Shown here: piece by piece, positions 1-64,000 of the stretch
How positions within the stretch are numbered: the stretch's first letter is position 1
How the letters are laid out: each line of letters opens with the position of its first letter
Notes under the pieces: generated by a model
What the model was told of the DNA's origin: nothing
Database searches by the model: none
The model's input: only the letters and a program-made list of their open reading frames with translations
Source: Pseudobdellovibrionaceae bacterium
GTDB lineage: Bacteria; Bdellovibrionota; Bdellovibrionia; Bdellovibrionales; UBA1609
DNA length: 64,000 nt
Reading direction: 5' to 3'
Assembly (NCBI GenBank): GCA_947444305.1
Contig: CANEZP010000012.1
Span: 1-64,000 of the forward strand
Translations under genes and position numbers: made by a program

Positions 1-1
1 C

Positions 2-124
2 GGCTTCGGCGCCCGCCTCGCCTGGTTCCAACTCGACGTCGCCTCCTTCGGTGAACAAGTCGGCACCAAATCCGCCCCGGTCGAAAGCCGCCGCTACATG
101 CTAGAACTCGCCCTCGATTTCTGA
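2..124 (+). CDS. C-terminal end of an outer membrane barrel protein (partial)
   Basis: Only the last 40 codons lie in the window; the 5' part is cut off by the edge. The readable tail has the pattern F-x-L-D-V-A-S-F-G-E, then E-S-R-R-Y-M-L-E-L-A and a terminal Phe. The same tail closes the barrel genes at 914-1987 and, with an extension, 4004-5197, so this is a third member of that family. The alternating hydrophobic pattern ending in Phe is typical of the last strand of an outer membrane barrel. The TGA stop lies inside the REP-like repeat that starts at 121. Function unknown. Confidence 0.75.
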   Translation, partial: GFGARLAWFQLDVASFGEQVGTKSAPVESRRYMLELALDF

Positions 125-778
125 AGGCGCTCCCCACTGCTGGGGGCGCCCCCCACTCCCAGGAGTGGGGACCTCTCCAAACTTAATCGGTATCTTGAAT
201 TCGGGTCGTTTGAAGGCTCGTCCAATGGCATCTCTGAGCTCCGTAGATGGGAACGGGTTGTTGAGCCACGCAAGTATGCCCTCCACATCCGAGAAAAGGG
301 TCGTGTCTTCCTCAATTGGAATTAAAAGATGGGAAAGCCCTAGGAGACCACGGAGGGTGGAGTAGGGGTAGTTTTCAACTTTGCTACTCAATCCGGGCTC
401 CACCGGATTTCGGTAGACGTATTTGTAAGCATTTAAATAATACGGATACGAATTTACGATGGAGCCTCCGTAAGGACCTCCGAAAATACGGTTGATCCGC
501 CCGGCTTCTCGTCCAATCTCGCGGCTCGTGTTAGACTGGAAGAAGTTCATACCCTCCGCCAAGTTTGCGTCCGGTGTTCGAACTAGCATGTGATAGTGAT
601 TATCCATAAGGACAAAGCTTAAGATCCTCCAGTTAAACGCATGGCTTACAAAGTAAAGTTGTTCACTAAAAATCCTCCACATAACAGGCATCGGTAGTTC
701 GAACCAATCACGATTATTAGAGCGTGCGGATACGTGGTACGGAAATTCGGCTACGGCTCGATATCTTTTGCGTGGCAT
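101..778 (-). CDS. REP-associated tyrosine transposase (IS200-like, Y1/HUH)
   Basis: A 225-residue protein of the IS200/RAYT Y1 transposase family, which nicks single-stranded DNA through a catalytic tyrosine. Visible motifs are an N-terminal P-x-H-V strand, the HUH metal site in MDNHYHML (near residue 60), and candidate nucleophile Tyr residues in the helix NAYKYVYRNP (near residue 118). The gene is flanked by inverted REP-like repeats. Its reading frame has no stop inside the element: it runs through the left repeat (giving a Gly/Pro-rich tail) and ends 24 bp inside the neighbouring barrel gene. No clear Shine-Dalgarno precedes the ATG. Probably a domesticated or slowly mobile RAYT rather than an active IS. 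Confidence 0.85.
   Translation of the reverse strand: MPRKRYRAVAEFPYHVSARSNNRDWFELPMPVMWRIFSEQLYFVSHAFNWRILSFVLMDNHYHMLVRTPDANLAEGMNFFQSNTSREIGREAGRINRIFGGPYGGSIVNSYPYYLNAYKYVYRNPVEPGLSSKVENYPYSTLRGLLGLSHLLIPIEEDTTLFSDVEGILAWLNNPFPSTELRDAIGRAFKRPEFKIPIKFGEVPTPGSGGRPQQWGAPSEIEGEF
121..170. repeat. left REP-like end of RAYT element, with hairpin
   Basis: The sequence starts CTGAAGGCGCTCCCCACTGC and holds two copies of a 13-bp unit (GGCGCTCCCCACT, then GGCGCCCCCCACT) 19 bp apart. A hairpin follows: CCCCACTCC, CA, GGAGTGGGG at 151-170. An inverted copy of the first ~38 bp lies at 859-917. The repeat starts one base before the stop codon of the partial barrel gene. IS200-like enzymes are known to use hairpins near element ends; here the two ends are inverted, as in REP/RAYT systems. 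Confidence 0.7.
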
Positions 779-858
779 ACCACGTTCAGATGCAAAACGG
801 GAGTCAACGTGATTTCAAATGAGTGGAGCCTGTGAGTTCGTTTTCCGGAATGCCGTCC

Positions 859-917
859 GAAGTCGGCCCCCGACTTCAGGAGTGGGGAGCGCCTCCAGCA
901 GTGGGGAGCGCCTTTAG
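859..917. repeat. right REP-like end of RAYT element, with hairpin
   Basis: Read on the minus strand it starts CTAAAGGCGCTCCCCACTGC, two substitutions in 24 from the left end, with the 13-bp unit GGCGCTCCCCACT twice at a 19-bp period. The inner part forms a hairpin (GAAGTCGG, CCC, CCGACTTC at 859-877). The inner hairpins of the two ends differ in sequence although the outer units match. The stop codon TAA of the barrel gene at 914-1987 lies within the first four bases of this repeat. Confidence 0.7.
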
Positions 918-1987
918 AAACGGAAGGCGAATTTTACTACGTAGCGGCGGTCTTCGCGTGGGGTGGTGGTGGTGCCGATGTCTTCGCCGTAGCTGGCGAC
1001 CTGGATTTGGTAGCTGAACATGGAGAGCTCGAGACCCGCGGTCCAATAGGCTTGGTTCACGCCGGCGCGCACGAAGAAGGCGTCGCCGAAGTTGAATTCG
1101 GCCCCGCCGTGCAGGCGCCGCATTTGTTTGTCTTCTTTGCCCGCGGTGAGGACGTCTTGATATTCGATGGTCCAAGTGCTGCGCACCCGTTTGCCGGCGA
1201 TCGGGTAGATCGCCAAAGCCACGTCCAAGCTCGAGGGCGTCGCGACGGGACGCTCCGTCGTGTCCATGAACATGCCTTTGTCGTAATTGTAACTCGTGCG
1301 GCCGGCGTCGCGGTAAACGGCGCCGAAAGTGGGGAGCCACTTAACGGGCGCGGTCGCGAGCAACCCGATGTCACTGCCGATTCCGATTCCTTCGGCGGCC
1401 AAGCTTTTCAGGCTGAGATCGGTCGAATTAACGTCGATGTCATCACGGCGAACTTCCGCGCGGTTAGTGACGCGAGCGTTGATCCCCAGTTTGACGATTC
1501 CGCTGAACAACTTCGCATTGGCGCCGAACACGCCGGCCCAATCGTTGGTGTAATGATATTTGAATTTGTTCGGGGTACCCGAAACGGTCTCCGCGTTGAC
1601 TTCATATTTTCCGAACACGCCTAAGCCGAAATTGGGGACGACGAACGAGGGAAACACTTGCGCTCGGGTGTGGAGATGGCGGTCCAAATTGGCGTTGGTG
1701 AGTTGAAGCGTCTCTTGCGGCTTAGCGGCGCTCATGATTTTGGTGCCGGCGATTTGTTCGGCCTGCGCGCTGACGTCAACTTCCGGGTCGGCGATGGTCA
1801 AAAAGAAATCGCGAAGTTTGCCGAGACCGGCCGGGTTTACGAGCAAGGCGGTCTCATCGTTGACGATCGCCACGCCCGCGCCGCCCATTCCGAGCATGCG
1901 CACGCCGTTGTAGTATTCGTAACGTTCACCCGCGTGCGCCGCCGAGGCCAAAAAAATTAGAGCTAAGGTGAGAATGCAAATCTTCAT
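914..1987 (-). CDS. outer membrane barrel protein, TraF/PorV-like paralogue
   Basis: About 357 residues. I start at the ATG at 1987 because it begins a clean signal peptide (MKICILTLALIFLASAAHA); an upstream in-frame start at 2017 would bury it. The mature N-terminus has the motif RMLGMGGAGVA then ALLVNPAGL, typical of TraF/UPF0164/PorV-type barrels, in which an N-terminal helix plugs a FadL-like barrel. The rest is short amphipathic strands ending EDRRYVVKFAFRF with a terminal Phe. Paralogous to the genes ending at 124 and at 5197. The stop codon sits in a REP-like repeat. Substrate or partner unknown. Confidence 0.75.
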   Translation of the reverse strand: MKICILTLALIFLASAAHAGERYEYYNGVRMLGMGGAGVAIVNDETALLVNPAGLGKLRDFFLTIADPEVDVSAQAEQIAGTKIMSAAKPQETLQLTNANLDRHLHTRAQVFPSFVVPNFGLGVFGKYEVNAETVSGTPNKFKYHYTNDWAGVFGANAKLFSGIVKLGINARVTNRAEVRRDDIDVNSTDLSLKSLAAEGIGIGSDIGLLATAPVKWLPTFGAVYRDAGRTSYNYDKGMFMDTTERPVATPSSLDVALAIYPIAGKRVRSTWTIEYQDVLTAGKEDKQMRRLHGGAEFNFGDAFFVRAGVNQAYWTAGLELSMFSYQIQVASYGEDIGTTTTPREDRRYVVKFAFRF

Positions 1988-2116
1988 GCTATCCATATCG
2001 ACCAGACCGCGGCTCATCTTGAGACATCCGGCCTTCTTCAGGACTGTCGTCCGGGAACGAAGCGTTTCGCGGGACCTGAGTTGTCGGCGGGGCGGGATCA
2101 GGCGAAAATGGAGCGA

Positions 2117-2153
2117 GGGTTAAAAGCGCCGTCACTTCGGCGCCCTTCAACCC
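2117..2153. promoter_or_regulatory. leader hairpin upstream of lipoprotein gene
   Basis: An imperfect inverted repeat lies between divergent genes: GGGTTAAAAGCGCCG, loop TCACTT, CGGCGCCCTTCAACCC. The upper six base pairs are perfect and the lower part pairs with small mismatches. It ends 30 bp before the start of the lipoprotein gene at 2184, so it would be in the 5' leader. There is no T-run after it, so it is not an ordinary intrinsic terminator. Its role is unknown. Confidence 0.4.
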
Positions 2154-2183
2154 ACGAACGCACCGCAAATGGGGATCATGAAT

Positions 2184-2939
2184 ATGAAACGGACTTCGAT
2201 ATTCTTGCTGCTAGGCCTTTGCCTAACGCTCGTCTCGTGTAAACAAGATGAGATGAATGATCTCGCGAAAGCGCAGAAATGCTTAGACGAGGTTCCGCAA
2301 GCAAACCCCGAAGCCGCGAACGCCTGCCTGCCCTACGTATTGAAGTACGATTCGCAGCAAGCGGATATCTTGAAGTGCTCGATCTACATGACATCGGGTG
2401 GTTTGGTAGAAACCAAAATGGTCGCGGCCTACAAAGCGGTTGAAGACAAAGCCAACAACAACCGCGAAGCCGCGTTCATGTCGATTCTTGCCTTGAATAA
2501 GCCGAACGTGAATTCCGGTTACGACACGGCGGTCATCGCCGACACTTACTGCCAGAAGACGGGCGTACCCGGTCTGCAATACATTTCGGGCATTGTGAAA
2601 ATCGGCAGCTTCATGGCCAAAACTATCGCGAGTTTTAATTCGACGATCGACTTCAATGACACCGCGGCCGTTACGGTTGCGGTGAATGATCTTGTTACTA
2701 AGTGCAACACCGATCCGCGACCGACCGAGTGCGCGGGCGACCTCGCCGCGATCGGTGAAAGCGCGGCCGTTCTTTCCGAAGGGTATTGCAGCGCCGATAA
2801 CGCGGATTCGGAAGTTTGCGAAAACATCAACGCGGCCGTAGACGCTTCGAACGGCGACAATTCTAAAGTCGGCGACGCGCTGATGTGCTTTCTCGGCAAC
2901 AAGACCTACAACGCTACGACCGGTAAGTGCAATCCTTAG
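2184..2939 (+). CDS. Cys-rich lipoprotein, unknown function
   Basis: A 251-residue predicted lipoprotein. The start at 2184 is chosen because a GGGG stretch sits nine bases upstream and the protein then opens with a lipoprotein signal (MKRTSIFLLLGLCLTLVSC; lipobox LVSC). The mature part is helical and carries about ten scattered Cys residues in repeated short helical segments (K-C-L, A-C-L, K-C-S, T-Y-C), suggesting a disulphide-rich periplasmic helical repeat protein. It lies upstream of a second lipoprotein (3126) and a barrel gene (4004) on the same strand; a shared operon and complex is plausible but inferred. I do not recognise the family. Confidence 0.75.
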   Translation: MKRTSIFLLLGLCLTLVSCKQDEMNDLAKAQKCLDEVPQANPEAANACLPYVLKYDSQQADILKCSIYMTSGGLVETKMVAAYKAVEDKANNNREAAFMSILALNKPNVNSGYDTAVIADTYCQKTGVPGLQYISGIVKIGSFMAKTIASFNSTIDFNDTAAVTVAVNDLVTKCNTDPRPTECAGDLAAIGESAAVLSEGYCSADNADSEVCENINAAVDASNGDNSKVGDALMCFLGNKTYNATTGKCNP

Positions 2940-3013
2940 GTCCAGCGAAAGCGACGTAAAATCAGATCTGGACCCGCGGCCCGTGGCTTGCGGGGCATTC
3001 CTCTTCTAAACTG

Positions 3014-3039
3014 AATATTGAGTACGAATATTGAGTACG
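3014..3039. repeat. 13-bp tandem duplication
   Basis: AATATTGAGTACG occurs twice in direct succession, followed by AAT. It lies between the two lipoprotein genes, in AT-rich sequence that could carry a promoter, but I see no convincing -10/-35 pair. Probably replication slippage. Confidence 0.6.
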
Positions 3040-3125
3040 AATTTATAGTCACTCTCGCATTTCTCTTGGAGTGGCGGAACAGCGGTCTCCCATGGTGAGA
3101 GCGCTTTCAGCAGTTGGAGTTGGGG

Positions 3126-3974
3126 ATGAGAGTTTTGGTTGCGGTTGTTTTGCTCCTCAACGTGAGCTGCTCCGTAAATATTTTGGAGAACTTTGCGGAG
3201 AAGACGTCGAACGACGCGCTTTATTTCGACGCAAAAAAACTCATCGACGGCGGCGACTACACGGCGGCGTTGGCGAAGATCGATTTGATGACGGATGACT
3301 TCGAAGCGGGCCGCGGGATCACGACGCTCAAAGCGCAGGCGCACGCGGGATTGTGCGGTCTCAATTTCTTTGATTTCGTTTTGGCGCTCAGAAATTTGGG
3401 ATCGCAAAAGATGCTGCAGTTTTTGGTCACGAACTTTCGTAGCGGAGCGGTTACGACCAAGTTCGATCACTGCGTAACCGCCGAGTCGTTGATCAAAGGC
3501 CTAGGCGCGGTCGGCGCGCGAAGCCTCGATGAAAATCTATTGCTGCTCTTGGTAAGCTTCACGAAAGTCGGACAAATCTTAAGTTTCTACGCCGATGCCG
3601 ATCAAAACGGAACGGCTACCCCGGCCTACGATGTTTGCACGATCGCGACCGCCGGCACCCGCACGGCCGGCGCGACGATGCCCGACGAAGACGCGCGAGA
3701 AGTCGGTACGGGTTTAACGGTCGCGATGGAAAGCTTAACGGCGGTCGCGGGTCAAATCGATTTGGGTTCGGGTTCGCTCGACTCCCTCGCGTCCGCGTGT
3801 TCGAGCGCGCCGGCCGGTTATAACTTCTGTACGAAAACCACCGCCGCGGACTTTACCGCGAACGAACTGCTCGCGATCCGCAGTTTCATCCGGGAGGGCA
3901 GTGCCTTCGGTTTGGATCTTAACGGTTGTGCCGGGGGGAGCGTCAGCGGCTCCGCGTCGTGCCGATGTTTCTAA
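3126..3974 (+). CDS. lipoprotein, helical-repeat type, unknown function
   Basis: A 282-residue lipoprotein. The ATG at 3126 has GGAG 6-7 bases upstream and starts a lipoprotein signal (MRVLVAVVLLLNVSC; lipobox NVSC with Cys15). The early mature part (D-A-L-Y-F-D-A-K-K-L-I-D-G-G-D-Y-T-A-A-L) resembles a TPR helix pair. The C-terminal third is Gly/Ser/Ala-rich and ends C-x-C-F. The stop codon at 3972-3974 comes 30 bp before the chosen start of the barrel gene at 4004, and an alternative start of that gene (3965) overlaps it, so the two are probably co-transcribed. Function unknown; likely a periplasmic-face partner of the barrel. Confidence 0.75.
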   Translation: MRVLVAVVLLLNVSCSVNILENFAEKTSNDALYFDAKKLIDGGDYTAALAKIDLMTDDFEAGRGITTLKAQAHAGLCGLNFFDFVLALRNLGSQKMLQFLVTNFRSGAVTTKFDHCVTAESLIKGLGAVGARSLDENLLLLLVSFTKVGQILSFYADADQNGTATPAYDVCTIATAGTRTAGATMPDEDAREVGTGLTVAMESLTAVAGQIDLGSGSLDSLASACSSAPAGYNFCTKTTAADFTANELLAIRSFIREGSAFGLDLNGCAGGSVSGSASCRCF

Positions 3975-4003
3975 AGGTACATCAACCCTCAGTTCAAAAG
4001 AAA

Positions 4004-5197
4004 ATGATCGGAGTCATCTGCGCCATTTGCGCGATCTTCGCGGTCGCCGCGGGTACTGCGCAAGCCGAAATGATGACGATCAATTCGAATGTTCGCGCGC
4101 TCGGGATGGGCGATGCTTTTCTAGGACTAGCCGACGATTCCTCGGCGTTGTTTTACAATCCCGCAGGTCTCGCGCGCGTCAGCGGCATCAATCTAAAATT
4201 ATTTTCGTTAAGGGCCGGTGCGAGCGGGGTCGAGGCTTACGATAAGATTAAGGACCTCAACGGTTCGGACGACGAAGCCTACGCCGAAGCGCTGAAGCAA
4301 CTTTACGGTGAGCACGTTTGGTCGGGCGTGGGCGGATCCGCGGCGTTCACGATGCCGATGCTCGGGTTCTCGGTTTACAATCATCTCGATGCACTCGTTC
4401 AGGTGCACAATCCCGTGTATCCAGAAATCGACACGAGCGTGATTAACGATTACGGCTACGTGCTCGGGATAGGTCTTCCGCTCGCGCCGGTCTTCCACGT
4501 CGGTGCAAATTTTAAATACATCAAGCGCACGGGAGCGCGCGTGCCTTACGGGGCGAGCGTCGTTGCCGATCTCGATTCCGACGAGCTCTACAGCAACGTG
4601 ACCGGTTGGGGCAAAGGTTACGGCGTTGATCTCGGTGCGAACTTTGTTATTCCGGCTCCGTTATTTAGCGCGGTGTTCTCGGGCGTTTGGAAAAACGTAG
4701 GCGGAATGAGCTTTAAATCCGACGATCCTAACGCAAATATTCCTTCCGAGAAAAATGACATGTCGCTCGGGCTCGCGTTGAACTTTGACACGCCACTGTT
4801 GAGCATCGCGCCGGCGGTGGATTTCCGTTACCTGAATCGCGAAGACCTGCAGCTCTCGCGCAAATTAAACTTCGGAATTGAAATCGGAGTTCCGTTGTTG
4901 GATATTCGCGGAGGATTTCACGAGGGATATTACACCGCGGGACTCGGCGTGAATTTAGGCCTCTTCCAAGTGGACGCGGCGACCTACGGTGTCGAATTGG
5001 GAGCTTACCCTGGGCAGATCGAAGACCGCAGATACGTTCTTGAAGTTACGATGGAGCTCGGCGTGGGCGGCTTCACCGCGACCAGTTTATTTTCCGGCGC
5101 AAAAGTCGAAGGATCAAAGGGCGGCGCCGACGGCGGCTCGGGTACGGGACGCAGCAAATCTTTTTTCGGTGGGCGCAGACTTAAGCAGCGACGCTAA
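4004..5197 (+). CDS. outer membrane barrel protein, TraF/PorV-like, with basic C-terminal tail
   Basis: A 397-residue paralogue of the barrel genes at 2-124 and 914-1987. The ATG at 4004 directly starts a signal peptide ending AAGTAQA; an in-frame ATG at 3965 overlaps the upstream stop and cannot be excluded. Mature residues RALGMGDAFLGLADDS then ALFYNPAGL are the N-terminal plug motif of TraF/UPF0164/FadL-like barrels. The paralogues end at the conserved E-D-R-R-Y strand, but this one continues for about 45 residues in a Gly/Ser/Lys/Arg-rich tail ending RRLKQRR. That is odd for a protein that should end in an aromatic residue, and may mean a surface or periplasmic tail. Confidence 0.75.
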   Translation: MIGVICAICAIFAVAAGTAQAEMMTINSNVRALGMGDAFLGLADDSSALFYNPAGLARVSGINLKLFSLRAGASGVEAYDKIKDLNGSDDEAYAEALKQLYGEHVWSGVGGSAAFTMPMLGFSVYNHLDALVQVHNPVYPEIDTSVINDYGYVLGIGLPLAPVFHVGANFKYIKRTGARVPYGASVVADLDSDELYSNVTGWGKGYGVDLGANFVIPAPLFSAVFSGVWKNVGGMSFKSDDPNANIPSEKNDMSLGLALNFDTPLLSIAPAVDFRYLNREDLQLSRKLNFGIEIGVPLLDIRGGFHEGYYTAGLGVNLGLFQVDAATYGVELGAYPGQIEDRRYVLEVTMELGVGGFTATSLFSGAKVEGSKGGADGGSGTGRSKSFFGGRRLKQRR

Positions 5198-5229
5198 CGG
5201 ATTCCGGTCGCGCGCGGCAGGACTTCAAC

Positions 5230-7929
5230 ATGCTTGAAGTGATCCGTCGCTCAAGCCCCGAAGAAAAACGCGAGCTGTTCAAAGAAGCCGACCCCGATCA
5301 CGGAACCTGGATTGTTTCCGATCTTCAGTCCAAATGGCACTTACAAAAAGAATTGATCGCTAAGCGCGGCGTGCTTGAACAGACCGCCGTTTTGCGCGCG
5401 ACTGAACTCTGGCAGCGTTTGTGTTTTCAAGTTGCGCCGCAACTGCATCCACTCCCGGTTGAACTTGCGCAAACGTTATTTTGGGACTGGATCAAAGATA
5501 AAAATTTACCGTGGGCACGGTCGCCGCAAGCGGTGAGCGTCGTGCTGACCCAGATGCAAATGTGGATGAGCATCTTCTCGGATCCGAACCACGAAGATGT
5601 CATGAGCGAATGGTTCGCCGAAAATCAAGAATCCTACGTGAAGTGGGGCCATTGGTTTGAATTGTGTTCCGAGATCTGGAATCGCTGTCGCGAGCTGAAC
5701 TACGTGATGGTGTCCTGGTTACCGGCAGTTTTATTGAGTGAGGATTTGTCGCGCCTAAGATGGAATCGTTCGCTAACGTTTGATCTCGGCCCGCAAATCA
5801 GTCAGGTCGAAGGGCAGCTGATCAAAGAGCTTTCCGCGTACATGGATGTTCGGGTGATCTACCCGGATGCGCCGTGGCTGGGCCTGATGAAGAACACGCT
5901 TCGGCCATACGAAACGCTGTTGACCGAAAATACGCAGATCGATCCCGACTGGCAGCCCGAGGTCGAAGAGCATATCGCGTTCGGGCGATTTTCAACCCAG
6001 CTGGCGGAAGTGAAGGATGCCGTCGCGCAAGTGCGTGAGTGGCTCGAGGAAGGCGTAGATCCGCAAAGCATCGCGCTCGTCGCGCCCGACATCGAAGAAT
6101 ATTGGCCTTCGCTCCGGCTGTTCCTAAAAGAGGAGGGCATCCCGGTTTGTAAACCCTCGGTCGCAAAGATCGGCGGTTTTCTTGAAACGGCGCAATGGCT
6201 CTCGACGTTGCGGACGACCATGTCGAAGGTGAGTTCGAACGATCTTGAAGTTCACTTATTCTCGCGTGCTGAAAAGCCGCGGCTCTCATTCGACGACTTT
6301 AAAGTTTTGTTCAGCCGCATATATGACGCCGGCGATCTCAAACGGGCGGCGTACTTGTTCTCGACGGATAAGGCCCCGCCTTACGACGAAGCGTTGAGCG
6401 CCGGAGATTTTCTCGCGTGGTCGTTGAAGTTCTGGGACGGCGGTGCGCCCATCGAAAGATTGGAGGCCTTCCTGCAGGTCATCGGCAAAGAAGTGCCGCG
6501 TGCGATGACTTTGAAACCCGCGCAGTGGTTGAGCTATCTCGAAGGCATCTTTGCCCGCCGTGAAATCAATTTAGAACCCGCGAATGAAAACGGAATTTGG
6601 TGCATCTCTTTGACCAGCGCCGATTGGCTGCCGGTCACGCACGCGGTTTTCATGAATCTCAACGAAGGTGCGCTAAGGTCTTTCATGAACTCACCCGTTA
6701 GCGCGGGCGAAGCACAAAAAATATTTACCGACACCGGTTTTGCGGTCGGCACCACCGACCGGCAAGAACTTGAATTTGAATTCTTATGGTTCTTGCAAAA
6801 GAGATGGACGTCTTTGAGGCTTTGCTTTTCGACCACCGATTTTCAAGGTGCCGTCCTTACGCCTTCGAAGTTATGGATGTGGTCCGGCTTCGTCAGCGGT
6901 CAGCTCAAAAAAGATCCCGAGGCGCCGCGCTTAACACGTTGGGATGAGATGCAGATCAAGCCGGTTGCTGAGTTAGGCGAAGCGCGGGGTTTTACGCCGG
7001 AAAGAATCACGGCGCTCCAGACCGCGCTCGCGCGGGACGTGGACAACACGGTGAACAGTTGGGGAGCCGCGCCGCCGGATCGGCTGTCGGCCTCTTCGCT
7101 CGAAAGTTTTTTTCGCTGTCCGTTTATTTTCGCGAGCCAGCGCCAGCTCAAACTGGCCGACGAGCCCGCGCTTGATTTGGATTTAGACCGCCGCACGCGC
7201 GGTAAATTGCTGCACGCGCTGGTCGACTTCTTGGGGCAAGAGCCTTTTCGTCCCGATTGGACCGACGAGGAGTTGTGCGAACTGATCGATGAGACACGCG
7301 GCAAAGAAGAAATCATCCTCGGTGAGGAAAGACTGTGGCCCGCGATCCGCGCGCAGCACTTGAGATTATGCCGGCAGTTTCTGACTTTCGAAACGGCTTG
7401 GCGCGCGCGTTTTCCCGAAACCAAAACGATCGCGCGCGAACTTGATTTCGCGGCCGATTGGAACGGGATTCCGCTTTCGGGCCGGGTCGACCGCGTTGAT
7501 GCGGACTCGCACGGCAGGTACGCGCTTATCGATTACAAAGCGAGCGCTTCGAACACCCGTAACTGGGGGTCGTGGCTCGCTAATCATGATCTTCAGCTTT
7601 CCCTTTACGCCATGCTCGTGGAAGAGGGTCGCACTTCGCTTCCCGCCGCGCCCGTCGTGGCCGCAAACTATTACGTGATTAAAGATATGGATCGCCGTAA
7701 AGGCTTTCACACCAAAGACGATACCGCCGAGCTCTATTCCGCCGCCGACAAACACCGCAACTTCATCGGCGAGTTCGAAAAAATGGGATTGTTCGAAGCG
7801 ATGAGGCAAACCATCGACCGCGCCGTCACCGATATTTCGGCCGGCAAATTGAATCCCGCACCGGAAGATCTAAAAATCTGCGACGGTTGCTCATGGAGGT
7901 CCCTATGCAGGGCACCGCACCTGAATTAA
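5230..7929 (+). CDS. addB: AddB-like helicase-nuclease subunit
   Basis: An 899-residue subunit of an AddAB-type helicase-nuclease, which processes double-strand breaks for RecA. The N-terminal ~600 residues look like a UvrD-type fold without intact Walker motifs, as in AddB. The C-terminus is a PD-(D/E)XK nuclease: H in RGKLLHALVDFL, G-R-V-D-R-V-D (residues 751-757) and D-Y-K (768-770). Four Cys fit the AddB iron-sulphur clasp: C630 (FFRCPF) and C884, C887, C893 (C-x2-C-x5-C). AGGA lies seven bases before the ATG. The gene overlaps addA, whose Shine-Dalgarno lies within its last codons. Confidence 0.85.
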   Translation: MLEVIRRSSPEEKRELFKEADPDHGTWIVSDLQSKWHLQKELIAKRGVLEQTAVLRATELWQRLCFQVAPQLHPLPVELAQTLFWDWIKDKNLPWARSPQAVSVVLTQMQMWMSIFSDPNHEDVMSEWFAENQESYVKWGHWFELCSEIWNRCRELNYVMVSWLPAVLLSEDLSRLRWNRSLTFDLGPQISQVEGQLIKELSAYMDVRVIYPDAPWLGLMKNTLRPYETLLTENTQIDPDWQPEVEEHIAFGRFSTQLAEVKDAVAQVREWLEEGVDPQSIALVAPDIEEYWPSLRLFLKEEGIPVCKPSVAKIGGFLETAQWLSTLRTTMSKVSSNDLEVHLFSRAEKPRLSFDDFKVLFSRIYDAGDLKRAAYLFSTDKAPPYDEALSAGDFLAWSLKFWDGGAPIERLEAFLQVIGKEVPRAMTLKPAQWLSYLEGIFARREINLEPANENGIWCISLTSADWLPVTHAVFMNLNEGALRSFMNSPVSAGEAQKIFTDTGFAVGTTDRQELEFEFLWFLQKRWTSLRLCFSTTDFQGAVLTPSKLWMWSGFVSGQLKKDPEAPRLTRWDEMQIKPVAELGEARGFTPERITALQTALARDVDNTVNSWGAAPPDRLSASSLESFFRCPFIFASQRQLKLADEPALDLDLDRRTRGKLLHALVDFLGQEPFRPDWTDEELCELIDETRGKEEIILGEERLWPAIRAQHLRLCRQFLTFETAWRARFPETKTIARELDFAADWNGIPLSGRVDRVDADSHGRYALIDYKASASNTRNWGSWLANHDLQLSLYAMLVEEGRTSLPAAPVVAANYYVIKDMDRRKGFHTKDDTAELYSAADKHRNFIGEFEKMGLFEAMRQTIDRAVTDISAGKLNPAPEDLKICDGCSWRSLCRAPHLN

Positions 7930-10883
7930 AATTTCACATCGTGCGCGCCGGGGCCGGCGCCGGTAAGACGCGCGGATTAGTCGAGAAGGTCGTCGAGATT
8001 TTCCGCATGTTTCAAAAGGAAGGGCTCGCGCCCCGGTTGGTGGTGACCACCTTTACCCGCAAGGCAACGCAAGAGTTGAAAGAGCGGCTGACCGAGCACG
8101 CCTGCAAAGAACAAGACTCCGCCTTACTCCAATTCGTAACTGATCCGAGCAAACTCCACATCTCCACCATTCATGGACTTCTCAATATTTTCCTGCGGCA
8201 GTTCGGCCACCTCGCGGGTATGGACGCTGGCTTTCAACTTGTCGGCGGCGGCGAAAGCAACACGATGGCACGTCTTGCGTTGCGCGAAGCGATGCTCGCG
8301 CAACCCGAGGGTCTGCGCTGGCTCGAAGCCTACGGTTTCGACCGCACGCTGGCGATGTGCCGGCGCTACGATATCGCGAGCCGCGAGCAGGGCGGGCTTC
8401 GGCCGGCAACGCTCGAAGATATGGAGCACGCGGCCGCCGGTGAAATCGCGAACTGGAAAAAAGAATTGAAAGAACTCGCCGCGAATATTCTCGAAGAAGT
8501 CGATGATCCTAAATGGAATGACTTCGGCCACGCCCTCAAAGATTTTGTTTCAACTTGGACGGGGGACGCCGCGCAGGTCGAAAATTTGCCGTCGAAGCCG
8601 CGCAATTCGAAAACCCAAGCCGCTTTCGAAACATGGCACGAGCGCGCGAAAGACGCGCTCGATGATTTTAAAAAGGAAATGAAAAAACCTTGCTGGAACC
8701 GCGCCATCTGGCAAGAGATGGCCACGACCTGGGAACAATTTGCCGAACTGGCCGAAGATTTCAGCCGGCGCTTGGGCGAGCATAAAGAATCCGGCGCACG
8801 CTACGAGTTGTCCGATCTCGAATTAAAAGCCATGGAGATCGTGCGGGCGAAGCCCTTCTTGGGCGCGTTGTTCGCCGACAATTGGGATTTTTGGATGATC
8901 GATGAGTACCAGGATACGTCGCCGCTCCAGGTGGCGTGCCTCGAGGCTTTGATCGGCGGCAAACCGACTTATTACGTCGGCGATCCTCAACAAAGTATTT
9001 ACCTCTTTCGCGGCGCCGAAGTTCGCGTTTTCGAGCAAGCCGAGCGTGCCGTGATGGATCTCGGCGGTGAACAAAAGATCCTGCTGCGCAATTACCGTTC
9101 GCAACCGGATCTCTTACATTGGATCAACGACTTTATGACTTCGGTCAGCCCGCAATTCAACGCGATGGAGCCGCGCGAAGCCGCCCGCTCTCCGTCGCGC
9201 TCTTGCGTGCAGCTACTAAAGGCCGCGGACGAAGCGCAAGAATTGAACGCCATCGTCGATAGGGTGCAGCGATTAATCACCGACGGTGCATCGCTCGAAA
9301 AGATATGCATCCTTGGCCGTACCCACCGCACGTTGATCGAAGTTTCCCGTGCGTTGCGCGAGCGCGGCTTTCCCACGCACGTTCACGCCTCACGCGGCTT
9401 TTCGTTACGGCGTGAAGTCGTCGATGCGCAAGCCTTATGGAAGTTCCTCGTTAATCCGCACGACAATTTGAACTTGATGATCCTGCTACGCTCGCCGTGG
9501 TTTTACGTTGAAGATGCAAAGCTCCGCGAATGGATGAGCGAAAGACCTCATTCACTTTGGCGCAAGCTCGAAGCGCTCGGTGAAAATACTCCCGAAAGCA
9601 TCACGCGCTTACGCCAGGCGCAGATCCGCCAGGTCGAATGCGGTCTCGCGCGCGCGTTCGAAGAAGGCTTGGCCTCGGCCGCATACCTCGATCTTAGCTT
9701 GATCAACGATCCCGCGGGCCGTAAAGAGTCCAACCTCTGGAAGCTGATCCATAAGGCGCGCGCGCTTGAACAAGAGGGCGGGCAAAGCATACTTGATTTC
9801 TTAGAGCGTGAGGCGGGCGCCGACATGCTCGACGTTACGGAAGGTGATGCGACCTCGGCGCAAGAACCGAATTGCATTAACCTCATGACGATTCATGGTT
9901 CGAAAGGGTTACAGTTTGAACACGTAATCGTTCCGCGCATGGGTGAATCGCCGCGCACTTCGCACACGCCGGTGCTCGACGCGCAAGACGGAGTTTTCTT
10001 CTTTCCGGTATTTAGTGAAGAGGCCAACGATGCGCCGGGCGCTTCGCCGTTCGTGCCTAGCCCGCTGGACTACGTCAAAGTCCGCGACCAACGGGAACGT
10101 GAGTTACGCGAGTTCGACCGCTGGCTTTACGTTGCCGTCACGCGCGCGCAAACTACGTTAACTCTAAGTTGGTCCGAAGTCGGTCGCGATTCTTGGGCGG
10201 CCCGCAGCCCGATGTTTGCGCAAGAGCCGGGCGTATACGCCAAGACCTGCTACTCTTACGAAATTTTAAAAGCCGACATGGCCGCCACGGATTTCGTGCC
10301 GGCCGAACAGCCGCAGCGCGAACTGCGTGTGCCTTGGCAGTCCGCCGCCGGCCACGTGGAAGAACGCAAGGCCGTCACCGATTTGATCAGCGCGAAAGCA
10401 CCGTCGACCGGCGGGCGCGAAGATTTCTTAAGACGTTGGCGGGCGCAGAATCTGGGTACCCGCATTCACCGTGCGCTCGAAGCCGTGAAGTACGGGCGCC
10501 ACATTGACGACGAAAGCGAAGAGGCCGTGCACTACGTCCTCAGCCTGCGCGAGCCGCCGATGGAAAAACTGATCCTCGAAGGTGAAGTCGAATGGGGTTT
10601 TCAAGTTCAGACGCCGACCCAAACCGTCGAGGGTCAAATTGATCTGTGGGGAAAACTAGGCAACAAGATCTACGTCGTCGATTACAAGTCGGGTTCACCT
10701 AAAGGTAAAGAGAAAGCCTTCGAACAGCTCGGACTTTATGGCTGGGCTTTAAGAAAATTCGGGCATCGCGAGCCGATGGTGTTGGTCGTCATCTATCCGC
10801 TCGCCGGCAAAGTCGAGATCCAAAGCTTCGATGAGAAACTATTTTCCGACTGGGAAACTAAATTCAGCGGAGCCCAGGCTTGA
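7905..10883 (+). CDS. addA: AddA-like UvrD-family helicase with C-terminal nuclease
   Basis: A 992-residue superfamily 1A helicase. Visible motifs: Walker A GAGAGKT (near residue 20), VVTTFTRKAT (Ia), DEYQDTS (333-339, motif II), VGDPQQSIYLFRGAE (III), LLRNYRS (IV), MTIHGSKGLQFEHVIVP (V) and YVAVTRAQT (VI, near 742). The end is a RecB/AddA-type nuclease with G-T-R-I-H-R-A-L-E, G-Q-I-D and D-Y-K-S-G (926-930). I use the ATG at 7905: GGAGG precedes it by five bases, inside addB, a 25-bp overlap implying translational coupling. The 3' end overlaps the convergent lipoprotein gene by 45 bp. A short Walker-A-proximal N-terminus is usual for the family. Confidence 0.9.
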   Translation: MQGTAPELKFHIVRAGAGAGKTRGLVEKVVEIFRMFQKEGLAPRLVVTTFTRKATQELKERLTEHACKEQDSALLQFVTDPSKLHISTIHGLLNIFLRQFGHLAGMDAGFQLVGGGESNTMARLALREAMLAQPEGLRWLEAYGFDRTLAMCRRYDIASREQGGLRPATLEDMEHAAAGEIANWKKELKELAANILEEVDDPKWNDFGHALKDFVSTWTGDAAQVENLPSKPRNSKTQAAFETWHERAKDALDDFKKEMKKPCWNRAIWQEMATTWEQFAELAEDFSRRLGEHKESGARYELSDLELKAMEIVRAKPFLGALFADNWDFWMIDEYQDTSPLQVACLEALIGGKPTYYVGDPQQSIYLFRGAEVRVFEQAERAVMDLGGEQKILLRNYRSQPDLLHWINDFMTSVSPQFNAMEPREAARSPSRSCVQLLKAADEAQELNAIVDRVQRLITDGASLEKICILGRTHRTLIEVSRALRERGFPTHVHASRGFSLRREVVDAQALWKFLVNPHDNLNLMILLRSPWFYVEDAKLREWMSERPHSLWRKLEALGENTPESITRLRQAQIRQVECGLARAFEEGLASAAYLDLSLINDPAGRKESNLWKLIHKARALEQEGGQSILDFLEREAGADMLDVTEGDATSAQEPNCINLMTIHGSKGLQFEHVIVPRMGESPRTSHTPVLDAQDGVFFFPVFSEEANDAPGASPFVPSPLDYVKVRDQRERELREFDRWLYVAVTRAQTTLTLSWSEVGRDSWAARSPMFAQEPGVYAKTCYSYEILKADMAATDFVPAEQPQRELRVPWQSAAGHVEERKAVTDLISAKAPSTGGREDFLRRWRAQNLGTRIHRALEAVKYGRHIDDESEEAVHYVLSLREPPMEKLILEGEVEWGFQVQTPTQTVEGQIDLWGKLGNKIYVVDYKSGSPKGKEKAFEQLGLYGWALRKFGHREPMVLVVIYPLAGKVEIQSFDEKLFSDWETKFSGAQA

Positions 10884-11435
10884 GGTTAGCGTGACCTTCG
10901 ATTGACCACCTTCAACGGTGGTCATGGGAACGTTGAAGGTCACTTCGTAGGGAGTGCTAAAGTTATCGACGTGCGGGTAAACCGTGCGGAGTTCGACGTA
11001 TTTTTCATCGACTTTGCGAACTTTGCCTTCGAAGCGGGTACCGCCGTAGTCCAAGTACACTTTCCAAATCGTTTTAGCTTTATTCAAATCGTTGTATTCA
11101 TTTTCGGGACTAAAAAAGCGCAGGAAGAATTTCGAATACGCGCCCGACTCCTGCATGACCTTATCGCGCTCGCTTTGGTAGGCGCTTTGATCCCACTGCG
11201 AGAACTGCGCACGCTGCTTCAGAATCTCGGTCTGAAGGTCCGAGCTTAGAATCGTCACGTCGGCCTGAAAGGTTTGATAAAACCCGGAATATTGATTCGT
11301 TTTTACCGTGTGCTTTGAAATCAAAGAGGCGTAGCTCGAAGGGCTCATGGCCTCGACGCCGCTCGAGTTCTTCAAAGGGGCCGCGGTACAACCGGCAACG
11401 GCGATCGCAAAAGTTACGAACAAAAGACGCGCCAC
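10839..11435 (-). CDS. lipoprotein, unknown function
   Basis: A 198-residue lipoprotein with signal MARLLFVTFAIAVAGC (lipobox AVAGC). The middle is helical and charged (SDLQTEILKQRAQFSQW), the end strand-rich (TIWKVYLDYGGTRFEGKVRKV), suggesting a small helical domain followed by a beta domain. It starts two bases after the stop of the lipase-like gene at 11438-12283 and is probably co-transcribed with it. It is convergent with addA and overlaps its 3' end. No family recognised. Confidence 0.75.
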   Translation of the reverse strand: MARLLFVTFAIAVAGCTAAPLKNSSGVEAMSPSSYASLISKHTVKTNQYSGFYQTFQADVTILSSDLQTEILKQRAQFSQWDQSAYQSERDKVMQESGAYSKFFLRFFSPENEYNDLNKAKTIWKVYLDYGGTRFEGKVRKVDEKYVELRTVYPHVDNFSTPYEVTFNVPMTTVEGGQSKVTLTSSLGSAEFSFPVGK

Positions 11436-11437
11436 CG

Positions 11438-12283
11438 TTAGGCTCCTAAGTAGGGATTGAGGAATCGCTTTAAATCTTCAACGACTTTCTCGCGATCGAG
11501 ATCGTTGTAAGTTTCGTGATAACTGTCCGGATAAATTTCGAGCTGATTTTTTTTGCCGGGAAGCTTGTCGTAGAACTCGCGCTCGGCCTCGGGGCTTACG
11601 ATCTTATCTTCGCCGGCGATTTGCATCAGCACGGGCGCTTGGATCTCGCCCGCGTTTTGCATCGCGAGCGGGAAGTTCTCAAGCATGCTTAAGAATAGAC
11701 CCGGTGAGATTTTGTCGTGGCGAAGATTATCGCGGGTGTAGGACTTAATCATTTCGGCATCGCGGGTGAGATCCGAATATTTGATCTCGTTATACATCGT
11801 TAAGTTGGGCAGCCATTTCACGGCGATCCGTGCGGCCGATTCCTTCAGTACGGGGACTTTGATCTTTAAGCCTAAGAGCGGCGAGCTCAGCACCAGCGCC
11901 GCGTATTTCACGCGTTTGCTTTGCAAGTAGCGGAGGGTAACCAAACCACCCATGCTATGCCCGAACATCACGATGTTCTTACCGCCGGCCTCTTTCGCAA
12001 CCATGTTGTAGAAAACTTCAAGATCGTCGACGTAGTACGAGAGATTTTTGACGAACCCGCGTTTACCTTCGGAGCGACCGTGCCCGCGCATATCCCAGGC
12101 GTAAACTTGCCAGCCGTCTTCGCTCAAAGTTTTTGCTAGCGTCCCGTAACATTCACTATGTTCGGCAAGTCCATGCGTAATAATCATCACCCCGCGCGCG
12201 GGAGATTTTTCGGGGTTCCAAGTTTGGAAAAAGAGTTCGGTTTGATCCGGGCCTTTGAATTGCCCTTCGAAGCGTTGTGGCAT
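11438..12283 (-). CDS. alpha/beta hydrolase, monoacylglycerol lipase-like
   Basis: A 281-residue hydrolase of the Hydrolase_4 / lysophospholipase group. The oxyanion-region motif THGLAEHS (36-43), DMRGHGRSEG (64-73), nucleophile elbow GHSMGG with Ser110, acid Asp226 (AGEDKIV) and His256 (SYHETYND) are all present, so it should be active. There is no signal peptide, so it is cytoplasmic. These enzymes usually cleave monoacylglycerols or lysophospholipids; the substrate here is not visible. First gene of a two-gene unit with the lipoprotein downstream. Confidence 0.85.
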   Translation of the reverse strand: MPQRFEGQFKGPDQTELFFQTWNPEKSPARGVMIITHGLAEHSECYGTLAKTLSEDGWQVYAWDMRGHGRSEGKRGFVKNLSYYVDDLEVFYNMVAKEAGGKNIVMFGHSMGGLVTLRYLQSKRVKYAALVLSSPLLGLKIKVPVLKESAARIAVKWLPNLTMYNEIKYSDLTRDAEMIKSYTRDNLRHDKISPGLFLSMLENFPLAMQNAGEIQAPVLMQIAGEDKIVSPEAEREFYDKLPGKKNQLEIYPDSYHETYNDLDREKVVEDLKRFLNPYLGA

Positions 12284-12360
12284 GGACCTATCTTTAGTCT
12301 AATTGGGGGAGGGGTCAAGGTTCGGTTGTGGGCGCGAAGTCTTTCGGCTACCATAATTTT

Positions 12361-12891
12361 ATGACTTCAATGTGGTCGTCCGTTATTTTCATTTTGCTCG
12401 GCGCGGGTGGCGCTTCGGCGTGGGCGCAAGACTCCACCGGGAGCCGCCCCCAAGGCTCCGATGCGCCCTACGAATTCGGCTTACACTTGGGCAATTTGCT
12501 GCCCAACCAGATTTCCGGCGTGGAAGAAATCATGGCGCTGGGTGGTGTGCGCGCGGGCTACCGCCTTGCCGGAGGGTCTTACGCCGAAGCGGGATTTATC
12601 TCAGGGAACGGCGAAGGTGTGCGCTGGAAAAACGCGCACGTTGATATCCGCATGGACATTCCGATCGAAAACCTTTTGGCGTTGGCCTACGTCGGTGCCG
12701 ATAGTGTTTATTTTCAAGGAGTCGGGCACGCGCAAAAGCTAATCTTCGGCGGACACGCGGGCGGCGGCATCATGGCTCACCTCGGTGGGACGGCCTGGTT
12801 CCGCGCGGATATGAAATTCAGTTTCAGCCCCGGCGCATCGCTTTACATCGGCGCGGGGCTGGTCTTCCGGCTAGGTTCAGGCACGAACTGA
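12361..12891 (+). CDS. small secreted barrel-like protein
   Basis: A 176-residue protein with a signal peptide (MTSMWSSVIFILLGAGGASAWA) and a Gly-rich, strand-alternating mature part (ALGGVRAGYRLAGGSYAEAGF, LGGTAWFRADMKFSFSPG, LYIGAGLVFRLGSG). This looks like an eight-strand-sized outer membrane or periplasmic barrel. The ATG at 12361 is preferred over an upstream TTG (12328) because it directly precedes the signal; no clear Shine-Dalgarno is seen. Divergent from the lipase gene. Function unknown. Confidence 0.65.
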   Translation: MTSMWSSVIFILLGAGGASAWAQDSTGSRPQGSDAPYEFGLHLGNLLPNQISGVEEIMALGGVRAGYRLAGGSYAEAGFISGNGEGVRWKNAHVDIRMDIPIENLLALAYVGADSVYFQGVGHAQKLIFGGHAGGGIMAHLGGTAWFRADMKFSFSPGASLYIGAGLVFRLGSGTN

Positions 12892-12904
12892 TTTCGAGAG
12901 CTAA

Positions 12905-13831
12905 CTAAAAATCGTAGGGAACGGCGACCAACCCCGAGCGGTATTTTTCGGTCGCAGTCCACTTGGGCCCGCCGCCCGAACCGAGCGGGTTGAATTTACT
13001 AAATTCCATGTTGTCGCGTGAGGCGAGATTACGCATGCTGTGCGCTTCGATCACGTCGCCGAAGCGTCCCGGGAAAACATGATAGCCCACGTGGGCAGTC
13101 CCTAAGAAAAAAGGGACGCGCGCAAAAGCCGCGGGCGGCTGATCACCGAAACCCACGAGCGCCGTCGCGTTGTCGACGGTCGTGCGATAATACTTTCCGC
13201 CGCGAGTTACGTTCGAGTAGTGGGCGGCGTGGTTGCCCCAAACGGCATTGTGCCGGCGGCCCGCGGCAACTTCAGAAGGTTTCAACGGAGCGATCCTGCG
13301 ATCATCGAGGTCCCACTGCTTCATCTGCTCAACGCTATTCGAAGGATTCCAGTAATAGATTTTCCAACCTAAATCCTGCAGCGCGATCTGCAAATCGGTC
13401 CCGAGATAATCGACCGACCGCATGTGCGCGTTAATCTTATTCCAAGAGGTCAGGCTCAGCCCGCCGGCTTTTTGGAAGCCCTGCTCAAGACACTGCATCG
13501 CCATGGTGATGCAAGCCGTACCGACTTGTTGCCGCGCGATCTCGTACGCTTGCACCTCGCTAAATCCGGCGCCACGCAAGGCCGTCGCGCGCTGTTCAAG
13601 TGTACGGTAATCTTTGCGGCGATTGCCGTAATATTTCGAAGCCCGGTAGCGATCATGGAATTTAACGTGATCGGCGTAAGTATCATCTAAGCACTTAGCC
13701 GCGGTTTGTAAGATGACCGGCAGCTTTTGCTGATGCTCGGCCTTCTCGGCGGCGCTGAACTGAATCAACGCGTGGGCGGGGGGAGTTATAATCGCGGCAA
13801 AGCCGATGATCACGGCGGCAAACTTTAACAT
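12905..13831 (-). CDS. secreted protein of unknown function, possible Cys/His enzyme
   Basis: About 308 residues. The ATG near 13831 has AGAGG eight bases upstream and starts a signal peptide (MLKFAAVIIGFAAIITPPAHA); a TTG at 13945 would place this signal internally. The mature part has a Cys-containing helix (VGTACITMAMQCLEQGF) and later H-V-G-Y-H-V-F and D-V-I-E-A-H-S. This order of Cys then His is reminiscent of NlpC/P60-type peptidases, but the match is weak and I do not assign the fold. Same strand as the secreted gene upstream (13897-14505), 65 bp apart. Confidence 0.7.
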   Translation of the reverse strand: MLKFAAVIIGFAAIITPPAHALIQFSAAEKAEHQQKLPVILQTAAKCLDDTYADHVKFHDRYRASKYYGNRRKDYRTLEQRATALRGAGFSEVQAYEIARQQVGTACITMAMQCLEQGFQKAGGLSLTSWNKINAHMRSVDYLGTDLQIALQDLGWKIYYWNPSNSVEQMKQWDLDDRRIAPLKPSEVAAGRRHNAVWGNHAAHYSNVTRGGKYYRTTVDNATALVGFGDQPPAAFARVPFFLGTAHVGYHVFPGRFGDVIEAHSMRNLASRDNMEFSKFNPLGSGGGPKWTATEKYRSGLVAVPYDF

Positions 13832-13896
13832 CTCGTAAACCTCTGTTATTGGGTGCACGAGAGTTAGATCATTTTCGATTACAAAGCGAGCGGATT

Positions 13897-14505
13897 TTAG
13901 AAGGAGGGTATTTCTTCTTCGATCACGACCTTCGAGTCCCAGCAAATATTGCGCAAAAAATCACAAACGCGCGTGATCCGGCTAGGAATATTCCGCGGTG
14001 CCTGTTTGATGATGTTCTCAATCTTGCGGTCGATGTACGTCGTGCTGACGCGGCCTTCTTTTTCGGTCCGGTGCCGATTGCCCACGTCCACGACGATCTT
14101 ACCGTCCAATTGACGGACCGGGATCATCAGCGAGCCGCTAAAATTTAAGTCGAACATTTCGTCGGACTTGCTGCGATTATAGAATGAAATTAATTTTTTG
14201 CAGTTCTCGTCGATGACCCGGCAACCCAGAGTTTGCTTCGTGATGACCTGCGCAAGATCTTGCCCGGCTTCCTTCTCGAACGGCATCCAACCGGTATCTT
14301 CTTCGTACTCTTCGCTAACGATGACCGCACCTTCATCCCGCAGCTGCTTCAGCATCGACTGCAGATGAGCAAAATCCGCCTCAATCACCGAATTGTCGGG
14401 AATCGCCCGCGAAGTCCAAACGATCGTCAAGGGCGTAGCCTGCCCAGCCGCAAACGCATAGGGCGACACAAAAACAAAAAGAAGAGCCAAAATTTTAAAG
14501 TTCAT
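13897..14505 (-). CDS. secreted protein, unknown function
   Basis: A 202-residue protein. The ATG at 14505 has AAGGTG six bases upstream and starts a signal peptide (MNFKILALLFVFVSPYAFA). The mature part holds four Cys (LGCRVIDENCKK and ITRVCDFLRNICW), likely two disulphides, in a mixed helix-strand pattern. No family recognised. It is the first gene of a probable two-gene unit with the secreted protein at 12905-13831. Confidence 0.7.
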   Translation of the reverse strand: MNFKILALLFVFVSPYAFAAGQATPLTIVWTSRAIPDNSVIEADFAHLQSMLKQLRDEGAVIVSEEYEEDTGWMPFEKEAGQDLAQVITKQTLGCRVIDENCKKLISFYNRSKSDEMFDLNFSGSLMIPVRQLDGKIVVDVGNRHRTEKEGRVSTTYIDRKIENIIKQAPRNIPSRITRVCDFLRNICWDSKVVIEEEIPSF

Positions 14506-14665
14506 CCCCAACACCTTACAATTTCAATACCATCCACAACGCCCCCCAACTGCACCAAGGACAACCCCTGATCACCTACAACCCAAAAAACGTCACCCCT
14601 GAGCCGCCCTGAAGCCATACCCATCTCTCCTATCCAAAAAGAAAAATCCTCCCAAACTCCACAAT

Positions 14666-14691
14666 TTCCTACGCCGCGGACGGCGTAGGAA
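14666..14691. repeat. REP-like hairpin upstream of RAYT gene
   Basis: A perfect 26-bp hairpin: TTCCTACGCCG, loop CGGA, CGGCGTAGGAA. It lies 368 bp before the RAYT gene at 15060, in the same orientation as the hairpin upstream of the paralogous RAYT at 54459-55106. Both have an 11-bp stem, CGGA loop and CGCCG top; the lower stems differ by paired changes. Candidate recognition site of the cognate RAYT. Confidence 0.65.
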
Positions 14692-14851
14692 CGCCACTGC
14701 CAGGACGCTAAATCCCCGCACCCAAACAGATGGGGCCATCAAGCCACCGACCCATGCACCACCCAGAGTAAAACGACCCAAGCAAGAACAACCCAAAGCA
14801 AAGAATCACCGAAGCCAAATCATCACTAGAATCTTAGACCACCGATTCACA

Positions 14852-14918
14852 ACCATACAAATTCCCACACCATACCAATTCCCAAACCATCTCAAATCCC
14901 AACCCATCTCAATTCCTA
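14852..14918. repeat. four-copy ~17-bp tandem repeat
   Basis: Four imperfect units follow each other: ACCATACAAATTCCCAC, ACCATACCAATTCCCAA, ACCATCTCAAATCCCA and ACCCATCTCAATTCCTA (17, 17, 16 and 17 bp). They lie about 140 bp before the RAYT start. No function can be read from them. Confidence 0.65.
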
Positions 14919-15059
14919 ATATAGAGAACTCAATCCACCGAACGAAGCTCGACATTCGCAAACCGAAAAAAAGAAAGTGCGTCCGGCCGACGTGACGACA
15001 GATTACTCAACGACAAACCAAATCTTGAATCGGCAATGTTACTAAATTAATTTACATGA

Positions 15060-15692
15060 ATGAAACAGTTAGAGTTTAAGAAAGTAAAAGGCTGGGGCGG
15101 GAAGAGAAGAGGTGCGGGCCGTAAAAATAAAAGCGGCACGTTGAATCATATGAAACGTGATCAAGCCCGGCCGCAATATCCGATGCACATCACGCTAAAG
15201 CTTCGGCGCGGTTTAATTTCTCTGCGGGGGCCAAAGATGATGAGCGCTTTTCAAAAAAGTCTGGAACAAGCGAAGGTGAAAGGCCTCAGGGTGATTCACT
15301 TTGCGGTAGAATCCAATCATGTTCATCTATTTGCCGAGACGAATAATAATCGAAAATTACGGGCCGGGATGGCTAGCCTGGCGGGTCGTTACGGCAGGGT
15401 CATCAGGAAATTAAGCGGTGGGCGAGGTTCGGTCTTCAATGGCCGTTATCATTCGCGGGTTCTAAAAACTCCGCGCGAAACTAAGAACGCGCTTGCTTAC
15501 GTGTTACTAAATCACTCCAAGCACGAAGGCGTGGCCCCTTACCGCGATGATAAATCGTCGGCCGCTTATTTTTCAGAATGGAACGCTTTGTTGGGTGGTC
15601 GATATCGTAAGCTGCCGGCCGAAGACATTCCCGACTATTTAAGCGGGGCCGAATCATGGCTCGCGCGGGTGGGTTGGCGCCGGGCGAGTTGA
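15060..15692 (+). CDS. REP-associated tyrosine transposase (IS200-like), second copy
   Basis: A 210-residue Y1 transposase of a different RAYT subgroup from the gene at 101-778. It starts with a basic segment, GWGGKRRGAGRKNKSG (residues 11-26), likely a DNA-binding arm. The HUH motif is S-N-H-V-H-L-F-A-E (near residue 85); Y-V-L-L-N in ALAYVLLNHSKH is a candidate nucleophile helix. It is clearly paralogous to 54459-55106 along the whole length. A hairpin with CGGA loop lies upstream. The 3' end is in a 27-bp tandem duplication shared with the convergent hydrolase gene. Confidence 0.85.
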   Translation: MKQLEFKKVKGWGGKRRGAGRKNKSGTLNHMKRDQARPQYPMHITLKLRRGLISLRGPKMMSAFQKSLEQAKVKGLRVIHFAVESNHVHLFAETNNNRKLRAGMASLAGRYGRVIRKLSGGRGSVFNGRYHSRVLKTPRETKNALAYVLLNHSKHEGVAPYRDDKSSAAYFSEWNALLGGRYRKLPAEDIPDYLSGAESWLARVGWRRAS

Positions 15693-15737
15693 TTACGAAC
15701 CAACGCCGGGCGATTTGATTTACGAACCAACGCCGGG
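15678..15737. repeat. 27-bp tandem duplication at a convergent gene junction
   Basis: The unit starting CGCCGGGCGATTTGATTTAC and ending GAACCAA occurs in full at 15704-15730, as a 26-bp variant at 15678-15703, and as a 7-bp start at 15731-15737. It covers the last codons of the RAYT gene and the last codons plus stop of the hydrolase gene on the other strand. The extra copy carries an unused duplicate of the hydrolase 3' end. Confidence 0.7.
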
Positions 15738-16766
15738 ATGTTTCTTCAGCCATTCTTCGGCGCGTTTGTAATCCGTCGCGAAGCTTGGGGAGCAGCCCGT
15801 CGGCATGATGCGGTGATCTTTCGAATCTGAGTCGATCACTTTATTGGACGCCTTGGCGAGGACGGCGTCTTTCAGGTGATCTTGCGAAATATAACCGAAC
15901 GTTTTTTTATCCTTGGATAGAATCGCTAGCGAAGGCGGGAGCTTCTTCATCCGCTCGGCCGTCATCGCCTGCGTGGCTTCGGACAAGGCGCAGAGCGAAG
16001 TCAGCGTGAATTCAAAATTCATGATGGGTGCGGCATCGTCTAAACCGCAAAGCCGTTTGATGGCCGCCTGCAAATCGCGCGCACTTCGCAAACTCGCTTG
16101 GTGATGGTTGCAGGCGGGGCCTTCGGGATGTTCCTCGTCATCACCTTGCAAGAACGTAGGCAGGTCCGAAAGAAAATTCCAGCCGGGCACGTGCTTGGCG
16201 ATGCAAGCCTTCTGAACCCCGGGTCCTTTGGGACCGTCTAAGTTCAGCGCCGGATCCCAGCCGACGATCGCGTTGTATTTACCGGGACGTTCGCTGGCTT
16301 CGTACGCGGCCAACAATCCACCGGTCGAATGCCCCATGAGGAAGGTCGGTTTCGTCAGTCCGGAAGCGATATCTCCCGCGAACTTGACGTCTTCGGTCCA
16401 TTCTTTGAAGTCGGCCTTCTTTAACAGCTCATCGTAACCGCCGTGGCCTTTCAAAATGGGCGCGACGACATCGTAACCCGAAGCTTGAAGTTTCTCGGCG
16501 ATCTGACGCAAGTGCGCGGGGCTGGCGGCAAGTCCGTGCACCAAAACCACCGTACCCTTCGCCTCTTTACCGGTTGAGCGCAACACGTAAGGCGCGGCCT
16601 CGGCGAACACACCGCAATCCATATTACTTTTTTTGTAGTTCTCGAAAGCATCCAGCATTGCCGGCGCGCATTCCGCACCTTCGCAGCGTGGGGCGCGTCG
16701 CTGAATCGAGCAGTCGGCATGGGCGCGCGAGACGAGCGCGGCCAATAAAATGAGTATGAGTTTCAT
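15720..16766 (-). CDS. secreted alpha/beta hydrolase
   Basis: A 348-residue exported hydrolase with signal peptide MKLILILLAALVSRAHA. The fold is shown by VVLVHGLAASP (73-83) and the nucleophile elbow MGHSTGG with Ser147; a late His in DSKDHRIMP is the likely catalytic base. Several Cys in the mature protein (C-S-I-Q-R-R-A-P-R-C, A-E-C, M-D-C) suggest disulphides and fit a periplasmic or secreted enzyme. Substrate unknown; lipase or esterase are the usual options. The 3' end meets the RAYT gene within a tandem duplication. Confidence 0.8.
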   Translation of the reverse strand: MKLILILLAALVSRAHADCSIQRRAPRCEGAECAPAMLDAFENYKKSNMDCGVFAEAAPYVLRSTGKEAKGTVVLVHGLAASPAHLRQIAEKLQASGYDVVAPILKGHGGYDELLKKADFKEWTEDVKFAGDIASGLTKPTFLMGHSTGGLLAAYEASERPGKYNAIVGWDPALNLDGPKGPGVQKACIAKHVPGWNFLSDLPTFLQGDDEEHPEGPACNHHQASLRSARDLQAAIKRLCGLDDAAPIMNFEFTLTSLCALSEATQAMTAERMKKLPPSLAILSKDKKTFGYISQDHLKDAVLAKASNKVIDSDSKDHRIMPTGCSPSFATDYKRAEEWLKKHPGVGS

Positions 16767-16839
16767 TTTCTTAGATTAGCAGATTTAAAGCGGCCCGACC
16801 CCGCGTCGGAAGGCAAACGGGACATAGGACAAGGGAAGT

Positions 16840-18417
16840 TTAAGTACCCGAAATGACCGAATCGGCCGCCTTCGGCAAAAGGTCGGGGTAGTCGGTGTTG
16901 TAATGGATGCCGCGCGATTCTTTACGCATCAAAGCGCAACGCACGGTCAGTTCGGCGACGGTCGCAATGTTACGTAATTCTTCAATGTCCGAGTGAGTCT
17001 TGAACGAAGCGTAGTACTCGGAGATTTCTTTTTGGATAAGTTGAAGACGGGTAAGAGCGCGGTGCAAACGGCGGTCGGTGCGTACGATGCCGACGTAATT
17101 CCACATCAGGCGGCGAATTTCGTCCCACATGTGGTGGATCACGATCATCTCGTCGGCGTTCTCCATCTCCGACTGCGGCCAGGCGGCGACTTGCAAGCCG
17201 GCCGCGCGCTTTAAATCCGACGCCAAAAAATTAACGGCCGCGTTGTGCGAGATGACCAAACATTCAAGCAAAGAATTCGAGGCCAAGCGGTTGGCGCCGT
17301 GCAAACCGGTGCAGGCGGTCTCACCGAGGGCGTACAATCCCGGCACGCCGGTGGCGCCGTCGATATCCGTGACCACGCCGCCGCAGAGGTAATGCGCGGC
17401 CGGTACGACCGGAATCGGCTGCTTCGCCATATCAATGCCAAGCTCAAAACATTTTTTATATATACCCGGAAAGCGCTTCTCTAAAAACTCGCGCGGCTCA
17501 AAGGTGATGTCGAGGTAGACGCACTCGGCCCCGGTACGTTTCATTTCCGCGTCGATGGAACGCGCGACGATATCCCGCGGCGCGAGTGAACCCATCGGGT
17601 GATGCTCTTTCATGAACGCGCGTCCCGAGCGATCGACTAACTCAGCGCCTTCGCCGCGCAAGGCTTCCGTAATTAAGAAGTTGCGCGCCGAGGGATGGAA
17701 CAGGCACGTGGGGTGAAACTGCATGAACTCCATATTGGCGACTCGCGCCCCCGCGCGGTAGGCCATCGCGATACCGTCACCGGTGGCGCCACTCCAATTT
17801 GATGTATATAAATATACTTTACCCGCGCCGCCCGTGGCGACGAACGTGGACCGGGCAAGAACCGGGAAGACCTTGCCGCCGATTCGGTCCAACACGTAGG
17901 CACCCACGCAGCGTCCGGCATCCACGATTAAATCCAGCGCGTAGTGATTCTCGAGGACCTTGATATTCGGATGAGCCAAAACTTTTTGTAAAACCTGCGC
18001 GTGGAGTTCCTGACCGGTGTGGTCGGCAATGTGCAGAATCCGGCGCATCGAATGACCGCCTTCGCGGGTGAGATCTACCCGTTCGTCGGCGCCGAGGTCG
18101 AACTTTACGCCCCAGCCGACTAAGTCTTGAATGCGCTCGGGACCCGCTTCGATGATTTTTCGAACGACTTCGGGATCGCAGAGGCCGGCCCCGGCATTGA
18201 GCGTGTCGTCCACGTGCCGGTCAAAACTGTCTTCGGTGGACATCACCGCCGCGATTCCCCCTTGCGCCATCGCCGAATTGGTTGTTTTCAAATCCGTTTT
18301 GGTGCAAAGCAGGACTTTAGACCGGTCCGCGACCTTTAATGCGAGCACTAATCCGGCAAGGCCTGAACCTAATACTAGGGCGTCGGTGTCCAATGAGAAC
18401 GGCGGCTTTTTCGGCAT
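16840..18417 (-). CDS. nadB: L-aspartate oxidase
   Basis: A 525-residue flavoprotein that oxidises L-aspartate to iminoaspartate, the first step of NAD synthesis. The FAD-binding Rossmann motif is VLGSGLAGLVLAL (residues 15-27). Family landmarks include SAMAQGGIAA, GGHSMRRILH, FVATGGAGK, MEFMQFHPT, HYLCGGVVTD and ASNSLLECLV. The C-terminal helical domain (RRLMWNYVGIVR) is complete and the length is normal. nadA and nadC are not next to it. It stands alone, divergent from the sensor gene at 18614. Confidence 0.95.
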   Translation of the reverse strand: MPKKPPFSLDTDALVLGSGLAGLVLALKVADRSKVLLCTKTDLKTTNSAMAQGGIAAVMSTEDSFDRHVDDTLNAGAGLCDPEVVRKIIEAGPERIQDLVGWGVKFDLGADERVDLTREGGHSMRRILHIADHTGQELHAQVLQKVLAHPNIKVLENHYALDLIVDAGRCVGAYVLDRIGGKVFPVLARSTFVATGGAGKVYLYTSNWSGATGDGIAMAYRAGARVANMEFMQFHPTCLFHPSARNFLITEALRGEGAELVDRSGRAFMKEHHPMGSLAPRDIVARSIDAEMKRTGAECVYLDITFEPREFLEKRFPGIYKKCFELGIDMAKQPIPVVPAAHYLCGGVVTDIDGATGVPGLYALGETACTGLHGANRLASNSLLECLVISHNAAVNFLASDLKRAAGLQVAAWPQSEMENADEMIVIHHMWDEIRRLMWNYVGIVRTDRRLHRALTRLQLIQKEISEYYASFKTHSDIEELRNIATVAELTVRCALMRKESRGIHYNTDYPDLLPKAADSVISGT

Positions 18418-18458
18418 GACGGCGTCTTAGCATATGCGTAGTGGGATGAAAATCGTTG

Positions 18459-18488
18459 TTGGCCCTAAGTCGAAAATAAAACTAGAAT
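18459..18488 (+). promoter_or_regulatory. possible sigma70-type promoter
   Basis: TTGGCC and TAGAAT are separated by 18 bp in AT-rich sequence 126 bp before the sensor gene at 18614. It is the only promoter-like pair I found in this divergent gap and would drive the long sensor-GGDEF-alr-mla unit. The -35 match is modest. Confidence 0.25.
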
Positions 18489-18613
18489 AAAGTCAGGGGT
18501 TTGGGTCCACACGAACGACAAGGAAGTTAGCGTTACATCGTCCGCGCGGGGGGACGGGACCAAAGACGGTTCGCGAAAGTGAGCCACCCATTTTTCAATC
18601 GAGCAGGGAAGCT

Positions 18614-20380
18614 ATGCGCAATCAAACGGTTCGTCTCTTTCTGTACAGTTCCATCGCCATCGTCGGATTGACGCTCGCGTGGGGTTTCAAAAATATTCCT
18701 TCCACGACCGCGCTTGCCGAAAGGTCGCTCAAAAATTCTCTCGAGCAAGAGTTGATCACCTTGTCGAGCGCCGTGCGTTCGTCGACCCAAGCGCTTCGTT
18801 TTAAGCTCCTCGATATTCTCAAGGCCGAGGGCAACGACAAGCCGACGCGGGCGTTCCAAGATTCAATTTTCGTCGCGGCTTCGCTGGTCGAGTGGGATCA
18901 AAATTACTGGAAGCCGCTGTGGCACTCTTCAAAATCCAAAGAGGGTTTCCAGATCACTCAATTTAAAGAATGGGTGAAGACTTGGCCCCTCGCTAAACTA
19001 AATAGCGGCGAAGTTTTTTTCGTGAAGGTGGCCGACGAAGCGGGTCAAGCGCACTTCGCGGTGGTCGTTCCCGTTCGTAAACCAAACGGTATACCGATGG
19101 TGGGCATCGGAGTTTTTCCTGCGTCGCAATTCGGTTTGATTTTCTCGGCCGATCGTACGCGCGAAGTCCAAGTGTTCGACGATCTCGGATTCGCGATGGC
19201 GCTCTCGCGGCCGGCTTACCTCGGCGCTTCGTTAAAAACCAATCCGTTAATCGATTTGATTCTTGAAGGCGGCGAGGTAAGCGCACGCTCCGAATGGAAA
19301 AATGAAACCGGTGCCGCGATGGCCGGGGTGGCGACCAGGATGAGCGACAGCAATCTTTCGGTCGCGATCGAATCGCCCGTCAACTTCGGCAGCGCGTGGA
19401 TTTGGCAGTCTTGGCTTTACCTCGTACTTTGCGGCCTCGGTGCGATCGGTTTGAATTGGTACGTACTCAACAGCATCGTGCAACCGCTGCTCGCGCAGAT
19501 CTCGCAATCGGATACCGTTATCGAGCAGCTTAAACGGGCGCGCAGTGAACAACCCGCCGCCGCGGTCAACGCGAGCGCCGCGGGCCAGGTTAACGTTAAG
19601 CCCGCGATGAATCTGCCCGAGCTTGAGGAACTTTCGTTTATCGACGAGGTGCCCGAACAGCCCGTCATTGCCGAGAATGCACGTGTCCCGCTCGCCAAGA
19701 TCGTCGCCGCGGCGATCCGTTCGCTCGATCCCAAGTTGAAAGAACACAATGTACGCGTCCAACAAACGGGCCTGGAAGATGTGTTCCTGACCGGCGATGC
19801 TTTGCAACTGCAGACGGCGCTCGAAGAGATCATGAAGAATTCGATCGAGGCGATGGCCGGCGGTGAAACCAATTGGTTATCGGTCATGGCCGAGCGTAGG
19901 GGCGACCAAGCTTTCCTCACGATCGAGGATACGGGCACGGGTATATCGGGGGAAAATCTTGAAAAGGTTTTCGATCCGTTCTTCTCCACGAAAGATTCCG
20001 AAGGGGTCTCGCGTGGGTTAGGGCTGAACGTCGTTCGCCGCGTGCTTGAAGAGATGGGCGGCTCGGTAAAGATCAAAGCGCGTAAAGACACTCCCGGCAC
20101 CGTCGCCGAGATGGAATGGCCGGTCGAAAAAACGGTTGCGCCGGTGATTGAAAAGCCGGCTCCCGAACGTTCGACCAGCGTTTCGTCGGCGGCTTCGATG
20201 GCAAAAAATGCTCTTAACGATTTAGAAGCGTTCGAGTTGGATGAAGACGACGATTTTTCAACGCTAATTATGCAAGCACCGCTGATCCCCACCGCGAGCG
20301 TGAAGCGGCCCCAAGAAAATTCGGGCGTGCCCATCCGCAAACCCGTCGTTCGCAAACCGAATTTGGATATGAATACCTGA
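18614..20380 (+). CDS. membrane sensor with HATPase domain, no visible H-box
   Basis: A 588-residue membrane protein: TM near residues 5-24, a ~230-residue periplasmic sensor region, TM near 262-285, an Ala/Pro linker, then a GHKL ATPase domain with N box EEIMKNSIEAM (near 405), G1 DTGTGIS, F box FDPFFSTK and G2 GLGLNVVRRVL. I find no His in the place of a normal dimerisation H-box, so ordinary autophosphorylation is doubtful. The last 90 residues are an acidic, low-complexity tail. Its TGA overlaps the ATG of the REC-GGDEF gene, which implies coupling and a shared pathway. Confidence 0.75.
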   Translation: MRNQTVRLFLYSSIAIVGLTLAWGFKNIPSTTALAERSLKNSLEQELITLSSAVRSSTQALRFKLLDILKAEGNDKPTRAFQDSIFVAASLVEWDQNYWKPLWHSSKSKEGFQITQFKEWVKTWPLAKLNSGEVFFVKVADEAGQAHFAVVVPVRKPNGIPMVGIGVFPASQFGLIFSADRTREVQVFDDLGFAMALSRPAYLGASLKTNPLIDLILEGGEVSARSEWKNETGAAMAGVATRMSDSNLSVAIESPVNFGSAWIWQSWLYLVLCGLGAIGLNWYVLNSIVQPLLAQISQSDTVIEQLKRARSEQPAAAVNASAAGQVNVKPAMNLPELEELSFIDEVPEQPVIAENARVPLAKIVAAAIRSLDPKLKEHNVRVQQTGLEDVFLTGDALQLQTALEEIMKNSIEAMAGGETNWLSVMAERRGDQAFLTIEDTGTGISGENLEKVFDPFFSTKDSEGVSRGLGLNVVRRVLEEMGGSVKIKARKDTPGTVAEMEWPVEKTVAPVIEKPAPERSTSVSSAASMAKNALNDLEAFELDEDDDFSTLIMQAPLIPTASVKRPQENSGVPIRKPVVRKPNLDMNT

Positions 20381-21903
20381 TGAAGATTGAAGAGGCCCGG
20401 CCGTCATTTACCGTCTACCTAATCGCGAGCGAACTAAGCCGGCTCGAAGGCATTTCGGATTCGCTGGGCATGGCCGGTTACATGGTGGCAAACTTCAATG
20501 AACTCACGGCCGCGATTTCGGAAGTCTATTCGAACCCTCCGCATTTCCTTTTGTTCGACGCGATGGAGACGAAGTTCTCGTTAAAAAAAGCGATCAAACA
20601 AGTCGTCGTGCAGCTGCCCGAAAGCCACGTTTATCTGGTCACCCCCGCCGCCGAGCGCGAAACCGCGGCGCCGATGCTTGAACAAGGCGTTTACGATTTG
20701 ATCTTAACCCCGCTCGCGAGCCAAACGGAATTGGTGCGCAAACTCGACCGCGCGGCCGAGCGCGATTATTTCATGTACATGAACGAGCGTTTAACCGAAG
20801 CGCAACAAGCCGCCGCTTCCGCAGCGCCGATGCAAACGGGTGTACCCGCCATAGCGCCGGCCCCGACCGGCGCGTCGGCCGGTGCGCCGGCGGGCGACGA
20901 CATGCACCTTACGTACGCGACCAATGTTTTCGCGCAAAAATCTCCGGACGAAGCGGTCTCGGTTTATTTGAAAGCCGTTTCCGCGGCGCTTGACGGTTGC
21001 CCGGTACTTTATCTTAAGTACATCGCGAACCGGCGTGTTCTGCTCGCGAACGTGAGCGAGCGGCTAGAAGATTTTGACTTGAATGGATTAGGCGTCAACT
21101 TCAACGAAACGGCGGGCGGCTTTCGCACCTCGCAACTGCGTGATCCGCAGAGCATCCCCGAGATCGCGTCACTGGCCAAAGAAATCTTCAACACCGATGA
21201 TTACTTCGCGTTACCCATCGAAGCATTGAACGAGATTCAAGGCGTGATGCTCTTCCTAAGGGCCGATCCAAGTCCCGGCCTCAGCCACATCGTCCAGGAA
21301 TGGACGACGCTTCTGAACCGCGCATTGTCGTTGCAAGAATCCGAAAAGCGCTTGCACGTCATGGCCGTAAAAGATCCCGCGACCGACCTGCTCAACCGCC
21401 AAAACTTTTTGGTAAAGGTGCGCGATGAAATCAGCCGCTCGCGGCGCACGTCGCTGCCGGTGAGCTTGGCTTTGATCACGATCGATCAGTACGGACAAAT
21501 CGTAAATGAAGCCGGGCAAGAAGAAGCGCAGACCGTCTTAAAAATGGCGGCGCGTATTTTCGAAAAGCATTCCCGCGTGAACGACGTGATCGGCCGCACC
21601 GGTGCCGACGAGTTCGGATTAATCCTTTCGCATACCCATAAGCAGGGCGCGCTGATCAAAGCCGAGAGGTTAAGACGCATCATCGAGAGCGCCGATTTCT
21701 CACGCGTGGTTAAGTCATTTCCGAACATTACGATCTCATTAGGCGTCGCCGAATACCCGTCGATGGCCCACGATGCCGAAGAATTGATGCAGGCCGCGGA
21801 CGAGGCGTTGTTCCAAGTCCGTAAGCTAGGCAATAAAACCTGCGTGGCGAAGCCTCCCGAAAACTTCGTCGCCGATTTTGAGGTGCACTCAAAAGGTACT
21901 TGA
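20380..21903 (+). CDS. REC-like / GGDEF-like (GADEF) protein
   Basis: A 507-residue soluble protein. The N-terminal ~130 residues resemble a receiver domain with Asp60 (LLFDAME) at the phosphoacceptor strand. An Ala/Pro linker (about 140-170) follows, then a GAF-like region (180-320), then a GGDEF domain. The signature is G408-A-D-E-F rather than GGDEF; an allosteric-site motif R399-V-N-D lies exactly five residues before it. Replacing the second Gly probably weakens GTP binding, so it may be a poor cyclase or a c-di-GMP receptor. It overlaps the upstream sensor gene by one base and precedes alr by six bases. Confidence 0.75.
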   Translation: MKIEEARPSFTVYLIASELSRLEGISDSLGMAGYMVANFNELTAAISEVYSNPPHFLLFDAMETKFSLKKAIKQVVVQLPESHVYLVTPAAERETAAPMLEQGVYDLILTPLASQTELVRKLDRAAERDYFMYMNERLTEAQQAAASAAPMQTGVPAIAPAPTGASAGAPAGDDMHLTYATNVFAQKSPDEAVSVYLKAVSAALDGCPVLYLKYIANRRVLLANVSERLEDFDLNGLGVNFNETAGGFRTSQLRDPQSIPEIASLAKEIFNTDDYFALPIEALNEIQGVMLFLRADPSPGLSHIVQEWTTLLNRALSLQESEKRLHVMAVKDPATDLLNRQNFLVKVRDEISRSRRTSLPVSLALITIDQYGQIVNEAGQEEAQTVLKMAARIFEKHSRVNDVIGRTGADEFGLILSHTHKQGALIKAERLRRIIESADFSRVVKSFPNITISLGVAEYPSMAHDAEELMQAADEALFQVRKLGNKTCVAKPPENFVADFEVHSKGT

Positions 21904-21909
21904 AGAAAA

Positions 21910-23025
21910 ATGTTACGACGAACTCAACTGCGCATCGACAACTCGGCTTTACGTCATAACTTGAATCTACTTAAAAAGTGGAACGGTCCGGCGTTTTTTT
22001 GCCCGATGGTGAAAGCAAACGCCTACGGCCACGGTGCCGAAATGGTCGCGCGGATTGCCGAAGACAACGGCTGTTCGGCGCTCGGGGTAGCCTTAGTCGA
22101 AGAAGGCGTCGCGCTTCGCGAAGCGGGCTTGAAAGGTCCGATCCTCGCCTTCGCACCGTTAAGCGTGGACGGGGCCGCGGCGGTCATCAAAAACCGAATC
22201 ACCCCGGTGCTCGGGCGGTTCGAAGACCTGCTCGCACTTGATCGCGTTCATAATGGTGCTTCGGTCGCCGTTCATCTTAAGTTTAATACCGGAATGCAGC
22301 GGCTCGGCTTCGACGTCGCAGGTTTAGCGCAACTTAAAACCGAACTCGCGGCCAGGTCATGGCTAACGATCGAAGGCTTGTGCACGCATCTCACGCATGG
22401 CGAAGAGGCCGCGCAAACCGGCGGGCCGACCCATTTGCAACTCGAAAAATTTGCCGCGATGACGAACGGGTGGCCGGGGGTACGTCATGCGCACAAGAGC
22501 GCTTCGCTCGCCGTGCTCGCGGGCGAGAAAGCCGACGACGGTCTTGGCGCCCGGCCCGGGATCGGCGTGTACGGTTTGCCCCACGACGGTCGTTTGGTGG
22601 GCGCGGATTTGAGGCCGGTCATGACTTGGGTTAGCGAATTAGTAAATGTTCATACGGTCGAAAAAGGGGAGACCGCTTCTTACTCGGGTCGCTGGACCGC
22701 GCAACGCAATTCTTTGATCGGGGTCGTACCGTTGGGGTACGGCGACGGCTATCTTCGCGCCCTTTCGAACAAGGGCTTTATGCTTTGCCGCGGGATGAGA
22801 GTTCCTGTTGTCGGCAGCGTGTGCATGGATTACACCTTGTTGGATCTAACCGACATCGCAATCGCCAATCCGGCGGCGGAAATCAAAGCGGGAGAACCGG
22901 TCGTGGTTTTAGGACGGCAAGGAAATCAGGAAGTGAGCGCCGCCGATCTCGCCGAGATCGCGGGCACCATTTCGTACGAGATCGTGACGAACATTTCCGC
23001 GCGCGTCCCCCGTGAGGCCGTATGA
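21910..23025 (+). CDS. alr: alanine racemase
   Basis: A 371-residue PLP enzyme converting L- to D-alanine for peptidoglycan. The PLP-binding Lys35 is in MVKANAYGHG; the opposite catalytic Tyr is expected in SVCMDYTLLDL; VPLGYGDGYLR is the usual C-terminal domain landmark. Length is normal. Start ATG follows a GAAG stretch. Its last four bases overlap the mlaE start, tying cell-wall precursor supply to the lipid transport genes in one transcript. Confidence 0.95.
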   Translation: MLRRTQLRIDNSALRHNLNLLKKWNGPAFFCPMVKANAYGHGAEMVARIAEDNGCSALGVALVEEGVALREAGLKGPILAFAPLSVDGAAAVIKNRITPVLGRFEDLLALDRVHNGASVAVHLKFNTGMQRLGFDVAGLAQLKTELAARSWLTIEGLCTHLTHGEEAAQTGGPTHLQLEKFAAMTNGWPGVRHAHKSASLAVLAGEKADDGLGARPGIGVYGLPHDGRLVGADLRPVMTWVSELVNVHTVEKGETASYSGRWTAQRNSLIGVVPLGYGDGYLRALSNKGFMLCRGMRVPVVGSVCMDYTLLDLTDIAIANPAAEIKAGEPVVVLGRQGNQEVSAADLAEIAGTISYEIVTNISARVPREAV

Positions 23026-23864
23026 TTCGCGTTTGGACCGATAATCGCGAGCGCATCAATACCGCGATCGACGACTTTGCGGGACGCATATTTAATGGCC
23101 TCGGCAAATTTTTCGTCGACTGCGGCAAAGCCTGCATCTTCTTCGCGCAAAGCGTGGTTTTGATTTTTAAAGGTCCATTCCGTTGGGATGAAATCATTCG
23201 GCACATGGAATTCATCGGAAACCGTTCGGTGTTGATCATCGCGATGACCTCGGTGTTCACGGGGATGGCACTTTCGTACCAAATCTTTCTCGGCTTCGTA
23301 AAAGTGAATGCGACTAATTTGGTGGGTCCAACGGTCGGCATGGGAATTTTGCGCGAACTCGGCCCGGTGCTTACCGGGTTGATGGTGGCCGCGCGCGCGG
23401 GTGGTGCGATGGCGGCTCGCCTCGGAACCATGCGCGTAAGCGAGCAGATCGATGCGCTGGAAGTCATGGGCATCGACTCAAAACAATATTTGGTAGCCCC
23501 ACGTATTCTGGCCGCGGTGATCACCGTACCCATGCTCTGCGCGATCTTTGATTTCATGGCGATGATGGGCTCGCATTTTTTAACGATCACGGTCTTGCGC
23601 CAAGACGAAGCCATCTTCTGGGATAAAATTTCGTTGTGGCTAAATCCAGGCGACGTGTATCAAGGTTTGTTTAAAGCGGCCGTCTTCGGCGTTTGTTTCG
23701 CGACCATTTGTTCGAACCGCGGCTTCAATGCCAGCGGGGGCGCGAAAGGCGTGGGCGAGGCGACCAATCAAGGCGTCGTCAACTCGATGGTTCTGATCAT
23801 CGTGTTAAATTTCTTTCTCACAAATTTCATCCGCTTCTTTTACGTGGCGATGGGCTGGCGATGA
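23022..23864 (+). CDS. mlaE: MlaE/YrbE-type permease of MCE lipid transporter
   Basis: A 280-residue inner membrane permease. Family landmarks are ILRELGPVLTGLMVAARAGGAMAARLGTMRVSEQIDALEVMG (residues ~109-150), several TM segments, and an amphipathic N-terminal helix lying along the membrane. It should form a dimer with MlaF below and MlaD above to move phospholipids between the membranes. Overlaps alr and mlaF by four bases each (ATGA). Confidence 0.92.
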   Translation: MIRVWTDNRERINTAIDDFAGRIFNGLGKFFVDCGKACIFFAQSVVLIFKGPFRWDEIIRHMEFIGNRSVLIIAMTSVFTGMALSYQIFLGFVKVNATNLVGPTVGMGILRELGPVLTGLMVAARAGGAMAARLGTMRVSEQIDALEVMGIDSKQYLVAPRILAAVITVPMLCAIFDFMAMMGSHFLTITVLRQDEAIFWDKISLWLNPGDVYQGLFKAAVFGVCFATICSNRGFNASGGAKGVGEATNQGVVNSMVLIIVLNFFLTNFIRFFYVAMGWR

Positions 23865-24652
23865 GCGAAGCGAATCCAGATCAGACGCCCTCCACCGGCA
23901 CGGCAATACACATCAAGGACCTGCGTAAGTCTTTCGACGGCGGCAAAGATTTCGTCTTAAACGGCGTTAATCTTGAAATTCCTAAGGGTGTCGTCACGTG
24001 CATCATCGGTTTTTCGGGGACCGGTAAGAGCGTCTTGCTCAAACATATTCTTGGATTAATGAAACCCACTTCGGGTACCGTCGAAATTCTTGGTAACGAT
24101 CTTTCGGGCATGAACATGGATCAGCTCATCAAGATGCGGACCCGGCTCGGAGTTTTGTTCCAGTACGCAGCGCTATTCGACGACATGTCGGTCATGGACA
24201 ACGTCATCTTCCCGCTGCGGGAGCACCGTAAAGAATTAAAATTGCACGACATGGAAGAGATCGCGAAAAAGAAACTCGCGCAGGTCGGGTTGGATCCGAA
24301 GCATTTTCATAAGCTTCCGTCGGAACTATCAGGCGGTATGCGTAAACGGGTCGGCTTAGCCCGTGCACTGGCCCTTGATCCTGAAATCATCCTCTACGAT
24401 GAGCCGACGACTGGACTAGACCCTATTTTAACGGAAGTTGTGGATGATCTGATTGTCGAAACTCACAAGGCCCATGCGGGTTCTACGTCGGTGGTCATTT
24501 CCCACGACCTTTTTGCGGCTTTTCGAATCTCGGATCATATAGTTATGCTGGATAAGGGCGGCGTGTTACTGGCGGGCAAGCCCGATGAATTTTTAAAATC
24601 TGAAAATGAACTGATTAAGAAGTTTCTGTCCAAAGGACTAAAGCAAGGGTAA
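23861..24652 (+). CDS. mlaF: MlaF-type ATPase of MCE lipid transporter
   Basis: A 263-residue ABC ATPase. The start at 23861 overlaps the mlaE stop as ATGA; a longer frame to 23693 merely runs antiphase through mlaE. Walker A GFSGTGKS (50-57), signature LSGGMRKRVGLARAL, Walker B IILYDEPTTGLDP and switch His in VISHD are intact. Closely follows the MlaF pattern (signature GGMRKR). Confidence 0.93.
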   Translation: MSEANPDQTPSTGTAIHIKDLRKSFDGGKDFVLNGVNLEIPKGVVTCIIGFSGTGKSVLLKHILGLMKPTSGTVEILGNDLSGMNMDQLIKMRTRLGVLFQYAALFDDMSVMDNVIFPLREHRKELKLHDMEEIAKKKLAQVGLDPKHFHKLPSELSGGMRKRVGLARALALDPEIILYDEPTTGLDPILTEVVDDLIVETHKAHAGSTSVVISHDLFAAFRISDHIVMLDKGGVLLAGKPDEFLKSENELIKKFLSKGLKQG

Positions 24653-24669
24653 TCATTTGCCTAGGCATG

Positions 24670-24713
24670 GCAACGTACAAGTGAAGCGCAACGTAAAGCG
24701 CAGCGCAACGTAA
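24670..24713. repeat. three spaced copies of GCAACGTA before mlaD
   Basis: GCAACGTA occurs at 24670, 24688 and 24705, that is every 17-18 bp; the last two copies extend to AGCGCAACGTAA. They fill most of the 77-bp gap between mlaF and mlaD, the only real gap in this operon. It may be an operator array or chance duplication. Confidence 0.45.
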
Positions 24714-24729
24714 GGATAAGGCAGCAGTA

Positions 24730-26079
24730 GTGATATCGTGGCTGGGCACTCCAGAATTTAAAGTCGGTTTCCTCGTCGTCGTGGTCAGCACGCTGGTCGG
24801 CGGCATGGCCATGAAGTTGGCCGAGGGCCCGGGCATGTTCACCAGCACCAAAAATTATTTCTTCCGCGCCGATTCCGCCGGCGGCTTGATTCCAAATAGC
24901 GCCGTAAAAATGGCCGGCATAAAAATCGGGATCATCGACGACATCATTTTAGAAGAAGGCCGCGCCCGCATCGTCATCGCTTTGGACGGCGACGCCAAAA
25001 TTACCGAAGGCTCAACGGTCACGCTGAAGTCCGACGGTATCTTGGGCGATAAGCACGTAGAAGTCGAACCCGGTAAACCCGACGCCGCCGTTTTGCCGTC
25101 GGGCAGTGAACTTAAACTCGCCACCGGCAAAGGCGGGATGGACGACGTGATGGCGGATGTCTCACGCGTCGCTAAATCCATGAACGATCTGCTCGACATG
25201 TTGAACAAAGCCGCCAAGGACGCCGATGACTCGACGGCCATCGGTCGCATCATGGGCAACATCGAGGACGTCACCGCCGACCTAAGCGAGATCACCGGCG
25301 AGAACAAAGGCAAATTGACCGAAATCTTGGAACGTATTCGCAATCTCTCCAAGAACGTCGACACGTACATCAACGAAGAAACGCTTAGCCGCGTCGATCG
25401 CTCGCTCAAAAATATCGAAGAGGTCACGGCCAAGATCAACAAGGGCGAAGGCACGCTGGGCCGCTTGATCAACGACGAACAAACGGTTGAAGAGCTGAAC
25501 ACCGCGATTTCATCGGTAAATAAATTCCTCGGCGGCGCAGACAAACTCGAAACCTCGATCGACTTCCACACCGAATTTTTGGCTAACAATTCGACTTCGA
25601 AATCCTTCATCGGTTTGCGGCTGCAGCCGGGCTTAGATCGTTATTACGAAATTCAGGCGATCGACGATCCCGAGGGAACGGTACGTTCCACATTGACCAC
25701 GACGTCCACGAACGGCGGGCCGGATCAAACGTTCGAAGAGACGACTTCGTACCGCAACAAACTCAAGATCACGGCCATCTTCGCCAAGAATTTTTGGGAT
25801 CTCACCATCAAAGGCGGTATCATCGAAAACGCCGGCGGGATCGGGCTCGATTACTTCTTCCTCGGCCGCCAGCTTCGTTTATCGGCCGAGTTCTTCAATT
25901 TCGAAGATCTGCAAATCCGTACGTTCGCACGCTACAATTTCTTTAAGGGCGCTTACGTCATCGCGGGCGGCGACAACCTCATGGGCGCGGAAAACGAAAA
26001 CGCTTCCGTCTTCGTGGGCGCGGGCCTCTTCATCACCAACGACGATCTAAAAATGCTGGCGGCACGTTTCTCGTTCTAG
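24730..26079 (+). CDS. mlaD: MlaD-family (MCE) protein with barrel-like C-terminal domain
   Basis: A 449-residue protein starting with GTG, with AAGG eight bases upstream. Residues ~8-30 are a TM anchor; ~38-125 an MCE domain (FFRADSAGGLIPNSAVKMAGIKIG, then SDGILGDKHVEV). Residues ~130-280 are helical and coiled-coil-like. The last ~165 residues are a series of amphipathic strands (IGLRLQPGLDRYYEIQA, KITAIFAKNFWDLTIKGG, LQIRTFARYNFF, SVFVGAGLFI) ending AARFSF. A terminal Phe after such strands is a feature of outer membrane barrels. E. coli MlaD has only the anchor and MCE domain. It probably bridges MlaEF towards the outer membrane. Confidence 0.85.
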   Translation: MISWLGTPEFKVGFLVVVVSTLVGGMAMKLAEGPGMFTSTKNYFFRADSAGGLIPNSAVKMAGIKIGIIDDIILEEGRARIVIALDGDAKITEGSTVTLKSDGILGDKHVEVEPGKPDAAVLPSGSELKLATGKGGMDDVMADVSRVAKSMNDLLDMLNKAAKDADDSTAIGRIMGNIEDVTADLSEITGENKGKLTEILERIRNLSKNVDTYINEETLSRVDRSLKNIEEVTAKINKGEGTLGRLINDEQTVEELNTAISSVNKFLGGADKLETSIDFHTEFLANNSTSKSFIGLRLQPGLDRYYEIQAIDDPEGTVRSTLTTTSTNGGPDQTFEETTSYRNKLKITAIFAKNFWDLTIKGGIIENAGGIGLDYFFLGRQLRLSAEFFNFEDLQIRTFARYNFFKGAYVIAGGDNLMGAENENASVFVGAGLFITNDDLKMLAARFSF

Positions 26080-26242
26080 TGGGAGCGGTTTGCCTAGTCA
26101 TTCTGGCTTGCGCTTAGCCATATTTGGTCTTGTCTTTGCTTAAACAAAATGATGCTTGATGAGACTCAACCAAAGCGTTTAAACGGCTATCAAGAGCTCC
26201 CGCTCATGCTTAAACGACTAAAAACGGCACGAAGGGAACCAA

Positions 26243-27076
26243 ATGCGCTCGGTTAAACACATGGCCTGCCTGGTTGCCGTGAGCCATCTCGTTTTTTTTG
26301 CAACAACGGGCAGTGCCAATGTCTTTAATAAGAGCGGAAAAGACCCTCTTGTTAAACAAACTAAAAGTGGGACGTACGCGGCCATCGGTCGCATCGTCGC
26401 GAATCAACCTGTCCCATGGAGCAAAAATCCGACTGGATTCGCGCAAAGTTTCGAAAGTACCGGATTTCTTGTGTCGCCGTGTTTAATCATGACGAGTTAT
26501 CATTCCGTTTTCGGCAATTCGAAACATCCGAACGCGAAAGATTTTACGGTTACTTTTCACGCACACCGCTCCGTCTTGGCTACGCCCGTTGCTTGGGGAC
26601 CTCGCGAAAGTTCCGGGCGACCGGCCGATGATTGGACCCTACTGAGCGTCGCTGCGGGCGATTGTCTTGGTAAGGAATTGGGTTGGCTGCAGTTTCCAAA
26701 AATATCAATTCACGACCTACCCGCAGGTAAACTAAAAACTGCCGGATATCCGGGCCGAAAGTTTGACGATAAGCAGCCTGACCAGTTGTGGGCCCACCGC
26801 AGCTGTAGCGCATATAGCTCATACAATATTCCGCTCGCTGCGGGAACTATTCTCAATGATTGCGCATTAAGTCCGGGGCAGTCGGGCAGTCCAATCTTTT
26901 ATGAAGGTGAAGGTGGACAATTATTTTATCTCGGAATCCAGACCGGTTCGTTTAATCCGACGCCGGAAATCTTAAGGAATTACGATTCTAAGTATGCCAA
27001 CACGGCCGTAAATCTCACGTCCATCGACGATTCCGCTCTTATAGCTATCGGTGCCGACTTACAAAAAAACAAATAG
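26243..27076 (+). CDS. secreted trypsin-like serine protease
   Basis: A 277-residue exported protease. The signal peptide covers about residues 1-25. The triad fits S1 peptidases: His87 in MTSYHSVFG, Asp130 in DDWTLL and Ser214 in GQSGSP, which replaces the usual GDSGGP. Extra Cys (C80, C140, C188, C207) could form disulphides. GGGAA precedes the ATG by about five bases. The gene looks more AT-rich than its neighbours and stands alone between operons, so recent acquisition is possible. Target proteins unknown; predatory and secreted use would fit the presumed host lineage. Confidence 0.8.
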   Translation: MRSVKHMACLVAVSHLVFFATTGSANVFNKSGKDPLVKQTKSGTYAAIGRIVANQPVPWSKNPTGFAQSFESTGFLVSPCLIMTSYHSVFGNSKHPNAKDFTVTFHAHRSVLATPVAWGPRESSGRPADDWTLLSVAAGDCLGKELGWLQFPKISIHDLPAGKLKTAGYPGRKFDDKQPDQLWAHRSCSAYSSYNIPLAAGTILNDCALSPGQSGSPIFYEGEGGQLFYLGIQTGSFNPTPEILRNYDSKYANTAVNLTSIDDSALIAIGADLQKNK

Positions 27077-27138
27077 CTAAATGAGCGCGGGGATTTGATC
27101 TTACTTGCTACGGCTCGCGCGTTAACCCGGCGGCGCGC

Positions 27139-27753
27139 TTAACGAGAATAATCGAAACTTAAAACTTCGCCGATTTCCTGCCGGGAGTCGCCGTAGAAAA
27201 CGCTGCTCGTGGCGTCCATGATCAGGCCGGTCGCGGCGTTCAATTCAAAACGAACGACCACGCTTTTTTTGCCGGGGCTTTTAGAAATGATAACGCCGTA
27301 ACATTTCCATACCACTAAGTGGGGCTCGGAATTATCCCACTCCCTGAACGCTTGCTCGGAGATTTTAAAAGTAAATATCTGGAATGCGCTGTTCTCTCGC
27401 GCCGATAAAAGTTCAATGCGTGAGTTTCTCTGCGGTGGCTGCCAATGCTCAAGGGCGTCCAAACCCACCGGTTGGCCGGCGAAGAACGCATCGATAAAAT
27501 ATTCTCCGTTCGGGCGCTGCGCGATCTTGTATTCGTAAGCTTCGTTTTTAAAGGTAAGGCGGAACCAATCCACTCGGAAATCACGTAAACCGGCGAACTC
27601 GGCAAAGGGCACGGCTGCCCCGGCCCTGAGATCTCGTCCGCAACCTTCGTCGGCCTTCGCCGGCTCAGGGCTGAAAGGCACGGGTAACTTCGCCGCGTTC
27701 GCTGCCGGTAGAACAACGCTTATCGCAATAAGAAACGGTATTAAAATGCGCAA
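27139..27753 (-). CDS. secreted protein, unknown function
   Basis: A 204-residue protein with signal peptide MRILIPFLIAISVVLPAANA. The mature part is strand-rich (FRVDWFRLTFKNEAYEYKIAQ, SVVVRFELNAATGLIMDATS) with two Cys (GCGRDL, VWKCYGV), consistent with a small periplasmic beta domain. No family recognised. Convergent with the protease gene and divergent from purH, whose start is about 55 bp away. Confidence 0.7.
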   Translation of the reverse strand: MRILIPFLIAISVVLPAANAAKLPVPFSPEPAKADEGCGRDLRAGAAVPFAEFAGLRDFRVDWFRLTFKNEAYEYKIAQRPNGEYFIDAFFAGQPVGLDALEHWQPPQRNSRIELLSARENSAFQIFTFKISEQAFREWDNSEPHLVVWKCYGVIISKSPGKKSVVVRFELNAATGLIMDATSSVFYGDSRQEIGEVLSFDYSR

Positions 27754-27808
27754 AATCTAACTCCCGGCTCGTTTGAACCTGGCGCAATATCGTGCTAGAT
27801 CCCCCTGC

Positions 27809-29335
27809 ATGCCAAGATTTAAAAATGTTCTAGTAAGCGTTTCAGACAAAACGGGCCTCGTTGAATTTCTTAAGCCCCTCCACGATGAAGGCACACGAAT
27901 CGTGTCGACGGGTGGGACCGCCAAGGTCCTTCGCGATGCCGGTTGCAAAGTGGTCGATGTCTCCGAGCAAACGGGTTACCCCGAGTGCATGGATGGCCGG
28001 GTCAAAACTCTGCACCCCCGCGTGCACATGGCGCTGCTCGCGCGCGCCGGTCACGAAGAAGACGCTAAGCTGCTTAAACAAGAAGAGATCGAAGCGTTCG
28101 ACATGGTCATCGTTAACCTTTACCCCTTTGAGCAAACGCTCGCGACCAAAGCGGGGCAAGCCGAGCTCATCAAAAACATCGACATCGGCGGTCCTTCGAT
28201 GATTCGCGCGGCGGCCAAGAATTTCGAACAGGTTGCGGTGGTCGTTGACCCCGCAGATTACAAAGAGCTGGCCACCGGGCCCGCACCGACTAAGGCACAA
28301 AAACTGCGATTAGCGGCGAAAGCGTTCGCGCATTCCAGCTCCTACGACGGCATGATCTCGCAAACCTTAGGCATGGGGGAAGCATTCCCTAATTTCGGCC
28401 TGGGCGGAACTAAACTGCAAGAGCTTCGCTACGGCGAAAACCCGCATCAAAAAGCTTTTTGGTATAAACGCCGGGGCGCCCAGGTGGGCTGGCAAGACGC
28501 CAAAATTCTTCAGGGCAAAGAACTTTCGTACAACAATCTGCTCGATTTGGAGTCGGCGCTAGGACTCTTGCGTGAATTCACGCATCCTTCTGCGGTCGCC
28601 GTGAAACATAACAATCCTTGCGGCGCCGCGAGCTCAGATCACCTCGAAGACGCGGTGGTAAAGTGTTTAGAAAGTGATCCCGTCAGCGTGTTCGGCGGTA
28701 TCGTTGCGCTCAACCAAGAGGTGAGTGCCAAAGCGGCCGAGGCGCTAAACAAAATCTTTTTAGAATGCATCGTCGCCCCGAAGTTTTCGAAAGAAGCACT
28801 CGAGGTTTTTTCGAAGAAGAAGAACCTGCGCCTGCTCGAATGGAAAGAGCTCGGCATTCGCGACGACTTCTGGAAATTGACGACCATCCAAGGCGGTTTC
28901 CTCATCCAGGAGCCGGACCGTGTTCACGTTTGGAATCCGGAGTGGAAGATCATCGGGCAATCACCGACCCCCGAAATCCGTGCGGACCTGAGCTTCGCGT
29001 GGGCCACGTGCGCGCATTTGAAAAGCAACGCCATCGCCATCGCCGGCGGTTTGCAGTCGCTGGGCTTGGGCATGGGGCAGGTGAACCGGGTGGATTCCGT
29101 TGAACTCGCTATTCAGCGCATGACTAAGTTCCACGAGGCTAAAAAAACCTCGACTCCGGTCCTGGCCAGCGACGCTTTTTTTCCTTTCGCGGACTCGGTG
29201 GAGTTGATCGCCGGCGCGGGGATAAAGTGGGTTATTCAGCCCGGAGGCTCGATGCGTGATGAAGAAGTCTTCGCGAAAGCCAAAGAACTTGGTGTAAATA
29301 TGGTGCTAACTGGACAAAGGCACTTTCGTCATTAA
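27809..29335 (+). CDS. purH: bifunctional AICAR formyltransferase / IMP cyclohydrolase
   Basis: A 508-residue enzyme of the last two steps of IMP synthesis. The N-terminal IMP cyclohydrolase part shows VSVSDKTGLVEF, STGGTAKVLRDAG, GYPECMDGRVKTLHP and NLYPFEQT. The C-terminal transformylase part shows LRYGENPHQKAF, SYNNLLDLESAL, KHNNPCGAA and the end VLTGQRHFRH. The ATG at 27809 is used; a TTG at 27773 gives an extra unsupported stretch. Length is normal and no other purine gene is adjacent. Confidence 0.96.
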   Translation: MPRFKNVLVSVSDKTGLVEFLKPLHDEGTRIVSTGGTAKVLRDAGCKVVDVSEQTGYPECMDGRVKTLHPRVHMALLARAGHEEDAKLLKQEEIEAFDMVIVNLYPFEQTLATKAGQAELIKNIDIGGPSMIRAAAKNFEQVAVVVDPADYKELATGPAPTKAQKLRLAAKAFAHSSSYDGMISQTLGMGEAFPNFGLGGTKLQELRYGENPHQKAFWYKRRGAQVGWQDAKILQGKELSYNNLLDLESALGLLREFTHPSAVAVKHNNPCGAASSDHLEDAVVKCLESDPVSVFGGIVALNQEVSAKAAEALNKIFLECIVAPKFSKEALEVFSKKKNLRLLEWKELGIRDDFWKLTTIQGGFLIQEPDRVHVWNPEWKIIGQSPTPEIRADLSFAWATCAHLKSNAIAIAGGLQSLGLGMGQVNRVDSVELAIQRMTKFHEAKKTSTPVLASDAFFPFADSVELIAGAGIKWVIQPGGSMRDEEVFAKAKELGVNMVLTGQRHFRH

Positions 29336-29372
29336 ACGTGACAGTTTCGCGCGCTTAGGTAACGATTAATGG

Positions 29373-31154
29373 ATGAGCGCTAGAGACGAATCAACCTGGC
29401 TGGTAAAAAGCAGCGGCCGTATTTTAGGCCCTTATCCAAGCGCGAAAATCGCCGAGCTGATTCGCGGACGTGAGATTTCGGTCCTCGACGAAATTTCGCC
29501 GCCCAACCGGCGTTGGCAAACGATTCAGTATCACGAACAATTTCGCGAGATCGTCGATAACATGCGCAAGACTTCGCTTAGCGAGCGCACCGAAGTCACC
29601 TGGACGCCTTCGGGCGCGACGGGCATCACCCAGACGCTGACCGATCTTTCCGACAGTGAGTTGACCGAAGAGATTCACGACGACGGGTTCTTAAGTTCGT
29701 CGACCCAGAAAGAAATCGTCATTCACAATTTGCCGGAGCACGACCGCATCCAGCAACCCGGGGCGGTAAACAGTCGCTTCCAAACGGCGCAAGGTCAGAA
29801 CACGGCGATCCAACGTCAGGTCGAGAAAACGACGCGCGGCTTGTGGGTCGTGACTTCACTGATCCTGCTGGCGGTCGCGGCCTTTATCGCGCACAAACGC
29901 TTCGGCGGCTCGCAAGGCACTTACGAATTAAGACCGACGGCGGCCGGCCTCAAACAAAGCGTGATCGCGCAAGTTCAAGTGGGCCACTACGCGCAAGCGC
30001 TCAAAGAGATGAAGTCGTTCTTCTCGGACCCTTCGCAAGCCGGCGAGCTCGCGATCTATTACGGTTCTTTATTGATTCAAGTCGAGGGGCAGACCGTGCT
30101 GGGTCGTCGTTTGCTCAATCAAGTGCTGACCTCCCGCCGTCCCGAAACCAAACAGGCCTACACGGGGCTCGGCGTGGCCGATCTTGTCGACGGGCAACTC
30201 GATTCCGCGCAAGAGAACTTCCAAAAAGCGTTGAGCTACGACGGTGGCTACGTGCCGGCGCTGGTGAATATGGCGGCCGTGTATTTACAAAAGGGTGATT
30301 ACAACCGCGCGAAGCAAGTCGCGACCAAGGCGCTTCAGGCTTCCCCGCAACAGGGTGAGGCTTTACTCAGCATCGCCGAGTCGCAATTGTATTTGTTCAA
30401 AGTGAATAATAACGTGCGCGAACTCGACGCGATTAACAAATCGGTAAAAAGTTTTACCGCCAAGAACTGGGATTACAAAGCCGAGCTTGGTCTTTACTCT
30501 TTGTATTTCGACTTCTTACGCAACGATAAGAATATAGATGATAAATTACGCGTCTACCTCGACCGCGATCCGAACCTGACGAATGATCACCGGCACAATG
30601 TTTTTATCTTCCGCGGCCGCGCGCAGTGGAAAAATCTAAGCCGCATTTGTGAACAGATGGCCGAAAAAATCGGTGAAGGACCGCGCGTCGCAACGTTCAT
30701 CGCTTCGTGCTACGCGCGCGAAGGCCGGTGGGACAATGCCCGCCGTCAGATCGAGAAAGCGGTGAACCAGTCACCGCGCGATCCGTTAGTGCAAGCATGG
30801 TCATCCTTCATCTCGAAAGAAAGCGGCGAGCCTGAGCAAGCCAGCGTCATCCTAGGACGTGCCACCGAGTATAACCGCCGCGGTGAATTCGTTTTGCCGG
30901 TGCTGTTGCAAGCGCGCTTTTGCCAAAACAATTCCGACGTCGAATGCGCGCGTGAATCGTGGCAAAAAATTTACGAGTTTGACATGGAATACCTGCCCGC
31001 CGTTGCGGGCTTAGCTTGGGTCCACGGCCAAAAGAAATCTTACGCCGAGGCGTTGAAACTGATCGAAAAGGGCCGCCACATTTCCGAAGATTACATTCCG
31101 TTGCTTGAACTCCGTCAAAGGGCCGAGCGCGAGGGCTGGTATGCGGCCAATTGA
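29373..31154 (+). CDS. GYF_2-like / TM / TPR protein
   Basis: A 593-residue protein. Residues ~8-55 resemble a GYF_2 module (WLVKSSGRILGPYPSAKIAELIRGREI), also found twice in the PilZ protein at 36293. Residues ~153-172 form a single TM (WVVTSLILLAVAAFIAHKRF). The remainder is TPR-like helical repeats (for example AQENFQKALSYDGGYVPALVNMAAVYLQKGDYNRAKQVA). Topology is thus a cytoplasmic GYF head and a periplasmic TPR arm. The next gene, a secreted protein, starts inside its 3' end. Such proteins are scaffolds in myxobacterial-type motility complexes, but the role here is inferred. Confidence 0.75.
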   Translation: MSARDESTWLVKSSGRILGPYPSAKIAELIRGREISVLDEISPPNRRWQTIQYHEQFREIVDNMRKTSLSERTEVTWTPSGATGITQTLTDLSDSELTEEIHDDGFLSSSTQKEIVIHNLPEHDRIQQPGAVNSRFQTAQGQNTAIQRQVEKTTRGLWVVTSLILLAVAAFIAHKRFGGSQGTYELRPTAAGLKQSVIAQVQVGHYAQALKEMKSFFSDPSQAGELAIYYGSLLIQVEGQTVLGRRLLNQVLTSRRPETKQAYTGLGVADLVDGQLDSAQENFQKALSYDGGYVPALVNMAAVYLQKGDYNRAKQVATKALQASPQQGEALLSIAESQLYLFKVNNNVRELDAINKSVKSFTAKNWDYKAELGLYSLYFDFLRNDKNIDDKLRVYLDRDPNLTNDHRHNVFIFRGRAQWKNLSRICEQMAEKIGEGPRVATFIASCYAREGRWDNARRQIEKAVNQSPRDPLVQAWSSFISKESGEPEQASVILGRATEYNRRGEFVLPVLLQARFCQNNSDVECARESWQKIYEFDMEYLPAVAGLAWVHGQKKSYAEALKLIEKGRHISEDYIPLLELRQRAEREGWYAAN

Positions 31155-31854
31155 AGCGCTAGCATTGGCGCTGATCATCGCTTCGCCCGCGTGGGCGAGT
31201 GAGCATGGCGGCGGCGGGGGCGGTGCGCCCGCGGCTCCCGTCGAAGCCGGACCGGTCGAAGAAGTTGATCCTTCGCTCGCGCTGAAGTCCGCCAAACAAA
31301 GTAGCCGTGACGTAAAGATCCCCCGTGCCTTAGTCGCACGCTTAGAAAAAGAATATCGCGAATACCTGCTGCATAATCAGTTCCCCGCGCAAGAAAGTTT
31401 GAAACGGAAATTGATAAACGTGTCGGTCGAGTTGCGGCAAAAGCGCGCGGCGGCCCTGCACGAAGAGACCCGCATCAATACCCCGATCGGCGGCGGCGTC
31501 ATAGACCTGGCCGATTTCCTAACCCCGCTGCGTGGTGCATTCCAAATGAAGATCAAAGCGCGGAGCGAGCGGGATGAGCAGATTCCGGGCATTCGCGTTT
31601 TCTACATCAGCCGTGCGAAAGCCCGCGTGATCGACGGCGAAGATTTCGGGGCCGGTTGCGGCAAATTGGTCGAAGTGACTAAGTTCCTCGATAAAAAAAT
31701 GGCGAAGGCCGGGCTTGAGTTGTACACGGCCGGGCAACGCTACCTCTCGGTGATCGGCGGAACCTTCGTGTTGGCCGCTTTCACCCGCGAAGCCTTGCAA
31801 GTGGGCAGCGTTAGTTTTATAGACTCGCGCTACCCGGAAGTGATGTGCGAGTGA
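31141..31854 (+). CDS. secreted protein, unknown function
   Basis: A 237-residue exported protein. The ATG at 31141 lies within the last codons of the GYF/TPR gene and starts a signal peptide (MRPIEALALALIIASPAWA). A Gly/Ala/Pro-rich linker follows (residues 20-42), then a mixed helix-strand domain with two Cys (GAGCGKLVEV, PEVMCE). The 14-bp overlap suggests translational coupling and a shared job with the upstream TPR protein. No family recognised. Confidence 0.7.
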   Translation: MRPIEALALALIIASPAWASEHGGGGGGAPAAPVEAGPVEEVDPSLALKSAKQSSRDVKIPRALVARLEKEYREYLLHNQFPAQESLKRKLINVSVELRQKRAAALHEETRINTPIGGGVIDLADFLTPLRGAFQMKIKARSERDEQIPGIRVFYISRAKARVIDGEDFGAGCGKLVEVTKFLDKKMAKAGLELYTAGQRYLSVIGGTFVLAAFTREALQVGSVSFIDSRYPEVMCE

Positions 31855-31856
31855 CT

Positions 31857-32825
31857 ATGAAAAAATTTATCCGCGACTTAAAAGAAAAAGAACATGTGCA
31901 ATCGGTTTTCCTCGTCACCGAGAAGAACACCGGCGTCGACCGTAACGGCAAAGCGTTCATGAGCCTGGCGTTAGCCGACTCCACCGGCCAGGTGAACGGC
32001 CGCATGTTCGAGAAGGTCGATGAATCGGCGGCGGGTTTCGAGCCGGGCGACGTCGTCTGGGTGAAAGGCTTCGTACAGCTTTTCCAAAATCGTAAGCAAA
32101 TGATCGTTAGCGAGATCCGTAAGGCGAGCGAAGGTGAGTACGCGATGCCCGAGCTGATCGCCGATCTCGGCGGAGACCCGCGCGAGCATTTGGCCAGCTT
32201 AATAAAGATTAGCGAGTCGTTGGCGAATCCGTTCGTTCGTGAACTTCTTTTGTCGACGTTACAAGATCCCGAATTGCAGCCGTTGCTGCTCAAGACGCCG
32301 GCGGCGAAAACCATTCACCATGCGTACCGCGGTGGTTTGATCGAGCATATCCATAGCATCGTGCAAGTGATGGAATCGCTCGCGAAGCATTATCCGTTTC
32401 TTGATCGCTCGCTTTTGGTTTTCGGCGCGATCTACCACGACCTCGGCAAAGTTTTCGAACTCGATCTCGCGCACGGTATACACTACACGCAGAGCGGCCG
32501 CCTGGTCGGGCACATGGTCTTAGCGTGCGAGATGATCGTCAAACGCGCGGACGCGATCAAAGATTTTCCGGAAGATTTGCGCGATATCTTGAAGCACATT
32601 GTGCTCTCGCACCACGGCAAACTTGAGTACGGCTCACCGAAGCTACCGATGATCGCGGAAGCCATCGTCGTCGCGATGATCGACGACCTCGATAGCCGCA
32701 TGAACACCTTATTCCATTTTTTGAAGACCGAGGTCGAAAGCGTGCCGCCCACCGAAAAGTGGAGTCACTACCATCCCGGCTTTGAACGGTATTTTTACTT
32801 GGATTTTTTCCGGAGGCAAAAATGA
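31857..32825 (+). CDS. yhaM: YhaM-type 3'-5' exoribonuclease (OB fold + HD domain)
   Basis: A 322-residue protein, close to the length of B. subtilis YhaM. The N-terminal OB-fold (residues ~1-90) has the run KAFMSLALADSTGQVNGRMFE. The HD phosphohydrolase part has H-H-A-Y-R-G-G-L-I-E-H (154-164), the H-D pair Y-H194-D195-L-G-K, L-S-H-H-G and M-I-D-D-L-D-S. YhaM family enzymes trim single-stranded RNA or DNA from the 3' end. The ATG at 31857 is three bases after the upstream stop. It overlaps the small membrane protein gene downstream by four bases. Confidence 0.85.
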   Translation: MKKFIRDLKEKEHVQSVFLVTEKNTGVDRNGKAFMSLALADSTGQVNGRMFEKVDESAAGFEPGDVVWVKGFVQLFQNRKQMIVSEIRKASEGEYAMPELIADLGGDPREHLASLIKISESLANPFVRELLLSTLQDPELQPLLLKTPAAKTIHHAYRGGLIEHIHSIVQVMESLAKHYPFLDRSLLVFGAIYHDLGKVFELDLAHGIHYTQSGRLVGHMVLACEMIVKRADAIKDFPEDLRDILKHIVLSHHGKLEYGSPKLPMIAEAIVVAMIDDLDSRMNTLFHFLKTEVESVPPTEKWSHYHPGFERYFYLDFFRRQK

Positions 32826-33040
32826 AATATTATCTTTTAGCGGGCGTGGTTATTTTCTCGGGCGTCGTGGCGGTCATGCTTTCCACTTCCGTAGGCAAGT
32901 CACCCGAAGCCAATCACTTCACGGCGAAGAGCCAAATCGCGGAGCCCGAAACAAAAGTGCGGCCCGCGTACTTCGAAGCGATGAAGATGAGCCCCGAGTC
33001 CGCGGTCGAGCAGCGCGCACCCGCATCCACGAAAAAATAA
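32822..33040 (+). CDS. 72-residue membrane-anchored protein
   Basis: A small protein with one N-terminal TM or uncleaved signal (LLAGVVIFSGVVAVMLSTSV, residues 5-24) and a hydrophilic Ala/Glu/Lys-rich tail. It is likely real: GGAGG lies seven bases before the ATG and the start overlaps the YhaM stop as ATGA. Its stop abuts the stop of the convergent methylase gene with no base between them. Function unknown. Confidence 0.7.
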   Translation: MKYYLLAGVVIFSGVVAVMLSTSVGKSPEANHFTAKSQIAEPETKVRPAYFEAMKMSPESAVEQRAPASTKK

Positions 33041-33712
33041 TTAGTCCTTGAAGCCCGCCGGGCAGATCAACACGATCGGCTCGCCTTCGGCCAAAGGTTC
33101 GAGCTTTTTCAAATCTTGGGCTTTCGCCCGCACGAGACGCTCATCCGGCTGGGTAAGATTCATTCCGATCACGCACAAACGCGTCGGCACTTTCTGGCTC
33201 AGTTCATCCAGCAATTTCGAAGAGCGGTACGGCGTTTCCATGAGGATCACGGGTTTCGTCTCACGTATAACTTGATTCCAGGCCTGGTCCCGTAATTCAT
33301 TTTTCGCCGGTAAAAAGCCAAAAAACAAAAATTGATCGAGGCGCACGCCGCACACGCTGAGTAAGGCCATGAGGCTCGAAGCGCCCGGCACCGGGTGGAC
33401 CTTAATCTGTTCATCATGACAGGCCTTGGCCAGGAGCGAACCCGGATCACAAAAGCCCGGAGTGCCGCAATCGCTGACCAACGCGACCTTCTTGGTGCGG
33501 CATTCGTTCATTAGGAATTCAACGTCGGCAGGTTTTGAATGTTCATTCAGTTGATCCATCGCCTTGGCCTGAACGCCCGCGGCTTTCAAGATTTGGCGAA
33601 GCGCTTTAAGTTCTTCGCCGATGATGAGATCGGCCGTCTTTAAAATCTCGAGCGCGTGCAGCGAGATGTCTTGCGGGTTTCCAATTGGGGTTGCGACGAC
33701 ATAAAGGGGCAT
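33041..33712 (-). CDS. rsmI: RsmI-like tetrapyrrole-methylase-fold methyltransferase
   Basis: A 223-residue SAM-dependent methyltransferase of the tetrapyrrole methylase fold. RsmI landmarks are present: VVATPIGNPQDIS (residues 5-17), VALVSDCGTPGFCDPG and HPVPGASSLMALL. RsmI 2'-O-methylates C1402 of 16S rRNA. The protein lacks the C-terminal ~60 residues of E. coli RsmI and has E-E-L-K in place of the usual E-D-T-R, so it may be the short paralogue seen in some phyla rather than RsmI itself. Confidence 0.72.
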   Translation of the reverse strand: MPLYVVATPIGNPQDISLHALEILKTADLIIGEELKALRQILKAAGVQAKAMDQLNEHSKPADVEFLMNECRTKKVALVSDCGTPGFCDPGSLLAKACHDEQIKVHPVPGASSLMALLSVCGVRLDQFLFFGFLPAKNELRDQAWNQVIRETKPVILMETPYRSSKLLDELSQKVPTRLCVIGMNLTQPDERLVRAKAQDLKKLEPLAEGEPIVLICPAGFKD

Positions 33713-33749
33713 GTAATGTCGCTACCACACTCCTTCTGGACGGGGAAGC

Positions 33750-34304
33750 ATGTCGCGCTGGAAAACTTTAAAATCGACCGAATTGTTTACCGCCGGCTGG
33801 TTCCGCCTGCGCGTCGATGAATGTGAACTGCCCGACAAGCGCGTGATGCCCAAATACTACGTTATGGAATTCAACGATTGGGTCAACGTCATCGCGGTGA
33901 CCAAAGACAAACAAATTATTTTAGTTGAGCAGTACCGGCACGCCGCGGGCGAAATGTTTTTAGAATTACCCGGCGGTACGCTCGATTCGCGCACCGAAGA
34001 TCCGGGCGCGGCCGGCGCGCGCGAACTGTTGGAAGAAACCGGCTACCGGCCCGCCGAAATGATCGACTGCGGCCCCCATTACCCGAACCCCGCGCTGCAA
34101 TCGAACCGCATGCACACATTCCTCGCGCTCGATTGCGAGAAAGTGGCCGAACCCGATCTCGATCCCTTCGAAGATTTACAAGTGCGCACGATGCCCTTAA
34201 CTGAAGCTCACCGTAAATGGGAAGACGGCGAGTTCCTTCACTCGATCATCTCGGCTTCGTTCAGCCGCACGCTGAAAAGACTCCGCGAGCGAGGATTGCT
34301 CTAG
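33750..34304 (+). CDS. Nudix hydrolase, ADP-ribose pyrophosphatase-like
   Basis: A 184-residue Nudix enzyme. The Nudix box GGTLDSRTEDPGAAGARELL-EETGY keeps the REx2EE-x-G-Y catalytic core, with one extra residue between the first Gly and Glu compared with the consensus. The preceding strand ILVEQYRHAAGEMFLELPGG is typical of the ADP-ribose / sugar nucleotide pyrophosphatase group. GGGGAAG precedes the ATG. Divergent from the methylase gene with a 37-bp gap. Confidence 0.85.
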   Translation: MSRWKTLKSTELFTAGWFRLRVDECELPDKRVMPKYYVMEFNDWVNVIAVTKDKQIILVEQYRHAAGEMFLELPGGTLDSRTEDPGAAGARELLEETGYRPAEMIDCGPHYPNPALQSNRMHTFLALDCEKVAEPDLDPFEDLQVRTMPLTEAHRKWEDGEFLHSIISASFSRTLKRLRERGLL

Positions 34305-34543
34305 AACGCAGCGCGCTTCCGTCGCGGCAGCGCGGCGCATTACCGCTCGCAAATCCAACTAAACAAATTTTATTACCCGCGCCGGGCCGAGTAAATTTCC
34401 GGACGGCCTTTCCGAACGCCGGCCAAAATTCAGCCGTTCCGTTTCTAAGCGCGCGCGAACCCGCGCCGTTCCGCTTTAAACTCACGCTCGCCCGTCGTCT
34501 CCGGCACGACGATTCTCGATTGCAAAAATCCCACCCAAGCAAT

Positions 34544-35305
34544 TTACTTCTTCTTCAAGCCCGTTGTGAAATCACCGGTGACCGTCGGCAAATCGGTCGG
34601 GTTGGGTTCGCGGCCGGCGTTCACCGTGTTCATGAACACGATGCGTACCGTGGGCACGAGCGGGCGCACCAACGCGATGATGACGGGTTCGTTTTCGAAA
34701 AACCAAATGTGATCGTATTTAAGGGCGAGGTCCTTCAAAATCAAAGCTTTGAAGCTTTCGTCGGTTTGGCCTTCGCTCGGCTTCATGATTAATTTCTCGT
34801 CGGCGAGATAGGGAAAGCCCCAGGCGTGCAAGGCTTTGATGGTGCCCGGTCGCATCGGGCCTTCTTCGCGGCCGGTAAGGTACAGAATGTCGGCGCCGAG
34901 CGTGTGCAAGTGGCGAACGTATTCGTTGGCCGACGGATAAATCTTGTCCTGATCCAAATCGTGACTGCTGAAAAAATATTTGTGCCAGTACTCGCGCGCG
35001 TGAAGAAACAATTTCTCCTGCGCTTCGGTGATGGTCTCGGGAGTAACGCGCGTTTTAAAAACGTGACGTTCAAGGACTGCTTTGATGCCCCAGTCGGTAG
35101 GCAGAACTTCAACGTTACGCAAAATCTCGGCGGCGTCGCTAAACTGCGCGCGAAAATCTTCTTCACCGCTCAGCCGGCGCAAAATATTTTGCGTGCGAGG
35201 ACTTACGCAAAACAAGGTGGAGTCTAAATCAAATATCACCGCGACGCGCGAGCCTTTGGCTTGGGCGCGGACAAACTCGGCAACTTCGACCAATGGATCC
35301 GACAT
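34544..35305 (-). CDS. HAD-superfamily hydrolase
   Basis: A 253-residue HAD enzyme. The start at 35305 (MSDPLVEVAEF) is preferred to one 51 bp upstream. Motif I is V-I-F-D26-L-D28-S-T-L, with both catalytic Asp; motif II is L-Y-L-T-G-R-E; a late F-F-E-N-E may supply the acidic motif IV. There is a long helical cap between motifs I and II. The LTGRE loop resembles acid phosphatase-like or polynucleotide phosphatase HADs; no substrate can be named. Confidence 0.78.
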   Translation of the reverse strand: MSDPLVEVAEFVRAQAKGSRVAVIFDLDSTLFCVSPRTQNILRRLSGEEDFRAQFSDAAEILRNVEVLPTDWGIKAVLERHVFKTRVTPETITEAQEKLFLHAREYWHKYFFSSHDLDQDKIYPSANEYVRHLHTLGADILYLTGREEGPMRPGTIKALHAWGFPYLADEKLIMKPSEGQTDESFKALILKDLALKYDHIWFFENEPVIIALVRPLVPTVRIVFMNTVNAGREPNPTDLPTVTGDFTTGLKKK

Positions 35306-35402
35306 GGGGCGAATGTATGCGAACGCCCGCGTCCAGGTCACGAATTGTTTGACCACGACCCGCTAAGCGGGAAAAGTTTCGGCAACGAACCCGGGGGGGA
35401 TC

Positions 35403-36101
35403 ATGCCGTATTTCAAATTCGTCCTTTGCTTAGCTCTATCCCAATTTTCATGCGCGGCCTTCGCGACCATGTACTTCGCGGCTTTCGATCGCGCCACCGG
35501 GCAAACGGCCCTCGTGTATTCGTCGAGCGGCGGCAACTTTTGGCAGACGCTCGTGAAGGGCAAAGGCCTAGCCGGTGCGCAAAATTACGGCCTGTGCAAA
35601 GAAGCTACGCCACGAATTTTCTTCGAGCAGGGATTGAGCGCGCCCGAAGTCGTGGCCCGGGTAAAAGCGCAATGCGATGCCGCCGATTACCACGCCTACC
35701 GGTTCCTTGCCGTCACGCCCGACGGGAACATAGATTACGTGATCGGCCGCGACGGTTGTTCGATCCCGGACTGCGGCGCACGCCGGGGCGAAAACTTTGT
35801 CGTGACGGGTGGGGGATTGCAGCCGGGAGTGCTCGACGCCGCGGTCGCGGCTTACGAGGCCCAAGATCCGAAGCTAACCTTCACCTGCCGCTTGTACGGA
35901 ACGCTGACTAGTCTCTATGCTTCCGGCGGGCAAATTAACGACTTCGTCGGGGCCTCGATTACCGTCGATAACCCCGCCCGGCCCGCTTTGCTGCACGTCC
36001 AAACGGACATTTTCGACGGCGGCGGGCAGCAGGACCTGCTCCAAAATTTGAAAGCGCAACTTCTCGCGAACGGTGAAGCTTGCGACTCCGTCTCAAATTG
36101 A
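35403..36101 (+). CDS. secreted DUF1028-family protein (Ntn-hydrolase-like fold)
   Basis: A 232-residue protein that follows the DUF1028 layout: F-A-A-F-D-R-A-T-G-Q-T-A-L-V at the mature start, L-S-A-P-E-V-V, Y-R-F-L-A-V-T-P-D-G then an E-N-F-V-V-T-G-G-G-L core and A-S-I-T-V-D at the end. A signal peptide (MPYFKFVLCLALSQFSCAAFA) makes it exported, which is unusual as many members are cytoplasmic. Cys pairs (CSIPDC, TFTC, EACD) suit the periplasm. GGGGGG lies four bases before the ATG. Biochemical activity of the family is poorly known. Confidence 0.75.
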   Translation: MPYFKFVLCLALSQFSCAAFATMYFAAFDRATGQTALVYSSSGGNFWQTLVKGKGLAGAQNYGLCKEATPRIFFEQGLSAPEVVARVKAQCDAADYHAYRFLAVTPDGNIDYVIGRDGCSIPDCGARRGENFVVTGGGLQPGVLDAAVAAYEAQDPKLTFTCRLYGTLTSLYASGGQINDFVGASITVDNPARPALLHVQTDIFDGGGQQDLLQNLKAQLLANGEACDSVSN

Positions 36102-36292
36102 GACGCCAAGTTTTCGAAAAGCGTTGAACCCTTCTACACGGGCCGCGGTCACTCTTTTGACAGTTTTTTGCAACTTCGGAGCGAGTGACTCGAACTAGAT
36201 CATCCTTCCGTAATCCCTAATGATTTGAGGGGTCGGGGCTATTGTGCGGCCCACATCGGTCCGATGGACTGTTGTTAAGGAAGGATATCTAG

Positions 36293-37138
36293 ATGAAATA
36301 TTTGGTATCGCATCAAGGACAAGAAAGTGGACCGTACTCACTCGATGAAATCGTCGGGAAGGTCCGCACTAAAGAGATCGAGCTCTTCGATTATATTTTC
36401 GACGAGACGAAACAAGACTGGGTCCTCCTTATGGAGCACGCCGAGTTGGCGTCGCAATTAAAGAGCAACAAACCCCCGCGCCCCCCGCAAGCGCAAGCTT
36501 CGGCCCAGGCGCAAGCGCCGGTCACGGTGCAGCCCCAGGCGCAACCCGCCGCGGTCGCCGCTCCGACATCGGTCGTCGTTCCGATGCCGGTCAAAGATGC
36601 CCACGCGATCTCGGAATGGTTTGTATTGAAGGGCGAAAACAAATTCGGCCCGTTCAGCTATACCGACGTCGTAAAGATGCTCCAGCAAAAAGTGGTCTTC
36701 CCTTTCGATTTCATCTGGCACACGGGCATGGATGGTTGGAAGCGCGTAGCCGAGCTTAACGATTTCACCGAAGAAAACATTCGCCAATTGTTCGCCGGCT
36801 CCGGAACGAAGAAGAAAGAAGTCTTCGCCGAGCGCCAACACGCACGCAAGAAGTTCGAAGGCAAAGTCATCGTCCACGACAATATGACGTTGTGGAAAGG
36901 TGAGGGCTTCGAGATCAGCAAAGGCGGCGTCGGCGTAACGATGAAGAATTCGTTAGTCGTGCCTGGCCAACAGGTCTTCGTGCATTTCAAAGGCGAAGCC
37001 GAGTTCCCTGCGTTCAACGCCGTTTGCGAAGTGGTCAGCAAAAAATTCGTAAACGACGACACTCCTGTGCAATACGGACTTCGCTTTTTGAGCCTCACTC
37101 AAGAAGTGCAGGACGAATTCTATAAGAAAGTGACTTAA
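36293..37138 (+). CDS. GYF_2-GYF_2-PilZ protein
   Basis: A 281-residue cytoplasmic protein. GYF_2 modules lie at ~1-50 (QESGPYSLDEIVGKV) and ~108-155 (ENKFGPFSYTDVVKML), joined by a Pro/Gln/Ala-rich linker (60-100). A PilZ domain follows (180-281) with R181-x-x-x-R185 and E-I-S-K-G-G (207-212), where Glu replaces the usual Asp/Asn of the c-di-GMP motif. AAGGAAGG precedes the ATG. Six bases separate its stop from the next frame. As leader of the gliding-type cluster it could let c-di-GMP control the machine; binding is plausible, not shown. Confidence 0.82.
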   Translation: MKYLVSHQGQESGPYSLDEIVGKVRTKEIELFDYIFDETKQDWVLLMEHAELASQLKSNKPPRPPQAQASAQAQAPVTVQPQAQPAAVAAPTSVVVPMPVKDAHAISEWFVLKGENKFGPFSYTDVVKMLQQKVVFPFDFIWHTGMDGWKRVAELNDFTEENIRQLFAGSGTKKKEVFAERQHARKKFEGKVIVHDNMTLWKGEGFEISKGGVGVTMKNSLVVPGQQVFVHFKGEAEFPAFNAVCEVVSKKFVNDDTPVQYGLRFLSLTQEVQDEFYKKVT

Positions 37139-37164
37139 TAGTTATGGCATCGAAGCTCCACACT

Positions 37165-40100
37165 ATGAATAAACATCTCGCGATCCTCCTCGTGGTGACT
37201 TCCATGCCCGTGGGCGCGGCCGATTCTAAGGTAAAGGCGAAAGCTCAGCCCACGAAAAAGCCCACCGCGCTCTCCAGCGCTAAGCCCGCGGCTAAAGGCA
37301 AAGGCAATTTGCCGCTAGCCGAATTGAAATTGGTTGAAGGCGATGAAAAAGGGAACGATCTCAAATCTTTGAAAGCCGAGATGATGGTTGCCCGCGCCGA
37401 AGCGCAAGCCGTGAAGCAAGCGCAAATGCTGCTAAGAAAGCACGCGGGCACTCCGATGGAGCCTGACCTGCATTTCCGCTTAGCCGAAATGTATATGCGC
37501 CGCTCAAAAACAGACCGTTTCTTCGAAGTTCACCGCGAATCGGAGACGATCGTTAAGCTAGCTCCGCGCATCGCGAAGGAAGCCTCGAGCCGCGCTACGA
37601 TCACGAAAGCCGCCGAAACCTACGGCATGATCCAAAAGAGATTCCCCGAGTTTGGTTCGATGGATTTGGTTATCTATAACCACGCCTTCGCCCGCCAAAC
37701 GCTCGGCCAAGAAAAAGAATCGGAAAACTTGTACCTGCAGCTCGTCGCAAAATACCCGAACTCGATCCTCGTTCCCGATGCGCACTTAGCGCTCGGTGAA
37801 ATCGCCTTCGGCCGCAATCAGTTCGCCGGAGCGTTGGCTCACTTCGACGCCATCCGTGCTTACCCTAAATCGCGCGTTTACCCTTACGGCTTATACAAAG
37901 CCGCGTGGACCCAGTACAACATGCGCGACGCCGCAAAAGGCTTGAAGAAGCTTGAAGAAGTCGTCGCGTTCGGTAAGTACGTCGCCGCGAACAGAATCGA
38001 TGCGCGTTTGGATCTTCGTAAAGAAGCTTTGAATGACATGACCTTATTCTTCGAAGACGTTTATCCGTCGAAAGACGCGTTCGCTTATTTCAAAGAACAA
38101 GCGGGCGATCAAGAAGTCGGGCCGATTTTATTAAGAATGGGCACGCTTTACGAACGCCACTCACGCTTCAACGACCAACGCGTCGTTTTAGATAAATTTA
38201 TCGAAGAGCTGCCCAAATCGCCGCTTTTACCCAAAGTTCACAACGACCTCGTGTTGGCTTACGATCACTTGCGTGAAAAGGACAAATCCGTTCAGCGCCT
38301 CGCGAAATTCAGCGAGCTTTGCCGGCCGAACAGCGACTGGGCGAAGGCACAGGGCAAAAACGCGGAAGAAACCGCTAAGATCGGTGGCGAGTGCACGGCC
38401 AGCTTAAGCGATACCTCGGGCCGTTTAGCTAAGAAATGGCTTAAAGCTTGGAAGAAGTTGCCGTCGGATGTTTCGTACGCCGACGCTTCGGAAAAAGCCT
38501 TTCAGATTTACTTAGCCGTTCCGGGCGAAGGCGACGACTACCGTCAATCGCGCTTCAACTACGCTGAGCTCTTGTTTTCGCGTAACAAATTCCGCGAGGC
38601 TTCGGCGCAGTACGCGTTGGTTGCTAAAACCGGTGAGTCCAGTGAATTGACCCACAACGCTTCGTACGCGGCTGTCTTGTCGCTCGAAAAAGCGGTGGGC
38701 GAGAAGTGGTCAAACGACGACGAAAAAGCTTTCCGCGAATTGGCGTCGGCTTACGTAGCGAAAAATCCTAAGGGTCAATACCGCCTCGACGTTGAATACA
38801 AGATGGGCTTGTTGGCTTACGAAAAAGAGCGTTTCGAAGAAGCGGCTCCGTTGTTCCTTCGCTTGGGCAAAGAGTTCCCGATGGCCGAAAAGGGTCAAAA
38901 GGCGCAGGATCTATACTTGGATATCTTGAACATCAAAAAAGATTTCCGCGGCGTACGTAATTACGCGCAAGATCTTCTGAAGCTAAACTTCGAGCCGGCG
39001 CGTGAAGTAAAAATGCGTAAGCTCTATGAGCAAGCCTATTTCCTCGAAGTCCAAGGCCTCGAAGAAAAGCAGGATTTCAAAGGCGCATTGTCTGAGTACC
39101 AGGCCTTCGCCAAAATCAATCCGAACTCGGAGCTGACCGAAAAAGCGATGTACAACTCGATGCAGCTTCACTACAAGCTGAACGACGCGTGGAACGGCGC
39201 TAAAGCCGGTGAAGAATTCGCGACGAAGTATTCGAAATCATCCAACGCGACGAACGCGTTGCTTAGATCCGCCCAAACTTTTGAACAGATGGGTCAGTTG
39301 AACGAAGCTGCCCGCGTGCTCGAAATCCTCAGCGTTCGCGATGAAAAATCGGCCGCACGCTGGAAAGAATTGGCCGCCGACTTCTACGCAATGGACAACA
39401 ACGCGGCGAACGCACGCCGGTTGTACGGTGAGTTGAAACAGCCTAACAACGCCGAAGTTCGCATTCGTATGCTGAACAAAATGGAATCTCTCGAAAAATT
39501 CCACGGTTCGCCCGACACGCACGCCGCTATCTTGAAAACTTTGATCGACCAAAACGTGCAACCACAAGCCAACTTGGCTAAAGTGGCCATGGTCGAAAAA
39601 GAACTTGAGAAGGGCCATAACGAAGAAGCCTTCAACCAAGCCCGCCGCTATCTAGGCGCCGGTATGAACGCAAACCAGAAAGCCCGTTTGCGCTTAGTCC
39701 AAGCGAAAATTCTCGAGCAAGAATTTATGAAAGCTAGCATCAAAGCCCGCGCCGAACGCGTAGGTACCGTGCTTGCCATCAAAACCGAAAAGTTACAGAA
39801 AACCCAAGAAGCTTTGCAAAGCGCGATTAAGTACGGTGATCCCCGTGTTTCGGTCGAAGCTTTCGAACGCCTCTACGGTTGTTACGCCTCGTACGTGAAA
39901 GCGTTGAAAGAAATGCCGACGCCGGCGGGTTTGACCAAAGAAGACGATGCCGCCTTCCGCGGTGAAATCGCGAATCTCGTGGTACCGCTCGAAGAGAAGA
40001 GCGTCGATACTTTGGCGCAGGCAGTGAAGTTTTCGCGCCAACAGCAATTCTTGGACGGGACAACCGCGCGCCTCGAAGGCGAACTGGCTAAATTGAATCA

Positions 40101-40176
40101 ACAGCAACAAACGAATCTCGTGCCGAAGGTTGAACAACCTGAGCTCGCTTTGCCGGTATTGGCGGGGGCAAACTAA
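37165..40176 (+). CDS. large secreted TPR protein of gliding-type cluster
   Basis: A 1003-residue protein. The ATG at 37165 starts a signal peptide (MNKHLAILLVVTSMPVGAA); an upstream in-frame start at 37144 is less likely. A Lys/Ala/Pro linker (20-50) is followed by TPR-like repeats to the end (LHFRLAEMYMRRSKTDRFF, YNHAFARQTLGQEKESENLY, YKMGLLAYEKERFEEAAPLF). The architecture resembles the long periplasmic TPR proteins (AgmU/GltD or AgmK type) of the Myxococcus gliding complex; which one is not decided. The next gene starts on its last base. Confidence 0.78.
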   Translation: MNKHLAILLVVTSMPVGAADSKVKAKAQPTKKPTALSSAKPAAKGKGNLPLAELKLVEGDEKGNDLKSLKAEMMVARAEAQAVKQAQMLLRKHAGTPMEPDLHFRLAEMYMRRSKTDRFFEVHRESETIVKLAPRIAKEASSRATITKAAETYGMIQKRFPEFGSMDLVIYNHAFARQTLGQEKESENLYLQLVAKYPNSILVPDAHLALGEIAFGRNQFAGALAHFDAIRAYPKSRVYPYGLYKAAWTQYNMRDAAKGLKKLEEVVAFGKYVAANRIDARLDLRKEALNDMTLFFEDVYPSKDAFAYFKEQAGDQEVGPILLRMGTLYERHSRFNDQRVVLDKFIEELPKSPLLPKVHNDLVLAYDHLREKDKSVQRLAKFSELCRPNSDWAKAQGKNAEETAKIGGECTASLSDTSGRLAKKWLKAWKKLPSDVSYADASEKAFQIYLAVPGEGDDYRQSRFNYAELLFSRNKFREASAQYALVAKTGESSELTHNASYAAVLSLEKAVGEKWSNDDEKAFRELASAYVAKNPKGQYRLDVEYKMGLLAYEKERFEEAAPLFLRLGKEFPMAEKGQKAQDLYLDILNIKKDFRGVRNYAQDLLKLNFEPAREVKMRKLYEQAYFLEVQGLEEKQDFKGALSEYQAFAKINPNSELTEKAMYNSMQLHYKLNDAWNGAKAGEEFATKYSKSSNATNALLRSAQTFEQMGQLNEAARVLEILSVRDEKSAARWKELAADFYAMDNNAANARRLYGELKQPNNAEVRIRMLNKMESLEKFHGSPDTHAAILKTLIDQNVQPQANLAKVAMVEKELEKGHNEEAFNQARRYLGAGMNANQKARLRLVQAKILEQEFMKASIKARAERVGTVLAIKTEKLQKTQEALQSAIKYGDPRVSVEAFERLYGCYASYVKALKEMPTPAGLTKEDDAAFRGEIANLVVPLEEKSVDTLAQAVKFSRQQQFLDGTTARLEGELAKLNQQQQTNLVPKVEQPELALPVLAGAN

Positions 40177-41102
40177 TGAAAACGAATCTTCTACTCAGCG
40201 CCGTATTATTGTTTCTGACCGCGTGCGCGGGCGGCCCCAAGGTAAAAACCGCGGAAGTCGTGCCGGTGCCCACCTATAACGAGAAAGTCGGCGCGATCGG
40301 TGTTAACGATTTTAAAAGCGTGAACTGCCCGGCCGATAGTAAGTGGGAAGGTCCCGACTGGCGTAAAGTCGTGGGCGCGGCCAACGCCTGCGTGAAAACC
40401 AAAGACTGGCGCAAAGTCGAGATGATCGGTAACTACCTCGCGATCAGCGCGCACCTGACCCCGTGGGGTCCTTACTTCATGAGCCTAGCCGCGCAAAATC
40501 GCAAAAATTACCCGCGCGCCCAATGGATGATTGAATTGGCTTTGAAAAAAGCCCCGAACGAAGGCTTGTTTCATTATCAATTGGGTCGTTTGCATTGGGA
40601 ACAGGGCCAAGACCAAGCCGCCCTCAAAGAATTGAAAGCCGCATCGGATCTCAACGGCGCGTTGACCGAAGCCCACTACATTATGGGCACGATGGCTCTG
40701 CAAAAAGAAAGCTATTCGGAAGCCGATAAGTACTTCCGCAAAGCTTTGGCGGCGGACGGCAAACACTGGCCCTCGATGATGGGCATGGCTACGGTTAAAA
40801 TGAAAAGCTCGGATTGGACCGAAGCGGTCGCCTTCCTTGAAGACGGCATCCGCCAAAATCCGCGCAGCGCAAAGACCCGTTTAGCTTTGGCCCAACTGCA
40901 GGAAACGCAACTGAAGAACCTGCCCGAAGCACTTAGCGCTTATAAAGAATTGCGCAGTCAATCGATGGCCAAAAAGTTGGACGAGCCGGTCTCGCTTAAC
41001 CTCGACGAAAAGATTGTGAACATCGAAAAAAACCTCGCCCAAGTTTCAAAGGGCAAAGAAGTCGTTCGTAAGCCGACCGCGGAAGGACAGGTAAAACAAT
41101 GA
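40176..41102 (+). CDS. TPR lipoprotein of gliding-type cluster (AglT/GltE-like)
   Basis: A 308-residue lipoprotein with signal MKTNLLLSAVLLFLTAC (lipobox LTAC). Residues ~120-250 are TPR repeats (GLFHYQLGRLHWEQGQDQAALKE, TEAHYIMGTMALQKESYSEADKYF). In size and layout it is like AglT/GltE, a periplasmic TPR partner in the gliding complex; the equivalence is inferred from context. TAATG overlap with the gene before and ATGA overlap with the gene after point to tight coupling. Confidence 0.78.
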   Translation: MKTNLLLSAVLLFLTACAGGPKVKTAEVVPVPTYNEKVGAIGVNDFKSVNCPADSKWEGPDWRKVVGAANACVKTKDWRKVEMIGNYLAISAHLTPWGPYFMSLAAQNRKNYPRAQWMIELALKKAPNEGLFHYQLGRLHWEQGQDQAALKELKAASDLNGALTEAHYIMGTMALQKESYSEADKYFRKALAADGKHWPSMMGMATVKMKSSDWTEAVAFLEDGIRQNPRSAKTRLALAQLQETQLKNLPEALSAYKELRSQSMAKKLDEPVSLNLDEKIVNIEKNLAQVSKGKEVVRKPTAEGQVKQ

Positions 41103-41383
41103 GAAACCTAATCACCCTTATGGCATTCGTATTTGCGGTAACGGCCATGGGCGCCGTCGCGCAAAACGCGTCGGCTGCGGAAGACGCTAAAGCGGCTAAG
41201 AAAAACGTTAGCTTTCGTAAAACGCAAGAGCACAACTTCGACGAGACCGACATCGACGGACAAGTGCGCACGCCGGACGGAGCCTACCTGCTGCAAAAGC
41301 GCGGCGTTCAGTTCCTTCCGCTCTACAAAGTGAATAATCAGTTTGAAAAGAACATCCTTGAATCCGTTGAGTATTTGAAGTGA
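41099..41383 (+). CDS. small secreted protein of gliding-type cluster
   Basis: A 94-residue exported protein with a signal peptide of about 26 residues (MRNLITLMAFVFAVTAMGAVAQ) and a charged mature part (KKNVSFRKTQEHNFDETDIDGQVRTPDG). It overlaps the lipoprotein gene by four bases and precedes the FHA gene by seven. Small secreted components also occur in the Myxococcus glt operon; I cannot match it to one. Confidence 0.75.
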   Translation: MRNLITLMAFVFAVTAMGAVAQNASAAEDAKAAKKNVSFRKTQEHNFDETDIDGQVRTPDGAYLLQKRGVQFLPLYKVNNQFEKNILESVEYLK

Positions 41384-41390
41384 GGCTGAG

Positions 41391-42890
41391 ATGAGAAAAA
41401 TAGCGTTACAGATCGAACATAAATTCAAAAACCGCATCGTGGGTAACCACATGGTTGGCGAACGCTCAAACCTCACGACGCTCGGTTCAAGCCGTTCGGC
41501 GGACATCCGTTTGCTCGGTGACGAAGTCGCGGGCTTGCACGCCGCCTTCGATTTAACCGAAGGTAAGTGGACGCTTTGCGATCTCGGCAGCGAGACGGGG
41601 ACTTGGATTAATAAAAAGCCCGTTATCGAAACCTTGATCGACGGCGCGACCGTTATTCACATCGGTAATCACCAGATCAAAGCCACCCCGCACATCGTCG
41701 AACGCGATTTGTTCGCGAAAGACTTAGCGGAGTCCGCGGGCAAATTCACTTATCATCAAGCCGTCATCCTCAAAAAAGGTTTGTTGTATAAGTCTTTCCT
41801 GTTCGAAAAAGCGCACGCCTTCGAAACCGGTTTTGCCGACGTCGGCCGCCTTAGCGCGCCTACCGGTTTCGACTGGACCGTTACGGAAGCCGGCGAATTT
41901 ACGATCAAGCAACGCCTGACCCGTTCTGATGTTTTGCACGAAACTTTCGGTGAGCAAGTTGCCGCCGATTGGAAACGCCCCGCACCGGTCATCGGCGCGT
42001 TGCTGATGGTTGCCGTTATGGTCGGCGTTGCCGTACTCGTTCCGCAAAAACCGGACGGCGATATGAAAACGCTGACGCCGGACGTACAGAACCAGTACAC
42101 GCGCATGATCTTCGACGGTAAAAAAGTTCGTAAGCAAAAAGAAGCTTCGCAAAAGATGCGCAAAAATATTCAAGGCCAATCGCAGTCGGGGATCGCTAAG
42201 ACGACGCCCGGTGGAGACGCAGGCTCGAAGAATCCCGGCGGCAGCAAGCAACCGCCCGGCGCTAAAGTCGTCATGAATTTGAAAAACGCAGGCCTGGGCG
42301 CCTTGATCGGCAAAGTTGCCGCGCGCGCCGGCAAGAATGCGCAACTCGTGCAATCGGCGGGTGTCTCCGCCGATCAAGCCAGCGGTCGGGCTCTCGGATT
42401 GGGCGGCGGTTCGTCGCTTGATAAGTTGGGCGGCGGCGGTGGCGGCACCGGTGGCGAAACGATGAAGGTCGGGGGTCTAGGTACGGCCGGCAAAGGCGGC
42501 GGATCGTCCGGCTTCAAAGGTTCGGGCGCGTTGTCGCTCGGAAACATCGGTAATGCCGAAGTCGGAGTCCTGGAAGAAGAGAGCGAAATCGACGGCGGCT
42601 TAGATAAAGAAGCCATCGCACGAGTCATTCGCTCGCAGTTGGGCCAGATTCGCTACTGCTACGAACGGCAGTTAAGCGCGAGCCCCGACTTGTACGGTAA
42701 GATTATGATTAAGTTTACGATTGGTGCCGCCGGATCAGTGGTGGCCCAAGCGATTGGTAACACATCATTAAACAACGCCATGGTAGAGGGATGTATTCTG
42801 AGGCGCGTTGCAGGTTGGCAGTTCCCCACCCCAAAGGGTGGAACGAACGTGCTAGTCACTTACCCGTTCTTATTTAAGAGCACGAGGTAA
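41391..42890 (+). CDS. FHA / TM / AgmX-PglI C-terminal domain protein
   Basis: A 499-residue inner membrane protein. Residues ~15-100 form an FHA domain (TLGSSRSADIRLL, GLHAAFDLTEGKW, DLGSETGTWIN) that should read phosphothreonine in the cytoplasm. One TM lies at ~201-221 (VIGALLMVAVMVGVAVLVPQ). A long Gly/Lys-rich spacer follows (230-395), then a TonB-like AgmX/PglI domain (RSQLGQIRYCYERQLSASPDL, WQFPTPKGGTNVLVTYPF). This is the layout of PglI/GltG of gliding complexes, able to reach across the periplasm to outer membrane parts. Second Cys pair: R-Y-C-Y-E and E-G-C-I. Confidence 0.88.
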   Translation: MRKIALQIEHKFKNRIVGNHMVGERSNLTTLGSSRSADIRLLGDEVAGLHAAFDLTEGKWTLCDLGSETGTWINKKPVIETLIDGATVIHIGNHQIKATPHIVERDLFAKDLAESAGKFTYHQAVILKKGLLYKSFLFEKAHAFETGFADVGRLSAPTGFDWTVTEAGEFTIKQRLTRSDVLHETFGEQVAADWKRPAPVIGALLMVAVMVGVAVLVPQKPDGDMKTLTPDVQNQYTRMIFDGKKVRKQKEASQKMRKNIQGQSQSGIAKTTPGGDAGSKNPGGSKQPPGAKVVMNLKNAGLGALIGKVAARAGKNAQLVQSAGVSADQASGRALGLGGGSSLDKLGGGGGGTGGETMKVGGLGTAGKGGGSSGFKGSGALSLGNIGNAEVGVLEEESEIDGGLDKEAIARVIRSQLGQIRYCYERQLSASPDLYGKIMIKFTIGAAGSVVAQAIGNTSLNNAMVEGCILRRVAGWQFPTPKGGTNVLVTYPFLFKSTR

Positions 42891-42962
42891 GTGAACGAGC
42901 ACAATCGGGGAACTAATCTGTAATACGCCGCCCATGCAATAGATCTCTAAAGGAGTGATCTA

Positions 42963-43745
42963 ATGGGGCAACAGAAGAACGTATCGAGAAGCTACATCGT
43001 TATCGCCTTAGCGGCGTTAACACTAACGTTGAACGCAAACGCGCAATCAAAGGCTCCTACGCCTCCGGCAACGGCGGGCGGGGATAAGGTCGATATTTCG
43101 GACCTCGAGAGCAAATATTGGGCTCCGAAGGATACCGATTTCTCGGTCGTTCAGAATCGCACTTACTCGAAAGAGAAGCGTTTCATGATCGCGCCGCAAT
43201 TCGGTACCGTGATCAACGATCCTTACAGCGAAGGTAACGTGTACGGCGCAACGGCCAACTATTTTTGGTCGGAACGTATGGGCGTGCAAGCGACTTGGAT
43301 GAAAGCGGACATGAAAAACAACGACGCGACCAACGACATCGGCAAGTTGTCGGCGACCGCGGGCGCGACGCCTGATCACGGTAAACTCACCGGATACTAC
43401 GGCGTCGGTTTCAACATCGTTCCGTTTTACGCAAAGATGAGCTTCTGGGGCAAACGGATCATTTACTTCGATATGGCTTTCACGCCCACGATCGGGATGA
43501 CCCAGTACGACCAGCAAATCGAAGGCGGCAACAAAGGCAAATCGGCCTTCACGTACGGTCTCGACGTGACCCAGTATTTCTTCTTCTCGCGTTGGTTCGC
43601 CATCCGCGCGGATTTGAAAAACAACTTCTACAAACAAGAAGTCGTTAAGTTCCGCAACACGGCTCCGTACACCAAGGGCCAAAAAGTAAAAGACAAGGAC
43701 ATCCAAGATACGACGTTCTTGTTAGGCGCTGAATTTTATTTCTAG
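42963..43745 (+). CDS. outer membrane barrel protein, OMP_myx-like
   Basis: A 260-residue protein with signal peptide ending TLNANAQ and a strand-rich mature part: EKRFMIAPQFGTVINDPYSEGNVYGATANYF is the typical start of the outer membrane beta-barrel domain common in myxobacteria and Bdellovibrio, and the protein ends LLGAEFYF with a terminal Phe. The Shine-Dalgarno TAAAGGAGTGATC is nearly perfect, implying high expression. It lies between the FHA/AgmX protein and two helical proteins and is the likely outer membrane part of the machine. Confidence 0.82.
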   Translation: MGQQKNVSRSYIVIALAALTLTLNANAQSKAPTPPATAGGDKVDISDLESKYWAPKDTDFSVVQNRTYSKEKRFMIAPQFGTVINDPYSEGNVYGATANYFWSERMGVQATWMKADMKNNDATNDIGKLSATAGATPDHGKLTGYYGVGFNIVPFYAKMSFWGKRIIYFDMAFTPTIGMTQYDQQIEGGNKGKSAFTYGLDVTQYFFFSRWFAIRADLKNNFYKQEVVKFRNTAPYTKGQKVKDKDIQDTTFLLGAEFYF

Positions 43746-43761
43746 TTCGTTTTGTTAACTA

Positions 43762-43781
43762 GGGGCCGCGAAGGCGGCTCC
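43762..43781. promoter_or_regulatory. intercistronic hairpin
   Basis: GGGGCCGC, loop GAAG, GCGGCTCC forms an eight-pair stem with one G-T pair, 17 bp after the barrel gene stop and 50 bp before the next start. No T-run follows, so it is more likely an mRNA-stabilising or processing structure than a terminator. It may let the strongly translated barrel mRNA be kept at a different level. Confidence 0.4.
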
Positions 43782-43831
43782 GCAACGTGAGGGGTTTGGG
43801 CAGACCAAACTCCCTATGTCAGGAAAGACTT

Positions 43832-46378
43832 ATGAAGTCTAGCAGAGTGGTCTTAGCAATGTTGACGGTACTAACTACGGCGCAGGCCTACGCGGCTTAC
43901 ACCGATATCGGCAACGTCGTGACCGATCAAACCGCGATCGAAAAAGTAAAAACGACCGTAAAAGTAACGGTGCAGAACGTTTTGGATTATTGGTACGGGA
44001 CGGGAACGGCTCAGCCGGCACCCGCGCCGACGCCCAATCCGCAAAAGGCAAAGGGCACGGCCACCATGGCTTCCGAAAAGCCCGCGCCCACCGCAACCGA
44101 GGCCACGCCGGCACCGGCACCACAAGCCGTAACGGCGACCGCAGCCCCCGCGAAGCCGGTCAAACCGGATGCGAGTGCCGCACAAAAAGAATTGCGTGAG
44201 CAAGCGCTCTTCACCGAAAAGACCGCCGGTTCAACGCTCGAAGATGTCAAAAGTTTGCGTAACTCATTGAAAGCAGCGTCGGTCCTAGGCGTTGCAAAAG
44301 CGGGCCGCGCGGGCACCAGCAAGCTTGCGAAAAGCAAAGAAGGCGTGCCGGTTATTGATTTTAAAAAAATGAAAGTGACGAAGAATATTCCGCGCCTGGA
44401 CATCGGCGTCGAAGATCAAATCTCACGCAACGATTTCCAAGTTTCAAAACTCAACTGGGGTTTACAAAAACCTTCAGACCTTAAACGTTTGCCGTCACCC
44501 ACGGCGTTGAACGATAAAGAGATCAACGGTCTATTAGCCCCCGTTGTCAAAGCCTTAGGCACGCGCGGAATGCAGGCGAATCTTCGCCCGGCCGGTAAAC
44601 CCGTCACCCGCGACGTCGTCGATCTCATTCAGTACACGATGAACCCGACCCCCGAAGTGAAGCCGCTACCTTACAAGCCCGTCGCCGAAGAAACGCTGAA
44701 GATGGTCGCGGCCTTGATCCTGTTTGAAAAAGGCAATCATTGCCACATGATCATGGGCTTGTTCAACCAACTTGCGCAAACCGAAGCGACGAAAGCCGAA
44801 GCCACGTACCACTTGGGCGCGTGCGCCGACTCGCTCGGCATGCACCAAGCCGCGTTCGATCACCTGTCGGACCTTGTTGCGAAAGAAGATAAAGAATACG
44901 CTAAAGATGCTTTGAATTTGTTGGCTAAAGATTTGCCCGGCATTTACGAAGTCCCTTTCTATAAGATGATGAAGACGGCCAAGGCCCCGAAAAGCCTGAT
45001 CACCGACGAATCACGCGACAACGTGACTTACCGCATGGCTAAGGGCGCTTACCGCGCAGGCGATTTCAAAACTTCGGCGGTCTACGCCGGCCAGGTTTCG
45101 GAAAAAGCCGATTACTTCGATGATGCGCGCTTCCTGATCGCGATGAACAGCTTCGCGCTCGGCGATAAGGCGGCGGCTCTTAAAAAATTGCAGGAACTCT
45201 GGGCCAATCTCGAAGCCCGCAAGACGCCGAACAATAACATTCGCGCGCTGACCGCCGTGAATCTCGCGCGTATGAATTTCGCTTCGAAGAAGTACGACAA
45301 AGCGCTTGAGCATTACATGCAGGTTCCGAAAGACCACGCATTGTGGGTGCAAGCTTTGATCGAACAAGGATGGACACAGCTCGCCCTTGAAGATTACTCC
45401 GGCGCGATCGGCAACATGTACTCGCTGCACAGCCCGTACTTCAAAGCCGTCTACCAACCCGAAAGCTTCGTCGTCCGCTCGATCGGTTACATCAACATCT
45501 GCCAATACGGCGATGCTTACAAAACCTTAACGTGGATGGAAAAAGACTACCGCGATTGGAACGACAAGACGCTCGAATACTTGAAGAACAAGTCCGAGCC
45601 CTTGGCGATTTACAATACCGTCAAGACGTACATCCGCGGAAAATCGGATCAGAGCGTCGACGGTGTCCCGTTCCAAGTTTGGCGTGAGATGGCCCGCCGC
45701 AAAGACTTCTTAAATTTGCAATCGGCATTGAACGAAAAGCAGGACGAAGCAAAACGTTACGAAGGCGTTAACGAAAAGATCAAGACCGAAAAAGCTTCGA
45801 TCCGTTACCACGCCGAGCAGTCTAAAAAGCAATTTGACGGTTGGAAAGCGAAGATCGCTTCGATCAAAGCCGACAAAGGTCAGCAAAAGAATTCGAGCCA
45901 GTACGCGGCGAACTTGAAATTGGAAAAGGACCGCACGGTCGGTTACCGCTTTAAGCTCGCGATTCTTGAGCAAAGCCGCCAGGGTTACCTTGATTTCCAA
46001 AAGAAATCACAGGGCAAACTCGACGTCGAGACGGTTTCGCTGAGCACCGACGCCGGCAAGGTCTTGTTGAAGCGCGCGAATCAGATGAAGACCGAAATGG
46101 CCCGCGTGCTCGAGAACAACGAATTCTTGCGCTACGAAGTTTTCGCGGGTTCAGGTGAAAATATCCGTTACCAAGTCGCCGGCGGCGAAGTGTCGGGTCA
46201 AGTGAACCGCGTTCCGGCCAGCATCAAGCCGACGAAAATGATGAACTGGAACTTCGACGGTGAATACTGGGAAGACGAAATCGGTAGCTACCGCTCGTCC
46301 TTACAGAATAACTGTGCGCAGTCGGCCGACAGCCAGCCTCGTCCACAGGGTGACCAGGCTAAATTACACGAAGATTAA
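43832..46378 (+). CDS. large secreted TPR protein of gliding-type cluster, C-terminal coiled coil
   Basis: An 848-residue protein. The ATG at 43832 has AGGA upstream and starts a signal peptide (MKSSRVVLAMLTVLTTAQAYA). Residues 65-125 are a Pro/Ala/Thr-rich spacer; ~290-560 are TPR-like repeats (MIMGLFNQLAQTEATKAEATYHLGACADSLGMHQAAF, LTAVNLARMNFASKKYDKALEHYM); ~640-760 are charged helices likely to coil. The last residues hold C-A-Q-S-A-D and stay hydrophilic. It is a second big periplasmic repeat protein beside 37165-40176, again in the style of the AgmK/GltI group. Confidence 0.75.
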   Translation: MKSSRVVLAMLTVLTTAQAYAAYTDIGNVVTDQTAIEKVKTTVKVTVQNVLDYWYGTGTAQPAPAPTPNPQKAKGTATMASEKPAPTATEATPAPAPQAVTATAAPAKPVKPDASAAQKELREQALFTEKTAGSTLEDVKSLRNSLKAASVLGVAKAGRAGTSKLAKSKEGVPVIDFKKMKVTKNIPRLDIGVEDQISRNDFQVSKLNWGLQKPSDLKRLPSPTALNDKEINGLLAPVVKALGTRGMQANLRPAGKPVTRDVVDLIQYTMNPTPEVKPLPYKPVAEETLKMVAALILFEKGNHCHMIMGLFNQLAQTEATKAEATYHLGACADSLGMHQAAFDHLSDLVAKEDKEYAKDALNLLAKDLPGIYEVPFYKMMKTAKAPKSLITDESRDNVTYRMAKGAYRAGDFKTSAVYAGQVSEKADYFDDARFLIAMNSFALGDKAAALKKLQELWANLEARKTPNNNIRALTAVNLARMNFASKKYDKALEHYMQVPKDHALWVQALIEQGWTQLALEDYSGAIGNMYSLHSPYFKAVYQPESFVVRSIGYINICQYGDAYKTLTWMEKDYRDWNDKTLEYLKNKSEPLAIYNTVKTYIRGKSDQSVDGVPFQVWREMARRKDFLNLQSALNEKQDEAKRYEGVNEKIKTEKASIRYHAEQSKKQFDGWKAKIASIKADKGQQKNSSQYAANLKLEKDRTVGYRFKLAILEQSRQGYLDFQKKSQGKLDVETVSLSTDAGKVLLKRANQMKTEMARVLENNEFLRYEVFAGSGENIRYQVAGGEVSGQVNRVPASIKPTKMMNWNFDGEYWEDEIGSYRSSLQNNCAQSADSQPRPQGDQAKLHED

Positions 46379-46418
46379 TTTTTAAACTTAACTAGCAATT
46401 GCTTAGCAGGAGATTTTT

Positions 46419-47057
46419 ATGAAACACGCACACCTCATCACGCTGATCGCGCTCACCGCGATGTCCTTCGCGGCTTCGGCAAAGACGGACGTCCCCGGCG
46501 CTTTGGGCCAACTGAAGACTAACGAAGACAACGCGAAGTCGAACTTCAAACAGTACGAAGACAACGCCGAAATCGCTTCGAAGAACATCGTTGAAGTCAC
46601 GGCGGCCATTAAAGCATTGCGCGACCAAAAGAATCAGCTCACCAGCAGCGCGGCCAACCTGAACAAAAATTTGGCCATCCTCGAAAAGATGAAAGAGCGC
46701 TTGCAGACCTTCAACAAAGAAGAGCAAACCGCGATGAAAAAAGAAGAATCGCAAATTGCCCAGCTCAAAAATCAGTTAGAGAAGCTCGAAGCCAACAAGG
46801 CCAAGCGCGAACAAAACATCGTTTCTTACGGTGAGAAGATTGCGGAAGTCGATAAAGAGAAGACCGACTGGCAAGAACAGCACCAAGCCTTCGCTTCTAT
46901 CCAAAAAGAATTGGACGTGAAGGAAGCTAAAGCCATGACCGAGCGTGAAAAGTGGATTGAGAAACGTAAGGGCTACCGCGGCGAATCGGCCAAGTGGGAA
47001 AAAGAATCCCAAGTGGCCGAACAAGCCCGCGTGAAGTTCGATAAATTAAAAGACTAA
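46419..47057 (+). CDS. secreted coiled-coil protein
   Basis: A 212-residue protein with a signal peptide (MKHAHLITLIALTAMSFAASA) and an almost wholly helical mature part with heptads rich in Lys, Glu, Gln, Asn (ASKNIVEVTAAIKALRDQKNQL, MKKEESQIAQLKNQLEKLEANKAKREQ). No Cys. GCAGGAG precedes the ATG by six bases. Last gene of the gliding-type run; it overlaps the convergent MscS gene by four bases. Periplasmic spacer or rod-like role is a guess. Confidence 0.75.
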   Translation: MKHAHLITLIALTAMSFAASAKTDVPGALGQLKTNEDNAKSNFKQYEDNAEIASKNIVEVTAAIKALRDQKNQLTSSAANLNKNLAILEKMKERLQTFNKEEQTAMKKEESQIAQLKNQLEKLEANKAKREQNIVSYGEKIAEVDKEKTDWQEQHQAFASIQKELDVKEAKAMTEREKWIEKRKGYRGESAKWEKESQVAEQARVKFDKLKD

Positions 47058-48169
47058 GCGTTTACGAACGGGGCGGCGGGCGTTTGCGTCGCCGCTTCCG
47101 GCATGCCTTTTTCGATGTAAACCGACGTCGAGGGAAATGCGAACTCAACCTTCTCGGCGGCAAACTTTTCGTTAAGGTTCAGTAAAAAAGCCTGCTGACT
47201 GTCCATAAAAATATTGTAGTCGCTCGAGAGCACCTTGAAGACCAATTCAAAATCAATCGAAGAAGCGCCAAGCCCCGAGAGGTGGCAGCGGTCAAACCGT
47301 AAATGCTGATCAGCGTTGATGAAGCCCTTAATCCAACCCGGGATGGCCTTGAGCTTATCTTGCGCGGTTGAATAGGTGACGCCGATCTTTATAACCGCGC
47401 GCCGCTCTTCCATACGTTTGAAATTCTGAATCTGGCTTTCAAGTAAGCTTTTGTTCGAAAATACCAGCTGCTCACCCGAGAGAGCCCGCACGCGGGTCGT
47501 CTTTACGCCGATATGCTCGACCGTCCCGTTCTTGTCACCGACGCTGATCGCGTCGCCAACGACGAACGGTTTATCGAGTACGATCGAGAGCGAAGCCAAC
47601 AAATCGCCCAGCACATTCTGCGCGGCAAGGGCGATCGCGATACCTCCGATTCCAAGACCGGCGATCAGGGCCCCGACATCGATGCCTAGATTCGACAAAC
47701 CAAGCAAAATAACGACGACAACCAAGAAGGCCTGCAAAAAGGTTCCCAGCAGTCCGATCGCCGCGACCGAGGAAGTGTCATTGCCCATTCGCCGCTCAAG
47801 AAAGCAATCGCGCCACTTTCCAATCGCGCGCAATCCCCAAATCACGATCTGCATCGCCGTCGCGACGACCGCAATTTGGCGGGACGTTGTATTCACGCTC
47901 GGGTGGAATTTAAGCAGAGGAACGGCGACCGCGCATAGCCATACGAAAATGACCCACATCTTCGTGCCGGCTAAAGCGTGTAAGAGAATGTCATCCCAGT
48001 CGCTGTGTGTATGATCAGCCAAGCGTTGAAGACGCGCGATCAAAAAATGCAAAACACTTTTTAGAACAAGCGTGAGCACAACCGCCGCGCCCAAGGCCAT
48101 TAGGCTATTCCAAAGCTGGGCGTTGTCGAAAAAATGCGTACCGTCGGCGATGAACGTTTCTGGACTCAT
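47054..48169 (-). CDS. MscS-family mechanosensitive channel
   Basis: A 371-residue channel with four to five TM segments before the conserved pore helix GLGIGGIAIALAAQNVLGDLLASLSIVLDKPFVVGDAI (about residues 172-209), where the Gly/Ala-rich TM3 and the following beta domain are typical of MscS. The cytoplasmic domain continues to NLNEKFAAEKVEFAFPSTSVYIE. It should open on membrane tension and protect against osmotic shock. Transcribed with the 44-residue gene just upstream, six bases away. Confidence 0.88.
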   Translation of the reverse strand: MSPETFIADGTHFFDNAQLWNSLMALGAAVVLTLVLKSVLHFLIARLQRLADHTHSDWDDILLHALAGTKMWVIFVWLCAVAVPLLKFHPSVNTTSRQIAVVATAMQIVIWGLRAIGKWRDCFLERRMGNDTSSVAAIGLLGTFLQAFLVVVVILLGLSNLGIDVGALIAGLGIGGIAIALAAQNVLGDLLASLSIVLDKPFVVGDAISVGDKNGTVEHIGVKTTRVRALSGEQLVFSNKSLLESQIQNFKRMEERRAVIKIGVTYSTAQDKLKAIPGWIKGFINADQHLRFDRCHLSGLGASSIDFELVFKVLSSDYNIFMDSQQAFLLNLNEKFAAEKVEFAFPSTSVYIEKGMPEAATQTPAAPFVNA

Positions 48170-48175
48170 ATGACT

Positions 48176-48310
48176 TTATACGGGGCCCGGATCCACGATA
48201 CGGGGCGTTTCTGGGTTGTCGTTCTTAGGTGGTAAATCACGCTCGGCTTTGTCTTTCTTAGGTGGTTCTTTGATTTTTTCTTTGGGCTCATCAGGTCGTT
48301 TATCAGTCAT
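48176..48310 (-). CDS. 44-residue Pro/Lys-rich hydrophilic protein
   Basis: A short frame starting MTDKRPDEPKEKIKEPPKKD and ending RIVDPGPV, with no hydrophobic segment. It is supported by GGAGG eight bases before the ATG and by its place six bases before the MscS start on the same strand. About half the residues are Lys, Asp, Glu or Pro, so it is probably unfolded. It may be a leader for coupled translation of the channel or a small partner of it; the peptide motif K-E-P-P-K-K-D recurs as L-P-P-K-N-D. Confidence 0.55.
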   Translation of the reverse strand: MTDKRPDEPKEKIKEPPKKDKAERDLPPKNDNPETPRIVDPGPV

Positions 48311-48408
48311 AAAAATAGCCTCCACCGTTACTGAAAGCAACGGTGGTGCCAAGACCCGGATATGGCGTGTCTAAATTTGGATTTAATCTCGCGAATGAAC
48401 TCGGCTGA

Positions 48409-49275
48409 TTAATTTTTTAAATAGCGAACGATTGCCGGGCGCTTTTCGGTGCAAGCTGCGGGGCCGCCTTGCGCGTACGCGACAACTTCTAAACCGGGAC
48501 GCGAAACTTCCGTGGTGTCGATGTCATTGCCGTATTCAAAGGCAATCGTGGCGGCATTTGCGCCCGGAATTTTAGTCGGATCGAGGCTGACGCGGAACTT
48601 TTCGCCGTTGTTGTCGTTGTGATTATATTTTACGCCGGCGCAAGTGACGTCCGTACCGTTGTCGATGAAGCGAAGGCCCGTTAACGCTTCCATACTGAAC
48701 GCGGTGCCGCTCGTGCTCCCGTGAGCTAAATCATCACCTTGCATAATCACGCCACCGCGAAAACGGATCAGCGTATCCCGGCTAACCGCGAGACCCATCG
48801 GGGTACCCGGGTTGTTGAACCAGATCAGGTCATATCCGGACACATCGGAGTCGAGCAAACCGCCGACCGGCTCCTCAATTTGTGTTACCTGATAGCGCGC
48901 GAGCAAAACGTCTTTGGCGTAGTCGGAATCCGAAGCGCTTTCCGTGCCGCGGGCCCGATCTTTAACCAAAAGCACCTTGGGATCATTTTCCGGGGAGGCG
49001 TAGCGGACGACGGTTTCGGCGATCAATTGCGCCGAAGCACCCTTAACGACCAACTGGGAATTCGCCTGATCGCCCAACGCCATCAATATGGTAACCACCG
49101 CGGGGGTGGCCGTAAGGGGAGTAAGGTCACAAGACACGCCCGAACAAACGCCCAGGCTGCCGAGGTTCGAGATTTTTTCGGTAAAGGCGACGTCGTTACC
49201 GCAGTTTTGGAAGCCGATGAGAACGGCGGTTGCGGATAAAAATATCATTAGCTTGGAACGTAGACCTGTTTTCAT
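48409..49275 (-). CDS. lipoprotein, unknown function
   Basis: A 288-residue protein whose N-terminus (MKTGLRSKLMIFLSATAVLIGFQNCGN) is a lipoprotein-like signal with Cys25 after FQN, an unusual lipobox that I recall from other Bdellovibrio-like proteins. The mature protein alternates strands and helices (VTILMALGDQANSQLVV, YDLIWFNNPGTPMGLAVSRDTLIRFRGGVIMQGDDLAHG). The last motif resembles ThuA/glutamine-amidotransferase-like proteins, where a protein asks whether a path is open, but I do not assign it. Stands alone, divergent from 49482. Confidence 0.65.
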   Translation of the reverse strand: MKTGLRSKLMIFLSATAVLIGFQNCGNDVAFTEKISNLGSLGVCSGVSCDLTPLTATPAVVTILMALGDQANSQLVVKGASAQLIAETVVRYASPENDPKVLLVKDRARGTESASDSDYAKDVLLARYQVTQIEEPVGGLLDSDVSGYDLIWFNNPGTPMGLAVSRDTLIRFRGGVIMQGDDLAHGSTSGTAFSMEALTGLRFIDNGTDVTCAGVKYNHNDNNGEKFRVSLDPTKIPGANAATIAFEYGNDIDTTEVSRPGLEVVAYAQGGPAACTEKRPAIVRYLKN

Positions 49276-49481
49276 AAGACGTACCCCCGGGACAATGCCT
49301 ATTAACAGTCTATCTAAGCCTGGCCGAATGACCGCCGCAAACTGGGAATTGCATCAATTTGGGACGGGAGTCTAGGCGGTAGGGTGATTAAGATTTGGTC
49401 CCGGGCTTGCTCAGTGAACTTGAATTGGTGTATGTAGAAGGCCTCGATCGCGACCCCCCGTGCCCTAGGATTAAAAGCCCC

Positions 49482-50342
49482 ATGAGTTTTTTAGTTAGCC
49501 TTGGTTTGTTGTGCGGATTCGTACTGCCCGCTAGCGCCACCGAATTACCTGCAAACCCGTTCATCCATACCTGCGTTGCTGATTTGCGGTCGGGCGATCC
49601 GGCCTTCCGGCTTGCCATCGGCGTGTTGGCCGAAACCACCGACGGTTCGCTCATCTTGGGCACAAGCCCCTACGCCGGTTCGGTCCACAGCGCGATCGCG
49701 GCCGCGATCATCGCGAATACGGAAGTAAAACAGATCTTATGGATGGGTGAGGGCCGCCTCGTCATCGCCAACGGCAAACCTTTGTTTTCGGAAGTGAACG
49801 AAACCTCCGGCTACTACGCAGATACACGGTTCGTCGGAATCAAAGTCGGCGAGCGTAGTATCTCCGTCCTGAATTCGGTGGAGGTCATACCGCTCGCAAA
49901 CCGTGCTGAGAATTTCAAAGGTCACAAGTACGATGCGAAAAATAAGCGATTGGCAAAAGAGCTTCAAAATATCCCGGGCGATGTTCGCCATACGATCGGA
50001 AACTCGTTACAGGTGGTTAGTTCGATCGCCAAGCTGGTGAACAGCAAGCGTTCCTCGACGGCCGAAAAATATGCGATGGCCTCGTCTCTCCGGGTGCGCA
50101 ACGCCGCTGATCTGACGTTGGTGCGTTGGTTGGTTTTAAATCTTTACGAAGAGAGCCGTATCGAAGAGGCCGATGCGATAACGATGAACTCGCTACTTAC
50201 GGCCCTTTCACGCCACTTGCCCGTAATTGCCGAGCTTGAAGCGATTGATCTCGAAGCGCTTGATCTCGTCATGCAAAAACTTTCGCGAATCATTAATCCG
50301 AACTTGGGCGGGATGCGGGTCGATCTGTATAAACTTCGCTAG
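49482..50342 (+). CDS. secreted protein, unknown function
   Basis: A 286-residue exported protein. The ATG at 49482 starts the signal peptide MSFLVSLGLLCGFVLPASATE; earlier in-frame starts would bury it. The first half is strand-rich (TTDGSLILGTSPYAGSVHSAIAAAIIANTEVKQILWMGEG), the second half helical (ELQNIPGDVRHTIGNSLQVVSSIAKLVN). One Cys pair at most (HTCVADL). No family recognised. Its 3' end overlaps the convergent ABC gene by 50 bp. Confidence 0.65.
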   Translation: MSFLVSLGLLCGFVLPASATELPANPFIHTCVADLRSGDPAFRLAIGVLAETTDGSLILGTSPYAGSVHSAIAAAIIANTEVKQILWMGEGRLVIANGKPLFSEVNETSGYYADTRFVGIKVGERSISVLNSVEVIPLANRAENFKGHKYDAKNKRLAKELQNIPGDVRHTIGNSLQVVSSIAKLVNSKRSSTAEKYAMASSLRVRNAADLTLVRWLVLNLYEESRIEEADAITMNSLLTALSRHLPVIAELEAIDLEALDLVMQKLSRIINPNLGGMRVDLYKLR

Positions 50343-52113
50343 CTTCGTCCCTGAACTGCAGGCGGTAAAGTTCGTAGTACTTGCCGCGTTTTTCTATCAG
50401 CTCGGCGTGTCGGCCTTGTTCGACGATTTCGCCCTTGTCCAGCACCACGATCAAATCACAATGTAAAATGGTCGAGAGCCGGTGCGCGATGATTAAACTC
50501 GTGCGCCCGCGCGTGACGATCTCGGTCGCTTTCTGAATCTGCTTTTCGCTGACCGAATCGATGTTTGCCGTCGCCTCGTCCAAGATCAAAATGTCCGTAT
50601 CGAAGGCGAGAACGCGCGCGAAAGCGATCAGTTGCCGTTCGCCCGCGCTGAGGTTCGAACCGCGTTCTTGGATGTGCCCGTCGAGGCCGCCGTGTTTACG
50701 CAAGATATCGTGGCACTGCGCTTGGTCCGCCGCCCACGCGGCGCGCTCACGCGAGATTTTAGGATCGAAAAGAGTGATGTTCGATAAGATCGAACCGCTG
50801 AAAACGAAGCCCTCTTGCTGAACGACGCCGATGCGCGGCCGCAACGCCTGCGGCGCCAACGTTCTCAAAGACATGCCGTCGATGTAAATATCGCCCTCGT
50901 CGAACTCGTAAAGTTTCTGGAGCAGGGAGATCGTCGAAGTCTTGCCGCTGCCGGTGCGGCCGATCAAGGCGACCGAACTGCCGGGCTCGACGCTTAAGTT
51001 TATATTTTTTAAAACGTAAGGCGAAGTTTCGGCGTAGCGAAAACTTAAGTTGCGAATTTCAATCCGGCCTTCGAGCCGCGGTTTGGCGACGTCGCTGCCT
51101 TCGCGGTTTTCTTCCACTTCATCAAGCAGTTGAAAAACGCGGTCGGCGCTGGCCAGGCTATTCTGAAGCTGGTTATAGCGCTCAAGAATGTTTTTTAACG
51201 GTTTGAAGAAACCTTGGAGCAGCAACACGTAGGCGGTTAGGCTTCCGAGCGACATACCGTAGCGCTCGACCATGAACGCGCCCATAAACAAAGCGATCGC
51301 GAGCGAGAACAAATTGAAACCTTCGATCACCGGCCAGAGGGTGGCGAATAGGCGGATGGTTGAAATCTGGAGCGTGCGATACTCTCCCGACAGCGTTTGA
51401 AAAAAGCGGCGTGATTCATTCGTGCGATCGAAGAGCTGCAGGATCTTCATCCCGCTGAGTGATTCGGCACTGAACGCGTTAATCATCGAAAGCTTGCGTT
51501 TGGTCGCCCCGAATTGAAACCTGATCTTGCGGCTCAAGACCATGCACACGTAGAAAAGCGGCGGCAATATCAAAACCGTCGTCCCGGTCATCCACACGGA
51601 GATTACGGCGAGCGAGACGAAGATCGAAAGCATTTCGATCGTGCTCACGAAGATGGCGGCGAAGCCTTGGCTGAACAATTCTCCTAGTGCGTAGACGTCG
51701 TTCGTTACGCGGGTAACGGTGCGGCCCGAAGGATTCTTCTCAAAATACGTAACCGGCAATCGCTGCACGTGGCTCATCAGTTTTTCGCGAATCTCGAATA
51801 AGACTAAATTCCCGAAGCGTTGAATGTAGTTGCTTTGCTTGAAAGCCAAGAGTGTTCGCAAGCATTCGAGCACGAGGTAGGTCACGGCTATGTATTTAAT
51901 GATGTCGTGGTTGTGCTTACGAATTCCCTCGTCGATCGCGAACGCGAATAAGAAGGGGAGACTGCGGCCGACCAAAACGTAGACGAGGATTAGACCAAGC
52001 GACATGAAGACGCGTGCCTTGTGACGCCACAAATACGGCCAAAGTTTCAGGAACAGTTTTTTAAAGGTCAGCTCGATCGCGACGTTGTCCTCGGTGAAGA
52101 AATGATGACTCAC
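50293..52113 (-). CDS. ABC exporter half, catalytic-site partner (MdlB-like)
   Basis: A 606-residue type IV ABC exporter half with six TM segments and an ATPase domain: Walker A GRTGSGKTS, signature LSAGERQ (not the usual LSGGQ), Walker B ILILDEATANID with catalytic Glu, switch H in IAHRLST. It overlaps the other half (52110-53849) by four bases and should form a heterodimer with it. The E-containing Walker B together with the partner's LSGGQ makes the one fully competent ATP site. Substrate not visible. Confidence 0.9.
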   Translation of the reverse strand: MSHHFFTEDNVAIELTFKKLFLKLWPYLWRHKARVFMSLGLILVYVLVGRSLPFLFAFAIDEGIRKHNHDIIKYIAVTYLVLECLRTLLAFKQSNYIQRFGNLVLFEIREKLMSHVQRLPVTYFEKNPSGRTVTRVTNDVYALGELFSQGFAAIFVSTIEMLSIFVSLAVISVWMTGTTVLILPPLFYVCMVLSRKIRFQFGATKRKLSMINAFSAESLSGMKILQLFDRTNESRRFFQTLSGEYRTLQISTIRLFATLWPVIEGFNLFSLAIALFMGAFMVERYGMSLGSLTAYVLLLQGFFKPLKNILERYNQLQNSLASADRVFQLLDEVEENREGSDVAKPRLEGRIEIRNLSFRYAETSPYVLKNINLSVEPGSSVALIGRTGSGKTSTISLLQKLYEFDEGDIYIDGMSLRTLAPQALRPRIGVVQQEGFVFSGSILSNITLFDPKISRERAAWAADQAQCHDILRKHGGLDGHIQERGSNLSAGERQLIAFARVLAFDTDILILDEATANIDSVSEKQIQKATEIVTRGRTSLIIAHRLSTILHCDLIVVLDKGEIVEQGRHAELIEKRGKYYELYRLQFRDEASEVYTDRPASRPSSD

Positions 52114-53849
52114 AACCGAGCCTCCATTTGCATCTCGTTCAACACCTGATAGGTCGGCGAGGTTCGTACCAGTTCTTCGTGCCGGCCAAGTGCCTCGACC
52201 TTCCCGTGCTTCAACACCAAGATGAGATCGGCCCGGCGGACGCTCGCGAGACGATGCGAGACGATGATCGAAGTTGTCTTACGCAATTCATCCCGAAGAT
52301 GCGATAAGATGATCTTCTCGGTTTTTGCGTCGACCGCGCTTAAGGAATCATCGAGGATCACCAAAGGGGACCGCCGGATCATCGCGCGGGCTAACGTCAT
52401 CCGTTGTTTTTGCCCGCCCGAAAGATTCACCCCGCGCTCACCGACGAGCGCTTCGTAACCGCCCGGCCAGCCTTTGATTTCTTCATCGAGCCGCACGTGT
52501 GCCGCCGCGGCTTCGACGTCTTCAACGTCCCAGCTCTCTAGGCCGAGCGCCAAATTTTCCGAAACCATGCGCGAGAAAAGAAAGGCGTCTTGCGGCACGA
52601 CGCCGATGATATTCCTCAACGACGCGAGTTTGATTTTTTCTACGGGGTAACCATTGACGAAGATCGTGCCGGGCGTGACGCGATATTGCCGGGTCAGTAA
52701 CTCGATAAGCGTCGACTTGCCGGCGCCGGTCATTCCGACGATGCCCAAGCATTGTCCGCGTTCAAGTTTGAAGGACACATCGCTCAAAGCCGGGGAAGTT
52801 GCGCCGGGGTAGGTGAACGAGAGTCCGCGCACCTCGATCGATTGAATCTCGCTGATTTCGATGTCTCCTTCGTCGGGAACGTCGGGCGCGTATTCGAGCA
52901 CCTCACGAATTCTAACGAATGCGGCCGAACCTTCTTGCATGTGCCCGAACGCGATCCCGATCGCGGACATCGGCCAGATCATGCGCTGAATATATTGGTA
53001 GAACGCAAAGAACTGGCCGAGCGTAACGTCGCCCGCGATCACGTTCTGCGTGCCGAGCAACAAAAGAATCACGCTGCCCAAGGCTACCGGCAGCTCGAGC
53101 GACGGACCGAAGAACGCATCCCACCACGCCACTTTATCGCACGCCTGCCGGAAGCTCTCGCTTTGAATATTGAACTGCGCCGTTTGATTTTGTTCCTGCG
53201 CAAAACTTTTTATGACGCGAATTCCGCTTACGATTTCCTGCGCCGAGCCGGAGACGTCCGCGAATTTCGATTGGCGAGCGTGGTAGTTAATATGTAACCG
53301 GTCGAGAATTGCTTTTACCCCGAACGGCACTAACGGCATCAAAGCCAAAGTTTGCCAAGTCCACGTCGGTGAAATGAAAAGCATTTGCGGCAAAATCAGC
53401 GCGATAAGGAAAATACCGTCCAGCATGATGAGCAGACCCGGCCCGATGCCCATGCGAAACGAGTTCACGTCGTTTGAAATCAGCGTGATGAGCTGACCGA
53501 TTTTTCGCGGGCGGAAAAAGCCGGGCCCGAGTCCCACCATGGCGTCGTACAAGCGATTGCGCAAATCTTCGGCCACGGTGTGATGAAAGCGCGCCCATAC
53601 GATGCGCCACATGTAACGAAATCCGGAAAGGAATAAGATTACCGCGAATAGCCAGCCGACCATTCCCCCGACTTCGCGTAAAGGTGCACCGGCGGTAATC
53701 TTGTCGATGGTCATGCCCTGCAAAAACGGCACGAGCGAATCCATCAGGTTAGTTAAGAACAACCACGCCGAACCCAGCGCAACGGTGCCTTTATGTTTCT
53801 TGATGTAAAACCAAGACGGACTTTTAAGAAGTTCGGAGCGGTCATCCAC
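52110..53849 (-). CDS. ABC exporter half, degenerate-site partner (MdlA-like)
   Basis: A 579-residue type IV ABC exporter half. The TM region starts at LGSAWLFLTNLMDSLVPFLQG. Walker A GMTGAGKST, signature LSGGQKQRM (canonical), Walker B LVILDDSLSAVD, where Asp replaces the catalytic Glu, and switch H in VSHRLAS. The Asp and the partner's LSAGE fall in the same composite site, so that site should bind but not efficiently hydrolyse ATP, as in asymmetric exporters. First gene of the pair; 13 bp after the stop of the secreted gene at 53863. Confidence 0.9.
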   Translation of the reverse strand: MDDRSELLKSPSWFYIKKHKGTVALGSAWLFLTNLMDSLVPFLQGMTIDKITAGAPLREVGGMVGWLFAVILFLSGFRYMWRIVWARFHHTVAEDLRNRLYDAMVGLGPGFFRPRKIGQLITLISNDVNSFRMGIGPGLLIMLDGIFLIALILPQMLFISPTWTWQTLALMPLVPFGVKAILDRLHINYHARQSKFADVSGSAQEIVSGIRVIKSFAQEQNQTAQFNIQSESFRQACDKVAWWDAFFGPSLELPVALGSVILLLLGTQNVIAGDVTLGQFFAFYQYIQRMIWPMSAIGIAFGHMQEGSAAFVRIREVLEYAPDVPDEGDIEISEIQSIEVRGLSFTYPGATSPALSDVSFKLERGQCLGIVGMTGAGKSTLIELLTRQYRVTPGTIFVNGYPVEKIKLASLRNIIGVVPQDAFLFSRMVSENLALGLESWDVEDVEAAAAHVRLDEEIKGWPGGYEALVGERGVNLSGGQKQRMTLARAMIRRSPLVILDDSLSAVDAKTEKIILSHLRDELRKTTSIIVSHRLASVRRADLILVLKHGKVEALGRHEELVRTSPTYQVLNEMQMEARL

Positions 53850-53862
53850 GTCGGCGCTCCGC

Positions 53863-54417
53863 TTAGCGGTAATTGATTTCGAGGGCCCGCATCAAGGGTG
53901 CCGCGTTGACCGGCGCGGCGTATTCCGCCCTTACCGTAAAGCGCCCGTCGGCCGTTGCGTAGATACTTTCGCTTCCCGCCGCGATCACAAAGAGCGGTGC
54001 GATCGTCGCGAGCTCCGCCGGTTGGTCGACGCTCAAGCGAGCCGTTAAGGTTTCTTTGTCGATCGAAGAGTTCGCGGCCGCGTGAATGATGACCGTGCAG
54101 GTGCCGTTGCCGTCGATGAACGCCGACATCACGCAGACGACGGAAAATGCGCGCACATTGTTTGAGTTATTAAATTCCAACCGCTTCGTGCGTTTACCGC
54201 TGATGATTTCTTCCGGCACGTTAACGGCCGCGTAAAGTTTCGCGGCATCCGTATCCCCCGACATCATGGACATCAACAAGACCGTCGCCTTCGAACCGTC
54301 GGCCGCAAAAATCGCCTGGGTGCTCGCGAAAGCGGGGGCGGTGAGGGTAGAAAGAGTGGTGAGGAGCAGCGATACGAATAAAGGCGGGACTTTTTGAATA
54401 TCGGCGAGAGCTTTCAT
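53863..54417 (-). CDS. secreted protein, unknown function
   Basis: A 184-residue protein with a signal segment (VPPLFVSLLLTTLSTLTAPAFA) preceded by ten hydrophilic residues. The mature part is strand-rich with two Cys (SVVCVMSAFIDGNGTCTVII). It lies 13 bp upstream of the ABC exporter pair on the same strand and may be co-transcribed with it, so an exporter accessory role is possible. No family recognised. Confidence 0.65.
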   Translation of the reverse strand: MKALADIQKVPPLFVSLLLTTLSTLTAPAFASTQAIFAADGSKATVLLMSMMSGDTDAAKLYAAVNVPEEIISGKRTKRLEFNNSNNVRAFSVVCVMSAFIDGNGTCTVIIHAAANSSIDKETLTARLSVDQPAELATIAPLFVIAAGSESIYATADGRFTVRAEYAAPVNAAPLMRALEINYR

Positions 54418-54458
54418 AACGAGAAGCCTATCTTACGCTATTCCTGCGCGCAACACGC

Positions 54459-55106
54459 TCACGCGGCGCTTCGCCAGCCCTGCCGCGCTAGCCATGATTG
54501 CGGCGCGCTCAGGTGATCGGGCAAAGGATCAGAGCGTCCCTCGGCCAACCACCGGCTCGCCCGCACGCCGATCAGCTCGTACCAACGCTTGAAGAAACGC
54601 GCCGATGAATAATCATCGTATTCGGCCTGCAATTTGTTGTGTTTCGATTCATTTAACATCACGTAAGCCAGCGTGTGCCGCATTTGCCGCCCGGAGTGAA
54701 TCACCTTAACGTGGTAGCGCCCCCCAAAAACTTTGCCTTTACCGCCCAATTTTTTACGAATCATCTTTCCAAAGCGCGCCGCGAAACTATTCATGCCTCG
54801 CGCGAGGGCCTCGTTGTCCCGGCACTCGGCCACGAGATGTAAATGATTTCCTAATAAAGAATAATGAAGCGCACGCAAGCCCTTCTGCTTAGCCAATCCC
54901 AAACTTTGCTGAAACTCCTCAAGCAAACGCGGGGAGCGCAGGCCTTTTAAGCCTCTCTGCAAACGCATGGTGATGTGCACGGGCTTCCGCTCATTCATCA
55001 CGGGCCTTGCGCCGTGGTTGACCGTGCCCGATTTATTCTTACGGCCGGCGCCTTTTCTTTTCCCGCCCCAGCCTTTTATTTTTTTGAATTCTAGCTGCTT
55101 TTTCAT
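54459..55106 (-). CDS. REP-associated tyrosine transposase (IS200-like), third copy
   Basis: A 215-residue Y1 transposase, paralogous end to end with 15060-15692: both start K-Q-L-E-F-K-K-x-K-G-W-G-G-K-R and end S-W-L-A-R-x-G-W-R. The ATG at 55106 is used; a frame reaching 55280 would translate the upstream hairpin. HUH site G-N-H-L-H-L-V-A-E, glycine motif G-G-R-Y-H and helix ALAYVMLNESKH with a candidate nucleophile Tyr. A CGGA-loop hairpin lies ~99 bp upstream. Likely single-copy and domesticated. Confidence 0.85.
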   Translation of the reverse strand: MKKQLEFKKIKGWGGKRKGAGRKNKSGTVNHGARPVMNERKPVHITMRLQRGLKGLRSPRLLEEFQQSLGLAKQKGLRALHYSLLGNHLHLVAECRDNEALARGMNSFAARFGKMIRKKLGGKGKVFGGRYHVKVIHSGRQMRHTLAYVMLNESKHNKLQAEYDDYSSARFFKRWYELIGVRASRWLAEGRSDPLPDHLSAPQSWLARQGWRSAA

Positions 55107-55204
55107 GCGTGATCGGAACGTACGATTGATGAGGTGCCGAATCAAGTGGATTTTATTGGCGGATTGGTTTGGCTCGTCGGATCTTCCGTCCTTGAGAGGG
55201 CCTT

Positions 55205-55230
55205 TCTGCCCGCCGTCCGCGGCGGGCAGA
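55205..55230. repeat. REP-like hairpin upstream of RAYT gene
   Basis: A perfect 26-bp hairpin; on the minus strand TCTGCCCGCCG, loop CGGA, CGGCGGGCAGA. It has the same stem length, loop and CGCCG stem top as 14666-14691 and the same orientation relative to its RAYT gene, with paired substitutions in the lower stem. Confidence 0.7.
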
Positions 55231-55280
55231 TCGAGATATTTAGGAGGATTTTTGTTTGGGAGGGAAGGGGAGGAGCGCAC

Positions 55281-55309
55281 AAAAAAAGGCCGGCTTTTTA
55301 TGGCCGGCC
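55281..55309 (-). terminator. intrinsic terminator of the subtilase gene
   Basis: On the minus strand GGCCGGC, loop CATAAAAA, GCCGGCC is followed directly by seven T. It lies about 40 bp after the subtilase stop and is oriented to end that transcript before the RAYT hairpin and gene. Confidence 0.85.
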
Positions 55310-55350
55310 CTCTTAAAGAAGAGAAACTTTATTTGGAGAAAACTTTTGGA

Positions 55351-56826
55351 CTAGTAGCGCATTAGATCGGTGACGTTCAGCTGACCGCCCGAGACGGTTT
55401 TGCCGCTTAGGATCGGGGTTTTCTTTACGCTCACCAATAATGCGTTCTTAACTGCGCGCCAGTCCTTTTCGGGGTGCGCGCTGATGTACAAAGCGGCCGC
55501 GCCCGCAACGTGCGGAGTGGCCATCGAAGTTCCGTCCCAAGTCGCGGTCATCAAACCGGGAATGTCGATCACGGTGTCGCTGTATTTTTCGCTTTGCGTG
55601 ACCGTGCTAAACACTTTTACTCCGGGAGCGCCGAGGTCGACCGAGCGCGCGCCCCAGTTCGAGAAAGTGCCGAGCTCGCCGGCTTCGTTAATGGCGGCTA
55701 CGCTCACGATGATGTCGTTGGTGTAGGTCGCGGGGAATGCGGGTTTCGCGTTGGTGTCGTTGTCGTAACCTTTGCCGGCCGAGTCGCCGTTACCGGCGGC
55801 CGCCACGAACAAGACTCCGCGCTGTTCGCAGTAGGCGATCGCGTCTTGTAAAGCTTGTGATTCGGCGCCGCCGTCATCACCGACCGAGCCCCACGAGTTC
55901 GACAAAACTTTTGCGCCGTTGTCGACGCCGTACTTGATCGCTTTGATCGCGTCGGCCGTCGTGCCTTGGCCTTTTTCGGTAATGAAACGTAAACCCATGA
56001 TGCGGACGTTCGGCGCAACGCCGGCGACGCCTTTCCCGTTTTCGCCGCGTGCGGCAACGTTGCCCGCGCAGTGCGTGCCGTGACCGGGATTGCCGCCGCT
56101 CAACAGCATGTCCATCATCGAGGCCGTGAGATCATAAGGTTTGTTATCGTTGTTCGGGAAATCCCAGCCGACGATGTCATCGATGTAACCGTTATTGTCG
56201 TCATCGACGCCGTTCGAATTTTTGTCGCGGCCTTGCGCATCGGTCCCGGTCTCGCCCGGATTGCGCCACATGTTGTCGACGAGATCCTCGTGCGTGTAAT
56301 CAACGCCCGTATCGATCACGCCTACGATGACTTCGGGACGACCCTTCGTAGTGCCCCAGGCGGTTTGCACGCCGATCTGGTTCATGCCCCATTGTTTGCT
56401 GAACATCGGATCGGCGCCCGAGCCGCCGCTGCCGGCGGAAGGAATCGCGGGATTGTCGGTCGTCGGCGCATCGCCCAAAGCGCCGGCCTCACCGAGACGT
56501 TTAATCTCGGCACGCACGCGGGGGCTGGTGACTTTGAAGTTTTCGAGAAGTCCGAGCTTCGCATTGCGTTCGACTCTCAATACGCCGGGCATATTTAAGA
56601 TCGTCGCCATCGGGAAAGCGGAATTGTTCGCGGGCAACCGAACACGTGTCCAACCATTCACGCCAAGATTTTCGATTTTGGTTCCCGCGGGCAGACGTGT
56701 TTGTAGCGACATGACGTTCGCGTTCAAAGCTTGCGGTGCCATTTTTACGAGCATATCTCGTGGTGCTTCGGCGGAAAAAACTTGGTTCGTAAAGATCGCG
56801 ACGGCGATGATGAGAATCCGTTTCAT
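55351..56826 (-). CDS. secreted subtilisin-like serine protease
   Basis: A 491-residue exported protease. Signal peptide MKRILIIAVAIFTNQVFSA; an I9-like prodomain (~20-105) then the S8 domain with Asp172 (VIDTGVDYTHEDL), His249 (NPGHGTHCAG) and Ser434 (WDGTSMATPHVAGAA). A Ca-binding-type insert rich in Asp/Asn (GRDKNSNGVDDDNNGYIDDIVG) follows the Asp motif. The oxyanion Asn is in VAAAGNGDS. A good terminator follows the stop. The prodomain and intact triad indicate an active secreted protease; target unknown. Confidence 0.93.
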   Translation of the reverse strand: MKRILIIAVAIFTNQVFSAEAPRDMLVKMAPQALNANVMSLQTRLPAGTKIENLGVNGWTRVRLPANNSAFPMATILNMPGVLRVERNAKLGLLENFKVTSPRVRAEIKRLGEAGALGDAPTTDNPAIPSAGSGGSGADPMFSKQWGMNQIGVQTAWGTTKGRPEVIVGVIDTGVDYTHEDLVDNMWRNPGETGTDAQGRDKNSNGVDDDNNGYIDDIVGWDFPNNDNKPYDLTASMMDMLLSGGNPGHGTHCAGNVAARGENGKGVAGVAPNVRIMGLRFITEKGQGTTADAIKAIKYGVDNGAKVLSNSWGSVGDDGGAESQALQDAIAYCEQRGVLFVAAAGNGDSAGKGYDNDTNAKPAFPATYTNDIIVSVAAINEAGELGTFSNWGARSVDLGAPGVKVFSTVTQSEKYSDTVIDIPGLMTATWDGTSMATPHVAGAAALYISAHPEKDWRAVKNALLVSVKKTPILSGKTVSGGQLNVTDLMRY

Positions 56827-57125
56827 ATAACCCCTCCCTTGGTGGTTCAGAATAGGGAGGAGGCGCGGCTATCCTTAGCCGAGGTGGTCCCATCCCTTGG
56901 AACGTTCAAAAAAAGCTTAGTCCCGTTAAGTCCAGTTTCAATTTGAAACCAGACCTTGGTTTGAAAACTGGACTTTCTTTGTCGCGAGGCACCATCACCG
57001 CGTGCAGCTAAAACGCTTCTCGCTTGCATTTAACTCTGCTAACTTCTGGGTGTTTGAAAACCTATTGAGAATATATCTCGGGTCATAAGCTTATGACCCT
57101 TCCATATAAAGTAAGGAGCTGCATC
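56827..57125. promoter_or_regulatory. divergent gap between subtilase and nuo operon, with long inverted repeat
   Basis: A 299-bp gap holding promoters for both directions. At 56928-56975 lies an inverted repeat: AAGTCCAGTTTCAA and TTGAAAACTGGACTT, identical but for one extra A, around an 18-bp centre. It could be an operator or an RNA hairpin in the subtilase or nuo leader. A small palindrome GAGAATATATCTC lies near 57068. I cannot name a promoter with confidence. Confidence 0.5.
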
Positions 57126-57683
57126 TTGGCGGAAGCAGTGGTCCACAATCCGGGCCAAACATTAAGAACGAGCGATCGCGAACTGGTCGAAGACACCCGA
57201 ACGTTTGCCTTCACGACACAACTCCAAAAAATCGTCGCGTGGGGCCGCAAAAATTCTCTCTGGCCCATGCCCTACGGAACCGCGTGCTGCGGAATCGAAA
57301 TGATGTCCGTCATGGGACCGCGTTACGATCTCGCGCGTTTCGGCGCCGAAGTCGTGCGCTTCTCTCCGCGGCAAGCCGATCTCATGATCGTCGCGGGCAC
57401 GATTACCGAAAAAATGGCGCCGGTCATCTTGCGCATTTATCAGCAGATGCTCGAACCGAAGTACGTGATCGCGATGGGCGCTTGCGCGAGCAGCGGCGGT
57501 TTCTATCGCGCGTACCACGTTCTTCAAGGTGTGGATAAAGTCATTCCGGTCGACGTTTACGTTCCCGGTTGCCCGCCCACTCCCGAAGCGGTGCTGGACG
57601 GCGTAATGACGATTCAAAAAATGATCGCGGATCTCGCGCCACGCCCGTGGAAAGATCAGTGGAACCCCGGAGTTTTTCGATGA
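57126..57683 (+). CDS. nuoB: NADH-quinone oxidoreductase subunit B
   Basis: About 185 residues. I choose TTG at 57126 because AAGGAG lies seven bases upstream; an in-frame ATG at 57093 has no ribosome site. NuoB carries cluster N2, the last electron carrier before quinone: ligands in [21 protein letters not shown] and [10 protein letters not shown] are present. First gene of the nuo run; no nuoA lies upstream. Its stop overlaps nuoCD as ATGA. Confidence 0.92.
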
Positions 57684-59377
57684 ACGCACAAACGACCAAA
57701 GACATCACCGAAGCTCTGCGCGCCGATCTCGCGATCAAATTCCCGAGCGTCAAATTCACTTTCGAATTCAATTACGGCGGCAACGTCGTCACGATGCCGA
57801 AGGAATATGTTTTCCTCACGCTCAAGCACCTTAAAGACACCGGCCGCTTTGATTTCTTGATGTGCGTAACCGCGGTCGATTACCCGAATCGCGCAAAACG
57901 CTTCGACGTCGTTTACGAACTTTTCAGCACCCGCACTTTCGAGCGCGCGCGTTTCAAAACACAAGTCGGTGAGGGCGAAGATGTTCCCACCATCATTCAC
58001 TTGTGGCGCGGGGCCGATTGGTTGGAGCGTGAAACTTGGGACATGTACGGCATCAAGTTCGCCGGTCACCCGAACTTACGCCGCTTGCTCGTGCACCACG
58101 AATTCGTCGGTTTTCCGTTGCGCAAAGATTATCCCGCCGACGGTCAACAGCACTGCAAAACTTCGCTGCCGATTCACTTCGATAACGATCCCGCTTATGT
58201 CGAAGATCCGAATAAAGATTTAACCCCGCTCAACATCGGCCCGTCGCATCCCGCGACGCACGGAACTTTGCGTGTCATGGTTCAGCTCGACGGGGAGAAA
58301 ATTCATCGCGCCGGCGTGGAGATGGGTTACCTCCATCGTTGCTTCGAAAAGATGGCCGAGACTCACCCGTACAACCAGGTGATTCCGTACACCGATCGAT
58401 TGAACTACTGTTCGGCACCCATGAACAACATCGGCTACTGCAAAGCGGTCGAGAAATTGCTCGGCGTCGAAATTCCTCCCAAGGCCATCGCGATTCGCGT
58501 GATTTTGAACGAGCTTTCGCGCGTAATCGATCACATCATTTGCGTGGCCGCCAACGCGCTGGATTTAGGTGCGTTGACTCCGTTCTTCCACTTGTTCACG
58601 TATCGCGAAAAGGTTTATACCTTATTCGAAAAACTTTGCGGTGCACGTTTGACCGTCTCGCTGACCCGGGTCGGCGGCATGGCCAACGATCCCCCCGAAG
58701 GCTGGTACAAAGAAGTCCTCCAATTCGTAAAAGAAATGCGCGTCGGCGTCGACGAGCTGGACAAGCTTCTGACCGAGAACAAAATCTGGATCAAGCGTAC
58801 GCGCGACGTCGGTAAGATGTCGGGCCAAGAAGCGATCGAATGGGGCTACACCGGTCCATGTCTCCGCGCCGCCGGCGTCGGGCTCGATTTGCGCAAGGCC
58901 GAGCCTTACTACGGCTACGATCAACTCGACTTCGACGTTCCCGTCGGCACTAGCGGCGACGTTTACGATCGCTACTTGGTACGCGTTGCCGAAATGCGCG
59001 AGTCTTTGAAGATCGTTGAGCAAGTCGCTAAAAATATTCCGTCGGGCGATTTCACGATCCGCGATAAGAACATCGTACTTCCGGACAAAAAAGAAGTTTA
59101 CGGCAACATCGAAGGCTTGATGAATCACTTCATGCTCGTGATCAAAGGTTTGCGCCCGCCCGCGGGTGAAATCTACGATTACACCGAAGCCGCCAACGGT
59201 GAACTCGGCTTCTACTTGGTCAGCGACAACAGCGCCAAGCCGTACCGTTTAAAGTGCCGCGCGCCCAGCTTCTCTATATATCAGTCGCTGCCCCGCCAAA
59301 TTACGGGCGGAATGGTCGCCGATGTTATCTCGATCTTGGGTAGCCAAAACGTCATTGCCGGTGAATTGGAGCGATAA
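57680..59377 (+). CDS. nuoCD: fused NADH-quinone oxidoreductase subunits C and D
   Basis: A 565-residue fusion. NuoC (~1-165) shows F-D-x-V-Y-E-L and [26 protein letters not shown]; NuoD (~190-565) shows [53 protein letters not shown] and the end [26 protein letters not shown]. NuoD lines the quinone pocket together with NuoB. The fusion is known from enterobacteria and others. The ATG at 57680 overlaps nuoB by four bases. Confidence 0.95.
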
Positions 59378-59378
59378 A

Positions 59379-59864
59379 ATGGCCTCAACTTTTAGCATGT
59401 CCGCCGAGGGCTTAGCCTTCATCAAAAAAGAACTGACCCGCTACGAGACTCCGTATTCGGCGATCATACCTTCGTTGTTTCGCGTGCAAGCCGAACACGG
59501 TTGGGTGCCGCCCGAAGCGGTCGTTCTGCTCGGTAAAACTTTGAACTTGCCCGAAGCGCACATCAACGAAGTTCTGTACTTCTACACGATGTTCAACACG
59601 AAGCCGGTCGGTAAATTCCACATCCAAGTGTGCACGAACATCTCGTGCGCGATGAACGGTGGCCGTGAACTTACGCAAGCTTTGTGCAAACACTACGGCG
59701 TCGAAGTCGGTCAAACCAGCGCCGACGGTAAAGTGACCATAAATAAGGTGGAGTGCTTGGGAAGTTGCGATACGGCGCCCATGATGCAAGTTAACGCCGA
59801 CAGTTACCTCGAGAACCTCACGCCCGAAAGCGCAATTAAAAAACTGAAAGAGATGGGCGCATAA
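59379..59864 (+). CDS. nuoE: NADH-quinone oxidoreductase subunit E
   Basis: A 161-residue thioredoxin-fold protein carrying the [2Fe-2S] cluster N1a beside NuoF. Ligands are in QVCTNISCAMNG (C-x4-C) and VECLGSCDTAPM (C-x3-C). The ATG at 59379 lies one base after the nuoCD stop. N-terminal helical bundle (YSAIIPSLFRVQAEHGWV) as usual. Confidence 0.95.
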   Translation: MASTFSMSAEGLAFIKKELTRYETPYSAIIPSLFRVQAEHGWVPPEAVVLLGKTLNLPEAHINEVLYFYTMFNTKPVGKFHIQVCTNISCAMNGGRELTQALCKHYGVEVGQTSADGKVTINKVECLGSCDTAPMMQVNADSYLENLTPESAIKKLKEMGA

Positions 59865-59866
59865 TC

Positions 59867-61144
59867 ATGCAAGTCAAATTGCTCAGTGAACATTACGACA
59901 AGCCCGAATTCCAAACGCTCGGCGGTTACGAAAGACACGGCGGTTACGTCGTGCTCGCAAAAGCCCTGAAAATGGATCCGAACGCGATCATCGAAGAAGT
60001 CAAAGCTTCCGGCCTGCGTGGCCGCGGTGGTGCCGGTTTCCCGACGGGAACCAAGTGGTCGTTCTTGCCCAAAAACGGTGAGCCCCGCTACTTGCTGTGC
60101 AACGCCGACGAAGGCGAGCCCGGCACGTTCAAAGACCGCGTCATGATGGAGAAAGCTCCGCACCAGTTGATCGAAGGCATGATCATGTCTTCGTTCGCGA
60201 TCGGCTGCAAAAAGTCTTACATCTACATTCGCGGTGAATACACCGACTCGCTTCGCATCGTGGGCAAAGCGATCCAAGAAGCCTACAAAGCGGGTTACCT
60301 CGGCAAAAACATTTTAGGTTCAGGCTTCGATCACGATATGGACGTCTACTCCGGCGCGGGTGCTTACATCTGCGGTGAAGAGACGGGCATGATCTCGTCC
60401 CTCGAAGGTCTTAAAGGCCAGCCGAAGTTGAAGCCGCCGTTCCCGGCCGTGCAAGGTTACCTACGTAAGCCCACGATCGTGAACAACGTCGAAACTCTCG
60501 CCGCGGTTAAATACATCATCCGCGACGGCGCGGCCTCGTACCGCAAACACGGCACCGAGAAATCGGCCGGCACCAAATTGTTTTCGGTCAGCGGCAACGT
60601 TCAGCGTCCCGGCACGTACGAAGTACCGCTCGGTCTTCCGCTTAAAGTTTTGATCAACGACATTTGCGGCGGGCTTAAACCCGGTCGTAAGTTGAAAGCG
60701 GTTATTCCCGGTGGATCCAGCGCGCCGATTCTCACGGCCGACGAAGCCAACAAAGTGACGATGGATTACGAAGCGCTCGCGCAAATGGGCTCGATGCTCG
60801 GTTCGGGCGCGGTCATCGTGATCGACGACTCGAACTGCATGGTCGACATGCTTTCGACGATCATGCACTTCTACCATCACGAATCTTGCGGGCAGTGCAC
60901 GCCCTGCCGCGAGGGTACGGGCTGGCTTAACAAGATCACGCACCGGATTGCACACGGGCATGGTGAGTCCAAAGACATCGAATTAATCAAAAAAGTTTCC
61001 GAACAAATGATGGGTAAAACGATCTGCGCGCTATCCGACGCCGCCGCCATGCCCGCCATCTCGTTCGTCACAAAATTCCGTGACGAATTCGAAACGTACA
61101 TCAAAAAAGGCCAACTCGGAGCTGGGGGAGCGGCGCATGCCTAA
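59867..61144 (+). CDS. nuoF: NADH-quinone oxidoreductase subunit F
   Basis: A 425-residue NADH- and FMN-binding subunit. NADH/FMN motifs GLRGRGGAGFPTGTKW (near 48-64) and CNADEGEPGTFKDR, SLBB domain, and the [4Fe-4S] N3 ligands ESCGQCTPCREGTGW plus a later Cys in K-T-I-C-A-L. Full length. nuoG begins within its last codons. Confidence 0.96.
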   Translation: MQVKLLSEHYDKPEFQTLGGYERHGGYVVLAKALKMDPNAIIEEVKASGLRGRGGAGFPTGTKWSFLPKNGEPRYLLCNADEGEPGTFKDRVMMEKAPHQLIEGMIMSSFAIGCKKSYIYIRGEYTDSLRIVGKAIQEAYKAGYLGKNILGSGFDHDMDVYSGAGAYICGEETGMISSLEGLKGQPKLKPPFPAVQGYLRKPTIVNNVETLAAVKYIIRDGAASYRKHGTEKSAGTKLFSVSGNVQRPGTYEVPLGLPLKVLINDICGGLKPGRKLKAVIPGGSSAPILTADEANKVTMDYEALAQMGSMLGSGAVIVIDDSNCMVDMLSTIMHFYHHESCGQCTPCREGTGWLNKITHRIAHGHGESKDIELIKKVSEQMMGKTICALSDAAAMPAISFVTKFRDEFETYIKKGQLGAGGAAHA

Positions 61145-62681
61145 GATTAAGGTTAACGGTCAAGAAATTGAAGTTCCCGAAAAGTCGACGGTCATCCAGG
61201 CGTTCAAACAAGCCGGCGTCGACATTTGCCATTACTGCTGGCACCCGGGGCTAAGCATCGCCGGCGTTTGCCGTCTGTGCATGGTTCAGGTTGAAGGCAT
61301 GCCCAAACTTCAGATCGCATGTAACACCGAAGTTAAAGAAGGCATGTCGGTTAACAACACGTCCGACGTCGTTAAAGAAACGGTCAAGTGGGGACTCGAT
61401 TTCCACTTGATCAATCACCCGCTGGATTGCCCGATTTGCGATCAGGCCGGCGAGTGCGGATTGCAAGATCAGTACATGCAGTTCGGTTCTTACGATCCGG
61501 AAATGGCCGAGCCTAAGGTCAAAAAATCGAAAGCCGTCGACCTCGGTCCGACCGTGATGCTCGATAAAGAACGCTGCATTTTATGTTCGCGTTGCGTGCG
61601 CTTCACCGACGAAGTTTCGAAGACCAATGAACTTGGAATCTTCAATCGCGGTGACCGCTCCGAAATCGGCACCGTGCAAGGTAAGCCGCTCGACAACAAT
61701 TACTCGCTCAACACGGTCGACATCTGTCCCGTCGGCGCCCTGACTTCGAAAGACTTCAGATTCCGCCAACGCGTGTGGTATCTCAAAGAAGCCGATTCCA
61801 TTTGCCCCGGTTGCAGCACGGGCTGCTCGGTCAAAGTTCATTACAACGAAGAGGGCGTTTGGCGCGTGAAGCCGCGCGTGAACCCGGAAGTGAACGGTCA
61901 CTGGATGTGCGACGTCGGTCGCAATACCTACAAGTACGTGAATTTAAAATCACGCCTGTTGTCCGGCAAAGTCGGCAAGCGCGATTTGTGGCAAGAAGTT
62001 TCGGTCGAAGACGCCGTTCGGTCGGCGGGTTTGAAACTGCGCGAGACTTCCCCCGACGCCATCGCCGTAGTTTACACCGGCCAGTACACGAACGAGGAAT
62101 ACGCTTCGGCCTTCAAGTTTTTCAAAGAAGAATTGAAAGTGAAGAACGTCTTCCACTGGTTGAACAACCCCGAAAAAGTGAACGAGTTCGACGGTCTTTT
62201 GTTCCGCGGTGATCGCAACCCGAACACCAAAGGTCTCGAAAACGCGTTTGCATCCTTCGGTGCGAAAGGCTCGTGGGACAATTTGCAAGCCGGCATCAAC
62301 GGCCGCAAGTTCAAAACCGTTATTGTTTTTGGTCCCGAAGACCAATCGGTGTTCCCCGATCTCGACGAGAAGATCAAAATGTTCTCGCAAGCCGAAAACC
62401 TGATCTGGTTAACCGCGTGCGCGAACAAGTCACTCGACAGCGTCGGCGGCGAAACTTGGCAAATTCCGGTGAAGACCTACATTGAAAAAGCCGGCAGCTT
62501 CACCAACTTCCAAGGTAAAGTGCAGGATTTCAAAGCGGGGACGACGATCGTTCCGCAAGCGCTCAGCGTAAGCGAAGCCGTCGAGTTGATGGCCGGTCGC
62601 GAGATCAATTGGAATCTTCGTCCGCGCGGCGTCGGTGGCCCGAAAACGAACTACGCCGTATCCGACAGAGGTGAATTATGA
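61137..62681 (+). CDS. nuoG: NADH-quinone oxidoreductase subunit G, short form
   Basis: A 514-residue protein, about 57% of E. coli NuoG. The N-terminal ferredoxin part is complete: CHYCWHPGLSIAGVCRLC ([2Fe-2S] N1b), HPLDCPICDQAGECGLQD (N5 with His ligand), CILCSRCVRF plus DICPVGAL (N4). The extra N7-type motif CPGCSTGC with a later Cys (HWMCDVG) is kept. After that the molybdopterin-like domain is strongly shortened, ending LRPRGVGG. ATG at 61137 overlaps nuoF by eight bases. nuoH does not follow; nuoI starts within its stop. Confidence 0.93.
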   Translation: MPKIKVNGQEIEVPEKSTVIQAFKQAGVDICHYCWHPGLSIAGVCRLCMVQVEGMPKLQIACNTEVKEGMSVNNTSDVVKETVKWGLDFHLINHPLDCPICDQAGECGLQDQYMQFGSYDPEMAEPKVKKSKAVDLGPTVMLDKERCILCSRCVRFTDEVSKTNELGIFNRGDRSEIGTVQGKPLDNNYSLNTVDICPVGALTSKDFRFRQRVWYLKEADSICPGCSTGCSVKVHYNEEGVWRVKPRVNPEVNGHWMCDVGRNTYKYVNLKSRLLSGKVGKRDLWQEVSVEDAVRSAGLKLRETSPDAIAVVYTGQYTNEEYASAFKFFKEELKVKNVFHWLNNPEKVNEFDGLLFRGDRNPNTKGLENAFASFGAKGSWDNLQAGINGRKFKTVIVFGPEDQSVFPDLDEKIKMFSQAENLIWLTACANKSLDSVGGETWQIPVKTYIEKAGSFTNFQGKVQDFKAGTTIVPQALSVSEAVELMAGREINWNLRPRGVGGPKTNYAVSDRGEL

Positions 62682-63202
62682 GTTTAGTTAGAAAACCTTC
62701 CGCCGCGGCTTCGTGGTACTTGCCGGGTATTCTCGCCGGGATGTGGTTCACGTTCGTGAAGATGATCGGGAATATTCTAAATCCCAAAAAGATGCCCACG
62801 CTGAATTACCCGGAAGAAAAGTACGAATACGGCCCGCGCTTTAAGGGCAATCACGTACTCACGGTTAAAAAAGACGGCAGCATCCGTTGCACGGCGTGCA
62901 TGCTTTGCGCGACGGCGTGCCCCGCCCAGTGCATAAAGATCACGGCCGCCGAGCACGACGATCCGACGGTCGAGAAATTTCCGATCTCTTACGAGATCGA
63001 CGTGCTCCGTTGCGTTTACTGTGGTTTCTGCGAAGAAGCTTGCCCGGTTGACGCGATTCGCATGGGCCCCGAGTGGCAAACGGCGGGTCTCAACGGCTCG
63101 AAGTTCGCCTACGACATTCAGCAATTGGCCTACCGCCCGCAATTAAAAGGCGGCGTGGTTTCGGTACTCGACGATCAAGAGCGCCACCAAGCCGGAATTT
63201 AA
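62678..63202 (+). CDS. nuoI: NADH-quinone oxidoreductase subunit I
   Basis: A 174-residue ferredoxin-like subunit with two [4Fe-4S] sets (N6a, N6b): CTACMLCATACPAQC and CVYCGFCEEACPVDA. The N-terminal helix (WYLPGILAGMWFTFVKMIGNIL) would lie against the membrane arm. ATGA overlap with nuoG. The next gene begins directly at its stop, and it is not nuoJ. Confidence 0.94.
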   Translation: MSLVRKPSAAASWYLPGILAGMWFTFVKMIGNILNPKKMPTLNYPEEKYEYGPRFKGNHVLTVKKDGSIRCTACMLCATACPAQCIKITAAEHDDPTVEKFPISYEIDVLRCVYCGFCEEACPVDAIRMGPEWQTAGLNGSKFAYDIQQLAYRPQLKGGVVSVLDDQERHQAGI

Positions 63203-64000
63203 ATGGACCTCGATTACCGCCGCTTGTTGATCCCGCTGCTTTTTTTAGCGGCGGGATTGGCGGGTGGTGTTTACATCGCGCGCTCGGGAACGCAAGTTCC
63301 GGGGGTGACGGCGTACCCGCAAAAGACCGGCGATACCGACCGCCACGCGGAGAACGGCACCGGCACGGCGCCATCGGCCGATGCAAAATCAAATCCGTCT
63401 ACACCGAACGCAAATTCAACATCGCCCGCGCCGAATGCGAACGCCGCACTTGAAAAGATGCGCGCCGATTATTACGAGCAAATCGGCAAGGGCGAATCAC
63501 GCCAGGCGCTCTTGATTCTGCAAGACATGGAGAAGAAAGCGCCCGGTTCGCAAATCTATCTCGAGACCAGTAGCGATTACTTTATCTACGTGAAAGATTG
63601 GACCGCCGCCGCCGCGGCCTCAAAAAAATGCACGGAAGTTTTTCCGAGCAGCCGGCCGTGCTACCGCAATCTCGGCAACGCAAGTCTGCAAAGCGGCACC
63701 AAAGAAGACCAACTCACGGCCGCCGACAATTGTCTCGCGCTCGAACCCAACGATCCGCAGTGCCGCAACATCAAGGGACTCGCTTTGATGAACAGCGGCG
63801 ATTATCCCGGCGCGGTCATCTACTTTAAGGAACTCATCGACGACAACGGCAACTACGGCGTTCGCTTCCCCGAAGATATGTTGGAATGGCATCTCGGCTT
63901 AGCTCTCGAGGGCGCGGGCAAACGCGATGAAGCCATAGATCACATGGAAAACGCCTGCCGTCGCAACAATAACCAAGCCTGCAACAAAATCGAAGAGCTC
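63203..64000 (+). CDS. membrane-anchored TPR protein (partial, runs off window)
   Basis: At least 266 residues; the frame is open at the window end. The ATG at 63203 follows the nuoI TAA without a gap. Residues ~7-28 form a TM anchor (LLIPLLFLAAGLAGGVYIA), a Thr/Pro/Asn-rich linker follows (~30-80), then TPR-like repeats (SRQALLILQDMEKKAPGSQIYLE, SRPCYRNLGNASLQSGTKEDQLTAADNC, PNDPQCRNIKGLALMNSGDYPGAVIYF). Co-transcription with nuo is likely, but no link to complex I function is visible; Bdellovibrio-type TPR proteins are common. Confidence 0.75.
   Translation, partial: MDLDYRRLLIPLLFLAAGLAGGVYIARSGTQVPGVTAYPQKTGDTDRHAENGTGTAPSADAKSNPSTPNANSTSPAPNANAALEKMRADYYEQIGKGESRQALLILQDMEKKAPGSQIYLETSSDYFIYVKDWTAAAAASKKCTEVFPSSRPCYRNLGNASLQSGTKEDQLTAADNCLALEPNDPQCRNIKGLALMNSGDYPGAVIYFKELIDDNGNYGVRFPEDMLEWHLGLALEGAGKRDEAIDHMENACRRNNNQACNKIEEL

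What the first reader, a model, noticed from the sequence alone, without database searches (positions are those of the whole stretch)
24730..26079. MlaD-family protein with a predicted C-terminal outer membrane barrel
One polypeptide has an inner-membrane anchor, an MCE domain, a ~150-residue helical spacer and a strand-rich ~165-residue end finishing in Phe. If the end inserts in the outer membrane, this would be a self-contained lipid bridge across the periplasm, unlike E. coli MlaD, which needs MlaC. No mlaC or mlaA lies next to it. Domain order is read from the sequence; the function is inference.
Basis: partly seen in the sequence, partly recalled or inferred. Interest (0 to 1): 0.65.

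Follow-up and report, generated by a model that had tools for sequence, protein, structure and literature searches.

The report
Long MlaD with outer-membrane barrel
[quoted passage not shown] it is a well-supported new example of a design already described in Veillonella in 2023, not a new kind of machine.

Summary
Window 24730-26079 encodes a 449-residue MCE (MlaD) protein with an inner-membrane helix, one MCE domain, about 134 residues of amphipathic helix, and a strand-rich end. Modelled alone with five relatives, the end is a ten-stranded antiparallel barrel plus a short terminal helix (pLDDT 79.9). Eight of ten strands have one nearly uncharged hydrophobic face, and the best structural matches are outer-membrane barrels. 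The gene is third in a tight mlaE-mlaF-mlaD operon. In 192 genomes of its phylum (Bdellovibrionota) the barrel domain occurs in 153 and MlaA in none. The genome has one weak, orphan MlaC-like gene and four other MCE loci, all short and barrel-less. Two corrections: the final Phe lies on a terminal helix and is not conserved, so it is not the usual outer-membrane signal; and the protein presumably works with the adjacent MlaE and MlaF. Bridge function here remains inferred.

The parts
24730..26079 (+). long-form mlaD: 449-aa MCE protein with C-terminal beta-barrel
   Evidence: ORF; PF02470 57.3 bits; full-length homologues through the phylum
24751..24819 (+). N-terminal inner-membrane anchor, residues 8-30
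   Evidence: helix 8-30 in the model; hydrophobic stretch conserved in homologues
24847..25074 (+). MCE (MlaD) domain, residues 40-115
   Evidence: PF02470; structural matches to E. coli, P. aeruginosa and A. baumannii MlaD and mycobacterial Mce1
25138..25539 (+). helical spacer, residues 137-270, amphipathic, presumed hexameric tunnel wall
   Evidence: five helices in the model, at low confidence; helical hydrophobic moment 1.25 against 0.58 +/- 0.09 in shuffles
25546..26037 (+). ten-stranded antiparallel barrel, residues 273-436, predicted outer-membrane domain
   Evidence: isolated model pLDDT 79.9, pTM 0.71; matches to OpcA, Pla/OmpT, designed TMB10; face analysis; in 153 of 192 genomes of the phylum
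26038..26067 (+). C-terminal helix after the last strand, residues 437-446, with conserved (N/D)(D/E)D(L/I)K motif (D439 invariant in 55 sequences)
23022..23864 (+). mlaE, permease of the same transporter (280 aa); start overlaps the stop of alr by ATGA
   Evidence: PF02405 E=2e-73 and TIGR00056 over its cut-off
23861..24652 (+). mlaF, ATPase of the same transporter (263 aa); start overlaps the stop of mlaE by ATGA
   Evidence: PF00005, MlaF model among the two best NCBIfam matches though below its equivalog cut-off

Best explanation
It is the MCE subunit of a minimal three-part Mla transporter (MlaEFD), of the long, barrel-bearing MlaD type. Most likely mechanism: six copies form an MCE ring anchored by their N-terminal helices around the MlaE2F2 permease-ATPase in the inner membrane; their helical segments pack into a hydrophobic tube across the periplasm; and six ten-stranded barrels fix the far end in the outer membrane. 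Phospholipid then moves along the tube, driven by ATP hydrolysis, without MlaC or MlaA. Shown here by computation: domain order, operon, conservation, and the predicted barrel fold. Inferred from V. parvula and from solved MCE structures: hexamer, tube, outer-membrane insertion, phospholipid as cargo. Direction (outer to inner membrane) is inferred from V. parvula only and is the least certain step.
For: mlaE-mlaF-mlaD operon with ATGA overlaps alr/mlaE and mlaE/mlaF, conserved as mlaE-mlaF-mlaD in nearly all homologous loci examined. MCE domain and Mce/MlaD structural matches. The C-terminal domain alone models as a ten-stranded barrel plus terminal helix; top structural matches are outer-membrane barrels: OpcA Z 15.7, Pla Z 14.2, designed TMB10 Z 12.7 at rmsd 2.8 over 129 residues. 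Eight of ten strands keep one hydrophobic face with at most 1% charged residues over 55 sequences, and the overall contrast exceeds all 2000 shuffles; turns on the side of the termini are short (3, 2, 4, 4) and those on the other side total 38 residues (4, 17, 2, 5, 10), as in outer-membrane proteins. Amphipathic helical spacer, about 134 residues, i.e. about 20 nm if helical end to end. No MlaA in 192 genomes. Same architecture and strand number in V. parvula, where the separate domains fractionate to inner and outer membrane (PMC10665443).
Against: No experiment in this organism. The full-length model is weak (mean pLDDT 54.6, spacer under 50). Only six sequences could be used for the models. 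Two strands (304-321 and 339-355) have 22-26% charged residues even on their better face. The terminal Phe is not a conserved outer-membrane signal. An orphan MlaC-like gene exists.
Confidence: 0.83

Rival explanations
1. The C-terminal domain is a soluble, lipid-binding ten-stranded barrel (nitrobindin- or lipocalin-like) at the tip of the tube, which hands lipid to something else rather than entering the outer membrane.
For: Nitrobindin-type soluble barrels score Z about 11 over 134 residues at 3.4-3.6 A. A soluble barrel would also have one hydrophobic face.
Against: Outer-membrane barrels rank higher (OpcA 15.7, Pla 14.2, TMB10 12.7). Loop lengths follow the outer-membrane rule. The V. parvula counterpart sorts to the outer-membrane fractions.
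Confidence: 0.1
2. It spans the periplasm but is loaded or completed by the genome's orphan MlaC-like protein, so it is a variant of the shuttle system.
For: An MlaC-like gene exists at G000:C15:12187-12594, 28.9 bits.
Against: That match is borderline and sits beside an acyl-CoA ligase with no mla gene near. MlaC is found in only 21 of 153 barrel-bearing genomes against 27 of 39 barrel-less ones. MlaA is absent everywhere searched in the phylum.
Confidence: 0.05

Closest known systems
Long, barrel-bearing MlaD of Veillonella parvula (MlaEFD, Grasekamp et al. 2023, PMC10665443)
   Same: Transmembrane helix, one MCE domain, about 150-residue helical stretch, ten-stranded C-terminal barrel, mlaEFD operon, no MlaA; length 419 against 449 aa.
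   Different: Another phylum (Bdellovibrionota); operon not followed by tolC and tamB; genome also has four barrel-less MCE loci and an orphan MlaC-like gene. No direct sequence comparison with V. parvula MlaD was possible here.
E. coli MlaD / MlaFEDB (TIGR04430)
   Same: MCE domain, transmembrane anchor, MlaE and MlaF partners.
   Different: E. coli MlaD is 183 aa without spacer tube or barrel and depends on MlaC and MlaA; the window protein scores 64 bits against the equivalog cut-off of 135.
Mycobacterial Mce1 complex (8fed)
   Same: MCE ring extended by a long helical tube.
   Different: Hetero-hexamer, no complete ten-stranded barrel per subunit; TIGR00996 89.1 bits against cut-off 140.5.
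PqiB / LetB
   Same: MCE proteins that can span the periplasm (own knowledge; PqiB tube also in PMC10665443).
   Different: Several stacked MCE domains instead of one, no C-terminal barrel, no MlaF-type ATPase.

Membership tests
MCE/MlaD superfamily (PF02470) | MCE domain over the curated cut-off | tested here: met
   57.3 bits, cut-off 25.1
Long barrel-bearing MlaD (Grasekamp type) | one transmembrane helix + one MCE domain + long helical region | tested here: met
Long barrel-bearing MlaD (Grasekamp type) | C-terminal ten-stranded beta-barrel | tested here: met
   ten strands, pLDDT 79.9; outer-membrane barrel matches; a prediction, not a solved structure
Long barrel-bearing MlaD (Grasekamp type) | encoded with mlaE and mlaF | tested here: met
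Long barrel-bearing MlaD (Grasekamp type) | no MlaA and no MlaC in the genome (a tendency, not a strict rule, in PMC10665443) | tested here: inconclusive
   MlaA absent; one weak orphan MlaC-like match
Long barrel-bearing MlaD (Grasekamp type) | barrel located in the outer membrane, MCE part in the inner membrane | not testable with these tools
   needs fractionation
Long barrel-bearing MlaD (Grasekamp type) | hexamer forming a closed hydrophobic tube | not testable with these tools
E. coli-type MlaD (TIGR04430) | equivalog score over cut-off | tested here: not met
   64 bits, cut-off 135
Mycobacterial Mce family (TIGR00996) | score over cut-off | tested here: not met
   89.1 bits, cut-off 140.5

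The most novel reading that the evidence does not exclude
In Bdellovibrionota the barrel-bearing bridge is the conserved envelope phospholipid route and runs beside several barrel-less MCE transporters with different cargo or direction. In these predators it may carry lipid outward to build outer membrane during growth in prey, rather than only inward for repair.
Probability: 0.12. Interest if true: 0.55.

Novelty: new member of a known kind. Interest (0 to 1): 0.3.

Why it matters
It extends an experimentally supported, fairly recent finding (MlaD as a one-piece bridge between the two membranes) to a whole phylum that includes the tractable predator Bdellovibrio. There the bridge is widespread and MlaA was not found. 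That would allow the bridge model to be tested in a Gram-negative outside the Firmicutes.

Tried and rejected
Scans of viral contigs for more homologues found none, and plasmids none. The barrel has no sequence match to any solved structure. The full-length model is too weak to say anything about the spacer or the hexamer; its twelve-strand reading of the C-terminus is superseded by the better isolated model with ten. The terminal Phe as an outer-membrane signal was rejected: it is on a helix and not conserved. The inverse association of barrel and MlaC (Fisher p about 3e-11) was not used as proof of replacement: it rests on a few clades (three families, f8-f10, give most of it), and tblastn found no mlaE or mlaD beside the nine MlaC-like genes examined, so they may belong to other pathways; only weakly similar ABC ATPases turned up at two of them. 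V. parvula MlaD itself could not be fetched for direct comparison. A simple sliding-window test for strand amphipathy was weaker (24 of 1000 shuffles reach it) than the test on the modelled strands.

Full report
What is there. The window lies in a 4.17-Mb draft genome (97% complete) whose nearest named relatives are Bdellovibrionales. The ORF at 24730-26079 encodes 449 residues. Residues 40-115 match the MlaD/MCE domain at 57.3 bits. It stands third in an operon: mlaE (23022-23864; PF02405, E=2e-73), mlaF (23861-24652; ABC ATPase, MlaF-like) and mlaD, with ATGA overlaps between alr and mlaE and between mlaE and mlaF. The order alr-mlaE-mlaF-mlaD-purH is kept in those relatives whose flanks are long enough to see it.

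Is the C-terminus a barrel? The full-length model with six sequences is poor (pLDDT 54.6); Grasekamp et al. likewise could not model the spacer of V. parvula MlaD with confidence. The C-terminal 187 residues alone give a good model (pLDDT 79.9, pTM 0.71): ten antiparallel strands and a final helix. VIA-align ranks outer-membrane barrels highest, namely OpcA (Z 15.7), Pla (14.2) and, among others, the designed ten-stranded TMB10 (12.7 at 2.8 A); soluble nitrobindins come lower at about 11. Foldseek likewise lists mostly outer-membrane proteins, though with weak E-values of 1e-3 and above. Over 55 sequences, eight of the ten strands have a hydrophobic face with at most 1% charged residues, and the total contrast between faces exceeds all 2000 shuffles. 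An even number of strands puts both termini on the periplasmic side; the loops on that side are 3, 2, 4 and 4 residues, and the opposite ones 4, 17, 2, 5 and 10. The long one also varies in length between species (13-24 residues). All of this is what an outer-membrane barrel looks like.

How common is it? Relatives occur in 174 of 192 genomes of the phylum by sequence (some of the weaker matches cover only the MCE and helical part). A profile of the barrel domain alone finds it in 153 of 192. MlaA is in none. MlaC-like proteins are in 48: 21 of 153 genomes with the barrel and 27 of 39 without. The trend fits the statement by Grasekamp et al. that barrel MlaD tends to go with absence of MlaA and MlaC. 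However, it is carried by a few clades, and no mlaE or mlaD was detected beside the MlaC-like genes examined.

The rest of the genome. There are four more MCE loci: mlaEFD with a 263-aa MlaD (C11), a locus with two ATPases, two permeases and a 260-aa MCE protein (C3), a PqiA/PqiB-like pair (C5), and another mlaEFD-type operon with a 293-aa MCE protein (C13). The barrel profile matches only the window protein in this genome. The genome also has LptD and TamB, so it has the parts expected for a lipopolysaccharide outer membrane and for the proposed outward lipid route that opposes Mla in V. parvula.

What it most likely does. By precedent (PMC10665443), six copies form a tube from the MlaEF complex to the outer membrane, and phospholipid moves through it. 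In V. parvula the mutants are sensitive to SDS/EDTA, shed vesicles relatively enriched in phosphatidylethanolamine, and are partly suppressed by tamB loss; the separate domains fractionate to the two membranes. For the window protein the fold, operon and conservation are shown by computation; the hexamer, the tube, the cargo and the direction are inferred.

Novelty. The architecture was published in 2023, with a barrel inferred in 103 sequences across diderm bacteria. No paper in the library combines MlaD, the Mla system and Bdellovibrio, so the phylum-wide survey here may be new in detail, but the kind is known. Interest is therefore modest.

Noticed in passing
L065:1974-5716 (G000:C3): MCE locus with two different MlaF-type ATPases and two different MlaE-type permeases followed by one short MCE protein, suggesting a hetero-dimeric transporter.
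   Followed up: no
L063:4053-4637 (G000:C15): Orphan MlaC-like secreted protein next to a long-chain acyl-CoA ligase, with no mla gene nearby; its partner is unknown.
   Followed up: partly
L066:4095-5577 (G000:C5): Miniature PqiA/PqiB pair: a PqiA-like protein of 218 aa and a two-MCE-domain protein of only 290 aa.
   Followed up: no
26243-27076: Secreted trypsin-like protease gene (PF13365) between mlaD and purH; in most related genera purH follows mlaD closely, while the same-genus relative L038 has a 4.2-kb gap there.
   Followed up: partly
L067:2748-4937 (G000:C13): A further mlaE-mlaF-mlaD operon with a 293-aa MCE protein lies directly beside an FtsX-type permease resembling LolC/LolE.
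   Followed up: no
26038-26067: Terminal helix after the barrel carries a strongly conserved (N/D)(D/E)D(L/I)K motif (D439 invariant in 55 homologues) whose role is unknown; it might plug or cap the barrel.
   Followed up: partly
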